From positions 1-64,000 of the forward strand of contig WION01000183.1 in assembly GCA_015039365.1 (NCBI GenBank): 64,000 nucleotides of DNA. The letters run 5' to 3'. Of the stretch, positions 1-64,000 are shown piece after piece. The position numbers were made by a program, and so were the translations under genes. The DNA is from Amanita rubescens. Its lineage: Eukaryota; Basidiomycota; Agaricomycetes; Agaricales; Amanitaceae. How positions within the stretch are numbered: the first letter of the stretch is position 1; the number at the start of each line of letters is the position of its first letter. The notes under the pieces were generated by a model that made no database searches, was not told where the DNA came from, and saw nothing but the letters and a program-made list of their open reading frames with translations.

Positions 1-6
1 GAGCGT

Positions 7-686
7 CTAGTCCGTGTTGTCGTAACTCTGCCGTGTCGAAAAGGTCGCGTCGCAGGCGGGACACGAGTGTTCGCCAAGGGAACTAATGCTCGTCCCGGCG
101 TCCGACGAACGCGATCGCTTAGACGAATGAGACATCTGTTAAAGGAAGGGTGGTTAGTAAATCATGTTGCCTTGACACTCGCGTAGACTTTTTTGCTTAC
201 AGAATCATCATCTTCGTCACCTTCGTCATCGAATTTACGCTTGAGAGGGTTGTTCTCAGGATTCTGTGTGTACGAGTCAGTATTGAGGATGCCACAGGGT
301 GAAATGAGTAGCATACCAGAAAAGGCTCCAGAGATGGCTGGAGAAAAGTTTTCTCGCCACGCAAGGATTCGTTTCATACGTGAATCATAAGTTTCTGGTG
401 AAGGAGAGAAAGAGGGAGAAGCCTGCGGGTGAGAGTCGAGGGCAGAGTCGGCATGATCTGGTGGTACATCGGAAGAACAATAAGAGGAACATATTTCGTC
501 AGAGTCCTCGTCCGATTCAAGGTAGTCGGAAGAAGACGGGGCGTCGGAAGAATAAGCGTAGGCGGGTGAAGGTCGGGGAGGTGGAGCGGGACACTCGACG
601 AGTTGTATTATCTGTAGAGGTTGTTTGTAGTAAAGGTGGTTTTGAAAGATGAAGTCAGAAGCGGAGTCAGAGATGGGGGCAAGCAT
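7..686 (-). CDS. C2H2 zinc-finger-like protein, frame broken at the window edge
   Basis: Exon 1 spans 189-686 (ATG at 686) and exon 2 spans 7-135; the 53-nt intron 136-188 has a perfect ACTAAC branch site and CAG acceptor but a weak GTCTAC donor. The predicted 208 residues are Ser/Pro- and acid-rich, with a basic KRKF patch and a Ser/Arg patch. Near the end comes CPACDATFSTRQ, the first half of a C2H2 finger. In the current frame the finger stops short (YDNTD, stop at 7-9). One frame over, the DNA at about 1-20 reads LRQHGLDA, which supplies the expected Leu and first His. This points to a one-base deletion in the gene or an assembly error, with the rest of the finger beyond the window. Likely nuclear and DNA-binding; the specific role is unknown. 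Confidence 0.55.
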
Positions 687-919
687 GGTCGGGCGGGGAG
701 AGAATTACTCGGGGAGGGGGAATTTAAAGGCGGCAACACGCGCTTTGCATGGAAGAGTGGGAGGAGAGGCAGCCATCCGTCAGATCTATTCCCGATCAGA
801 TCACATCTCCCTTTTCATCTCAGATCCAAAACACACTACTCTTATCGATTTCTCAGGTCTGCTCCATTTGCTTAATTCTCCGTATGTATCAACCAAATCC
901 CACCCTCCCCGCGATGATA

Positions 920-3536
920 TCATGGCCTCATAGGCGCCAGCCACGACTCTGCTGCCTCAAACTGGTCAATCAGCTCCTGCAACACTTGCCCTTCGCTATG
1001 TAGCTGCCGCATTGCAAACCAATGCCATGTCCCAGAACCGGAATCCCCGCTCCACCTCCATCTTCGGGTATTTTACTCCCGGGAACGTCTCTTCGCAGAT
1101 TTCAAGTGCCAACCCCTTGGCCTCTTTCACCCCTTCCGCGTTAGGATCTCGCACTCGTGTCCCATTGTTAATGTGTGTCAGCGCATCGAGATATACCTTT
1201 GCCAATACACCAAACCCAGTGTTGACCTCGCTCTGGAACGGTAGTGACAACGCAATGTCCTAGAAAGTCCTCCCGCGCCTTGCGGGCGTCGCCTCGTAAC
1301 AACATATTCAGCACTGTGACCTCCAAAAGCGTTCGGAGTGCGCGCGTGAGAGACCGAACAAACGAATTGAACACAAGTAATTCCCGAGACAACGGCGCAG
1401 ACCATGGTTGAGCCTAGTGTTCTCGTCAACAACCCATCACATGTGATTCCCCTCTCTTTCTCTTACCTTGAAATTCAAGGGTACAATGCTTAATACTCGC
1501 ATCACCAACAACATGCATGATTTCTCTTCATCTGCGGCGCATGAGGTCTCGCAACTCCGTTCATATTCCGTGAGAAAATAACGTACCTGTTCCAAAACTG
1601 GGTCCTCCACTGAACGCACGTCCAGACCACAGATGGCCGTGCATAACCCCAGCTCTGACCAATTCCAAAAACAGATACAGAGGGTCTTGGAACTTGTCGT
1701 TGACACGCGCCGGCTTCAATGCGACGTACATTGCCCTCGCAAGGGGCGAATGGTAGTGGGAGTTCAACAAGAAACTACGTCAATGTCATTAAATCACGAA
1801 TGTCATTTAACCTCCTTCACTCACCCCCGCAGTTCGAGGAATCGACAAATAACGTTAGCGACAAGCTCATCTTTCTTGTCGAGTGGTCCCTGTGAAGCGT
1901 TCGATTTTACCTTCGTCCGTCCCGCCAACTTTTCACTAGACGTCGCTCCCAGGCATAGAGCGAAATCAATTGTTGAAGACTTGATCACCGTTAAACTCCT
2001 TCCATTATGAAATCATAAATAAAACAAGCTCACATTTTGCCTTCGTAATTCCTCTTCAACGATGCTGTATGGAACATGCCACCCAACAACTCGTTCGGCG
2101 AGCTGCGCCGTCGGATGGGAGTAATGTTGTACCGGCTTTTGGTTGTGACTATGTGGGGTTCCTTGTTCGAACCAGAAATGGCCAAACACCTTTCGGTTAC
2201 TCCAAAATGAATGCGAGACACTGCTTATGAGAGCAAGTGCCGTCGCCCTCGGTCCGGTTTGACCGTCCGTGATCACTTCTTTTACAAATCGCCTATATTC
2301 AGTGGTTTCCCCGTTGTCTAAGGGCGGATTCTCCACGATCTGTCCAGTTGTCAACCATACTAGCGCTTGGGGACCGAGAAGCCCACGTGACAGATAGAAG
2401 TAAATTTCATCGGGTAACCGGTTCGTGAAGACCTCGTGAAGATCGCTAGGAACGTCGGTTGCGCTTGGGTGGTGATAGGAGTGATTGTGGTTTGGCGGCG
2501 GAGTCGTGGCCAGGGGAAGGGGCAAAACTGCACCCTCAGAGGAGATAATCAAAGAGAATTTTACCATCGCACGTGTACGAGCATAGTGGTCGGGGTATTG
2601 GATGTTCTTCACGGCAGGATGGTCGGCAAAAGCGGCTACCGCAGCGTGACCGGTTTTGTAATACTTGACCATGTCCACCGTTGCTTTTAGCGCACCTTCT
2701 TGGTGCGTCGGAGGGAACGAAGGCGAGTTGTCGAACCCAATGAGGATGCTGACGTCAAGGAACTGATCCTCGGTTAAGCCTATATCTTGTAAGAGAGTTT
2801 TCTTGGATAAAAATGTGAATGACGGGTTAGGCGAGTTCAAATCGAGGCCCGTGATCAACTTGTCAACGCCAGCCGGATAAAGAAGGGTATCACTGGAAGC
2901 GTATATAGTGTTGATGTAACACTTGGGGTGGCGTTGCAGGTATATTAGCTGGCACATTTGGTCAGTTCATTTGAAGTGGATCTATGCAAGACATACCTGC
3001 GCCCATGCTAGGTACGGCGCAACGATGAATTCAACGTTTCGATGACGAAAAATGCGCAGAACCATTCTCCAAATATCCCATTGCGAGAAGCAGCTCCGAC
3101 CCTCAAACAATTTCGTAGCAGCGTCTTCCTGACCCTCCTCATATTTTGCCCATGCATCTCGCCTGTCCCGACAAGCCTCGTTGATCTCGGAATAGTTTTG
3201 GGTCTTCCAGCGCTTGTTAGGAATAAGGCCAGGGAAAACAAATACGGGTTTAATATGCAGCCTTTCGAGGCTGCGCAAGTCACTTTCTATGCGCTGGATG
3301 AGGGCCAAGGGCAAACCACCAGTGGCAGCAAGGAGCGGCTCTCGAGTTGCGGGATTATCGAGAAGGTTTTGCAAGTAGTACGATGCATCTATTCCAAGAC
3401 GCGATTCAGAAATGATGGATAAGGGAAGTGTCTGGAACCCTTTGCGTTCATGCAAAAAATCTACGACATTTAGTTAGATTTTGGTGTCTAATGAGATTGT
3501 AATCGTATTCTTACTTTCGAGATGTTTGATTGGCAT
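920..3536 (-). CDS. MKT1: MKT1 post-transcriptional regulator (XPG-like fold) with two apparent +1 frameshifts
   Basis: Seven exons: 3515-3536, 2997-3460, 2034-2948, 1825-1979, 1587-1774, 1467-1531 and 920-1413, joined by 48-55-nt introns. The N-terminus (HLENFLHERKG, LGIDASYYLQNLL) is the XPG-N-like region of Mkt1. The motif VAPYLAWAQL replaces the acidic XPG-I active site, as expected for a non-nuclease member. The C-terminus contains KDELVANVICRFLELRG and LPFQSEVNTGFG, typical of the Mkt1 C-terminal domain. Known family role: a Pbp1-associated cytoplasmic regulator of mRNA translation and stability. In the last exon the frame slips at CTAGGAC (about 1258-1262) and again at GGTTTGC (about 1012-1016). 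Removing one base at each site would restore a continuous family-like C-terminus ending APMRP with the stop at 920-922 (about 766 aa). Either the gene is newly broken or the assembly has indel errors. Confidence 0.9.
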
Positions 3537-6500
3537 CGGATACAATGAATACAGTACCTGTATGCGTGCACGAGCAACACTTTTGCCAAGTCCGTTGGCG
3601 ACACGAAGCGACAACAAGCTCAACGCGCTTGATTATGTCAGCAAAAGTTCCCACATGCGGCCCCCCGAGCGCATAGTACTGTACAGTGTGCTTCTTCCTC
3701 GGTACCACGGAGCACGACGAAACGTAACCACTTTGCAACACCTTTACCACTATATGCTCAAGTGCTATCTCCAGTACTTCTCACAGTATCAATAATGCCA
3801 TGGGCTCTGTTTATTTCTCGTGACCTCGGTCCCTCTAATACTTGCTCCCCGTCCGATGGCCAAGGGTCGTAACTCCAGCAGTGTCAAGTGTCCGACGCCC
3901 GCGTTATTTGCGGCAGCTCTGCGGATATCCTTACTGGGATACCTTTGCTTCCACGATCGCATCAAGGATGACCCGGTCATGTATTGCAACTCATGTTTGG
4001 TGCGGATTACAGACGAATGGCAGGTCACGATGTCCGAGAGGGTGCCGATAATGCGCCTTGGTCTAATGATCCTCACACTATAGCCAGGCCCCCGACGCTG
4101 CATTGTGCCACCAACCTAACAAGACTCATGGGAATGAGCAAAAATTCAACTCTTACGCTGGTCTAGACCTGCGCCATATGCCGTCGGCTACATGCTTACC
4201 CTCTACCTCATATAAGGACCCCTGCTGCTTCTTCGATTGATCGATATAAATCTTTCGAGTTTCCCCGACTATCGAAAGAACATCAGCGGCTTCATGCTAC
4301 TCACTATCAAAACGCACCTCTCAAAATAGACTCATCCCCTTCGTTTACACACGTTGCCAATTTACCTGGCCGCGTCATCTGACACTCTCGGATACTCCAT
4401 CATTGACGGATAAGCTCTCACTCGTTTGCGGTATTTGAACGTCGGTCCAAAACGTGGGTACGATAATCATCCAATGAAAATGTGTACGATCGCGGTGATG
4501 TCAGGCAACAGCTGCGTCATACCTTCCGGTTTCAAACTCAATATAGCAATTTGTTTTTATTCCACTTGATCCGGTCTGGTACGATCTTCTAACAGCGAGG
4601 ACTATGGACTCTAATTACAAATTCGGTGTTAGGTCGGTGAAAGAGGTGGCGGTACTCCCCAAATGTATGAATTTATTCTCGATATACGCGAACGAAGTTG
4701 GTCCTAACCATACTGCTAATAAGTCGTTATTTGTACCAACTTTATCCGACAATAGGGGAGGCCACTCCATTTGACTTGTTCAAAGCGATCGCAAGCTAAA
4801 CGAATCAAAATTAGTCCATGTGACTCGTTGCATCCTTTGGGTAAGCCTCAATCTCACAGCAAAACGTTCACAAGTGAACCACCTGTAACACAAACCTGGT
4901 GACCCAGTGACCCTTAATGTGAGGCATCTCTCACAGTCAACTTGTGTGAAAGACGTCAATTCTTACGATCGATGCGTTACCAAACATTGAGCAATGTTCT
5001 CGTTCACTAGTACGCCAACTGTTATATTACTCTCTTTGGATGGATTCCCATTGCCAAACTACTTTCGGCAACGATTGATCCACTTGTTTTGTGTCGGTCC
5101 TTATGGAGAAATTTACAGGCCCGTGAAAGTCACACCCCCCTGGGGTCCAGACTGAATGCCGACAAATAAGAGAATTGAATGTGAGGTGCACAGGCTTGCA
5201 CACGCAGTCACTCAACAGGCGCAGCCTGGCCCAAACTTGGGTTCAGGTTTTCCTACTCACGTCACAGCAACAAGGAAGGTTTTCCACACCATATCCGAGC
5301 CCTCCCACCTCGTGCAAAATGTTTCGTCATGATTTGTTATTGGCGTGGAATGCACCCATCATGCGGGTTTTTCGGGACCACATTCGATCACCTTTGTTAT
5401 ACTCTTTTTCCACTTTGGCAGCTGTTCAATGCCACGAAGGGATGAGAATCAGATCTAAATCCGCCCATGAGAAATTTATTGCATAACTTGCATTGTGGGA
5501 TCAAACGCTGATGCAACCGACTCGGACGAAGAAGGGATTCATAAGTAACTGGTCCTCTCGTTCAATTAAGTAGTCCACTGATGGATGGACTAACAATAAG
5601 GTGTGATTGCTGGGAAGGCTTGAGCGTCCTCTTTTGCTTTCCTTTTCCTTTGTTCTCTAGAATGTACTCGAACCGTGAGTATTTTCTCGGGGTGTATAAT
5701 TCGTTTCCCAGTGATGTTCGGCTCGCGCGCTGCTCGGGGATGCTAAATACCATTTAGCACACCAAGCCGCCATCAGGCGGACACATGTATGAGAAAAAGG
5801 CACTACTCCCCGTCGTGAAACCCCCCAAGATCCGTTGAAACGTGTAGTCTGAATCCAGTTAGTGAATTAGGTGTGAGAGAGGTCCCTGGCATTGTTATAT
5901 CGTCGAGCTGGGACAAGGTGATTACACACATTGTCTTTGTAATGCGTGCGGCGCGGAGTTAGGGACGCACAGCTAATGGGTCCCTAGATAGCAAGAGTTC
6001 ATGGTTCCTGGCTACTTAAGAAGCCGGTATAACCGAGCGCGCGTCCCTTCCCGAGCTAAAAATCAAGTGAAGATGACATAAACCCATTCATGTACACAGA
6101 ATGTATCCTCACGACTGAGGTGCGTGAGGAAAAGTACGGCGTACAGGTAGCGCCGATTTGACACATGTCGGTTGTTTTCTGCCACTATATTTGAGTCATG
6201 AATGCATGACTTTCCTGAGGACCTAAATAAAGATTAGAAGGAGCTCCTGCCCTATTCTCACACGTAGGCACACCTGGCAGCTCTTGCTCCAACGGGCGAG
6301 CTTCTGTGTTGTCACGTTAGGCGGTGTTTCCCCATCAGGCATGATGTGCAATTACACGTAACTTTTGATTAGTTCTGCTACATGACCCTGGGGAACACGA
6401 CAAAACAGACCCTGATCATGGTTCCACTACTTATCAGGCAATCTAACAACAACCAATAACAGACGAGATTGATCAGTATTCGCGGGAGCGGTCCTAAGCA

Positions 6501-8937
6501 CCGACGTACCGCTCTCCTCAGGCGCTTCACGCTTTGGTTGTTTAGCAACACAAAACCATATGTAAATTTGATAAATCCCATATTTCACAGAGCTGGGAGT
6601 TGTCATGTCAGACATGTCCCAACGATCACTCTTTTTTTTTGGAAAACCCGTGACGCGCTAGTTGTGAGATCTCGGTTTGATTGGTATCGAGCACTGATAA
6701 GAACTGACATAAAGGAGTTGTGTTGTATACATATCGATTGAAACGAACGCCCCTCCTACTTTTCAGAAAACAGATAGGAAAGAAATAGATTTGCAATAGC
6801 AAATCCGAGGAGATACCAAAAACTGATATCGTGAGATAAGCTTAAATGCAAAATAAGAAAGAGTGAGAAAAGCCTATGCCCAAATAGGCCGTTTTAAAGT
6901 TAGTGGGACGGCGTGATGGTCGGGGGCGAGCAAGGATCCTCTGCGCCCGAGCATCATCATTTAGAAGTTTTCCGTCATGACGCAATTCGGGGACAGTGGT
7001 GCCAAAAAACTCGACACAAACAAGGTAGGCCAAAATCTGTTTGTGGTAAAGCCCGTTGGGTAGTGGGAGTAAAACGTAAAGACTGCCAGATAGTGCGTTG
7101 GTTCTCCAGTTCGTCGGTCCCACAGGGTGGTATGATGGGATGATACGTTCAACTACTTCCATCGAACATATACATTTGCGGTCTGATGGGCTGGGGTTAC
7201 AGCGAATGAGGTTTGGGACCAGGGTATGTTGTCAGACAGCGATGAGGAACCATCCTTCGTTAATCAAGTGCTTGACAGAAATGATGGAGCGCGCATCCCA
7301 CTTACTACCCGTTCCTTGGGAGTCAAGCGATGAAACACTACGTTCAGGGTTAGACTGCGAGGTTGAATCTCGCGTGTATGTCGGAGCAAAGAGGTGCCAA
7401 GGTGGTCGGTCGTATGTATCAGAACCAAGGTGACTGAGATGGATGTCTTTCTATTTGAGACCCTTGACAATGGAAGAGAGTTAGCGGTCGCTTGTCATAT
7501 GGTTGGCGAGGACAGACCGAGAAACGTGCATCTCCAGTGAGATTGTCAGGCCATCACGTCAAGTGAGGCGAGGCGATAATAATCTGAAACGTATGATTTG
7601 CGGTAGCTTATTTGAAATTTGACGTAACTGACGGAGTAAGATAAAGATACGATACCAGCGTTGTGTCGAGAGCAACGGACGTTGCCCTGGATACGATCGC
7701 CTCATGTTCAAGCCTGTTAAAGCTGAACCTAGCTGAACAGCCTTTCTCTTTGGCAGTAAAGTGGCTTATCGCGACATGCTGTGTCGGATAGAAAATGAAC
7801 AGATACTATTGATCCGGTGATGCAGATTAGATGGGGAAAGAAACACATACCCCGTTCCAACTCTAATGTCGTTGCAAATAACACATGAGGCAAGTTGAAA
7901 ACCTTGTTGCGAGTGGTAATCGGAGATTCCGACGACAGCGCCTCTTCAATTGACATCGCAGCTCTTAAAAATCCCACAGACACTTTCCCTGATATCGTTT
8001 ACTTGGTGAGTCTGCCATGCTGGTGATGGAAATCATCAGACACTGAACGTGACTCGCTCAGAGGGACAACTCCCACGACCGCATGCCACATTCGACAGGT
8101 TCCCTTGCAGGGACATATCCTTTTGTGTAGCTGAAGCCCTGATAAGATATGAAAAAAACAGAACCGGTCGCTATTGAACTCTTCTCCAAACTCCAGGTCG
8201 ATCGTAGGATGTAATCCGCGCTAGCGCTGTAGCAGTGCATCAACGCGCGCTGGTACCAGGTAGCATCAATTAAAACATGCTTAGGTAAGAGTCGACAGTA
8301 GTCTGCCTGAGATGTATGTAAATTAACAGAACGTCTAGATTTCAATTGGTTGTGGAGACGGGTCCCGCGTCTGGCCGCCATAAATCCGAAACTAAACATT
8401 TTGGGGTTATAGAAATATTGGGGAAAGCAACATGCTGCATCAAGGGAAGTGAGGCGAGCGTCCTTGTTAAACTGTCAGTGATGTCATCTGGGGAAGTCTT
8501 GGGGAAGCTTGCAGCAACACTTTGGGGGGGGGGCTAGACTTGTCCATAGCTGTCCATGCAGCATGGTCAGAATTTCGGCATGCCATTCAGCCATTGGTCG
8601 AAGAACACGGGAATGGGGTAAGTGGAAATGAAATCGATATTAGTTGGCTATAATTTACACATGCTCGGGAACAGCTCGAATGGTAAGCGCTAAAAAGTGC
8701 TCCGCAGGAGTAACAGTCATGAATTCTACTTGGATTCGTGGTACTATGGCTCGGTATTTGCTGTTGAGATGAATGGCCACGTCAAAGGGCCCGGCACTGG
8801 TCTTGTGCGGTGGCAGATTATGACCGCACAGCTATGATTCTGGGAAAATCGATGACAATGTGCTTTTTCGCCATTGGTCGAAAACGCCACCGGTGCACGT
8901 GATCGCCGGAGAGTCAGCCACGCCGACTTCATCTTCC
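3537..8937. other. gene-poor stretch without a supportable gene
   Basis: No reading frame longer than about 113 codons and no chain of exons with consistent splice sites is visible on either strand. A promoter-like TATATAAAT-type sequence near 4205-4250 is followed by a pyrimidine-rich leader but no coding frame. A run of nine or more G lies near 8524-8534. A short readable segment near 7226-7340 on the plus strand (LSDSDEEPSFVNQVLDRND) could be an old transposon or gene remnant, but I cannot assign it. Confidence 0.5.
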
Positions 8938-9464
8938 TTATGAGAAGGTTGCGAGAACGACGAGTTCAGCGGCTGGGTCATGGGAGGATGTGAGGCGGGG
9001 ACGCATGGCGAATTTATAATCTGGACAGCAGTAGTGGGAACGGAAGAAGAATATAAAGTGAAACGGGGGCGGTGGAGGCGGAGGGGCCAAAAATAGACGT
9101 ACAAGGAGCTAGTTTTCCCAGGTCCCCCTTAAACTCACACTGGTACCCATTCAAGTCTTCTGCCGCCAACTCACCTTTGTTCTCGCCAACACACGACTCG
9201 CAGCCGCAGCCCAGTGCATAACTGTACCGATGAAAGGCTGCTTGAAGCAACCCTCACCAACCCCAAGCCCGGGGCCCGAGTGTGCAAACGCTCGGAAGTG
9301 TGTTGCCTTCGAAGCTGATGGATCCGAGCAAGTCTTTTTTGCGGACGAATGGGATCGAACCCCCATAGAGCCCGCCCGCAAGTTATCTTACCAGTGAGTC
9401 CCTGCTGCAACGCTCCCACACTGTCTTCTCCGTGTTCCGTCTCCAGGTTGTGGAAACTGATCAT
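8938..9464 (-). CDS. hypothetical protein, three exons
   Basis: Exon 1 (9392-9464) opens with MISFHNLETEHGEDS and ends at a good GTAAGA donor. Exon 2 (9175-9314) continues in phase, reading GVGEGCFKQPFIGTVMHWAAAASR, and ends at a GTGAGT donor. A third exon, 8938-9108, is in phase and gives about 127 aa in total, but its Pro/Phe-rich content makes it the least certain part. I do not recognise the family. The gene starts head-to-head with the next plus-strand gene, so the two probably share the 9465-9500 region as a bidirectional promoter. Confidence 0.4.
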
Positions 9465-9500
9465 GCTCCGCGTTTTTACCTATGTTTATGCAGGGACTTG

Positions 9501-10604
9501 ATGGAACTGAAGGAGATTCAACGATCTCTACCCTTGGCAAACCAACCTCCGGATCCGATCTTGGGAAGGCCAGGCCGGCAGTATCTGTCTACGGTACCCA
9601 TCGGACTCCTGCCTTTGCTGCCCCAAGCGGAGCCTGCCGTTGCAACCCAGGCTCCCCTTCAGACAACGCCCCACGTTAGTCCGACCAATTACAACTTGGG
9701 CCTTACCTCATTGCTCTTGCAGAGGCGAATCACATCAAGGCCTCGTTCTCCTCCCAGTAACCACCACCAGTTACTGCCCTCTAATGAGAAATTTTCAAAT
9801 CCTATGGCGCAACGTCCCCGGCCCAATTTTGCCTTTCTGCCGTTACTAGATACACCGACTTCATCGGATACAAACCCTCTTCCCTCTAATTCCTCCTCCC
9901 GTAGCGCATCTCCTGACCTTCCTTCTGATACGGACCAATCCCTTGATCCACCGACTCCCTCATTGACCAACGCATCACTGGACAGCAGTCCCATGTCTCG
10001 TGCATCATCTGGATCTCCGGAACCCTCTTTTCTTCAACTCCCCCCACGACATCTTTCCTGCGGGGTCGATAGATATTATAACCATCGTTTCGGACCGAGG
10101 GATTCTTATTTCCCTGATATGGATGACGATCATAGCGAACACGTTGTCTCACATCGCCCCGGCATCGAGTCGTCAAATTTTCACTCCGAGAAATCATCCC
10201 ATTCTTGCGATGATGCCCGGCCAGTCAAGCTCGCGGAACCTCCAAAGCCTACCCGGAAGCGGAATGTAATCTTCGTGAACGATGTGGAGATAGAATTGGA
10301 CGATGACGAAGAGGACGAAGAATCGCCGGCTCTGGCTCCCGGCACTCCAGACGATTTGGACTCGCGATTGCCTAAATTGCCCTTGTATGCCACACGGAAT
10401 CCCAATTGCAGTCAAAATCTGAAACCGCCAGAAACGGGTACTAGCGCTGAAACAAAAGCTCCTTGTTCCACCACTTCCGATCACCTTATGCATCCTGCTA
10501 ATAACGAGGTTGGCGGCTTTGGCTTGCACATGCCTTTGCGATTCAAGCGGCGCCTTCCTTCAATAGACAACTCATCTGATTTTATCTATACTGGGAGGTC
10601 ATAA
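9501..10604 (+). CDS. hypothetical disordered Ser/Pro/acid-rich protein
   Basis: A single long open frame ends with TAA at 10602-10604. Ser/Pro-rich text such as SSSRSASPDLPSD is followed by an acidic run (EIELDDDEEDEES) preceded by KRNVIFVNDV, and a basic tail MPLRFKRRLPS. No domain is recognisable. The frame is open upstream to 9432, but that stretch overlaps the first exon of the divergent minus-strand gene, so I place the start at the ATG at 9501 (about 367 aa). An alternative frame at 9482-9679 also looks coding and might be an upstream exon. Composition suggests a nuclear or cytoplasmic disordered regulator; the function is unknown. Confidence 0.6.
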   Translation: MELKEIQRSLPLANQPPDPILGRPGRQYLSTVPIGLLPLLPQAEPAVATQAPLQTTPHVSPTNYNLGLTSLLLQRRITSRPRSPPSNHHQLLPSNEKFSNPMAQRPRPNFAFLPLLDTPTSSDTNPLPSNSSSRSASPDLPSDTDQSLDPPTPSLTNASLDSSPMSRASSGSPEPSFLQLPPRHLSCGVDRYYNHRFGPRDSYFPDMDDDHSEHVVSHRPGIESSNFHSEKSSHSCDDARPVKLAEPPKPTRKRNVIFVNDVEIELDDDEEDEESPALAPGTPDDLDSRLPKLPLYATRNPNCSQNLKPPETGTSAETKAPCSTTSDHLMHPANNEVGGFGLHMPLRFKRRLPSIDNSSDFIYTGRS

Positions 10605-13600
10605 AACTATTTATTACGCCACAGGGGAAGATGCACTACTGGAATTCTGGTTTCCCAATTCGTTAGATTTCTCCGACCATTATCGCCTGCTTCGCCGCGC
10701 CCTAGATTTCTAGATGTCACACCCAGCATCTTCAATTTCAATTTCAGCATCGCGCCCTTGCAAGTCTGTTCCTTGAAGCCTACCAGCCGCCTCGCGTACC
10801 ATCATCCATCGCATTGCGCGTCATCTTGCTCTTTTCCAGTTGACTTTTTGTGGAATATATACCTACCATTTCCCTGCCATCCATCTATCCTTGTTGATCG
10901 AGCTGTTCTCGTTGCATATATTCCTTGGTATTGTGTATCATCCCTCTTCTCTGTGCTTCTTTCACTATCGCTCTATTTTGGTATATTATAGCTTTTTACG
11001 TGCTACTTATTCCTGTCTTCCCGTCCCTTCCCTCCCCGTTCACGATTATGGCGCATCCATTATTTCCTCCTGGTTCCGTTCCATCCATAGTAACGCCTGC
11101 CTGGTCTCCATCTCGTATAGCCATTTTCATTGTCGTCTTGGCCGTGTTGCGTCGGATCCTGAAGCAAGTCTTTTTTTTTCAGCACGTAGGACACGGTGGG
11201 TGGTCAGGTTTACTGAGACGATTGACAACAAGAGGGTTGATCCAACGCTTTTCAATTTATCCTTCCAGCTGTCAACTTGTCATCTGTCAACATTTCGACG
11301 TCCTTCTAGCTTCAGTCAACATATTCAATATTCGAAGGTTCAGAAGTGAGACGGTTTCTAAGGATTGGATTTAACAATGATTGACAACGCGAAAATGGCG
11401 CATACCTCAACATACAGGCGTACAGGTACAAGGTTCCATTTTCATTGCTTGGCTCGCAACATGCCGCTGTGCTGCATACCCCGGATTGTCAAGACCGCAC
11501 TAACTCATGTCAACTAACCCTGATAGGACTAGAAGGAGGGACTTACGGCGGGCACGTCGACCTGGTGTACAGATTTCGAAACCGCATGCCCACAGGTTTG
11601 GGGAGTAGAAAACCAGGGCCGGTGGCCTGTGTTTTCATGACATTGCCTTTGGCATGTTGCAAAGGGGTTCCCCGCACCAGCGCCGCAAGGAAGAGGCACG
11701 GAGACGGCGGTGGCAGGCGGTGCAGCGCTCGTGCCTTCAATTGACCTTTTCGATCGTCAATTAAAGTTTTTCCCTTTTGTTCCTTGCTTTTTTTTTCTTT
11801 TCTCGCCACCCTGACATTTAATTTAGTCCGGAATCAGCAGTGTGACCTAGCTTCTGGGGTGTGGAAAGAAGCATGACAGGTTGACCCTTGTAAGTGTTAC
11901 ACACGAATTGTAACGTGCCTCGTGTTGTGGAGAAGGTTAATTGACTGGACTTCCCTTGGTTGTAGGGTCCAAAAAGCGTCGGTTACGGTGAGGGATTACT
12001 TGTAGCATAATTGCTAGTGGTCGTCGCTTGTGGCGCCGATGATAACCAGAGGTATTTTGTTTTACCGATACCCGTAGCTTTGGCGGTATGCAATACAGTA
12101 ACTTGGCGGTTAAGTAGAAGACTCGGATGTAAGCGGATCAGCGTTTCAACACGAGTAAATACTCCCCACGCTTTCCGCTCATTTGGCCGGCCTCGAATTG
12201 TGGATGCTTCTGTGCCAACTGTCAGTTTGACACCGGAACCGAATCTTCGAAGTATATTGGAAGGTTGAAGCACATGATACATACTAAACGTCAAACGTTA
12301 ACAGTTTTTTTTTCTTCACTTGAAGCCTGTGACCTTGTTCTCTATTTAGGCGGTTCCTTTATATTGGGTTCTCGCGTATTATAACCTTGCGAATTGTGGT
12401 GCTAACTTTGTTGTGGGTAATTTCGTCTAGGTTGCATTTAGCGAGGCTAATCGGACGCAGGCGCTAGAGTTGGCACCAGTGATACTTGATGCATTGAGCA
12501 GCTGAGCTTGGGACAGGGACCGGAAGGCGAGACTAAAACATACTCAATGTCACGCCCGCTGTTGTGAGGATCCATCCGGGACAGCACGTCGTTGGAGTGC
12601 TGCGGAAAGAATGTTCGGTTTGGAGGCGCACGGACCGACATACGGTGGTAATTTCCACCAGTCATCGGCACAGGTGGCCATCGTTCACATGCAATTCTGC
12701 TTCTTCTTGTTATTGGTAACGCCTTCCCATTTTGTTTTCTCCTTTGATCGTTTTTTCCCACATGGTTGAATCTGCGTACATTCAAATCCATTCTAAATCT
12801 AGGCAATGACTTATCTCTAGTGTCACCAGTCCACGACCTTATGCTCTTCTCTTTCTAGATCGTTCAACAAGCCCTGCTGCCATTCAAGACGAAGTGCAAG
12901 CAGAACATATCATTATCTTTAGAAATTGCTCTTCAGCGGTCGCCTGTTTCCCTGCGAAATAGGACGGCATTCGTCAGTATCAAGGAATGCAAGTCTCGTT
13001 CCCATCCTTTACTTGGTAGAAGGCTAATGCCAGCGTGAACGGTCTATTGTCGCGTTCATTGAAAGTAAGTCTTTTTCTATTACTCTCGTTACACTTCCCG
13101 AACCAGTTCATAATCGTGTTCAAGGCGCTGTGGTTTAACGCGTAAAGGGCATCAAACCCACAGAAGTTATTCTATGATGATCTCTGTAATACTTGTGCCA
13201 AAAGGCTCCACTTCAAGGCATGACAAATGATCAGCGGTTTTCTGCCTATTGCTGCGCTGAGACGCCGTTTTCTCCATCCGGCCGCAATCCTGTTCAAGGC
13301 TGTATGACTCAACACGCTCATTGCGGTTTGGACAACCTTCAACTGCACGTTACCTCGAGTTCTCTTGTTAACTCGATGGTCAAATGCCTGGCAGATTCTA
13401 CTTTCTCAAGCAAAAACCCAGTTACTCCCTTGTCCTACGTGCGGCTGGGCAATTCATCTCAGCGTTCACTCTCGTTGCGGCTTGTCGTTCGAAATGAGAA
13501 CCAGTTCGATACTATTAAATCTATGTGTATCGTATAGATACCATCTAATCAAGCATGAAAAGTCATTCTTTGCTACTCGAATAAGAGTATTGGTAAAATA

Positions 13601-13841
13601 AATAAAAAAAGCGGGTATAGGCACTAGTATCATGTTCATCTGCATGTAACACATGCGATGACATCACTCTCGCCAACACCTGTTGTAGATTGTCAGCTCA
13701 GTAGAGTACCCGTGGTAATGGGATGACATACAGAATCTCATAATTCTCTGTAATAGAATGCTCAACACCGTTACGTCCAACATAACAACATCCCCTGTGA
13801 AAGAGTATTAGGAATATCTCTGTATTTACATACAACACAAC
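10605..13841. other. intergenic region
   Basis: The first ~750 bp are pyrimidine-rich (many CTTTCC/TTCC tracts) and probably include the 3' UTR of the upstream gene. Open frames across 10758-11374 are Phe/Ser/Leu-rich translations of that bias, not credible proteins. The remainder has only short scattered frames without splice support. Confidence 0.5.
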
Positions 13842-14807
13842 TTACAGATGTTCCCCGGTCTTTCCTGGTAGCCGCAATCCGTTAACAATCGCAACAGCGT
13901 GATAGAGCCTCTGCCCGCCCTCATCATAGCCGCCATCAATTGGTCTTTTTCCGTGGGGGGTGCGCCCGTGGGAGGTGAGCACAAACTCCATCTGTACTGG
14001 ATCGTATGGCAAGAGATCGTATCGACCACGATGGGGGTGTTCGTCCCCGCAGTAGGAGACGAAAGGTTTAGCAGGCGAGCCTTGTCGCATTTCGATTTTG
14101 CAAGGGAAGACTGAGCGCTCGAAAAGCGCTGAGCCTATGTAGATGGGTGTACCGTCTGCTTCGTAGCAAGGTGGGATCCCTGCTTCGGGTTGACCGGGGA
14201 ACGACGCAGAGTTGGTGTCTAGGACGATCCGATGTCTCGATGAAGGGGGTGTGGTTTTTTCACTAGTGGGGGTGTAGGCCGGTGGTGGTGGGGATGTTAG
14301 TTGGTTGGAACTAGAAGCGTTGCCGAGGTCTCTCTGGTTGACCGGTGGTCCTCCGTATCCATCCCCGTGTCCGGAACCATAATATGCAGAAGCAGATCCA
14401 CGACTTTGATCGGAAAGTTGATTCGGAGGATAATCACCATATCCGTGCCCGCGTTGAGGATACCCTGGGGTAGGCATAGGAGGGGCGTGTTGACGTCCAC
14501 CGCCATGAGACCCACCGCCGTCACGGTAGTGCGGGTCCCCATGATTGGCACCATGTTGCTGACCGCCGAGCAGTCCACCGATAAGGCCAGAGATTAGGCC
14601 GCCGCGATGATCTTGGTCATGTCCTCCACCGAGGAGGCCGGAAATTAGCCCGCCGCGGTGTCCACGTTCGCGTCGACGTTCTGTATTCTGATCAGGATAA
14701 CTTGCGCAGTCATAGGGTGAATTCGTACCACGACGACGTTCCCTCCTAGTGTGACGCCTCCCGTGGTCTCGGCTTGAGCTTGAATCGCTATCTGACGAGT
14801 GACCCAT
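13842..14807 (-). CDS. DM9-domain protein with Gly-rich repeat N-terminus
   Basis: An uninterrupted 321-residue frame starts at the first true ATG (14807), reading MGHSSDSDSSSS; the frame is open further upstream but has no ATG there. The N-terminus is Ser/Arg-rich. Two RGGLISGL repeats and an LIGGLLGG stretch follow, then a Gly/His/Pro/Tyr-rich linker (about residues 40-210). The C-terminal ~110 residues read PIYIGSALFERSVFPCKI, SYCGDEH, GRYDLLP, then GYDEGGQRLYHAVAIVNG and LPGKTGEHL. This is the DM9 pattern (gGyE..G..LY.a......pGK.g.hl) known from mannose-binding lectin-like proteins. A cytoplasmic sugar-binding or agglutinating role is an inference. No signal peptide is present. A TATA box lies about 50 bp upstream. 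Confidence 0.85.
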   Translation of the reverse strand: MGHSSDSDSSSSRDHGRRHTRRERRRGTNSPYDCASYPDQNTERRRERGHRGGLISGLLGGGHDQDHRGGLISGLIGGLLGGQQHGANHGDPHYRDGGGSHGGGRQHAPPMPTPGYPQRGHGYGDYPPNQLSDQSRGSASAYYGSGHGDGYGGPPVNQRDLGNASSSNQLTSPPPPAYTPTSEKTTPPSSRHRIVLDTNSASFPGQPEAGIPPCYEADGTPIYIGSALFERSVFPCKIEMRQGSPAKPFVSYCGDEHPHRGRYDLLPYDPVQMEFVLTSHGRTPHGKRPIDGGYDEGGQRLYHAVAIVNGLRLPGKTGEHL

Positions 14808-14857
14808 GTTGTCGAAAGAAGGAGAGAATTGAGGCAACAGAGCCGGCCTCAGCACTG

Positions 14858-14864
14858 TTTTATA
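14858..14864 (-). promoter_or_regulatory. TATA box of the DM9 gene
   Basis: TATAAAA on the minus strand, 51 bp before the ATG at 14807, in a region otherwise without coding potential. Confidence 0.6.
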
Positions 14865-15930
14865 AGTAGCACGTTACCCAATAATATGATGAAGTGATAC
14901 TATCTTACGCGAGTCACAGCATTGCGGCGCCCAGATGAATTACGTACACAAGCAGTGGTCACTGGTAGCGGGTGCAATCCAACAGCATCGGATGCAATTG
15001 GAATCTCCGTCAACTTCCGAGCCATAACGGCAAGTCGTTGTGTCTCTATGTCTCTAACTACTATGATAGAATTGCCAGCGCCGTGAATGTTCATAGACTC
15101 ATCAGTCTTGGAACCGGAATGTATATAAATAATAAGCACCGTCCAACTGCGCGGTCACACGGCTTTGTTCTGATCCCGGGACTCGGAGTACGTCATAAGT
15201 TCGCGTCCACGAGTCGTAGTTCCCAGTGCTGCCCCCGTCATCGCTTTCTCGAACATTGCGCATCGATGGGAAAAATCTGCGTACCTATCATAAATTCCAT
15301 CGACAAACCTTGCTCATTGTCCTTTTGCTTTCGAGCCTTGCACAGCTTAACCTCTCCATTGGTTGGTGGATGTGCAGGCCGGAACAGGATGCATTGCCGG
15401 ATAGAAGACTAGCCCAATTCTTGGTTATGTCTTGCTCTTTTGCTTCCACTGACTCCAACGATCGCTTAGCGCTCTTCATGAATTACCGGATAGATTCACT
15501 GACTGCATGAGTACTCATCAGCCATTCACGCTCTCCTCCGGACGAACATGCTCACCATTGCTCAGATCGCATGACTCTTCCGTTTGTTAGACACAATCAC
15601 CATCGAAGTCAACGACCAGGAATTCCAATGGTATTAATCATCAAACACCACTTACAGCGTTGGGATGTAAATGTATAGCTTCTTTCGGTAAGGAAAAAGT
15701 AGTACTTTTTAACCGAGTTTTACCCGCGCAAATCAAATCCTCTGTGGTAAAATTGATGCATAGCACACTGGCGGCGGTAATGTCGGCGGAGAGGTGATCT
15801 ATGCATTGAATTGGAAAAGACCGTGATGAGTTTCGAGTCTCCACATATGTATGACAATGAGGGTAATGGATTTCTATCGTGTAAGGGGTTATGAGCCGTT
15901 AGTTCGAAAGCACTGTATGATAGTTTAACT

Positions 15931-16540
15931 TCAATATTCCGGCTTAGCTCTCGTCGCTCCTTGTAATTGTGACTTCAATATCAACGCCGCCGGCCGTCGT
16001 CCGACTAGCCCAAGGAATGAAATACATTGCGACGCCAACGTATCATTCTTGCTTCTGCATGTTGGCACGTTCTTGTTGCGGAATTGTCGGATAGTGACGA
16101 ACCGTTTCGATTTGAAGCGGAAGTTGGCCAAGAGTGGTAGAATGACTCGATGAATGATGCGGTTTGGGATTTGTACTCTTAGTTTCCGTTCTTGATCCAC
16201 CAATGCAAACGAATTACACGGCCGCTGAGCAAACGATCTGTGTCTCTCCGACTTTTCGGTTGAAAGTGACCCCTAATCTCAATCTATTTACAATCGCATG
16301 ACTCGTGGTGCCTCGATTAACGACCCGCCTCCGTGACCCATCGCTTCTTTCAACCATGCCAAAATCTATATAGCGAGAAAGAGGGATTTTTCGTACAGCG
16401 AGAGATGGAACAAGGATGGGGAGTCGGATGCCCGGAGAGTATGTATTGAAGATGCCTGATTCCACGGTGACACCTGGCATCAATGTGTTTCGAAGACAAT
16501 CTGGATGCGTAATGTAACTAGAAGACAAACTGACCACCAT
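15931..16540 (-). other. two adjacent coding-like ORFs downstream of the kinase gene
   Basis: Frames at 16214-16540 (starts MVVSLSSSYITHP, contains RYIDFGMVERSDGSRRR) and 15931-16203 (VDQERKLRVQIPNRI) run in the same direction as, and begin 25 bp after, the APH-type kinase gene. Codon choice is not obviously random, but I see no intron joining them, no domain, and no ATG for the second. They may be an unrecognised small gene or 3' flanking sequence. The interval 14865-15930 shows nothing else. Confidence 0.22.
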
Positions 16541-16564
16541 GAGGCGTCAATTACTACACAAGGC

Positions 16565-18018
16565 TCATACATCAGCGTCACCAGGAACACTACCCACAAT
16601 ATCAACTCCAAGACAAGTACCAGCACAAGTAGATGGTTTCAGGGCTTCCTTGTTAAGGACGTACCACTTCGTGGAAAGCACTAGTTGGTTCAGCTTCACA
16701 TCGACTGGGAGTGCTCCAGCGAGTTGATCAATTAAGGTTTGAAAACGATCTATCTCCTCTGCGTCCTTTATACGTACACCATCATCATCGTCGAGGTCCG
16801 GCCAACAGACCTCGAAACCTCTATCAGCGAACTGGAGCGCGTGAGAACCACCAAAGTCCCAGTCGAGGATCGCAAGTATACGACGGGGAGAAGAATGACT
16901 AAATGTTGGTTTATCTGGCGGGATCAGCATTAGAGAGAAAGTCGAACGTACCTCACTATGACGTTCCGCCCATGGAGATCGCCGTGCCGCAACACGAAGG
17001 GGTACTCGCACTTGTATGGATGTGCTATAAAATCATCCCTCTTGCTTTTCACGCGCTTGAATGCATCCTCGGGCGTCAAGTTGAAAAGCCAATCACTGAT
17101 CTCCCTTCTGAATTCTGTTTCGTGGTCCGAGAGCGTGTCCTTGTGCAACATTTGATCCATGTAGTGGAAATCACGGTCGAAGATAGACCGAACGTATTCT
17201 TGCACAGAGTCATACCTGTGTGAAATGTGAGCATGTATTGCACATGAACGAAGTTAGTCGTCGAAGAACTAACGGTCCAATGCCGTAAAGACCGAGACTG
17301 TCGACAACCCCCTATATGGCATTCAGCTTCTGCGGAATCACGTAGTCCAGGTGAGACTTACCCTACCACTATCAACATTTATACCATCAACAAGGGGACA
17401 TGCGGAGCCATCTGGGCTGATTCCACCGATCATGCTAAAGGCCGTTTTTGTCCTCATCGTGCGCATTATCTCTGCAACTTGGCTGGCCATATTATGTTTT
17501 TCTTCCTCTGGGAGATCCATCCACACTTCGCTCAAACCATCTCCGTCGATATACTCCATGGCTATGAATTCAGATCCATGGGCGCAGCTATAAGCGTAGA
17601 TGGCCGGAGTGGGTATGTTGAGATCGGTGTGCCGCTGACAGTATAGCATACAGCCGACGGAAGTGGAGGTCTGCGATCGCGAGATGGTATTTGGATCGAT
17701 TGGAAAGCGCAGGATAAAGGGGAAGGGCCGAACAGGATTACCTGTGTCGAGGTTAAGAATGTGTACATAGTTGTATCCCCCTTCGATAACATCAATTCCT
17801 TGGACTCTAGAGACGAGCTTCGAGGACAAAATTTCGGCAGGACTTGATACGGAGGCGAAAAAATTCCTAGCTGATTCTGGGATGTTGGCTGGTAAATGAG
17901 CGTTGTGTGGGAGAGTCGCCGAGATATGAAGATGTGGAAATTGTTTGATCTGGAGGATGTCGTCCTTTGCATGGCTCACATGTTCTCTGACTGTGCTATG
18001 AGCGGTTGTGGTCGCCAT
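16565..18018 (-). CDS. aminoglycoside phosphotransferase (APH)-fold kinase-like protein
   Basis: Four exons: 17362-18018, 17274-17311, 16952-17215 and 16565-16898, giving 430 aa. ATG at 18018 (MATTTAHS) is chosen because the longer frame upstream begins at a non-ATG codon. Visible kinase-like features: FILRFPID (Lys-loop region, near residue 105), AMEYIDGDGLSEVW hinge, the catalytic loop HGDLHGRN at about 308-315, and the metal-binding ILDWDFGG near 332. Fungal genomes carry many such PF01636 proteins of mostly unknown substrate, probably small-molecule kinases. All key residues are present, so the enzyme looks active. Confidence 0.88.
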
Positions 18019-18042
18019 GAGCAAGAATAATAAAGGAAACAA

Positions 18043-19169
18043 GTTGTGGTCGCTGAAACATTATCGAAATCCAGTGACATGTGACATGTGATATGCGCCA
18101 GTGCAGCGCCCTCGCTCAAACACGGCGACGATTATTATTCATAGTATTGGATTCGTAGACGTTCCGTGGCACACACGTGCGACTTCACGGCAAGACTCGG
18201 TTTCTGACCAGTTTTTTTTAGCCTGGATTAACATGTATGCATACTTCGTGGAAAACAAAGAGGATCGGACAAAACGGAGAGCATGCACGTACCGAGTTAA
18301 AACATCTACATCGCTGCAGATCCAATATCGATGTTCACCTTGTCCGCACTGTGCCAGAGCTATCGCCGTTGTGGGAGCAAAATCAGCACGTGGACGAAGA
18401 AATCTGTTAAATCGGGAATCGGCACCTTGAGTGAGACAGCCTAGCGACAGACGAAGCACGTCGTACCGGCACCATCCTACGTCGCCACAGATCCTCAGAC
18501 TCTAGGCAACATCACCCGTGTTTGCGTGAGGGCTGAAATGCACACAAATAGCAACCAGTGTCACGGGCCTAGCTAGGATGATGTCACGGAGCAGTCCATT
18601 TTGGTACAGGCAGAAAGAGAGAATCAGAGAGAGCAGGAAAAGCGCGGCAGATGATGCACTTACCGAGTAAAAACATCTAGGAACTTCCTAAGCCGCTACA
18701 GAGTGCTACGTATCCAATGATCTGTTGTAGTAGCCTTCAAGCGCGGATTTACCACTGACGTGGGCGAGAGGGCAATGCGGAGTCCAACCCTCGAGACCGA
18801 CATGTTTTCCAGGTCTTAAAATATTCGAGAGGACTTGAACTGAGTCCTCCCACTTAAAGTACGAACTGGGATAACTGCACCTATGCAGTCAAAAAGAATA
18901 GAAGAATGAGGCTACACACCTAATCCCAAAGCTGCGCCCTCGCAGCTGTCTCATCTCTCATCTGCTCCTTATCCCGGCTGTAATTCATCCACAGCAGACA
19001 CAAAACAAAGCTACAACAACATCATTAGCAAATGACCATCCACGGGTATAAGAAAACTAACCAACTTATATCCCAAAACCCACACGGGAACCGATTCGAG
19101 AGTTTCCAGGCCGGACCTCGACGATGATGTTGATGTGCGTAAAAAGGACACAGAGGAGATAGATCATTT
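18043..19169. other. intergenic region
   Basis: No coding frame with splice support. The segment near 18815-18870 has a pseudo-T-arm appearance (GGACT...AGTCC) but no complete tRNA cloverleaf. Confidence 0.45.
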
Positions 19170-19885
19170 TCAAACCTTCTTGCCGGAGCACTTCCAGTCG
19201 ATGTGAAGCTGAACTATCCCTTCCGCTGGGTTTGAAAATAGAGATCGTAGTACTTGTAATTTAAAATCGGCGAATGTGATGGCGAGAGAACGATTGAGGC
19301 TGGATGTATCGCGCGAGCTGAAGATGTGATCCAAGCCATGGCAAACGGCATGTTTTCATGGCGCCTCAAAAGCGGTGATAAAAGTTCGAGAAGGCCTGAA
19401 TGGATTCGCAGCATTCTAATAGTCGTGTCTTTGAAGCTGTACACCGACATTCGCACTTGCTCGTCTGAAAACTGAAATTGCCATCATCGGAGATGGTTCT
19501 ACTGACGTATAGTACAAGGTACCCACTCTCACACAACGTTTCGTCCGATTATTATTAAATCTGCTTGCACGGTCACCGACATAGAGTGACTTTTGCATTC
19601 TGGACGTCTTTCTCCGACATTTGTACCGTGCGACATCCACTTGTCTTTCCAAGGAATGTGTTGAAGGCGATGAATGATCTAGAAATCGGTCATAGGAAGC
19701 ACTCTGGTTGCGCAGAGCAATACTTCCTACCTGTTCGGGAAGACACTGCCACATTGGAAGTTGTTGCCGTCTGTTATCGTTTGTACTGTTTGGCTCACGG
19801 GCCAATGAACAACAATCCATCGGCACCGCCGCCTACTACTTTGGCACACTTCTCCCGTCCGTCGCAGTACATCTCTAACCCACAT
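19170..19885 (-). pseudogene. unidentified gene divergent from CWC27, frame broken near its 3' end
   Basis: The last exon is clearly coding: FSDEQVRMSVYSFKDTT, ELLSPLLRRHEN, then AMAWITSSA in one frame, and RDTSSLNRSLAITFADF ending WKCSGKKV (stop 19170-19172) in another. The switch falls in a CGCGCG tract around 19310; dropping one GC unit would join the two halves. Upstream, possible exons include one starting with ATG at 19885 and ending at a GTAGGA donor, and a short one reading MSEKDVQNAKVTL, but I could not build a complete model. No family is recognised. The 5' end lies 13 bp from the CWC27 start, so the promoters overlap. Confidence 0.38.
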
Positions 19886-19898
19886 TAACCCCACCATC

Positions 19899-21986
19899 AT
19901 GGCACTGCCAACAAAAGGGCGAGTCATCATCGACACCACAGTAGGCGAGATTGACATCGAGCTGTGGTCCAAGGTATGTGACAGTCCTTCCCAGCCTCTG
20001 GATGGCATGCTGTGTGCGACGAGCCTGAACTTATTCACTTGTAGGAAACGCCGAAAGCGTGTCGGAACTTTATCGCATTGGCTATGGAGGGTTTGTGAGT
20101 TCTCTCGGCCTCAAGCGTGCACCGTCCCCCTGAGAAGCGTCATATTTGTTGTACCGGTAATAGGATACTACGACGGCGTCATATTCCACCGGTGAGTCAT
20201 TGTCCCCTACATGGAGTATGAGGGTTTAAATACGGTGTATTAGTGTTGTCCCTGGGTTCCTAGTTCAGACGGGCGACAAAACCGGAACCGGAGGAGGGGG
20301 AGAGTCATTCTTTGGCGGTATGTCAGTTCTGTTTTGATTCAAACGAGATTGAATCTCGGCGACTATAGAACCGTTTGAGGATGAAATTCATCCTCGTTTG
20401 AGATTCCCCCACAGAGGTTTAGTCGCGATGGCGAACAGTGGCACAAAACATTCAAACGACTCACAGTTTTTCATCACTCTTGGTGAGCCACCGCACAGCA
20501 CATTTATATTACCATCAAGTTATTGAGGATATATTTGGTACAGATCGGGCAGATGAGTTACACGGAAAACATACATTGTTCGGACGTTGTGTGGGCGATA
20601 CGTTCTACAGTATGTATCACGTCACCCGTCATTGCATCGCCATCGCTAATATGTCACCGCTAATTGAAATCTCCTGCTAGATGTTCTGAAAATAGGCGAA
20701 ATGGGTAAGGTTCCGATTCGGGAAAGGCTGTCATTTAGTGACCGAGATGTTATTTTCGTATATTCATCTAGAGCTTGATGATAATGGGCGGCCCCTATAG
20801 TAAGTTTCTTCCCGGTGATGGTGGGGTGCGGTGCTAATACGTGTGGAGTACAGTCCTCCGAAGATCAAAAGCATACGAATAGTTGACAATCCTTTCGATG
20901 ATATTGTGCCTCGTATCACTGCCGCTGAAAAGAGGGTTCAGCAACGGGCCAAAATACAGGCACAGAAGGAGCGAGAAGAAGCGGAACGTAGGCGTGGAGC
21001 CAAAAAGTGACGCCGAATCAAATCCGGTCATCATGAATCTGACAACTGTTCTACTAGGAACGCAAAACTGTTGAGTTTCGGTGCTGATGAGGACGAAGGG
21101 GGGCAAGAGCCATCAATCAAAAAGAAGGCAATCTTTCGACCAGATCGTAAGTATAGAACATCTCGACAGCTTGTATGACTTGTACTCAAGTTGGTCACAT
21201 TGACGCATAGTTGTGGAGGACGGTCCGTCGTCTGCGGTGCCTGACTTTGTGTCCAAACCTGTGCTTCCACTGGAACCAGAGAGAAAGGCGGAGTCGAAGA
21301 CAGAAACAAAGTCATTGTCCAAAAATAACGATAAAGATGACATAACGAAGATTCGAGAAAAGCATGCACAAGAGCAAGCATCCGAAGAGTGAGTATATAT
21401 GTGCATGTTTGTATCGAGAGTGATATGACGAGAATTCAGGAAATCTCGTAAGAGCGAGATAGCCAAGATGGAGGCTGAGATACGGAAACTTACGAAACGA
21501 CATGACAACGACAGCGATGAAGAAGTTAAGAGAAAGAAGCCGAAAAAATCTTATTTGGAGGAAGAACTAGCGAAATACGCTAAAGGACGAGGGAAGCACA
21601 AGAAAGGAAAGGACGGAAAACGAAAGGATGAAAGTGACGTGTTGTCTGCGTTGAATAGCTTCAGGGACAAGCTGCAGAGTCAGAAGTGGTCAGACGGAGA
21701 AGACAATGATGTCATTATGGGTGATGAATCGAAGGCCGAGGAGGGGACAAAGGATGAAGGAAGTGCGGCGGCAGCAGGTGAGGAGGAGCCTGGGATGGAG
21801 GTTGATGATGATTTTGGGTTTATGAATCATGCGCTGCATTTCCCGAAAGACAACGGAGAGGAGACGCAGAAGGCTGAGAGGGATTATGAGGTTATTGATC
21901 CTCGACAGAGAGGAGCGAAGGCTCGGGAAGAGGAGAAAGAACGCCGAAGGGTTCAGAAAGCCGGCCGGGGCGGAAACAGACGATGA
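19899..21986 (+). CDS. CWC27: CWC27 spliceosome-associated cyclophilin
   Basis: Twelve exons (19899-19973, 20045-20090, 20164-20191, 20244-20317, 20369-20482, 20544-20609, 20681-20704, 20772-20799, 20854-21006, 21058-21146, 21211-21388, 21440-21986) give 473 aa in continuous frame. Residues 1-175 form a cyclophilin domain: KGRVIIDTTVGEIDIELW, FHRVVPGFLVQTGD, GGGGESFFG, MANSG, SQFFITL. Where active cyclophilins have a Trp, this protein reads RADELHGKHTLFG; the Glu is typical of the CWC27 branch, which has little or no prolyl isomerase activity. The rest is charged coiled coil with Lys-rich patches and ends in an Arg-rich tail. Known role: a component of the Bact-stage spliceosome. Confidence 0.96.
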
Positions 21987-22258
21987 ACCCGAGACACGTG
22001 CTACGAAACGCCAGCGGTCTTCACACAGTCGTTATTGTGAGCGTGAAGGCTGTGAATGCTCAACATGTGTATATGTTCCTGGCTATTCCTGGCTAATTAG
22101 CTCAGCATTTTGTGCACGAAGCTGATCGACGGGCTGCTGATGAGCTCTGCGCAGCCCACTGCTGAATAACCTGTGCAGCTTAAGTCGCGAGGCCAGACGA
22201 GTGGACCTAAAGGGCCCAACGGTGGCCTAGCTTCAGCCTAAATCGTGACAGATGGTAA

Positions 22259-22265
22259 TATAAAA
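22259..22265 (+). promoter_or_regulatory. TATA box of UBC6
   Basis: TATAAAA, 133 bp before the UBC6 ATG, followed by a pyrimidine-rich leader (CACACCGATCAACTC, CTTTCTCCTC) typical of fungal transcription start regions. Confidence 0.5.
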
Positions 22266-22397
22266 GGCCGAAACCGTTTCCATACTTGATTCCAATTTTC
22301 CCACACCGATCAACTCTTACCCTGCCACACTTTCTCCTCATTCCCGCTCACACCATCCGCTTTTCTAACCCCCGTACTTTACCCGAACTCCATCCAA

Positions 22398-23902
22398 ATG
22401 GCATCTAAAGCTGCACAGAAACGTGTAAGTTATTCTGTTCCTACTCACACCGGCTTCACGCTCATATCACTTTGCTCCACTCACCGCTACCGCCCGCTTT
22501 CGTTTCCCGCTCCAGCTCACGAAAGAATACATTACAATGCAAAAGGAACCACCTCCATACGTGTGGGCTCTTCCGGATGAGAAGAACATCCTCACATGTC
22601 CGTCTGTCTCAAACAATCTCTTTCTCGCTCTCGCTTACACATGCCGGTTGCACGTTTCAAAGGGAACTACATCCTCGTACGTCGAACATTGCTTTGATTT
22701 TCGTGATCCCGCCTTCTTACATGTCCTCTTTGCCTTAGCGGGGGCCGCCAGATTCGCCGTACGCAGGTGGGGAGTATCATGGAGTGTTGCTGTTCCCCTC
22801 GGAGTATCCTTTCAAGCCACCAGGTATCAAAGTACGTTCGTTCCGAGGCACCCGATGTTTTCAATTCTGACCATCTTTGGCGCCCTGTCATGTCATTTTT
22901 TTACTCGCTTCCGCCCTGGTTCGCTTACCGCTTGTTGCCTGTGACAGATGTTGACGCCCTCGGGAAGATTTCAACCAGACAAAAAGATTTGCTTTTCGAT
23001 GTCTGATTTCCACCCGGGAACGGTGAGTTGACATCCCGTCCCCCCTCCATATATCACTTGTACTTGTCCGATGGAGACCGATACTGACTCTGAGTTGATG
23101 TTCTAGTGGAACCCCGCTTGGAGCGTAGCGACCATGTAAGTTGCCGTTGATGATGTTACCTTTTTTACACATCCCCATTTTGGCAATGTGTCTGGACTGG
23201 ACCCTGAATTGTTATGTCTCGTGATACTGACTACACATCGTCTTTTATTAGATTAACCGGCCTACTGTCATTCATGTTATCCGATGAAATGACTACCGGG
23301 TCTATGACATCCAACGACGCACATAAACGCGCGTTTGCCACCCGGAGCCACGCTTGGAATCTTACAAATCAACGATTTAAAGATGCATTTCCTGAGGTAA
23401 GTGTTATTGATGTAATGATGCCAAGCGTCCGTTTTGGAACACGTTTTCGGACCCATATTATCTTGCGATGGAGCCGCAGCAGGTGCTGATTTACCTTGAT
23501 TCTCCGCAGTACTGCACACCGTTTCCAAAAGACCTTCCTAACATGGGCGCGAAGGAAAGAGGATTGGCAGAAACTGCTACTCCTAAATTAGCATTACCTT
23601 CCGGAGCATCGACATCATCCTTCTCGAGCCCGTGCATATCCGTGCAGTCGACGTCATCGGGAACATCACTCTTGGGTTCTTCACCAGAAGAATCTGGAGC
23701 TGGACAGCAACAGCAGGAACCATCTTCGACATCGTTGACCGTTGTGAATCAAAATACAAATGGAAGAGTAGAAGAGTCGCGGAACATCAATCCACCGACA
23801 GGGTTGGTGGCCGCATGGGGGCAACTTCTTTGGGAAAAATGGCGATGGGGCGTGCTGATCGCGGTCGCCGTAATAGTCTCGAGGTTCTCATCATCCGCCT
23901 AA
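22398..23902 (+). CDS. UBC6: UBC6-type ubiquitin-conjugating enzyme (ER-anchored E2)
   Basis: Eight exons: 22398-22424, 22516-22597, 22663-22676 (only 14 nt), 22739-22831, 22948-23022, 23107-23135, 23252-23396 and 23510-23902, giving 285 aa. The start MASKAAQKRLTKEY, the core RGPPDSPYAGGEYHG and FPSEYPFKPPGIK, and the active-site region KICFSMSDFHPGTWNP (catalytic Cys) match the Ubc6/UBE2J group. A Ser/Gln-rich linker leads to a C-terminal hydrophobic anchor (WGVLIAVAVIVSRF), so this is a tail-anchored protein of the ER membrane acting in ER-associated degradation. Intron 2 uses an unusual GTCCGT donor, fixed by the conserved TWNYIL junction. It converges with the next gene. Confidence 0.96.
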
Positions 23903-24476
23903 GATGATGGGGTACGGGATACGGATGGGACCGCGGTAGGTGGAGTCGTGTCCAAAGTTTCTTGGTGATGAACACGATTGGATTTCCTTTGGCGATCATC
24001 GATCACTTCTTTTCTTTTACCTTGTTACACCTTTTTTCGAGGATTCAGCACTGCCATCCGTCTCGTGGTTGCCGTGCCCGAGTCCTTTTTTTTTCCCTTT
24101 TCAACCCTAGCATTTTCGCTGTTTAAAGCTTACAAGGAGATGATAGGTTATGTCGATCGCGAATGTGTTATCCAATCCAATATCCCCGTCCCCACGTTCC
24201 GGAACATACTTTTCGCCAGTGGTCTTCTGTCCCTCCCCGATTTACATTCGATTCAACCTATATATTCTATTACTAGCGCCTTCCTTTTTCTGTCTCTTGG
24301 ATATTTGAGTAGGCTATAAACTCGTTTCTTTTCGAAATGAAATGTAAATTGTATTCTTCTTTACTTTGACAATTTAGATGATTGGGAAGCTGATCACATG
24401 CTCATTTGACTGTCGACTTTTATGATAGTAACACTACAGTTTGTGTATATATCGATACAGTAAGACGGCGGGACTG

Positions 24477-25457
24477 CTAACCAGAATCACCATCGGTCGT
24501 CCATAAACGACCGAGTGGCTCGGATGTGCCGTGTATAAGTGGTTCGATGGCGGTCCAAATCTCATTTGTAACTTGTTCGATAGAACGACTGGCATCGATG
24601 GTAATCCACCTCAGTCGATCTTGTCGTACCACATCACCGGCGCCACCGCGATCCTGGACTATCACAGGATCTAGCGTACCCACCGGCTCCGGTACTTGTT
24701 GTAGAGGTGGCGGTGGCGGTGGCTGGGTCGAGGGCCCTCCTCCCATCTCGCTCGCCATCCTCAAAAACACCTCTCTGACTCTTTTTTGCATTTCTTCCTT
24801 TTCGTAACGTTCCTGCCCGTATCCGCCTCGTTTCCTTGCGTGTTCGGGGGATATGTCGAGGAAGAGGGTGAGGTCTGGCGAGGGGAGGGAGATGTCTGGT
24901 GCGCGGCACCATGTGTAGGGGAGGCCTTTAGCGTGGGAGAAGGCGATCCCTGAGAAGGCGTAGCGGTCAGCGAGGAGGATGGTAGGTTTAGGAGTTGTAT
25001 CTGCATCGAGGGATGCGGTAAGGGTTTGTTGGATGGATGTGCTGCATAATCATGTCAATTCGATTTCAGGACGCAAGTAGAGGAACCCTAAAACGTTTCT
25101 TTTTTCTGCCTTCTCGAGAAAAAGATAAGTACGGCGTACGTACGCGAGTTCCCATCGATTTGCGGAGAAGAGTAGATGGATCGCTCTGTCGTCTAGATCT
25201 GACTGGGATCGGAGGTAGGCATCGATCATTTTGCCGATAGGCGTCGTGCGGTCTGGTTTTAACCGATTAGGTTGGATATTTTTGAAGGGGGGAGCTAGGA
25301 TGTTTTGGAGGTACCACCTACCTGGGAATTTGATGAGCTTTGCTGGGATGCCATGTTCGTGGAGGCGGGCGAGGATGGCGGAGGATTGGGTGGATTTTCC
25401 GGAGCGGTCGAGGCCTTCGATGACGATGAACGCGCCGCGTTTTATGTTGGTCATCAT
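24477..25457 (-). CDS. CDC8: thymidylate kinase
   Basis: Exons 25322-25457, 25144-25252 and 24477-25041 give 269 aa. The P-loop reads IEGLDRSGKSTQ, followed by the FPGDRTTPIGKMI motif (dTMP-binding Asp-Arg), FSANRWEL, LADRYAFSG and LDISPEHARKRGGYGQERYE. It phosphorylates dTMP to dTDP. ATG at 25457 is the first of two adjacent Met codons 10 residues before the P-loop strand. Compared with the ~215-aa family norm there is an insertion near residues 200-235 rich in Gly and Pro (a run of six Pro) between the helix after the lid and RWITIDASRS. Intron 2 is 102 nt, the longest in the left half. Confidence 0.95.
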
Positions 25458-26384
25458 GGTTTTGGGTCGAGTGCGATAAGGCAGACATATGGCTGGCACG
25501 CGGCATGGCTTACACCTCATGATTCCTTCAGCAAAATTGGGACCAAGGCCTAGCGTAAACCCTGAACTTCAAGCTTCGAAGTCCTACATTCGTGGTAACA
25601 GTAACCAAGCTGTTCCGCTCCTAAAATTTTGTCTAGACGGTCAACTATGATTTTTTATTATTTAATATTATTTTTATTATTTCCTTGTTTTAATTTAGGC
25701 CCGATGTCACATCATATAGTCCCCTCCGGTTTGCTGCTGCACCCTGCTCTATGCATACAGCAATATATATTGCATTGTACAGTACATTTTGTATGAATAG
25801 AAAATCGAGGACAAGGTCAGCACTGGGCACGTCGAAATTCGACGTACGTGACAGTGTAACGTGTTACACCACACTCTTGCCCTGCCCCTCCCAGCCTCGA
25901 CTCAGCTCGGCAATCGCGAGTCGCGGGCCTGGTGATGATCATACTCGACCTTTGCGAACGACTTGAGTTCGATGCCCTGAGATGCCCTAGGGCAACATAC
26001 AGCACATGTATTATCCACCCGGTTTATTCCTTCGGTAAAACTTAAAAGGCCATGTGCCTCGAAAGACACTTACGAAGCCATATGACTTGACCTGTATGCT
26101 TCCTGCATGTGACGTACTTATGATAATCTTCATCAAATGATTGTGATGTATGTATAAAAGAATCACTTCCGTTCTATGAGAATCACGCTAATCTCTGTTG
26201 TAAGTTGATCAATAATGAGGGCATTTCACAGGCATAAGAGGTCTCAAGGAGGAGTAGGCACGGCAACTCACACTCGGGAACTCCTCGCCGTGCTCCGTCT
26301 ACCCCGAACGCGTCAATTGTCCTAAGTATAAAATTTGAACGTGCGCAGGGCCTCGCATTTATTTTATTTTATTCGCCTCACAAT
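25458..26384. other. intergenic region with GH76 promoter
   Basis: An AT-rich stretch lies at 25650-25695. TATAAAA at 26327-26333 sits 52 bp before the GH76 start codon and is its likely TATA box. A second TATAAAA at about 26153 has no gene of its own. Confidence 0.5.
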
Positions 26385-28320
26385 ATGTTCGTTCTATCTG
26401 GGTTTACTCTACTAGTCCTCGGCGCTTTGCAGCTGACTGCAGCGCAGGATCTAGGCGTTCCTTTATCATGGAGAGTACGTTTCGCGTGTCTTGCACACTT
26501 ATAAAAGAAATTCAGCCTTTTTTTCACAGCATTTCTCCAACCTTCGCTCCCTTGCAACACGTATCGCCATTTCTCGGAACGCGATAAACACCATTTTACC
26601 GCAGCTCACTCCTTCCGATGCTCAATTCAATGGCAAGTTTCCAAATAGTGTAATTTACTGACGCTGAGGGTTCGCAACATCAAGGTATCGGGTGGTGGCA
26701 ATCTGGCAATGTCTGGTCCGCCATAGCGAACCATGATTATCACGCCAAGACTAGGACATACCAGACCCAAGTCATTGACAACATCAAAAAGGGGTGGAGC
26801 CTTTATACCAACTTTGATCCGTATGAGTAAGTTATTAGTCTATCTTTATGTTTAGCAGGGAAGAGTAGTTGACGAACATAATTGCAGGGTAAGCCATCCG
26901 CTCACTCTTCATATAACCTTATAGACTGAATCAACTTGGGGATAGTACAATGATGATGCACTGTAAGTTTTCCCACCGATCATGGAATTTCATAATCACA
27001 TCGAGTCTAGGTGGTGGGCGACAGCGGCCCTGTACGCCCACAGAGCGTACGATGGTTCCACCATGTTGACATATGCCATTGATACTTGGACGCATGTTTC
27101 AAAATAGTGAGATATCCTCAATTTCACGTACTCCCCGAACTTAGCTGTGCATAGCGTTATCTCGGAGGCAGATGCAGCATCTGGTCGTATTTCGACAAAA
27201 AGTTTCGCTATTGCGAAGACTTGCTCCGGACGTACGTATTTGTAAAAATCAGGGCTTCTTATATTCCTAACAATGCTTGTACGCGTATTCAGACACTATG
27301 GCTGGAGGCGTCTTTTGGGTACGTGTCAAGACCATGTGAGCTTATTGCATATGTATACTGACTGGCCTCGATCCAGCGCCCTATCTCTGGTGACACATCC
27401 ATCAACTCTATTACGACTGGGTACGTTAGAATCAAGATTCCAGTTCGGTCTAGACTTGTCGATGACGTCTGTTGTTTTCTTCCTTTTTTTCTGAAAGGTT
27501 GTACATGACGTATGTTTTCCCTACGTTTACATGCCAAACATCGCGTCAAACGTTCGATCAACAGGCTCTCTGCGTATCTTGCTGAATATACCGGTGAGGC
27601 GAAGTATACCGAAGCAGCCATTCTCAGCGCACAATGGATCAAGAATGTCAACCTCAATTCTAAACATATTGCTCTGGACTTTATCAACGCCGACGATTGT
27701 TCTCGCTCACCCTCCTCGTGGTTGTTTACGTACAACACCGGCAAATTTGTTGAAGGACTGAGCGTGTTGACTAGTGTGACGAAAGATTCTTCGTGGAAGG
27801 ATTTGTAAGTAAATATGTTTTCTAGGTGTATTTTACTAATATGCGAGTTGGCGGATAGGATGACCTTAGTCGTTGCGAATGCGACCAAGTCGAGTGCTTG
27901 GGAGGGAAGCGATGGGATTATCACTGAAGGTTCAAGCACTGAGAGCGGCAATGACGGTGTTGGATTCAAAGGTTTGTAATTGGAACCTGATTATCTTATC
28001 GACTGAAATTGTTATCCCTTAAGCCATCTTCATACGTGGCCTGGGTGAGGCGTTCGTGAGAAACACGGAATACTCTCATTTTGCTATTTTGATTCAAAGC
28101 TATATTGACGTTCAGGTGAGATTGCATTGTTGCTCATGGCAGACTAAGCCCATTAGGGCTGACCCTGACTTTTCTTTCACCGTAGTGCAATGCCCTTTTG
28201 GAGCTTGCGGCGAGTGGTACATCGTATTCCGCAAATTGGCACGGCCCTCCCATGGCTTTTACTACATGGGGACAGATGGCTGCATTGGATGTGCTAGTTT
28301 CCGCTATCCCAGGTTATTAA
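26385..28320 (+). CDS. GH76 secreted alpha-1,6-mannanase-like protein with a 1-nt exon
   Basis: Fourteen exons: 26385-26474, 26530-26632, 26685-26826, 26888 (one base), 26946-26962, 27011-27106, 27155-27231, 27293-27318, 27377-27420, 27498-27509, 27565-27804, 27859-27971, 28024-28115 and 28186-28320; sum 1188 nt, 395 aa. A signal peptide (MFVLSGFTLLVLGALQLTAAQ) is followed by GH76 motifs: GWWQSGNVWSAIANHD, YNDDALWWATAAL (catalytic Asp pair), GGVFW, LSAYLAEYTGEAKY, WIKNVN, DGIITEGSS, GVGFKAIFIRGL, and NWHGPPMAFTTWGQM. The family cleaves alpha-1,6-mannan or remodels GPI-anchored wall proteins. Intron 2 appears to be GC-AG (GCAAGT). The 12-nt exon 10 and 1-nt exon 4 are both required by phase. 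Confidence 0.94.
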
Positions 28321-28929
28321 GGCTAATACATACGTAATATATATAAACTCGAATCCGCTATCGCACTCTTGGATATATGTTTTGGCCATGTCCGTATATA
28401 ACATGTAGCGAGTGGGATGAGGCGCGACGATGATTTATGTCTGATCAGCGGGTGACATGATGACCGATGACCGTTCGTTATGATATATCCTAAGTGATGC
28501 TTATGTAGGACCAACTGGGGATGTGATTTCGCCTGACTTTTAGATGCCGATCATACCTCAACATGATGTTTCTAGTAAAGATGGGGATATAAATGAATTA
28601 TTGGATACTACTCAGCGCGCGATCATCAATAAGGATAAATAATTTGAACACGAGTCACCTAGGTTCGCACACTTAAAGACTTTTACGTCCCAAATCGGTT
28701 TCGAAAGATATCCTACCAACCACACAGTACGTGACGTCCCTTCCAACCAGCGCGTGCCATGAAATAGACCAAGCTCTGGACCTTTCGATGTAGGTTGGAT
28801 TTATTTCCTCTTTCAAGTTTCCGCTAACGTCAAGTGCTGTCTGCCTCGTCTGCCCGCAGCCCCACGCGGGAATATAAATACTAATGGAGGCTGATGCAGC
28901 TCGCTATGCCACTCGGAGGGCACCATTTC
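28321..28929. other. intergenic region with promoter of the first membrane-protein copy
   Basis: TATAAATA at 28873-28880 lies 50 bp upstream of the ATG at 28930. No other coding signal is visible. Confidence 0.5.
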
Positions 28930-30290
28930 ATGTTTCGCCGAGGTGAGTCCCTGAGCAATCCAACCCTCCTACATGCTTCTTGGTTCACCTGCTTGTCTGC
29001 CAGCTATCACCTCTACAATACATCTACTTGCCATAAGCATGGGTGTTTTTCGGCTCAGACACCGCTATAGGACAAAGCAATACTACTGGGATGATCTTTG
29101 GGCGGCATGTACTCTGTTCGCGGATGTGGGGCTCTTTTTGAGCATTTGGCTGTGGCCAATATATTCCGGTATGTGTCCTGCACAGTGTCTTGAAATGAGT
29201 GGTATCCATTGACAGTGGGCATGGAACGCTGTTAGTACCAGGTAATCATATCGAACCCGAAGAACCATTATCACGGATCTGGATAGTGGGAGTTTTGTTG
29301 CCAACTATTAATTGGTAGGTGTGCTGTCCCCCGATTGCGTTGAGCTCTGATAAGGTGCCTTGTGATATGAACAGGACGTCTCGCATTGGCGTCGCGTTCT
29401 CGATATTCAGGATCGCGGAGAAAGACGTACCGAGAAGGCGTTGCATCCTTGCTCTCATTTCCATGTTCCTTGTTTTGTGGATCTTGGCCATAACGCTGAA
29501 GTGTATCCATTGCTCTGAGATGCGAACACTTCAGCTGAACCGTGTGGACCCATCCTGCATGGGCCATATAGCGCAACTTTGTTTCACTGGTTGTATGTCA
29601 ATCGTCATATCACAATATGGCTCGGGCTGATGTTCTGAGGATTTGAAGTGTTCATCATCTGCGACTCTTGTCTGGTCTCCATCCCGCTTCATATGTTGCG
29701 ACATCTCAGGCTGCCAAGAACCGACCGATTCGTGGTTCGCGCCGTCTTTAGTGCTTCTGTTCTATCAGCCACTGCAGACATTGTCACCACCACCTGCAAT
29801 CTGGTGTACTTCCCCGACAAAATCACTCATATATACGTGGTCGGAATGACCGTTCAGATCAGGGTAACATGCATGCCAGTTGTTAACAGTTGGCCCCTGT
29901 TAACGATCTGTCCAGGGTGCAGTGTCGCTGATAGTTTGCAACCTGATCGTCGTGGGGCCGTGCATTTACCGCCTCTTCAGAAGGGCCGAGCAAGATTTAT
30001 CGATACCGATATCATTCCACATAGAAGTCACCCCAGTCAGGATGTCAATCGACGATTGTTTAGTACCGCCCCTAAGTCAAGTTGAACGCGCCTTAGTTCG
30101 AGAGCAGCGCTCCCGAAGGTTCGCTCTTGCCCACCTCGCAGCGATGATATCTGGAGGATTATTACATGCTTCGGGCGAACATTTGTCTGAATCCCAACCC
30201 TCATTGGACGCTAGTACGGTGCGCAAGCGAATGCAGCTTATATTATTTTTTTGCTCTAATAGCACAGATATTAGGCCCACAAATATGTGA
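28930..30290 (+). CDS. multi-spanning membrane protein, fungal rhodopsin/Pth11-like, copy 1
   Basis: Six exons: 28930-28942, 29004-29168, 29236-29314, 29375-29592, 29649-29863 and 29916-30290, 354 aa in frame. About seven hydrophobic segments. The first loop carries FRLRHRYRTKQYYWDDLW, resembling the Arg...Trp-Asp-Asp signature after TM1 of fungal integral-membrane proteins related to Pth11. Later segments read RIWIVGVLLPTINW, SRIGVAFSIFRIAEKD, LHMLRHLRLPRTDRF, VCNLIVVGPCIYRLFRR. The C-tail is cytoplasmic and charged. The exon pattern is identical in copy 3. The family is usually viewed as receptor-like; ligand and partners cannot be told from sequence. Confidence 0.75.
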
Positions 30291-30542
30291 AGACTTAGCC
30301 TATCCAAGCGTGTAGTATCCATCGGAGCATTCTCGAGTGGACGAGCAGTCGCACGAAGGGAGGGGCATAGTCAAAGAGGAAGGAAAATCCTCAGCACATA
30401 AGTACGACACATAGCTACGAACATTTAAAACGAGAGATGTGACATCTGATCGCGATAAGACATCGATACATAGTTAGATCTAAGCCCGCGCGGTACAAAA
30501 TGCTGCTTGTGGCTAACCGCCCTTCCGCCTCTTTCGTATCCC

Positions 30543-32514
30543 TTTCTTATCTTGTATCTAGATAGCGGGTATCACTTCGTCTTCCAAACGTTTCCTTGAT
30601 AATTTCAACTCTAACTTGTGTCGGTGCCTCCACTACGGTCGCCGATGTTCATGGCCTTGACCTATCGGCGTACATACGGAAGACACGCCTAGCTAGGGAA
30701 AGCGGTGGCTTTTGCAATGACTCACGGTCACTGCGTGGACGACAACGAGGTCAAGGTCAAATATAGATTAGCATAGCATCAAGCGAATAATCAATCGCGA
30801 ATAAGTGTGCCTTAGCCTGTCGTGATCAGGCTGACAGTCATCGCGTTCTGTTGCTCCGACGGCAGTCATATAATTTCTCCGCGGTCGCAGCTAATACTGG
30901 TACCGTATTTCTTGTTCGGAACATTTTTTTGACCATATTCACATAAAAGTAGCAAAGGAAGCGAGGGACGACATCAATGTCTAACCGTTGAGCCACTAAG
31001 TATGATGCATAATGTATGATGATACCTTGAAGATAGGGCTTTTCAAAGTTTGCCGTCCGTTAGAGGCGGAGTTTTATAAATAGTATCGATCATATGCCAT
31101 GACATGAGTTCGACAATTTGCGCCCAATATTTACTATTGTGCTAATGACTCTCATTTTTTATTCAATGGTTCTATCCCTGTCGATACCATGCATAGGACT
31201 ATAAGTATGCGAGCTGACTCGGACGCGCTACCGTTCCATGAATTTCAGAGGTGAGCAGTTCTAGCGTTCAATGTTTCACGGTTCACCATGCGTCCCCCAG
31301 TTATCCCATTCCCAGTACACCTGCTTGCGATAAGCCTGGCGGTTTTTCGGCTTGGGCACAGTTATAGGACAAAGCAATACTATTGGGAATGATTTATTGG
31401 CAGCATGTACTCTGACCGGATGTGGGGCTCTTTTTGAGTGTAATGGGTATGCCCATTATATGTCCTAAGAATGGACTCTGCCTGCTGGCAGGGCTTATTG
31501 AACCATGACAGCACCGGGAAGTAATGTTGAGCCCGAATGGCTCACAGTGCGTATCTGGGTTGCGGGACTTTTGCTGCCATGCGTCACTTGGTACGTTTGG
31601 CTCCGTGACGGCGTTGAGCCCACTGATATGCATATTCTATGGATCACCAGGTCGTCTCGCATTCGGGGTCGCGTTCTCGATATACAGGATTGCAAAGCAA
31701 GATGCGATGAGAAACACCGTTCTCATTTGCTTGTTCATTCTTATCTTATATGGATAATTGTCATGGTGTTGAGTTGTTCTGCAAAATAGAAGTTGGGACT
31801 AGACCACCCAATCCCATTTTGTACTGGCTATGAAGAGCAACTGTTTTCACAGTCCGTATGTCCCTCGTTATACCGCCCCATGTCGCAAGCTAACTTTTTG
31901 AGCATTTCAAGTGTCCATCATCGGCGATGCTCTCCTTGTCTTTATCCCGCTTCATATGTTACGAGGTCTCAGGCTGTCAAAAACCGACCGATTCCTGGTC
32001 CGCACTGTCTTCAGCGTTTCGGTCGTATTTTCTATTGCCGCGATTGTAAGGACCGTGTGCAATTCCGGTGTAGTACACCCTCAACCAATTGGCCGAAATG
32101 GTCTTTCAAGTCAGGGTGAATGCGCTCGTCTTTTGTTTCTAATTGGGCTCACTGCTAACAACACCAGGGTGCGGTAGCGCTGATAGTTTGCAGCCTATAT
32201 ATTGTGATACCCTGTATCTATCGTCTCTTCAGAAACACTGAACAAGATGCGTCGATACCAATATCAATCCCTATAGATGTCTCACCAGCCAGGATCTCTC
32301 CAGCCAGGACGTCGAACGCCGATCGTCGAGTACCTCCTCAGAGTCAAGCTGAACAGGTCGTAGTTCGAGGACAGTGTTCCCAAGGATGCCTTGTTCTCCA
32401 GGTCCCATCTCGCGTATCTGGTGGACACTTCTAAGATCCGGATAGTGAACCCCAGCCTTTATTAGGTGCTATGTTGCACAATCATGTGCAATCCGTGTGG
32501 TCACCCGTGACCTA
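30543..32514 (+). repeat. segmental duplication unit 1 (with membrane-protein copy 2)
   Basis: About 2 kb that re-occurs at 33598-35627 with many substitutions and small indels. It starts at the shared CTTATCTTGTATC-AGATAGCGGGTA motif and ends with TCACCCGTGACCT. It includes about 700 bp of upstream DNA and the whole gene copy. Confidence 0.85.
31238..32435 (+). pseudogene. membrane-protein copy 2, degenerate
   Basis: This aligns exon by exon with copy 3 (ATG at 31238, first intron GTGAGC...CCCAG). In exon 2 an extra A after TGGGA (about 31390), a 2-base loss near 31421 and an extra A near 31443 destroy the frame. In exon 4 an extra C (CATTCGGGG) shifts the frame, and the segment around 31768-31850 is shortened with a TAG. 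Exon 5 has further indels. Individual blocks such as RIWVAGLLLPCVTW still read well, so inactivation looks recent. Confidence 0.88.
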
Positions 32515-33041
32515 TCTTATGCATCCATTCATTCTTACGCTGAGCGCCCACGTGCTATAGTAAGTGATCTAATAGCGTAGAGAGGTGGAGGATCACCACT
32601 TCAAGCTCATGGGTAGATTCGAAGCAATCATAAATCACCTGTGCTCTTGGCACGGTGAGGCTGGCTGTATCCCTTTGATCAGACGAGTTGTGCAATTGTC
32701 TTACTTTACCGTAACTAGATAGATGTCCAAGATCGAGGGCGTGAGGGCGAGCGAACCTGTCTTACTGGTTGCGCACAATTCCAATCATGGAAACGCTACC
32801 ATAAGATATTCAACCTTTGCCTACTCACTCTCAGCTCGGGGTGTGCTGGAGCTAGATACGGCTGGATCTTCGAATAATGTATGGCCCTACCTTACATATT
32901 TGCGCCAAGGTGAAAATGCCCTGCTTCTCCTCAACATACTTCGGATTTCAATAGCAGACAAACAAGTGACTTTCCTGTCAAGCGCGTAAGTCACGGCACG
33001 ATTCCAAACCAGTGGTAAAAATTGACTCTAAAGTTAAAGGG

Positions 33042-33300
33042 TTTTGTTACGGCCCATGTGCCAACAGTTGAATGTCTCCATTAATGGTCAGTAACGGAAT
33101 TCCATAATTCCATGACGTGCCCCACACTGCCCCAGATCGGGTTTCCTTCCCATCCGATATCGTATAACTGAGGAACGCCATACGTCTGCAGCGCCGACAG
33201 AAAGATTCGGTGTGCGTCCAACCTGACAAGTAATAACGTCATCCGGTTTTCGTTTCTTTCCCTCTGCTGATAGAGGTTCTCTTTCCACTCAAAACCACTT
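33042..33300 (-). pseudogene. dead copy of the small secreted-protein family
   Basis: On the minus strand VPLSAEGKGR-like text (EPLSAEGKKRKPDDVI, QCGARHG) matches the second live member at about 41565-41750 (VPLSAEGKGRNLDDVI, QCGARNG), and DNA identity is obvious over more than 200 bp (for example CTCTATCAGCAGAGGG and GGAGCAGTGTGGGGCACG-like words). Signal peptide, first third and second exon are missing, and frame shifts occur. It lies between the two duplicated membrane-protein segments. Confidence 0.8.
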
Positions 33301-33597
33301 GTGTTAAGGTAGGGATAGTGTAGGAGAGATAACCATGGCGGAGGAGCGGCCATTACAGAAGAACGAGCGTAAGAATATAATTGGTAGACGATATATCAGT
33401 GGCTAATTACAGTATAAGTGCGCTATAAGACCCTCCTTGTATCCATGGTATGCGAGGCCAGTAGATGAACGTCGCAACAAGTAATTTTGCTAGTATGGCA
33501 ATGAAACCTGAAAAAATAAAAACAGTGTTGCAGACCATGCGTGACACGTGACACGTAAAATACCTCGGTGTTTGGTGCTATTTGCAGCGCGCCAGTG

Positions 33598-35627
33598 CTT
33601 TCTTATCTTGTATCCAGATAGCGGGTACCATTTCCAAAACGTTTCCTTGATAACTTGTGCTCCTCCATTACCCGCGGATATTCATGGCCTTAGCATTTTG
33701 ACCAGTGTACAAATGACCTAGGGAGATTAGCATCTTGAAAGCGAATAACCGATTACGCGATCATTGATCATGAATAAATTGTGCCTTAACCTGTCGCGAT
33801 CAGATAGTAGTGCTAGTGTGCCGACGGTCATCGTGTTTTGTTGCTCCGACGGCATTCGTGTATTTTCTCCGCAGTCGTCGGAGCTAATACTACTACTAGT
33901 ACGTCGAACTCGTCCGAAACATATTTTTTGACCATAGAAAAGCGGCGAACGAAGCGACGGGCGACATCGATGTCTAACCATTGGGCCACAAACTTTGCCT
34001 GGCAAGCACTGAGCATCATGCGACATGTATGACGCACGCATGATGTATGCTAATACCTTGAAGATACGGCTTTTAGAAATTTAGTTGCCGTCCGTCACCA
34101 CAACATTGAACATTCGTTTACGGTAGAGGTAATTGAATAGTATCGATTGATCGATCATATACCATGACATGGGTTGGACTTTGCGCCTATTTTTGTGTTA
34201 ATAACCTCCCAATGGTTATATCCTGGCTTTCCCTGTCGAAACCCTGCATAGGACTATAAGTATGCGAGCTGACTCGGACACACTACCGTTCCATGCATCT
34301 CAGAGGTGAGCAGTTCTAGCGTTCAAATGTTTCACGGTTCACCATGATGCGTCCCCCCAGTTATCGTTCTCCCAGTACACCTGCTTGCGATGAGCCTGGC
34401 GGTTTTTCGGCATGGGCACCGTTATAGGACAAAACAATACTACTGGGATGATTTATTGGCAGCAAGTACTCTGACCTCGGATGTGGGGCTCTTTTTGAGC
34501 GTATGGGTATGGCCATTGCATCCCGGTACGAGGGTGTTCTAAGAATGGACTCTACCTGCTGACAGGGCTTGTCGAACGCTGACAGCACCGGGAAGTGAAC
34601 CCGGAACCGAAACGCGCGCCGTTGTGCGTATGTGGGTTGCGGCACTTCTGCTGCCATGCGTCGTTTGGTAAGTTTGGCTCTGTGACGGCGTTGAGCCCGA
34701 GGCTGATATGCATATTCTATGGATTACCAGGTCGTCTCGCATTGGGGTCGCGTTCTCGATCTACAGGATCGCAAAGGAAGATGTGATCAGAAAGTATTGC
34801 GTCGCCGCTCTCATTATCGTGTTCTTTCTTATATGGATAGTCGTCATGGTGTTGGAGTGTATCCGTTGTTCTGCGTTTGACCTGGACTTCCCAGTCCCCG
34901 CATCTTGTATGGGTTATGTAGAGCAACTTTTTTTCACCGTCTGTATGTTCTCTGTTATACCGCCACATGTCGCAAGCTAACTTTTTGAGCATTTCAAGTG
35001 TCCATCATCGGTGATGCCTTCCTTGTATTTATCCCGCTTCATATGTTACGAGGCCTCAGACTGTCCAAAACCGACCGATTTCTGGTCCGCACTGTCTTCA
35101 GCGTTTCGGTTCTATCTTCTATTTTCGCAATTGTAAAGACAGTGTGCAATTTGGCGGACTCTCCCAACCAATTTAGGAGTCTGTTCAAGTTGTCCGAAAC
35201 GGTCCTTCAAGTCAGAGTAAATGCGCTCGCCTGTTGTTTCTAATTGGGCCCACTGCTAACAACACGTTCAGGGTGCGGTAGCACTGATGGTTTGCAACCT
35301 AAATGTCGTGATACCGTGCATATATCGTCTCTTCAAAAACACTGAACAAGATGCGTCGATACCGATATCAATCCACATAGATATTTCTCCAGCCAGGGTC
35401 TCTCCAGCCAGGACGTCGATCACCGATCATCTAATACCCCCTCGGAGTCAAGCTGAACAGGTCGTAGTTCGAGAACAGCGTTCCCAAGGACGCGTTGTTC
35501 TCCAGGTCCCATCGCACGTATCTGGTGGAGAGTACCATGATCTCGAGAGGCCTTTGTCTGAGCCGCAGCCTTTATTGGATGCTATGTTGCACACGCATGC
35601 GCAATCCATGCAGTCACCCGTGACCTA
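33598..35627 (+). repeat. segmental duplication unit 2 (with membrane-protein copy 3)
   Basis: Second unit of the ~2 kb direct duplication (first at 30543-32514), offset about 3.06-3.10 kb. Upstream 700 bp, exon borders and 3' end are all recognisable in both units. Confidence 0.85.
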
Positions 35628-35628
35628 A
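34293..35628 (+). CDS. multi-spanning membrane protein, fungal rhodopsin/Pth11-like, copy 3
   Basis: Exons 34293-34305, 34361-34525, 34586-34667, 34731-34942, 34999-35216 and 35272-35628 give 348 aa in frame, with all six introns' positions and phases equal to those of copy 1. Exon 2 reads FRHGHRYRTKQYYWDDLL. Exon 5 reads IPLHMLRGLRLSKTDRFLV and exon 6 VCNLNVVIPCIYRLFKN. Exon 1 encodes only MHLR plus one base. TATAAG at about 34255 precedes the ATG by 38 bp. Being intact next to a dead sister suggests selection on this copy. Receptor-like by family analogy only. Confidence 0.75.
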
Positions 35629-35790
35629 CTTGACCGTCTAAACGGCTCATATGCTGTAGTAGTAGTTCAAGAGTGATCTACGGATAAAACGTCGCGGTAC
35701 TAGTCATGATAGTCATTACCGTGCCAAATGCTATTGAAACAATGCAAAGAGTACAAGATCCCGCAACAATCAAAAAAGGTCCCATACCAA

Positions 35791-38700
35791 TCATCCCATT
35801 CTCGTTCTTGAGCTCGAGCTCTTTAACAGCTCGCTCAGCTTCGTAATCACAATACTCTTCTCTCCTGTTCCAGTTCCAGAAGCTTTCCTGTCATTATCCC
35901 CTCCTCTCCTGTCATTGTCCCCTTCACTAAGTGGAAGCGAAAGACTCGACCGGCTTTGATACCGACCTCCCAAGACGAGTGAGAACCTCCTCGTCCTTTC
36001 CCTTTCCTTCGCTCCATTTGCAACCATACCACCCGACGAAAATCCCTCAATTGTCCCACTACCCGAGCCCATAGGCACCGTACGCGCAGTGACGTTCAAA
36101 GGCTGCAAAGCGATCGCAGGCAGGGAAAACCGTTTTTTCCTCTTCACCGTTGACTCGACAGGCTTCGCAGACGTGTGCTGCTCCTGTTGGACCTGTTCCT
36201 GCTGCCGAGAACGTTCATCAACACCAATGGGTACAGTTGCACCAGGCGTTGGCGAATTGAGCAGTTGTTCTCGACGACCCTGACACCCGTTTTGATCGTG
36301 ACTGCCAGTGGAGCTCTCGTCCCTGACCACGCCCTCAGCCCCTTCGCCGAACCCTTCCAACACGTGCAAACTACTTGATGGTCTGGGGTTCGGACCTTTA
36401 CCGTTCAGCGACTTCAGCCTCAACCTTCCTTTCCTCCCATCTACAAGCGGAACCTCACCCATCCGCGCTCCAGATGTTCTCTCAAAGTCCATCCCCATCA
36501 GCGCTCTAGGGGACGAAGGTGCCGAATCGGTGCCGCTCGCTTGGACTGAAAACGAGGGTGTCGAAAGCCATGCGGCAAAATTAGACAGCGATGTTATGGT
36601 GTCCCAATTATGCGAGTTGACCTCGTCATTCGAATTACGATTGAGATCCGAATCATTCTGATCCCTACCATACTCTGCTTCTGGATCTAGGACAGGGAAA
36701 ACCGTCTCGTAACACACGTTGCAAGCTCGAGCCGGTTTGCTCGAGCTGTCATCGTCTCCTGCGTCCGTGATGTAGAATGTCTGTCAAACACGCATTGTCG
36801 ACAATCGCATATGGAAAAAAACGAGTACCTGAGGCCTACCTTTTCGGAACACCCCCCACACACGCATCGTCCGCAGAGTCTGCAGTGGTGCCTGCGCCTT
36901 CTCCAACCAAATCCTTGGCCACAGCGCATACACTCCCTCGTTTTCTCGTCCGGTATCCAGATAGCAGGTACCCAGTGATCAACTTTTCTCCTTCTGCCGG
37001 ACGTTTCGTTGAGATTTTCAACTTTCGCTCGGCCTGGACTTTTACCGTCTACCAGAGACACAGACGACGCGGCCGGTGGAAAGGGTAACGCTTGCAACGA
37101 CTTTCTGACGTGATGTGTAGACGCCGACGACGTCAAAGTCGAATTCGGATTGGTCACGTTGAGCGAAACCAATAGCTGCGCCTTGGCCTGACGGATTTTG
37201 CCCACCCACTCATCTCTGTCGTGTTCTGTCGCTAAGGCGAGCACGGTGAACGATTAGCGAAGAAAGCTCGTGACGAGACTATCTCACCTGCATAAAGGGC
37301 GAAACTTCCTTCAGGACTCAACACTTCAAACCGTCGTTGTTCGCCGCCCCATTCAGAAGACACGACAACCTCGACGTCGACCAAATCCAGGCGACCCTTG
37401 TACACCCATCGTTCGTCCATACCTCCCCCTCCGTTCCCGTTCCCACCATTTGTAGTGCTGGGTATACCCGCCATAGAGTGTCTCTTGGGCTTAGAAACAA
37501 GAGGAAATCTCATCCCCCGAGGCGAAGGCGGAGGAGTAGACCTCACGGCCGAAGAAGCCAATGGCAAATGCGCCTCGCTCATACACCTGTTTCTATTGCC
37601 ATAAAAGGGCTTTGCGTTCGCGTCTGCCACCGACTCGGAACTCCCGATGATTTTCGAGCTTATCCTTCCGCGCCATTCGCCCAACGCGTCTTCGAGCTCG
37701 CCGCTACCCCACTTTCTCGCTAACCAAACGAGGCAATCTGAGAATAAAAGGAATTCTCTTTCCCTTGGTGGTTCACTTCTCTCGATTTGGTATAACGGTC
37801 CGCGTTTGAGGAGCTTGCGCCCGGGAAGGACGAACTGGAAGGGAGGGGAGAGCGGGAGGTTGGTGGTGGAGCGTTGCAATGAAATGAGAGAAAGGGTCTC
37901 TGCGTGAGTTTGGAGAGAGGTGTTGAGCGAGGACGTGACTAGGAATGAAATAGTTAGTTCGACAGTTGACTATATATGAGCAACGTATCTTGAACTTACT
38001 CTTTGACACTAGATCAAGAACACGTCCTAGTTTCTCGTATTCGCCTTCCTCGTCTCCACCAGTAGGCTCTGTACATCTCCTCAAATCTTTCAACAAGAGC
38101 AGGTACCTCGGACATCGTTGAACAATTGTTAACATCCAATCTCGGAATTTGAGTTTACCGCATTGCGGATCGGATTCTTGTTTGAGGAGGAATTCGGAGA
38201 AGGGTTTGGAATAGTTTGGGTTTGGGTGGGAGAACGAGGGTGGTGAGGTGAGCGAAGCGAGGGCGGATAGTATGGAAGGGAAGGCGGTGATGAAGGGGTT
38301 GTAGAGAGATAGGTAAGGAAAATGGGAGAGGAGGATTGGAGAGAGGGGAAGTGGTGGTTGCGAGATTGCGGGATCCGCGGTACCAAGAACAGTGGCGGAC
38401 AGTGGCATGGGTGACAGATATTCCGTCAGAGCCTCGAAGAAGGCCTTGTGCAAGTTCCAGATGTCGATAAAGTTTGAGAACAGGTTGGTTAAAGCCGCTC
38501 TGTTCAATAGAGGCTCGGAAGTTTCGAGCGATGCGATAAGAGGCGAGAGGAAGTGCTAATGCAGACCAGGTCATGGGGGCTGAGGAGTAACGGCAGAGAG
38601 GCGGACATACGTGGTAGATGAAATCCAGCCCATCGACATACGTTTTTTCCGTGTCATAGAATTCGTGTATGATTTTGCGCTTTCTCTGCTCTCGAGCTTC

Positions 38701-39200
38701 TCTGACAGACGCGCTGTCGATCTTGACGTTACTTGCTGTTGAAGCATCAGCAGCTTCTGAGGACTGCTTCGTTTTGCGTCCTTCTTTATGGCGGCGGCTC
38801 TGAGGGGACTCGATGGATATCCTTCGTGACCTCCTAGGGGATGCGGCAATAAGCGAGGTAGAAGACGAGGTTAACGAGGACTTGTGCTGGCATGAAATAG
38901 GCGCGAGATTCGGAGTGGTAGCACTGAGGCTGACGGGGAAGGAAGCGTCGGCTGCCTCGCCTCCGACCTCTTCTGGTAATGAATCAAAGGAAGAGACGCT
39001 CGCCACGGATTGGCGCTTCAGGATCGAAGTAGGGGTTGGGAATGAAATTCGACGGAATGGCAGGTGAGGAGGGCGAACATGGGAGTGATTGGAAGAGCTG
39101 GAGGGAAAGTTCACGGTCGATTGTGACGGCGAGACTAGAAAGTAAACGTATCAGTTATTCATCTGGGTAAGATTACTGGAGCGCACATACGGTGAATCAT
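35791..39200 (-). CDS. FYVE-domain Rho guanine-nucleotide exchange factor (DH-PH-FYVE)
   Basis: Six exons: 39191-39200 (10 nt, MIH plus one base), 38611-39134, 38000-38555, 37288-37938, 36840-37231 and 35791-36780; 1040 aa. The tiny first exon is needed because the long N-terminal frame has no ATG; its phase-1 junction fits. Order: Ser-rich N-terminus; DH domain about 150-365 (KIIHEFYDTEKTYVDGL, WMLTIVQRCPRYLLLLKDL); PH domain about 385-600 split by a low-complexity insert (LLKRGPLYQIE ... EHDRDEWVGKI); FYVE finger about 667-740 (WVPAIWIPDEKTRECMRCGQGF, RRRRHHCRLCG, ACNVCYE). It should activate a Rho/Cdc42 GTPase at PI3P membranes. The C-terminal 300 residues are disordered. Confidence 0.93.
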
Positions 39201-39406
39201 TCGAGGCAGGCGTTAAGCCAGTTAGTGCATCGTACTAGGCGACTTATATATGGCATCAGCGGCTGACCGATAGCAATGCACCTTTCCAGTCATTCAACGT
39301 CATGGTAACCTAATTGATCTATAGCTGATCAATCCTTTTCACAATTATCATCATCAAAATATGATTTATCTGATGTTAGTACGACTGCCAGTGCGGCACT
39401 GCGCGG

Positions 39407-39480
39407 GTATATAAGTTGGTCCCTGGGCTCCCTCTAAACCCCAGAGCCGGTCTCCACATTCACAGGCCCCCTTAAAATTC
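39407..39480 (+). promoter_or_regulatory. promoter/leader block of secreted-protein gene 1
   Basis: TATATAAG at 39408-39415 followed by the leader word CAGAGCCGGTCTCCAC and a 5'-UTR intron (donor GAGTGAGTC near 39498, acceptor CACTTCAG at 39552-39559, one base before the ATG). The same TATA-leader arrangement occurs before gene 2. Confidence 0.7.
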
Positions 39481-39560
39481 CTATCCGCTGCGTCTGAGTG
39501 AGTCAATATACAAGCTATATACTGTGACTGGCGTCTGAAATACTGACCACTCACTTCAGC

Positions 39561-40344
39561 ATGTCAACCAAGTTATTCTCTTGCTCACTGCTTCTCTTGG
39601 TGTTCGTTTCTTTTGTGGTGGCTCCTCCTCCTCCCCAGATAATAGTTACGGCGCCACACTCTCCAGGTCCACATCATCCAAACAGTCCAGCACCTTCTCA
39701 GGTTGACCCATTCCAATGGCATGACCTTCTACACAGTGACTACATTGACACCAACTACTGGTTTCGGGTGATTGAGAATCCTCGGTCTGTTGGTACACTG
39801 CAATGGCATCTCCCGAAGCTGGGTGACGTTATCCGAATCGATCGAGGAAGCCTAACGTATTACAAACTTGAAAGATCCGAGTCGGATAGGATGAAGTACG
39901 ATATGCCGAAAGACCCTAGTCATCCGGGCGAAATGATGTTTGAAAATGAACCATTGAACGCCGGGAGGACCCTCAAAACCGTATTTCTGACTGGGATGTG
40001 GGCTAATATTCATATCACGGACCTTAGCCGTGAAGTCAGTGTTTTTTTTACCATGATTTGGGAAATGGCTCACGATTTTACAGGGAGTCTTAAAATCGCC
40101 TGGGCAGATTATCGAAATCAAATATCATGATGATTCCCTGCACTCCCACTGGGACGTGAAACTTCTCTTGCCTGCAGAGATGAAGAGCGTCCGGTTTTTC
40201 GCCGCGCCAATATATCCCGGCGGGCCTCTGCCAGTCCCAAAGAGAAATAATTTTGATCATTTACCGAGGGAGAATACAGTAAAAAGTAGTTGGGAAGTAC
40301 ACATTCATGGGGAGCAGCCCAAGGGCAGACCGTGGGAGACATAG
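39561..40344 (+). CDS. small secreted protein, family member 1
   Basis: Exons 39561-40034 and 40084-40344 give 244 aa. A clear signal peptide (MSTKLFSCSLLLLVFVSFVVA) is followed by a Pro-rich stretch (PPPPQ). The mature part contains FQWHDLLHSDYID, GDVIRIDRG, LKTVFLTGMWANIHI and, after the intron, SPGQIIEIKYHDD and KLLLPAEMKS. The intron uses a GTCAGT donor, as in gene 2 at the same position and phase. No known domain is recognised. Only one Cys lies outside the signal peptide region or none, so it is not a typical Cys-rich effector. Role unknown; it may be an effector or matrix protein. Confidence 0.82.
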
Positions 40345-41230
40345 GAGAGGTACGAGAGCAATGGAAGCAGCCGAATGTCGAGGTAGTAAAGGAAGTGCCT
40401 GAGCGCTGAGCGCTTATGATATATCCAAAGTTGCACTCTGCGCTTGAATCATCTGCCATAGTGTCGAAAGCACCTATTTCCTTTGACTGAGTTCTGATCT
40501 CTGTCAACATGGATTTTTTGACCCTCAAGTCTTTTTACATGATTCGACAACTTCAAAAGGTATGGGATCGAGCTCATTGAGAACGTTTTTTATAGTAACT
40601 ATCGAAAGAACAAAATTAGGGACAACTGGCTGTGCGCTTTCTCCCTGTGCCTACATGGGGCGGCGATAATCGTATCGTGGCCTGTTCACTCCTTGCCACG
40701 TATCATCATCTCACAACCCGCACCGCGTATCTTGGGCACCTTACTACAATCCATGCATCAACCTCCGGAAAAGATTTGTACAAAAGGAGACACATTCCAC
40801 CGAAAGGGCCCGGGTGATGTTTTTTTTTTGAATCAAGATGATATGATGGCAAACACTAGTTACACTACTACTGGCCTATGCTCTAGCCTCTCGTATGCTT
40901 GTCTGGACTACCTTGTACTACCCATGCGCCATCAAGTGATGCCAGGGGGTCAATTCCGAAATCACCGCAACCACCAGCATAACAACGGACGTTGCTTCAA
41001 CTCAACCAGCCCAAAAAAAATAACAACAGATCCTCCACTTCTCTATGCCCACATTATCAGTCTCTCACAATGACCACATCTTCAATCTCAGGCTACTCAG
41101 ATTAAAAGCTGGCAGGTGATTAAACTTCGACATATAGGAGATCAAAAAATTTAAAAGATCCGACAGTGACAAGGCTGCCAGCATCATATACCATGGATAC
41201 AAGGAGGCTAGCTTGCAACGCACCCCGTTG

Positions 41231-41300
41231 GTATATAAGTCAGTGCTTCGGCCCCCCGCAAACCTCAGAGCCGGTCTCCACCTTCAACGTTTTCCAATCG
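41231..41300 (+). promoter_or_regulatory. promoter/leader block of secreted-protein gene 2
   Basis: TATATAAG at 41232-41239 followed by CAGAGCCGGTCTCCAC, matching gene 1. A possible 5'-UTR intron starts at GAGTAAGTCC (about 41328) and ends just before the ATG (TATAAAAG). Confidence 0.7.
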
Positions 41301-41391
41301 TCTAAAAACATTTGTCCGTTACATCCGAGTAAGTCCTTTCAAATTATTCTGTAATTAGCCACTGAAATATCGTCTACCAACCTATAAAAGG

Positions 41392-42107
41392 ATGTCGATC
41401 AAGTTATATTCTTACGCGTTGCTTGTCTTCGCGCTCAGTTCTTTTGTGATGGCTCCTCCTCCGCCGGTTCAACCAGCATCTACTCCAGAGCACATGTCCC
41501 AATGGCAACCTCTTCTACACTACCGCTTCGTTAACGACCTCGGGCAAACGTGGGTTCGAGTGGAACGGGTACCTCTATCAGCAGAGGGCAAGGGACGGAA
41601 TTTGGATGACGTGATTTTTTTTGATGTTGGACGCATACCGAGTCATCCTGTCCTTACAGGCGTCATAAAAGTATCGCATGCCAAATTCGCTCGATTGCGG
41701 ATGAAAAAGAAAACCGGTCCGGAGCAGTGTGGGGCACGCAATGGTGAATTTCCGCTCCTGAAGGATCACCGAACCGTCCCCATCTACGGTGCAACCTCCG
41801 TTCTGCTTGGCACATGGGCCTTGACAGAACACTTTAACCCCGATGTCAGTTTTAACCACGGTGGTTTAGAATGTGAGGTAACTTACGCGCTTGATAGGGA
41901 AATCTCTTGTTTTCTTCCGGAACGCTTATTATCGAAATCCAAAACCAGGGTGGCATCTTCCAGATGCGCCATCTCACCGTCGAGGAGAAGCAGGACCATT
42001 TCGCCATGGCGCGGACATGTGACCTGATATCCAACAGCGAATACGTTAATGAACTTATATTCAACCTTGAACCGCAACATGTCATCAGTTTGGCGGCGGC
42101 TTCCTAG
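41392..42107 (+). CDS. small secreted protein, family member 2
   Basis: Exons 41392-41844 and 41898-42107 give 220 aa. Signal peptide MSIKLYSYALLVFALSSFVMA then PPPPVQP. Shared landmarks with member 1: SQWQPLLHYRF versus FQWHDLLHSDY, the DVI(F/R) block, LLGTWALTEHF versus LTGMWANIHI, and IIEIQNQGGIF versus IIEIKYHDD. The phase-0 intron again has a GTCAGT donor; if it were retained the frame would continue and then lose similarity. Sequence identity is low (fast divergence) although promoter and gene structure are conserved. Confidence 0.82.
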
Positions 42108-42300
42108 CATAGGCAAAGGTTGAATATCTTACGGTAGCGTTTCCATAAATAGGATTGCGTGCCCCCATCTGAGAGCGTTCGTTCACCCTCGCGCTCTCGG
42201 CCCCAGTGGACACCTATATTCACCTGGTTACACACGTCCCTCGCCACTACCGAATTCCTAACAGTACCAGTGGTACGCTGGTATGTTTTCGTGATAAATA

Positions 42301-42720
42301 TCAGGAGACATGAGAGTAGAGTAATAAGACAACCGCACAACTGGAATACGAGCGACCATTTTGGAAGTCGTTGTGCAAGGTGATGAGGAAGGTACGATTG
42401 AATCCGCCCTCGGCGAGGTTTGATAAGTTGACGACATCTGCAGGACTTCGACCAACGGACTGCGCTGCAAGTCGACATAGCCCCACGTCGAAAACGAGCC
42501 TCCGCTCTGCGTGGCGAAGAGCATCGTTAAATCTGAACAAGTTGGATTACGGGTCAGAAATATGCGCTATAGAACAACATGTATGAGACTTACGTCCAGC
42601 GCCCTGACGTGTAGTCGAAAAGGTCGTCGGCCATTATGGAAAAGGCGCGACGTGTTGTGGTGGAGCTCGTGCCAGTGAAGTATAACGAGCGCAGTGAGGC
42701 TGGAGATTTCAGCGAGTTGA
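42301..42720 (-). pseudogene. N-terminal stub of an AIM9-like (APH-fold) mitochondrial protein
   Basis: The minus strand reads a presequence-like stretch (TRRAFSI), then DLFDYTSGRW, a 61-nt intron (42533-42593, GTAAGT...TTCAG), and FNDALRHAERRLVFDVG, SVGRSPADVVNLSNLAEGGFNR and ITLHNDFQ. These are the N-terminal landmarks of basidiomycete AIM9-type proteins. A one-base slip at CCAAAATGG separates DFQ from MVARIP; after that similarity stops, so the catalytic part is missing. No in-frame ATG is visible upstream of the presequence. It lies head-to-head with the ceramidase-like gene. Confidence 0.7.
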
Positions 42721-42781
42721 GTGACGCAATGTCGTAGATGCTACAATAATAGTCGACTCAATCGAGCATACACCGTCAACC

Positions 42782-44002
42782 ATGTCCAACAGCTTAAGAA
42801 GCGACGATCTTCCTCCTCTCTACACTGTCGACCTTTCTCTTCCACCGCATCTTCGTTATGTAAAACTCTGCTCCGATTACAAAACCAAACTTATCGGTCT
42901 CTCTGTCTTATACGATGAGACAGTCCAGTTTCTCGGCGTCTCGTGGGTGGCTAGAGTATTGCTGACGTGGGGGAAGAAGCTGTTACTGCGGAGATTGTAT
43001 TCAAAAGACGAGACGGAGGAGATTCAAGCTATTGCGCGGAATGTAGGGATTGAGATGTATCTCGCCGTGGCGTACAACACTTTGCTGGATCTGTTTTCGG
43101 GGTGTATGAGCGCGGGTGTGATGTTACGGGGCTCGGAGAGAGAGCAGGAGAGGATGATACATTTGAGAGGGTTGGATTGGGAGATGGACCCGCTAAGGGA
43201 GTTGATTGTGAGGGTCGAGTACGTGCGGGACGGGAAGGTTGTTGCTAGGTGGCGTTCTTTTTAACTTATCATGAATATTAACAGAATGGTCTTGCCAGGG
43301 GAGTAACTTATGCTGGATACACTGGTGTCCTTACAGGTGTTAGGTGAGTCGTGCCGTTGCATTGACCCTCTGTTATTTCTATTGGTGAGCAGGGAAGGAC
43401 TCTCGATATCTTTCAACTACCGCGCAAGCCTCATTTCTACCTCTTCGCTCATCCACCACCGAATTCACCAGCTTCTCATGCTAATGGGCTTCCGTCGCTC
43501 TGTCCCCAGTCATCTCCGTGGAATTCTTCTCTCCCCAGGTCCCCCTCAAACACTCACCGACTTAATACAATGGGCGACTCATCCCAAAACGCGACTATCC
43601 TCCTGCTACCTGACTTTCTGCTCCCCTACTTCTGTACTCGTGATCGAGCGAGACCTTGCTTCAGCAACCCATCATACATCAGACGATTTCCTCGTGTGCG
43701 CGAATCACGATCAAGACATGGAGCATTTATCCGAACGCGAGCTTGTTCAGCTTTTGCATAAACACGGGATCAGCGGCGGTGCGGCCGAGGCCATCATTAC
43801 AGACAGCGTCACGAGGAAAAAATGCATAATGCGGAAGAGGATATCGACGCGACGCAATCGGAGGTCGTTGAGTGAGTTCAAGGAATGGCTCAAAGAAGAG
43901 CCTGTGAAGAATGAATGTACTCATTTTTCATGTATTATGGACCCCTCTGAGGAGGGTGGTGGGCTCGTGTGGGTTCAGAGATATTTACAGATTGGTCAAT
44001 AG
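42782..44002 (+). CDS. acid ceramidase / N-acylethanolamine amidase-like Ntn hydrolase
   Basis: Exons 42782-43248, 43299-43343 and 43393-44002 give 373 aa. After an N-terminal pro-region (PPLYTVDLSLPPHLRYVKLC) comes AYNTLLDLFSGCMSAGV, where Cys108 would be the nucleophile freed by self-cleavage. Then IHLRGLDWEMDPLRELIV and GVTYAGYTGVLTGVR, the usual beta-subunit opening of acid ceramidase-like enzymes, and LISTSSLIHHRIH. The family hydrolyses amide bonds of ceramides or N-acyl ethanolamines. No signal peptide is seen, unlike animal lysosomal enzymes, as is common for fungal members. Confidence 0.85.
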
Positions 44003-44386
44003 GTAAGTCTGTTTAACAGCAGAAGAATACAGATTTTTAGTGACAATAGCGAACAGCGGAGTCTTGCAACAGTAGTCGCATTGTACCGCAGTGCAGCACT
44101 TTCCCGATATCTGCTCGCTACCTTTGTGCATGGAGGTATCATCGACTTGCCCGGGTTCTTATGAATAGATCTGCTAGTACTAGTAACGCTACGCGTATGA
44201 CCTTGTGCACATACCGGAAGGAGCCGATGTCAAAGCTTCTTATTTCTGGACGCCTTTACAGGTTGCGGGTGATTCTTCACCCCAGGGCGCTAAAACCGTC
44301 TTCGTTTCTCCACCCCCAAACATGGTGTTTCACCGCCCTCAGAACCAACCCTTGCACGTACCACGGACGTAATCGGAGAACAAGGT

Positions 44387-44775
44387 CCCCAGAACTCAAC
44401 TCTCTCGAATACGCGGCGATGTTACCCAGGTCTGCTAATCACTGCGCGAGACCATGATCCGGATCGATAGGAACCATCATATTGAGCTGAAAGAGAAAGT
44501 CAGAAGGTGCACGCCCTTGGTATTAAAGGAATGACCTTCAAAAGCTTCAAGTCGTCAGGGTCTGTGTCATGGAGACGTTTGATTCTCTCCTTTATCATTG
44601 CCTTCAATCGAGTGACGTTGGCACCAATTGGAATGTCGAAGACGTCGTATGGATTTGGATTGCCTTCCACCAAACACCAGAGAGTTCGAGATTCTTGTGC
44701 AAGAGGTGGACGAAGGCTAGAGTTTGAAATAGGAAAGGACTGGAATTCATTCATTGCAATAGGAGACTGTTGAAT
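44387..44775 (-). pseudogene. truncated Crinkler (CRN) pseudogene
   Basis: Near-identical to the first two exons of the intact Crinkler at 59.5 kb. ATG at 44754; exon 1 44536-44754 holds the CRN ubiquitin-like header (LWCLVEGNPNPYDVFDIP, LKAMIKERI); the 49-nt intron 44487-44535 is the same, with a GTCATT donor. In exon 2 a C-to-T change turns Arg CGA into TGA (44439-44441), and similarity ends abruptly at about 44387. Everything beyond the header and the DWL-like region is missing. Confidence 0.88.
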
Positions 44776-46042
44776 CATCACGTCACACGAACCAAGTCGG
44801 AAAATTCCAACGTCGTACTATACGACTAGCTCAACACTCGTCAACCTCGATATGACCATGACATGAAAAAACGGAACGCTGACTCGGACATACGATGTAA
44901 TGGGAGTCATCACTCTTACACTGGTCTTGTATGAAACCTCGGCTTGTCTCGCATGATGCATGATGCATCCCATTTTCATGGATCCTCACCCACGTCTGCC
45001 TTAGCTAGCTTCCGGTTTATTATCGTATTCGGAACGTACGATTCCCGGTGCCCATCCGAGTTGGTAACTGGGCATGATCGAGTCTTTTTTTAGGTGAGTA
45101 AAGAAAGTGTCTCGCTTCGATTTTCACCTTCGCATTCTTCATCACGTTGCAAGGACATGATATACCGGGCGTGTCATGATTTCTCCATGCAAGATATCAA
45201 GGACTTTTTGCTAAATGGGGATGCCGAGGAGCGCTTCTCTGTCACCGTCATTCTTCTGACAAAGCATTTGTTCTAATCGGCGGAGACGTTGTACCAAGTT
45301 CATCACTCCTGAACAGTGTTCATCGTTTTGCGATTTCTGCCTTGCCTCCGTTGATCGACAATAAGGCCCAATACATCTATCTGGGATCATCGTGTTATGA
45401 CATCAAGTCATGTGGATGCGTATAGCAGACTTTGTACTGTTGGCGATGGGAAGAAGCTCGGATTTGAATTGCTTATCATGTTTGTTTTTTGGTGATTGGT
45501 GTGCGTTGGTCTCTGGCAATGCTCCTAATCAAATAATAATAGTTAGGATCGGAACGCCACGTCCGCATTAGCGAGTTTGCGTGGTTTGAAAATCCAGCAC
45601 TTTGAACTGTACGCGATGGGGGATGGTCTGCCAGAGTTATTTTAGAATGTGAGCTAAATTTTCACGTAAAGTTGTACAGAACGATAGAAACTAATTTCTC
45701 TTGTTTCTCAGGAGCCTTGTGAATTGTGGACGTAACCAGGCTACACTCTCGAGAACAGCATCGCACGACGCACGACGCATGACGCACGCGCACAACTAAT
45801 ACGCAATGAATCACACATTTAAGACTTGGAAAAGAAGTATGTGGCCTTTACGTATTATGTGATACGAAGGTGTTTTTGTTTGACAGGCCTACCCGTTCCG
45901 CACGGACAAACGTCGAACTATGTGAACGCCTGGTTGAAGGGTCAATCTTCTATTTGGCACTCAGTGATATAGTGCGATTTGATCGATCATCAGCAGTCTA
46001 ATCATGAATAACGAAACGTTCATTGATTCTCAAATTAGTTTA
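44776..46042. other. intergenic region
   Basis: No supportable gene. Short direct repeats of ATGATGC (44957-44975) and a CGCACGACGCACGACGCATGACGCAC tract-like simple repeat (about 45764-45792, units of 7 to 8 bases) are visible. Confidence 0.45.
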
Positions 46043-47084
46043 TTACGCAACATGTACAGACACATACCATGAAACATGGGCTTTCATGTCGTGCACGGCG
46101 GCAAAGGAAGGATCGAGCCCGGTGCTTTCGACTATTCCACGAAGAATGTCAGAAAGGCTCGGAGGCTCTCGGCACCTTTCAACTTTACTAGACTCATGAA
46201 ATGATTTAACGGCGTCGGTAATGGTCAATTAGGTCTGACCTAGCCTTTCTTACAGTCTGACAATGGGAACTCTGTCTAATAGGTGGCTTCTGGGTCTTTT
46301 CGCCGTGGTCTGGAACAATCCTTTCATCGGGTATGTTCCCGTTTACGATATTATCATCAAGGAAAGCAGTCATCGCCGACGAAACGTGACATTTACATAT
46401 GTAAATGACTTGGATCTGTCTCTCCATTTGGCGATTCGTTGGGCGTTCAATGGGACAGTTAAAAGGCCTTTATGGAGTCGCTCCCTGGGGAAACATTCCC
46501 ACTCAGTGAACGCGTAGTCAGAACTAGGTACGACGCCTGTGTGTAAGTTTTTTCGGTCTATGATCTAGCTTGTTTTGTACAACAGCTGTTCAGCGTATGG
46601 TTTTGATTTTTGATGCAACAAAGAATGTTTGTAACGTGGTATGCGAAATGACCATGATGTGTAAAGTCTTGATAGTGGTCTTTGCTTGTCAGCCAACTAG
46701 CCAGCATACTCCATAATTAATGCAGCTGTACCTGCATCAATCCCCAACACGCCCTGCAAGTCCTTGGCGCCGATTAGGTAGGGTGACAGCTGAGTAACCT
46801 TACATTGAAATCTTCATAGTAACGGATTCGTTGGACGTCGGCACAGATTTCTTCACCGTTGATCACATAGGGGAACGCCCAGTCACGCCACGGCAAGTCG
46901 AACTCGATTCCCACCAACTTGAGTCTTGGGAAAAAATACCTTGGTTTAAATCTGTCTCTCTTACTACACCTGTGTAGAGATAAAATGGCGGCCGTTGACA
47001 ACGATTCGGCGGCGCCCAGGTCTCTTGTTTCGTTCTTGTCAAAGCCCATCTACTATAGCAGCCTGAGAGTACCCCTGTCGACAC
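46043..47084 (-). other. orphan coding-like exons, unidentified
   Basis: Two minus-strand blocks look like real exons. About 46800-46965 reads RYFFPRLKLVGIEFDLPW and EEICADVQRIRYYEDFN, flanked by an AGACAG acceptor and a GTAAGG donor. 46060-46228 reads AVKSFHESSKVERCREPP and LRGIVESTGLDPSFAAVHD and ends at a GTATGT donor. I could not join them into one gene or name a family. They may be remains of a decayed gene. Confidence 0.35.
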
Positions 47085-47642
47085 AGCAACAGAACGACAA
47101 CAACCCTGGGGGACAGCCAGGCGGACACATCAAGCCTGGCGATGGTGAAAGGCACCAAACAATGGCGAGGAACACGACACCAGCAGGGAAGCAACAAGAC
47201 AGGGGATAACGACAAGGGGCGACAATGAGGGCGCTCGCAGAGGGGTTCCGGCCCCCGTATGTTCTCATTTTATTCTTCCTTTCTTCTAAACCAACATATA
47301 TTTCATCATTAAAATATCGGGGATAAATCACGATGTGGCTAAGAATGTGTTCGTTGCCGGAAGACGAAATAATTTGGAAAAAAAAACGTTTACACGTTGA
47401 GTGTAAAAGCCAAAAACAGCCAACTTGCGAAAGAAAGGCTCGACGAGAGCAGTAGAAAATATGTGAAAGCACAAGATTGTAGAAAGAATAATAAAAGTAG
47501 TACATACTTGTGCGTAATCGAATAGATCCAAAGAAATAACAGAAGATGGCGAGGCGAGGCATGAGAGCATCATGGGTAGCAGTTGGGCTTTTAATAATAG
47601 GGTGTCTGCAGCAACCTGGCCATTCTAACATTAGCCGTCTTC

Positions 47643-48980
47643 TTGTTGTTCTTTCTTAGGTTTTACGCACCTACAAAAATCCGCCGACCCAAGTCCAGAA
47701 ATTCGACGAGGCTGCAGTTCCGACATTACTGGCTGCTCCTACGGCCGCCTTGTTCAGGAGGATATGGCCAGCTTGGGCAGCTGTATTTGATGCTAAGGCA
47801 TGGCCAGCGCCTTGAGCTGCTCCATGCAGAGCACCCACAGCGAGATGTGTACTTAGTCAGTGGAGTGCTACGAATTCTAGACCTCCAAATATCATTCTTC
47901 GCTAGTGATGCGGTTGAATAGAAATAAGAGCTGCCAGTGGGTGCTGTGGGGAGAGAACGTTTGGTTGACGCTTCACAATGTGCGCGAATTTATATTGCTA
48001 ACTGAAGGCTGTGTTTCGCAGGGATGGTCTACTTGGAATTCTGGAATGATACAGCTTTGAGATGGCTTGACATCCTTTTTCAAGCCACTTGTCGGCGGTC
48101 GCTGAGCTGTCACCCAAAGTTGGTCATATGCGGGGTGGAAGATATCAACCATCCTTTATATTGTTAACTGAAGGCTGTGTTTCGCAGGGATGGTCCATGT
48201 GGAATTCTGGAATGATATAGCTTTGAGATGGCTTGACATCCTTTTTCAAGCCACTTGTCGGCGGTCGCTGAGTTGTCATCCAAAGTTGGTCGTATGCGGG
48301 GTGGACCCCTTTGATCTTAGCCGAACTTATGTAATGAAGTCATCCGACATTCGGGTTAGTTTTTTTATACGTGCAGCACATGGGAAAAATGCAGATGACT
48401 CTGCTTAAGCAAGGAATATTTCAATCGTCGATCCTCTTTCACCTTTTTCTTCCCTCAGAACCACCAGACTGTAGTACCTCCCAGCTTAGTAAAGTGTCAT
48501 TTAAATCAACTGATAACATACAGATGATTTTCCTTTCTTTGTCGGAGGTTTTCCGGATGTATCGCCTGTTGAAGCAGCGGTGGACGAGGACTGAAGGTAT
48601 GACGGAGAGTTAACCTGCGCATGCTCCCCAAAGTATAAGCAGAAAACTATACCGAAGACGCTCTAGAAGAAATCTGATTGTGCGGCAGCAACTTCGTCGA
48701 AGCACTTCAGAAAGCCATCATCGCTATCTTCACCATCCGCTTTCTTCTTTTATGTCACGTCATAAAGTACTCGTTTAGTTCGCACGTCGACGGGTTCAGC
48801 AGACGGCATGACAATCTTTATTCTGTCAGCGTAAATCTGATAGAGCTAGAGGAAGAAATCAGATGGCAAAAGAATGACAGATCATCAGGGCTCAAACCTT
48901 GCGCGGCCTACTCCCGGGATTCGAAACAATGTATACTTTCAGAGACACCCGTATCAAAGCAACCGCGCAAATTATCATAA
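47643..48980 (+). other. decayed or unidentified plus-strand coding region
   Basis: Several plus-strand blocks read like protein: KNPPTQVQKFDEAAVPTLLA (about 47665-47725), LEFWNDTALRWLDILFQA (48035-48090, repeated at 48200-48255), and NFVEALQKAIIAIFTIRF (48690-48745) up to a stop at 48978. Some are preceded by acceptor-like TTTCGCAG. Stops and frame changes separate them. No family is recognised. Confidence 0.3.
47990..48305 (+). repeat. 166-bp tandem duplication
   Basis: Copy 1 spans about 47990-48139 and copy 2 about 48156-48305, with a constant offset of 166 bp and roughly a dozen mismatches (for example GGTCTACTTGG versus GGTCCATGTGG). Each unit begins upstream of a TTTCGCAG acceptor and includes the same ~45-codon block. 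Confidence 0.9.
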
Positions 48981-49093
48981 ACAGATTAAGTTGGGAGGAT
49001 CTGCGGGTTTGGAGTGGCGGACCCATTCCAAAGCATCCATGGTTGGCTGAAAAGGACATTCAGTGGCGTAAAAGATAATTACGGAAGACAAAC

Positions 49094-49925
49094 CTAAGCT
49101 GATTCCATCTGCATTTCTTCGTCATCAACGCGAATTGAATTTAACATGGTAAGTTGATAGTCGAACAAATGTGCTAGCTCCCGCGGTGGGTCAGTGGGGA
49201 TTTTCAGCATAAACACATCCTTCACGCGTGTCTCATCGTCAATGAGCTCCCAAGGCTTGTTAAACCGAATATGAAGTGAGTCTCAACAAAACCTAGGAAC
49301 GCAGGATAAACACACTAGTTCTTTTCCAAAGTAATGATTTCCTGACGCGTGTCGAGAGCCCAAGTACTGATTTCTTCAAATATCCTAATCCAGGTGATAT
49401 GGATAGGGTTAGCTTAGTGTCGCCTTGAGTAGACCGCACGAAACCCTTTTTGATATCCTGGTGGAAGTCGCGCCTGTATTCCACGGAGACGAGAGCCCTG
49501 TCTATCAGTCGCACATGTGCGCAAGAAGAAACTCGTTCCTGATAGACGGTGGAGTCGGTCATCGTGGTATGCAAGGGAAGGGGTGAGGGAAGATACGAAA
49601 CAGAAACCGCGCAAAAAGTAGGGGCGTGTAGATAGAATGAGACGGGAGAAGTGCGGGTAATGGATGCGGAGATAATCATTACAGTCGCCTAATCGAACGT
49701 CAGCGGGTATGAAGGCAAGAATGATCAGTCGCACCTTTTTCCTCTTTGTCGGGCGTACGTCAGCAGGGGATGACGATTGATATTCGAGGATGCTGGTCCC
49801 CAGAATGTCGTTTGGCAATTCACTTCGGATACATTTTGTCCCTTGCAGCATTTTCGCGCTCCGCCATTATTGCTGAGTCGTGAGCCGAGATTTAGGAACG
49901 CTTCAGGCGGAAAATTGATATCCAT
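49094..49925 (-). pseudogene. unidentified gene, frame not continuous
   Basis: ATG at 49925 opens MDINFPPEAFLNLGSRLS; one frame over, LQGTKCIRSELPNDILGTS and PADVRPTKRKK follow, ending at a GTGCGA donor. Further on RALVSVEYRRDFHQDIKK, then IRIFEEISTWALDTRQEI in another frame, and finally RFNKPWELIDDETRVKDVF, LFDYQLTMLNSIRVDDEEM ending at TAG 49094-49096. The last part is strongly coding. At least two frame changes have no good splice explanation (after GCGCGAAAA and around 49265-49315). Likely a decaying gene. Family unknown. Confidence 0.4.
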
Positions 49926-50104
49926 AACGCGGCGATAGCTCCGATTTTTATTTCACCATTGAATTTCCTGATTGGCGTCGCTGGACGATATTTCGGTACC
50001 AATCACAGTACTCGGGAGCGCCGCCTGCGTCGGCAGCAACCTTGCTTGCCTTTAATTACGAGCCTCTCTTCCTTTCAGGACAATAATTACAATGAAGTTT
50101 ATAC

Positions 50105-51892
50105 ACTAAGCTTTAGCTCGGATCGCAACTCAAGACATGTACGTGAAGAGAACCCCGTGTTTGACTTTCGACCAGGACTTCGTCGTAAACGGTAAACAAC
50201 AACATGATAATGGAGGCACCATCGAGATTCCAAACCCCCCATCTCCGTACGGGAACAGGCAAGGAAACGCTCTCTCGAACAAATGATGAGGGGTAACGGA
50301 CGGCGAGCATCGAGTTCCTGTTCGCGACTGGGAAAGTCTGAGACCGGCCGCGTTCCGTGCCGGACTGCATAGGGGGGTTCTCGTGAATTAGAGCACATGT
50401 TGGATAGACCATTCCGCAAGAGCTCAGAAGCAGATATAGATGTCAGATCTGTATCGATTGCACCCGATATCTGAATAGGAAAGACTTCTGGATGCACTGG
50501 AGCGGGGGTTATTGAAAATAGATGATTGAGGGAAGGGAGGCTTGCCATACAGGAATCGGGAGGATCATCATCATGGTCCGAGTCATAGTCAGAAGGGATG
50601 TCAGGGAGGCTGTCAACATGCTCTGTGCAACGATGAGAACAAGAAAACAGATGAGCAGGAAAGGATATTACCAGGATCATCATCCTCATCTGGTACATAA
50701 GAATTATTCTGCTCACGTACAACGTCCAGATTGTCCACTTGACGAGCAATAATCATTAATTCTGATGGGACGCCATCGGCGGGAAGGGAGTCCAAGTTGT
50801 CTGAAGAGATGACAATATCTCTGTAAAACAGATTGTTTGCCTTTCACCAAACTAGAGCTTCCCAAATATAGTGGCACCGAACGCGAAAGAGGTTATGCAT
50901 CCAGTTCTCCGGCAAATGACGCTGGCCGAACAACGTGATTTGAATCACAGAGGCAAGAACTGAAGGACGACGAGGCATCAAGTTGCCTTGGATCATGTCG
51001 GCGATGCCCGGGGTATCAAGGTCATAGCTACAGACGTTACCACGCATGGCACGTTGAAGGGTAGGATTGTCACCTCCAAGATAACGATTGTTCAAACGTC
51101 TTGAAAATAATTTGAATACGAAGACTCTAGGATAGACAAGAGCAACGAGTAACTGTTCTGGCAGGCTCAAACGTTTCAACACATCGGGAACCACCCCGAT
51201 CCAGAGGTTGTTAGCCAAGGACCTCCTAAGCGGAAGGTTACAATCGCCCAATTTCAAATCACCGACACAGTGACGACAACTTTGCACAAAAAACCCCTCA
51301 GGCCTCATTTGAGTGGCAGACGGTTCGAGAAGCAGATCATAGAACAAGCGATGAGCGGGGTGAGGAACGGAGGGAACCAAACGACGTCTGTTGGGGATCC
51401 GCAGCAGCGAAAACCATTGCAATTGATCCGAGTTGTAAATACTAAAAGGCCTGTCGTCCACATACACCACAAACGCCAGAGGAAAGACGCGCATTGGAAG
51501 TGGATTCATAGAAAGCACGGTAGCAGGATCTTGATTTCCGCATCTGACGGAAGCTCAAGGAACACAGACGGATTGGGAGGCTGGGGCTCATGTCTAACTC
51601 GTACGACATCCCTCTCCGAATCGTCATCGTCGACAGGCTCACGAACACGTTTTCGGCGGGTACGATCATCCCGAACGTCTCTTGATTCCGCAAACGACAA
51701 GATCAGGTTTAAAATGTGCTGAGACGAGTTCTGGAGAAACCACAGAACAAGATCATGCTTGTTTTGGCAATCTGTGGACGGCAGGCCGAGGAAGTGGGAG
51801 GCATAGTGGCGAAGGGAATTCAGAGACATTGCCGATAGACGGTTGTATGACTCTTCGCGCGAAGGAGTATGGGAATCAGCGTGGCTGGACAT
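50105..51892 (-). mobile_element. Helitron-type remnant with DUF6570
   Basis: Starting at ATG 51892 (MSSHADSHTPSRE), a SAP-like segment (SLNSLRHYASHFLGLPS) is followed by a Cys-knuckle region (CGVCGR ... SCRHCVGDLKLGDCNLP), then LANNLWIG, SLPEQLLVALVYPRVFVFKLF, RAMRGNVCSYDLDT, IADMIQGNLMPRRPSVLASV and PENWMHNLFRVRCHYIWEALVW. This order is the DUF6570 module that precedes the Helitron replication/helicase part in basidiomycete elements. Damage: frame slips near 51515 and 51450, an in-frame TGA at about 50841-50843, another slip near 50655, and loss of similarity by about 50110, before the Rep and helicase domains. Non-autonomous and dead. Confidence 0.8.
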
Positions 51893-52401
51893 GCCTCCTA
51901 AAAAATTATCAGATTGCGAGCAAAAGGGCGACGAGAGAAGAGGAGAACGTTGGGTGGGACAAAATATGGAGACGACCACACGTGGCGCCGACGGTAAGGT
52001 CCAGAACGATCCATGAAATTTCTATCAATTGAATTGGGAGCTCCCTACGATATGGGTCTCCTACACTGAAAGCGAACAGGACAAGTTATCGCGGACGAAG
52101 AGAGAATACATGGGTAGCGGCGGGTGGAGCACCACGATCTGGATGATCACGTATAGCCGAGGAGCTAAGCAGCGCACGTAGTAATCAGAGGGGACCGGCT
52201 GCCAGCTCGGTGGAAGCCGGGGTATTTGGATGTGTTTAGACCTCTAAATTCACAACGAATAAACCTTGCAAGCAAGGTAATAATTTGCATTATGTAACTC
52301 ACCTCTGTGTGGGAAAGTGCCGAAATGCCGAATTCAGCACTACGCCGACAGCGCTCATTGTTTCCAACTCCGGCCAACCAACGGCAGCGACGACGACAAC
52401 A

Positions 52402-55220
52402 ATGAAGACCGCCGACATGGCGCGCTCAGTCGACCTCGTCATAGCATTCACTGCAGCCAAAAAGACGACAATATCATCCGCGCAGACACGCAAAGAAGCG
52501 CAACGCGCTCAACGACAATACGATCAACTCTTGAACACTCTCACTTACAATCACTTACATGCCGTAGGGAGACGCGGGGAGTCTCTAGGTCATTTGTTGG
52601 TGTTTATATCCTGTCCGAGAGAGGTTCTCGACACGCTGGTAAGGAAGGAACGGTGAGTTGTGTTCGTTCTTCGGTTGGCGCGGCACTGTTCTAACGCGCT
52701 TTTCGCAGTCACTCAGATTTTCTATCTGGCCTACCTGTAACACCACTCTCAGAGGATGCAACTATAGGCCCTTTGTCCCCCGCTGATCGCATCCGTCTCG
52801 TCCACTCATACATCACCTCAATGCCCATCGACGGGGGCTTAGGGATCACACCCGACTCTCCAGAATGGGATTGCATCGAATCCATATTTCCTCTCCACGA
52901 CCGAGAATTCAACGAACAATGGATACGGTCGTGGAAGCCAAAGCAGCTTGCATCCGTATCCATTCGAGATGTTCGTGAAGAAGTACGATTGTCCACGTTT
53001 TTCCCTTTTAGACGCGTTCTGACGACTTGGCTTCCCAGTTCGGCGACTCTGTAGCATACTATTACGATTTCTTGTCCGCATATACATATTTCCTCATATT
53101 CCCCGCAGCTCTTGGCCTAATAGCTTATTTCTTCTTTGAACCATACTCACCCACTTACTCCATCTTGATTTGCATATGGTCCATGGTCTTTGTGGAATGG
53201 TGGCGCATACATGAACGCCTTCTATCTCTCCGCATTGGAACCCGGGGCTCAGCCCGCGTCGAAAAGCGACGGGTTGAATATAGGCCTGGAATGAAATGGT
53301 GGAACAAGGACCTCCGCGTTTTCGCGAGCGTACCACTGATTACGCTCTTTGCCACGCTTTTGGCAGTCATTTTGACTGGAATATTCGTCTTGGAAGTGTT
53401 CGTCACGCAGTTGTACGAGGGTCCTGGAAAACAAATCGTTGTCAGTGTTCCCTGCTTTTTTTTTCATTATCGGTATCGACTGATCAGCCGTTTTGCAGTC
53501 ATTCGCCCCCACAATTCTCTTCGCAGCTCTAGTTCCGCGCATCCTGTCCATTTACCACGCCATAGCAAAGCAATTTACGATGTGGGAGAATCACGCTCAC
53601 AAGTCTTCTCATTCCGCCTCACTCACTGTCAAAACATTTGCCCTGAGCGCTATTATAGCCTATCTTGGCTTGGGCCTCAGTGCATTTGTTTATGTTCCAT
53701 TTGGCGAGGGCTTGATGCAACAGGTTCAATCATGGCTCTTCACGGAGGTGAAGAGTGACCGGTGGCAGTGGGGAAAGCAACTATTGACGCGCAAGTCATG
53801 GAAAATGACCACCGCCACCATTACCAACGTCGCTGGCGCTATGGGTGCCATGGCGTCCACTGCCTCCGAGAAACCTGTTGGAGGATCATCAAGTATGTGG
53901 GACATGGATGTCCAACGTGCAAGGCAGAAACTTAATCCAAAGAGGCTGAAAGATCAGATGTTCGCCTATGCGGTTACGAACCAAGTTGTGGATACCTTTA
54001 TGGAAGTTGGCATGCCGTTCGTGATGCGAGCCTTTAACAACTTTTGGAAGAATGGAGGAAAGGTGAAGAAGACATCCGGTTCTGGTTCATCTGGTGTCCC
54101 GAAGAGTGCTGGCTTGGCGCCTACGGCTAGCCCGAGCGGGGGTAGTGTTATCAGTGCGAGCAGTATCAGTGGTGGCTCGATAAGCGGAAGCCCGAGCGTT
54201 CGAAAACGTGTTGTATTTGAAGACGAACAAGAGAGGGGAGGGATGGAAGAACGCGAATTTCTGGACAAGGTCCGAGCGGAGGCAGCCTTGCCCGAGTATG
54301 ATTTGTTTGGGGATTATAGTGAGATGGTGACTCAATTCGGGTATATCGTTGTCTGGTCGGCGATATGGCCTCTTACTCCTGGTTGGTATTTGTGAATTCG
54401 TTCCATACTGAAAGAAGCTAATGAATATAACTTCCAGTCATGGCACTTGTGAACAATTTCTTTGAAATCCGTTCAGACGCGTTCAAAATGGTCGTACACT
54501 TTCGTAGACCCATTCCAACAAGAACGGATTCGATCGGTCCCTGGCTTGACACGTTGACATTCTTGACATGGCTTGCCGCGTTTATCAATGCTGCGCTGGT
54601 ATATTTGTTCTCGCCAGAGTCGCAGAGACTATTGACGTCATCCGCCACATTGGCAAACTTGCGCGGAAAGCTAGCGCAGGCTAGTTCAGAAGCAACAGAA
54701 TTTCTGGATGGAGAAGGTATGGATGTGATGATCTTTGTCTCTTGGAAGTCAAGCCTAACGTGCATACGTGTTTGCAGGCGCGAGCTTAGTCCATGGAACG
54801 GAACGACTTCTTATGTGGACGCTCCTAGTTGCTTTGATAGTTTCGCATGGATACATACTAATCCGCCTTGTAATACGGCACGTGGCGGAGCAGGTATGGT
54901 GGAAAGAAAGAGCCGAGGTGAAACATCGGGAGTGGGAGGTGAAAAATGTGAGGGGGAGATTCTTGAAGAGCCTCGGCGTGAAAAAGGACCAGATTGATAT
55001 CTGGCAAGCGCGGGAGGAGAACAAGAGCGGGAGTGAGAAATGGGGAGAGGAAGAGCCAGGTGAGTTGGAAGTTTTGGAAGGGTCAGTGTGTAACGAGGGG
55101 CCAGAAGAAGGCAAGGTTGCAGAAAAGACGTCAGGGCCGACTACAGATGCTAGTTGGAACGAGTTTTGGGATCATGATGATGGTGGTGAAGAGATTGAAC
55201 GAATATCAAAGGACTCGTGA
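52402..55220 (+). CDS. anoctamin/TMEM16-family membrane protein (Ist2-like)
   Basis: Exons 52402-52652, 52709-52982, 53039-53440, 53499-54381, 54438-54716 and 54778-55220 give 843 aa. N-terminal cytoplasmic domain (DLVIAFTAAKK), then EFNEQWIRSW and RDVREEFGDSVAYYYDFLSAYTYFL leading into TM1-2. Also VFVEWWRIHERLLSLRIGTRG, FAPTILFAALVPRIL, TVKTFALSAIIAYLGLG, DLFGDYSEMVTQFGYIVVWSAIWPLTP, MALVNNFFEIRSDAFKM and a last hydrophobic pair. The region YDLFGDYSEMVTQFGY is the characteristic Ca-site/lipid-groove segment. Fungal members tether ER to plasma membrane or scramble lipids. The third intron uses GTCAGT. ATG choice at 52402 is not certain. Confidence 0.93.
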
Positions 55221-55309
55221 TGAATGTAGATTTTCAAATCTTTATGCATATGTAGTTTCAAGGTCTTGATGCAACTTTCATCACGTCACACTCGTCATCA
55301 CAACTTCTA

Positions 55310-56227
55310 ATGACAGGATCCCAGAGGATCATTACAAACGGCTGGCTTACGAGGAAGTATACCACCTATAGCAACTACACTGGCGTGTTCAAAGACGCCA
55401 ACATGGCGGCGTACATTGGCTCAGCTGCGTCGCCCACACATATGCCAAGACTACATGGCTTACCCGAGGTACGTATGAATATCGCATCTCTTCGTACACC
55501 GATTTACGAATGGAATACTAGATCGTCGTCACCGGACGCGCGAATTCAGGCAAATCAAGCTTGCTGAACGCCGTTTTAGGACGAAACTCTTTATTGCAAA
55601 CGAGCAAAAAACCCGTAACGTGTAGTTTCTCCAAACCTTGCCAGGGCCGTGACTCACGTTCTGTCGCGTAGGGCCGAACGCGTTTACTCAATTTTTATCG
55701 GGTTGGTGCAGAACCTGGAAAACTCGTGCTTGTCGACTCACCTGGCTATGGTGCCAGGGGAAGACCAGAATGGGGAGAGCTATTCGACGAGTACTTGCGG
55801 ACTCGGAAAGAGTACGTTCCATCGCATAGCTCAAATTTTGATTTTTTTTATTTAAAAAAAATTTACAAATAGGCTCAAACGAGTATACATCCTTCTGAAC
55901 GGCAAACATTCGTTAAAGACCTCCGACCATGAAATGCTCAAGCATCTCTCCGAAATCATCATATCGCAGCGCGAGCGGTTTAGCTTGCAACCTATCATTA
56001 CCAAGGTTGATGATATCCCTCCAGCAGAGGCGGAACGCCAGATTGATAGTTTACGCAATTCTATCAAAAGTGCGACGTCGTTTTGCATGCCGCCTATTGT
56101 GACGAGTGCAACAATGGGTTTGGGCATCGACACGTTGAGAAGGAATATGGAGGTGGCTTGTGGGTTGGCGACATTGGACAAGAGGGAAGAGGGGACATGG
56201 AGGATAGGGTCAAATTCGTCGCCCTAG
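55310..56227 (+). CDS. EngB/YihA-type GTPase (organellar ribosome biogenesis)
   Basis: Exons 55310-55468, 55522-55614, 55672-55811 and 55873-56227 give 248 aa. All G motifs are present: G1 GRANSGKSS, G2 GRTRLL, G3 DSPGYG, G4 ITKVDD, G5 TSA. PRLHGLPEIVVTGRANSG is the usual entry to the domain in fungal EngB homologues. The family binds GTP and assists large-subunit ribosome assembly; in fungi a mitochondrial location is expected, and the N-terminal 45 residues are basic and Ser/Thr/Tyr-rich. The third intron is unusually T/A-rich (TTTTTTTTATTTAAAAAAAA-type). Its 3' end converges with the next gene across 104 bp. Confidence 0.93.
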
Positions 56228-56331
56228 AGGGCGGGAGCCGCGAGGTTCGGTTGAAACCCATGCAAGCCCTCTCTTGGCAAACGATATTTGAAACATGGAG
56301 ACGATCGTGCCGAATGGTGGAAGAAATAATG

Positions 56332-59254
56332 TTACAATGGTTGTTCATGCATTACCAACTGGTGAACATGAGCAACGACAGGCCAATCGTCCTTTCCAGA
56401 TACTTGGTCCTTCGCACCCCTGCGCAACAAGAAACAGTGGTCAACTGTCCACTTCTCGCCCCTACTCGGCTCTTGCACATCCTCGACCGTCATAATGCTG
56501 CGAACGTACAGCCAAATCTCCTCCCCTGACTGTTCGCTCCAAAACTCCACGTCGACTTTCTTGTTCCCGTCCTCATCCAACTTTTGGGAAAAGTGGGTGC
56601 GCTGGAGGTCATGAAGGGACGATGATATCTCAGGGTGGCCTCGGGCCGTGCGCAGTGGAAATGAATACCCTCTTGATTGCGGCAACGCAGGGGAGGACAG
56701 TGCGGGATCCGGCGATATTGGCGAGCTCTCACATACGCGGTATATAAACTTGGCATCGGGTGCATAAGCCGAGATCAACACCGCGCGATCTGTTTCGTAC
56801 AATTGCATATACCTGTACATGATACAACGCGTTAGCCTAAACTTGTGAAAAATCACACATATACGTGCTTACCTAGTCAAAAAAACGCGCGAAAGACCAT
56901 CCAAATCTGCATCTTTCATTCCTTGGCTAGGCACCACCGGACTTAGCACTTGCCCCGGGCCAGAAGGAATAGCTTCACTCTCCACCTGATCGCGCTCGTC
57001 ATCGCTCTCGTCATGCGCCGTACCGATGCTAGCAACCTCCGCAGCCTCCATCTCATCTCTCAGCAGCTCGTCTTCCTCGTCCTCAACCAACTGGTCTTCT
57101 TGTTCTTCCTCAACATCTTCTTCAATCCGGTCGCTACTTTCCTCTGGGATCACTTGAATCACAGTCCACCCGGAAGTCTCCCCAAGAACGGGCTCGGGTG
57201 ACTTGGCTCTGGCGGAGGCGATGACAGTAGCGTCATCCCCAACCGCTTCTGTGCCAACAACACCAAAACGTGCAACCGGGGTCTTCTTCTCAGGACGGCT
57301 GCTCCTTCGCCCCGGTGGACGATAGATTGTTTTAAATGGTTTGGACGGCAGTTCAGGTGGGACGACGACTTTGGACAAGGAAGGTCCCAACGAAGGAAGT
57401 CTCTTGGCGGCAGGACTGCTTCCGGATGATGATGTGGTTCGTCGTCGAGGCGATGACTTTGGAGATGCATTGTTACGCTGTGAGAGCTGGATGGCCGTCG
57501 CAAGGTCAAGCGAGGCGCGTGGGACGGGCTGGCGTTTCCGTTTTGGAGATGCCTGCGGTTTTTGGTTAGGAGAGGGGGAGACGAGCGCGGTAGGTGGAAT
57601 GGGCGTTGGTGGTGCTTTTTGAGAACTTGGAGCATCTGCCGTTACAGACGGCGGTGCTGGAGAGGATTGCACAGGGTGCGGAGTGGTTACGGATGGAACG
57701 GACGTTTGTGGTGCTTTTTGAGGACTTGAAACTGCCGCTGTTGGAGATGTCGGTGCTGGAGAGGGTGGTTTGGGTACATCATGTGCTGGAAAAGTTCCGG
57801 ATGGAACGGATATTTGTGGTGCTCTTTGGAGACTTGGAGCAGCTGCTGTTGGAGATGTCGGTACTGATGAGGATAGTGCCGGTAGCATGGGCACATTAGG
57901 CGACTGAGGTTCTGCATCCACTTCCGATAATGTAGGTAGGATGTCGATTGAGTCGGTATCCCCGAGATCCGTCTTGCTCTGGTCAGAGCCCTTGGACACT
58001 TCCGGCGATACTGGTTCCAGCGTGTCAGCCCACACGGGGACCTTGCATTTCCTATCAAAAGATGAGTAAGGGAACCAAAATCGAGCGTCAAGTATGCTCA
58101 CCATTGGATCGTAATTCCGTCACTGCTTGAGGCAGATAAATACTAATGATCACAAGAGAGAGCAACAATGGCAAGACATACCGCGTCATCCATTTCCCAA
58201 TTAATTCAAGTCCTCTTGCTTTCAACTCTCGTTCCTTTGCTTTCCTGAACTCGATCCTATTGGCCTCCCATTTAGGATGGGTCCTATTGCAATTTTCGGG
58301 GAAAGGATAGAATTGGTATAGGCTTGATACAGACTTGCGTTGTACGCTGGGAAGCGGAGGACTTTCAGGTTCGCGTTTGACTCTAATCGGGGGAGTTGCA
58401 GGTGCTTGTTGCGTAGGATGATGCAATGGTGAAGGGAGAGCAGGAGAAGGGGTATGACGATCATTACTCGTCTTCTGTTCCGGGAATACCAAAGATGACG
58501 GAGAAAGCGGGAGAGGGAGGGGCCGACCGCATAAAGGAGATGCGTTCGTAATGACGCTTCCCCTCGTCATGTTGGACGAGATGGGACTGACGAATTCAGG
58601 TGTCAGATCAACCTTTCTCCGCTTCGGCGACTGACTGCGTTCCCTAGATCGACTCTCCGCTTCCTCAGCTTGAGAGTACGCGATCATCGTAGAAGCAGGT
58701 CTTGGCACCAGCGTTGTAGATAATCCCGACAAAGGCGCTTTTGGTTTGAGCGCAGGAAGCGGTATAGTGAACGGTTTAGTGCGTTCCTCGTTTGAATTGG
58801 CACTTGCAGCATCGCGCTGCTGCGAAGATGGAATGGGCAGAGGTATAGGACGAGGCCGGCGACCTTCGAAAGGAACAAAACCATTTTTCCGTTCCTGGTG
58901 ATTATTTTGCCGGTCTTCTTGCGTCTTCCATTGAACCTGCCGATATTCACCCGCAACAGCACCGTTGTTTACGTGGCCGGCAGATCCACGTTCAACCCTC
59001 GCCGAAGGCTGGCTAGGCCCGTCTCTGCCTCCATATGCTCTCCGACCACCTCTCCTCGCCATTTGCGGCCCTATTTCTCTGCTTCTGACTGCCGATGTCG
59101 TCGCGACCACAGGAGGTAACCCCACACCTTTACGCTTCCTCAATGTTTCGTTGGGTTGCAAATCTTCAGAATGCACCGGTGTTGGATTTTTCGTCGAGGC
59201 TGCCTGCGCCTGCGCGGCGGTCGCAGCCCTACGTAGCGCGAAGCCGTTTACCAT
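56332..59254 (-). CDS. long disordered protein with C-terminal NTF2-like domain
   Basis: Exons 58182-59254, 58102-58122 (21 nt), 56873-58051 and 56332-56812 give 917 aa. Residues 1-320 are disordered and basic (RRRKV, RPRPIPLPIP). LYQFYPFPENCNRTHPKWEANR, RELKARGLELIGKWMTRDGITIQWK follow. A 390-residue middle part is rich in Pro/Ser/Thr with repeated S(S/P)QKAP-type phrases, then an acidic run (EEDVEEEQEDQLVEDEEDE). The last 160 residues start RVFLTRYMQLYETDRAVLISAYAPDAKF, an NTF2-like fold as in Mex67/NXF tails, and contain FLLRRGAKDQ. A nuclear, RNA- or export-linked role is plausible but unproven. Confidence 0.82.
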
Positions 59255-59532
59255 CGTGTCGCCGTCTATTGCCGATTCTACTTGATTACGTCACGGGCAG
59301 GAACCGCTTCGATATGTACAGTAGTAAACAAAACAACGCCTCTGTTTCGCCTTTGTCCGAGTAGGCGGTAAGTACGCGGAGCGTTCTGTTTTTCCCATGT
59401 CATGGTCATATTAAGGAGATGATAACTGACGTTGACGAGCTAGTCGTACGACCTCGCGGTGTAGCGTTCAAGCGGACGACGCTCCTAGTCGACTCACGTG
59501 ATGAATGGCGTTCTTGGCAGTCTCCTATTGCG

Positions 59533-62041
59533 ATGAAGTCCTTTCCTATGTCAAACTCTAGCCTTCGTCCACCTCTTGTTCGATACGGCGTCTTACCCAC
59601 TATGTCTCCAGAGGAATCTCGAACTCTCTGGTGTTTCCTGGAAGGCAATTCAATGCCATACGACGTCTTCGACATTCCGATTGGTACCAACGTCATTGAA
59701 TTGAAGGCAATGATAAAGGGGAGAATCAAATGTCTCCATGACACAGACGCTCGCCATCTGAGGCTTTTGAAGGTCATTCCTTTAATACCAAGGGCGTGCA
59801 CCTTCTGACTTTCTCTTTCAGCTCAATATGATGGTTCCTATTGATCCGGATCGTAGTCTCGCGCAGCGATTAGCAGACCTGGGTAACATCGCCGCGTATT
59901 CGAGAGAGTTGAGTTCTGGAGAAGAAATGGGGGAGCTATTTCCCGAACCGCCTTCCGACAAGCATCTCCACATTGTGGTTCAGCGCCCTGGGATTGTACC
60001 GTCTAGTCTGAGTGGTGAGTATTGCTGGTTCATTGTTCATGTATGAGCAGAACTGACGCGTTGAACTTCTCACCTCACATGCACATCTTTGTTTTGATCG
60101 TCCTCATCGCTCCTATCTCAACTCAACACATGACTTACGTGCTTGTCGCATGTTTCCCACCGCTGCCTCTTTCTCAGCCTCTCGGAAGCGCTCTCGGTCC
60201 GCAACAGAAGAGGATGGCCAGGCAGCAAAGCGCCAGCAGATTGGTGGGATTGCGCAGGACGTACAGACCCATTGTATCGCTATCCATAAAGCGATCCAAG
60301 CCATGCCTGATAATCTGAACTTGTCTGATCCCTCGACATTTACGACCCTTCCTTTCCCCTCGCCCCTCTCAATGCCTCACCAGCGCTTTGAATGCAAGGA
60401 AATCAATGGCATCGACCACTTTGAATACATGGGGAGATCTCAGTTCCACAAATTGCAAGAGCGTATCAAGAACAGGAATTTTCTCGAGGGAGCTGAACCC
60501 ATATACCTGTACGGGACGTCTGGTTCAGGGAAATCACATCTCCTTGCTGCGCTTGTGTATCGCCTCGTTCGTGACGGAAAACGCGTCTTCTACATTCCGG
60601 ATTGCTACAGCTTGCTTCTGAATCCGGAACAGACGATACGGGCTGCATGGCATTTTGCGTTCCACGACTCGCCTGTTCTGGGAACCATAGAATATCCCCA
60701 CGATGTCGATGCATTGATTCGTTCGACCAAAAACGATCGAGACATCTACATCATCGTCGACCAAGTGAATGCTTTGGAGGTCACAGAGAATAAGAGCCTT
60801 GAGAAAGAGAAGCAGCAGGCAATAGATTGGCTTGACAACTTGAGGTTCAACCATCGATACATATTTAGCGCTTCAGCTAATGAAAATTCCTATCGAGAAG
60901 CTTATAAGAAGCAAAATGGAATTTCGGTTTTCGAAATGTTTGGAGGGATGAGCAAGGTATGCTGATACCTTCACATTGTTCCACACAATACTCATGTCCT
61001 GTAGGAAGAAACCGATCAGTGGTTTAAGTGGCATGGCCATCGGATTCCACCATTGTCAGATAAACAACGGCAGCTCGTCGAATATCTCACGGGTCGCATT
61101 CCGCTTCTGCTGCGTTGCCTTTTCAACATGCCCAAATTTGTCGAACTCGAATTCAGGAAACAGTTTTATTTGCGTAATGTCAAATCTGATGTCGATGAAT
61201 TCGCTAGAACCAAGCTTTCGTTGTTAAAACCGTTGAGCAAGAAATGGTAATGCACCTGTTATTTTCCCTTCCATCTAAGTTAATATTTTGTAATAGGTAT
61301 CTCGAGATCATGACAGCATGTGTTCAGGGTGATCATGTTACAACCGACAACCGAAGCTTGTATGATCTGCGGCACTTTTATGTTGACACCGAACAAATTG
61401 GACGTTTTACGTGCGGAATTGCCTTTGAAACGATGGTATCAATATTGCGAATGGATGACAATGCTTCATTCCTGGGTGGTTTCTGGTACACAACAGTTTC
61501 ACAATCTGACAATCCTGCTGTTCAGGGCTTCTTGGCTGAGCAAATTTGCCTTAGCCACATTTCCATTAATGGTCTAAAGGCTGTCCACCCTGAGCTTGGT
61601 CGAATGTCTATTGCAAGTTTCAACACACAACCAAACTTCACCCATCATCTCTCAACTGATCACAAAACCTGTCTGTATATCCCTGATGACTATGATTTCA
61701 TGGCTGTGGATGGCATCATATTGTTGTTGGATCATACCTCCAAGCAGGCCACTGTGTTCTCCATCCAATTCACACTATCCCTGAATGATAAGCAATCAGC
61801 TAAGGATTTCCACGAGAAGTCATGGTCAACTTGGACTGAGCCAATCACCTCAGCTGGGTTCACTGTTCATTCAACTTTTGTCTGGATAGACAAAGAGCAA
61901 CCATCAGAGCATGTCAAACCTGAAGTAGTCAAAGAGCTCCGATCTGGCCATAAGGTTGTTCACCCTGAATATTCTGTGATTCATGTGGGTGTAAAAGAAG
62001 TTTATCCAAGACTTGCTTCTGCCCTTGACATTGAGCAGTAG
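59533..62041 (+). CDS. Crinkler (CRN)-family protein with P-loop NTPase and nuclease-like C-terminus
   Basis: Exons 59533-59772, 59822-60014, 60178-60956, 61005-61246 and 61297-62041 give 732 aa. The header (about 20-80) reads LWCFLEGNSMPYDVFDIPIG and LKAMIKGRI, the CRN ubiquitin-like domain. Next LAQRLADLGNIAAYSREL and LHIVVQRPG, then a basic, NLS-like RKRSRSATEEDGQAAKR. The NTPase has Walker A GTSGSGKS (257-264) and Walker B DIYIIVDQ (333-340). The C-terminus has VDGIIL (622-627) and SIQFT (640-644), spaced like the Asp...(Q/E)xT core of PD-(D/E)XK nucleases. CRNs are translocated or intracellular killing/defence proteins in eukaryotes; the fungal role is open. Intron 2 is long (163 nt). 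The last exon differs in base composition. Confidence 0.9.
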
Positions 62042-62150
62042 TTTGCTCAGATAATGTAGACTATACTACATACCAGTAATTATCTCAGATAACAAGGAGT
62101 AGTAATGTACTCCAAGTCATCATTAAATAATAATAATTCCAATCAATTTG
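61465..62150. other. CpG-poor block in the Crinkler 3' exon and flank
   Basis: Within the coding part 61465-62041 I count only about three or four CpG dinucleotides, while TG and CA are abundant. Exons 1-4 of the same gene and DNA after about 62170 have frequent CpG. The switch on the left is abrupt (between GTATCAATATTGCGAATGG and the following text). Confidence 0.8.
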
Positions 62151-63353
62151 ATTTCCCAAACAATACTGAGGCTCCTCCATTCGTGCACGCACCCAGATGG
62201 CATGATGCTGCAGTCCAACCGAACTCGAACTAGGCCCACCGCCGCCCGTGATCATCACAATTGCCACAACAATAACACCTACAGTATTACTACTAGAATT
62301 GCCACCGCCGCCATCGCGGATAGTACTATGTCCAAGAGAACAGGACCAGCGGCATGTTTATCTTTATTCCAATTTAAAACGGGTCCGACTCGAGGTGGCT
62401 GTCCGACGTTTCTGATGTCTCGCTCTGCGATCTCCTTATAGACCATGGAGGTGAGGGTGATGGTGGCGAAGATGTCAAGGAATCGGGGAGAACTGGATAG
62501 TGTTGTGACCCTGTGCAGTGGTACAGAAGCTAGAGGAGACAGCGGCACAGATAGTGGAGATAAGGACGATAATGCCGGCCGCGATGGATCCTCTAACGCA
62601 TGTGGTGGAAGAGGAGGCAAAGGGCGCGATAAACACTGTAGACGCTCTGTTGCACCTTCCCCGTGCACGGGGCCCCGAGATCGATAGAGAAGGCAACGGA
62701 AGTGGTATTCGCCGTGGTTGGTTTTTGTTAATATCGATGCCTCGGTCTGGAAGTTGCAGCGGGGGTAGAATAGGCGGTAAGCGTCTTGGTTGATCTCTAG
62801 ATAATCCACTAGCATGTACATCTGTAGACAAGGATTTACTGATGATAGAGTGAGCTGGTGAATTATTCCGGCGAAATTTGATTCCTCTGTTCATGAAAAA
62901 AAAATCAATTCGCATCTCGATAGATAGATCAACTTACTTATCCGCAACACTAGACATGACTTGGAAGGAAGGAAGGACTACAGCCTCATTGACGTTTTCT
63001 TTGGCTCTGCCGTAGGCGGCAGATCTTGGCGTTGGAAAATGTGGAAATTGGGTTAGAAATGCCTTACTAATTTATTGTGAACCTGACCAAGTAGGACCCA
63101 CAGACGGACATAAGGCGACGCGTACCGAGATCGAAATTTATTATGCATGTGGTTCGGAAATATTCTTTACGTTCTCCTATCGTTTTCTTTGGTTATTGGA
63201 TTACTAGTTGACGAAGCGGCCACTCCGCACAGCCTTGCTTAGAGACTGGTGATTGGTCGTTTGCGGGATTTTCTGATCTTTCTGATGTGCCTCCCTCGCT
63301 GACGTGCCGGGGAAGTATGAGAAATCCGGTAAACAACAGAGTATTATAGAACC
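62151..63353. other. intergenic or unassigned region
   Basis: Overlapping frames at 62279-62915 on both strands include a hydrophobic stretch on the minus strand (VLLDIVLSAMAAVAILVVIL) and another (AGIIVLISTICAAVS), but frames overlap each other and are Pro/Ser/Arg-rich. I see no consistent gene model. TA-rich microsatellite-like ATAATAATAATT at about 62126-62137. Confidence 0.35.
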
Positions 63354-63661
63354 TTAGAATTGTATTGGTCTTGGTGGTTGGCCACTTCCATTGAGCTCAG
63401 TAATGGCCATCTGAGCTTCAGGATGGATAGGTCTGGGAGCGAGACCTGCGGGAGACGATCCTTTAGCAACCGAGCAGTATCGCCTACCAGCGATGAGATC
63501 AGGTGTGGTACAGCCGCCATATGCCCGGGCGGCTAAGAGTTTCAGAGCTTCAATATTCCTTTCTAACGACTAGTGTCAATCTGACGTGGTACGCGACCGC
63601 CTACAAGTGAAATCAAGAACAAAAACGGAAGCGCGAGTGAATGCCGTACCTGAGCTAGCAT
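63354..63661 (-). CDS. small 75-residue hypothetical protein
   Basis: Exon 1 is 12 nt (63650-63661, MLAQ) with a GTACGG donor; an 80-nt intron ends with branch-like ATTGACAC and CTAG. Exon 2 (63354-63569) reads SLERNIEALKLLAARAYGG, then TTPDLIAGRRYCSVAKG, APRPIHPEAQMAITELNGSG to TAA at 63354-63356. Codon pattern is convincing, family unknown. The promoter region is shared with the divergent gene at 63873. The 12-nt first exon is the weakest part of the model. Confidence 0.5.
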
Positions 63662-63872
63662 TTCAAAAGAAAGAGAAAAACTTTCTTTTTGTACACGGAC
63701 GTCTTGGGGGTAATGAACGTCGCGCGTCATGCATCATGATCACGGCATTTCAATTTATCACCATTTCGGACCGGCTTAGTCATCCGCTAGAGAGACCCAA
63801 ATTTAAGAGCGGCGGGCGTCGAACGAGTAACAGCAAAAACTGCAATGCCTTCGGGTTCGTAGCACGCAGGCC

Positions 63873-64000
63873 ATGTCGACTCCCAAATGGCCGTCTTTAT
63901 ACAACCTAGGCATCGAAGTTATCGACATACCACACAATGCACCCGTCCAACCACGCGGCGCATACCTCAATCACCCCATCGACGTCTTCAGGTTCACCTT
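63873..64000 (+). CDS. 5' end of a gene running off the window
   Basis: ATG at 63873 opens MSTPKWPSLYNLGIEVIDIP, followed by HNAPVQPRGAYLNHPIDVFRFT to the last base, with no stop and good codon flow. It resembles the N-terminal cytosolic part of small fungal integral-membrane proteins (the text just before a first TM), but the membrane part lies outside the window, so the family is uncertain. Confidence 0.65.
   Translation, partial: MSTPKWPSLYNLGIEVIDIPHNAPVQPRGAYLNHPIDVFRFT

Follow-up and report, generated by a model that had tools for sequence, protein, structure and literature searches.

A predicted one-nucleotide exon between two short introns of a GH76 gene in Amanita rubescens

Exons of a single nucleotide have very rarely been described, as the initial annotation of the locus studied here remarked, but precedents exist, including one in a fungal nuclear gene. 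That precedent is CYP621A, a P450 gene of Fusarium. Its exon is a G in the setting AG/G/GT (slashes mark splice junctions) and is reported to be confirmed by RNA reads; the authors present it as the first one-nucleotide exon in a fungal gene (PMC12940212). In Arabidopsis, the one-nucleotide exon of APC11 was proven by base substitutions that were carried into cDNA (PMC4674806). Organellar genomes also provide examples: a one-nucleotide exon is described in placozoan mitochondrial cox1 (PMC5436844), and a similar case in Ceratocystis is cited alongside one from an Ophiostoma strain (PMC12308204). Since such precedents exist, cells can splice exons of one nucleotide. Our searches of the literature on one-nucleotide exons and microexons, Basidiomycota included, found no paper titled on GH76, and in PMC8208691 and PMC8056616 the phrase 'single-nucleotide exon' occurs in the reference lists only.

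We analysed an interval of 119 nt in a predicted GH76 gene, located in a window of 64,000 nucleotides of Amanita rubescens DNA. We consider it very likely that a single G at position 26888 is a constitutive coding exon, flanked by short GT-AG introns of ordinary type (A and B) which are removed one after the other. The exon is predicted from DNA alone, and from the same letters we infer the use of the splice sites, the sequential removal and the activity of the enzyme.

The GH76 gene and its 119-nt interval

GH76 is the alpha-1,6-mannanase family. The gene, spliced by hand, has 14 predicted exons (Table 1) and would code for 395 amino acids; its CDS measures 1188 nt with the stop included, the length given in the initial annotation. 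The product containing the one-nucleotide exon matches PF03663 (Glyco_hydro_76) with an E-value of 4.6e-27 and 95.9 bits, above the curated cut-off of 25.9, and its N terminus, judged by eye, looks like a signal peptide. D115 and D116 form the adjacent aspartate pair of the predicted protein, and Y113, D115, D116, W119 and W120 are invariant in an alignment with two bacterial GH76 proteins; members of the family are described as having such an aspartate pair in their active site (PMC12295086). Among the exons are some of only 1, 12, 17 and 26 nt. Apart from A and B the gene has 11 introns, 48-77 nt in length, and a GC donor occurs in one; intron 2 (26633-26684) starts with GC (GCAAGT) in all three copies of the locus described below.

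Table 1. Predicted features of the GH76 gene around the one-nucleotide exon (positions in the window)
Feature	Position	Strand	Basis
GH76 gene, start to stop codon	26385..28320	+	spliced translation, PF03663
Exon 3, phase-2 end (TAT GA)	26685..26826	+	open in coding frame
Intron A, 61 nt, GTAAGT..CAG	26827..26887	+	sequence, splice-site analysis
Predicted one-nucleotide exon G, third base of GAG (Glu112)	26888..26888	+	GT-AG flanks, frame
Intron B, 57 nt, GTAAGC..ATAG	26889..26945	+	sequence, splice-site analysis
Micro-exon of 17 nt, for YNDDA plus two Leu bases, including the Asp pair of GH76 (D115, D116)	26946..26962	+	spliced translation, alignment with bacterial GH76
Exon 6, carrying the motif on as WWATAALYAH	27011..27106	+	spliced translation
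Micro-exon of 12 nt, same GH76 gene	27498..27509	+	spliced translation

Domain matches were also noted elsewhere in the window. Two ORFs at 24480-25568 on the minus strand match thymidylate kinase (PF02223), and the corresponding gene seems to adjoin the GH76 gene in divergent orientation. An ORF on the minus strand (13845-14873) contains a DM9 repeat domain, and one on the plus strand (60057-60962) has P-loop NTPase matches, of which IstB_IS21 is over its cut-off and seven others, including nSTAND models, are all below theirs.

Exon 3 terminates in ...GATCCGTATGA, in phase 2, while the next exon, TACAATGATGATGCACT, reads YNDDA from its first base. Joining 26826 directly to 26946 shifts the frame, as the initial annotation had claimed, and leads to a stop at codon 137; the resulting product of 136 amino acids matches nothing in Pfam even when E-values up to 1 are allowed. 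The sequences and coordinates which that annotation gave for the interval are all present: intron A, bounded by GTAAGT and TTGCAG, and intron B, bounded by GTAAGC and GGATAG, are separated by one G in the arrangement AG/G/GT. Both lengths are normal for this gene, falling within the size range of its 11 other introns, whereas 119 nt falls outside. Among the 17 G residues in 26850-26924, only 26888 has GT-AG introns on both sides. The sites themselves are less exceptional than first described. The acceptor of intron A and the donor of intron B had both been called perfect, but on coarse matrices, for which this predicted gene supplied no more than 11 introns, the former is middling (its score is reached by 27.6% of the 3761 AG in the window) and the latter good (3.2% of 3835 GT). 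Intron A contains a branch-like TTGAC, with 15 nt following its A; no YTRAY motif lies 7-40 nt from the end of intron B, and the same holds for 5 of the 11 other introns.

The same mRNA and protein could also result from one non-canonical intron of 118 nt, for instance 26828-26945 (TA-AG) or 26827-26944 (GT-TA). The interval has AGTA at each end, which lets five such single-intron parses yield the identical junction TATGA-G-TACAAT. GT-AG, GC-AG and AT-AC ends are absent from all five, and introns with other ends are rare; their length again exceeds the 48-77 nt range, and the acceptor, branch-like site and donor inside the interval would be left unexplained. We regard a non-canonical intron as very improbable. 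As the mRNAs are identical, reads across the mature junction test the frame and the 25-nt exon considered below, and do not prove the one-nucleotide exon.

Copies of the locus in the genome

The genome assembly (75.7 Mb, 786 contigs) contains three copies of the locus, on contigs C94 (that of the window), C169 and C159, and CAG/G/GTAAGC is identical in all three. Relative to the window, C169 has 8 exonic substitutions and C159 has 19, with no exonic indel in either, and the copies differ by two intronic indels, one of 1 nt and one of 2 nt. Within intron A, C159 carries two substitutions (26851 and 26864), and it has another near the end of exon 3. In C159, about 274 synonymous sites hold 10 of the exonic changes and about 911 non-synonymous sites hold 9; in C169 the corresponding changes number 5 and 3; these small counts are consistent with purifying selection and support coding constraint on the GH76 gene. 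Four stretches of the window (14000-14800, 26300-28450, 37900-38900 and 57000-58000) each match all three contigs, in an unchanged order and with identities of 96-100%; those other than the gene itself lie from about 12 kb upstream to about 29 kb downstream of it. C94, C159 and C169 therefore seem to be three haplotypes of the region, either in a polyploid or in a heterokaryon of three or more nuclear types. Searches for diverged GH76 paralogues that could serve as outgroups for the intron position, six-frame and exon by exon, returned only the same three loci, although diverged genes can escape such searches.

Two further sites near the junction were noted in the copies. An in-frame tandem donor lies at 26821, 6 nt upstream of that of intron A, and its use would drop two residues; at 26820 C159 reads CGG where the window reads CCG, and this donor has 5 consensus matches in C159 against 4 in the window. 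A26864 is a second, weak one-nucleotide candidate (AG-A-GT) that would give the same protein with introns of 37 and 81 nt; the base is T in C159.

An assembly indel had been named in the initial annotation as a possible refutation; a one-base error of assembly or sequencing would disguise an ordinary intron. Errors of this kind are generally common, and a systematic one could be common to three contigs. However, the frame needed by the direct join has five stops in exon 3, which led us to reject a homopolymer error within that exon; the last of them lies at 26824-26826, so a lost base would have to sit in or after the last codon or at the start of the next exon, and no homopolymer surrounds these positions. 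Since the three copies agree at the junction and carry no coding indels, an assembly indel is very unlikely, and we accord an error of either kind next to no probability.

Several origins for the interval were tried and rejected. Insertion with a target-site duplication would account for the AGTA at both ends, but intron 27107-27154 has a repeat of equal length at the same offset. That introns A and B are duplicates of each other found no support (129 of 500 shuffles were as good), nor did duplication from any of the 11 other introns, for which the lowest shuffle fraction was 0.055. As for an introner-like repeat, the interval matches only the three known copies in a search that detects close copies only. 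Viral contigs gave no match.

Alternative products and chance expectation

Splicing paths were enumerated with GT or GCAAG donors, AG acceptors and up to three introns. Introns of 30-200 nt allowed 2060 paths, 75 of them open and 14 keeping YNDDALWW; with introns of 40-160 nt the numbers were 746, 37 and 9. Not one of the 14 or of the 9 has a single intron before 26946, and the internal exons that restore the frame in these paths measure 1, 4, 10, 22 or 25 nt. Restoration of the frame is thus a property that G26888 has in common with the 4-, 10-, 22- and 25-nt exons and with A26864. The path through G26888 has the best summed score of the 746 (37.8), with a weakest site of 3.3; the runner-up (33.5) also uses G26888, but its first donor lies 6 nt further upstream, so that the product reads DPYNDD, and its weakest site likewise scores 3.3.

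The 25-nt exon would occupy 26864-26888, between the donor at 26827 or 26821, an acceptor after GGGAAG at 26863, and the donor of intron B, which it has in common with the favoured model. It is open and in frame and adds VVDEHNCR before YNDD. Its first intron would measure only 37 or 43 nt, under the 48-77 nt of the 11 others; the 43-nt version sums to 29.7, and its weakest site scores -0.5 where the one-nucleotide form has 3.3; the 37-nt version falls under the 40-nt limit of path scoring and so has no score.

On Pfam the product with the 25-nt exon scores higher, with 100.7 bits (100.3 with donor 26821) against 95.9, a difference of 4.8. Replacing the extra residues by X gave similar values (99.3 bits with eight X and 100.0 with five, against 94.4 with eleven and 95.9 with none), and the gain is therefore mostly one of loop length. 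We compared both products with the best 80 of 246 confirmed bacterial relatives. These had been retrieved with local patterns and ordered by how similar they are to the one-nucleotide protein, a ranking that may favour its spacing. Measured between WW (second W) and DD (first D), this spacing is 46 in the one-nucleotide product, the commonest value among the best 80 relatives (52 of 80, with 43-45 in 20, 50 in 2 and 56-60 in 6). It is 54 in the 25-nt product, a value absent from all 80 relatives and from all 15 clusters made at 60% identity, although 56-60 occurs. The dominance of 46 owes much to redundancy: by cluster, spacings are 43 (4), 45 (3), 46 (2), 50 (1) and 56-60 (5), which puts 43-46 in 9 of 15 and exactly 46 in 2 of 15. 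A profile of all 80 favours the one-nucleotide form (116.6 against 114.8 bits), while one of the 15 clusters favours the 25-nt form (119.8 against 119.2). Three alternative products that lack the YNDD frame lose 11-12 bits on Pfam and 9-11 bits on the profiles of bacterial relatives, and PDB matches gave no useful alignment of the loop. Homology, as judged by these scores, backs the YNDD frame and hardly tells the two products apart; with profile differences under 2 bits, the choice falls to the splice sites, and we consider the 25-nt exon quite unlikely.

A one-nucleotide exon may also be imitated by chance. The pattern YAGNGTRAG occurs 9 times on both strands of the window against 5.55 expected, and 15 of 100 shuffles reach 9, so that it is not enriched. 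We shuffled the interval 5000 times with its dinucleotides preserved, setting 45 nt as the minimum intron length. A one-nucleotide AG-N-GT exon of any quality arose in 513 of these shuffles, and one scoring like the real one in 35. Some frame-restoring exon of up to 46 nt with an equally good score arose in 166, a chance that is not negligible, the more so as a frame-restoring exon had been sought in the initial annotation. This last figure bears on the reading of the gene as broken or truly frameshifted, with a canonical 119-nt intron, a truncated product and CAG/G/GTAAGC present by accident, a reading also favoured by the direct join being the simplest GT-AG removal. The product would then be the 136 amino acids without Pfam match, and three copies without coding indels, in which synonymous exceeds non-synonymous change per site, would have to belong to a defective gene; we find this highly unlikely.

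Proposed removal of the introns and comparison with known systems

Under the favoured one-nucleotide exon, the spliceosome would recognise introns A and B each by intron definition and remove them successively, either A or B first. Sites one base apart could hardly be occupied at once, hence the removal of one after the other; one-at-a-time removal by intron definition has been argued for APC11 (PMC4674806). The joined codon GA-G (Glu) would restore the frame directly before the catalytic motif YNDD. According to the initial annotation, removing A first creates an ideal donor, as part of an ordered recursive splicing. The intermediate would be TATGAG-GTAAGC, and the change from AGG/GTAAGC to GAG/GTAAGC does raise the matches to a 10-position donor consensus, typed from general knowledge, from 6 to 7 of 10, but the matrix score of donor B falls from 6.41 to 5.63. 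A fixed order is not implied either: removing B first would give TTGCAG-GTACAATG, which likewise leaves CAG before the next exon, and CAG/GTACAAT would also be usable as an acceptor.

Excision of 26827-27010 as one piece of 184 nt would join DPYE-WWATA in frame, and skipping of G26888 alone would give a truncated product. The 1-nt and 17-nt exons together make a frame-neutral cassette of 18 nt with the catalytic aspartates. The cell could in principle switch the GH76 enzyme on or off through the splicing efficiency of the one-nucleotide exon, with skipping leaving a product without the catalytic pair, and the tandem donor at 26821 may add a second choice. We think such switching decidedly unlikely; a piece of 184 nt would greatly exceed the remaining introns of the gene in length, which counts against skipping of the cassette.

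If confirmed, the exon would add one more gene to a very short list, on which the literature searched holds two fungal entries, one nuclear (Fusarium CYP621A) and one organellar (Ophiostoma). It would mean that an unrelated family has arrived at the AG/G/GT solution as well, in a gene with ordinary short introns, and would offer a compact test case of 119 nt for the ordered removal of adjacent introns. It also illustrates why annotation pipelines break such genes.

A recursive splice site amounts to an exon of zero bases: AG is directly followed by GT, and no exon base is retained, unlike in the GH76 gene, where AG/G/GT would leave one G in the predicted mRNA. The two arrangements resemble each other in having a donor directly behind an acceptor (PMC13105047). 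Fungal stwintrons (spliceosomal twin introns) are similar in that two introns lie at nearly one position and are removed successively; in a stwintron, as described, one of the two lies within a splicing element of its partner (PMC5639578, PMC6616335, PMC12403724), whereas the sites of A and B are intact and side by side, with both introns complete and one base apart, and no internal intron splits an external donor or acceptor. The Ophiostoma strain also has a single base between adjacent introns (rnl-576 and rnl-577) in a fungus, but these are mitochondrial group II introns of an rRNA gene, while those of GH76 would be spliceosomal and interrupt a coding sequence (PMC12308204).

The remaining cases are nuclear. 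Like the GH76 exon, that of Arabidopsis APC11 restores the frame between GT-AG introns; it differs in being a plant exon, an A, within an interval of 422 nt (PMC4674806). APC11 and VPS55 of land plants are similar too as genes with one-nucleotide exons absent from annotations, and unlike the GH76 exon theirs are reported as conserved among land plants, with RNA-seq and RT-PCR support (PMC8831610). CYP621A of Fusarium, on the features reported for it, resembles GH76 in several respects: both are fungal nuclear genes with one G between AG and GT, in each the interval is double the normal length of an intron (139 nt in CYP621A, 119 nt in GH76), and in both a conserved motif lies at the joint and the exon was found through frame incompatibility (PMC12940212). 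The gene families differ, and the single nucleotide is the middle base of its codon in CYP621A and the third in GH76 (PMC12940212). CYP621A is documented by 20 orthologues and RNA reads, and GH76 by the DNA of one gene in three copies (PMC12940212). Most likely, G26888 of the Amanita GH76 gene joins these known one-nucleotide exons as a further case, one predicted from DNA alone.
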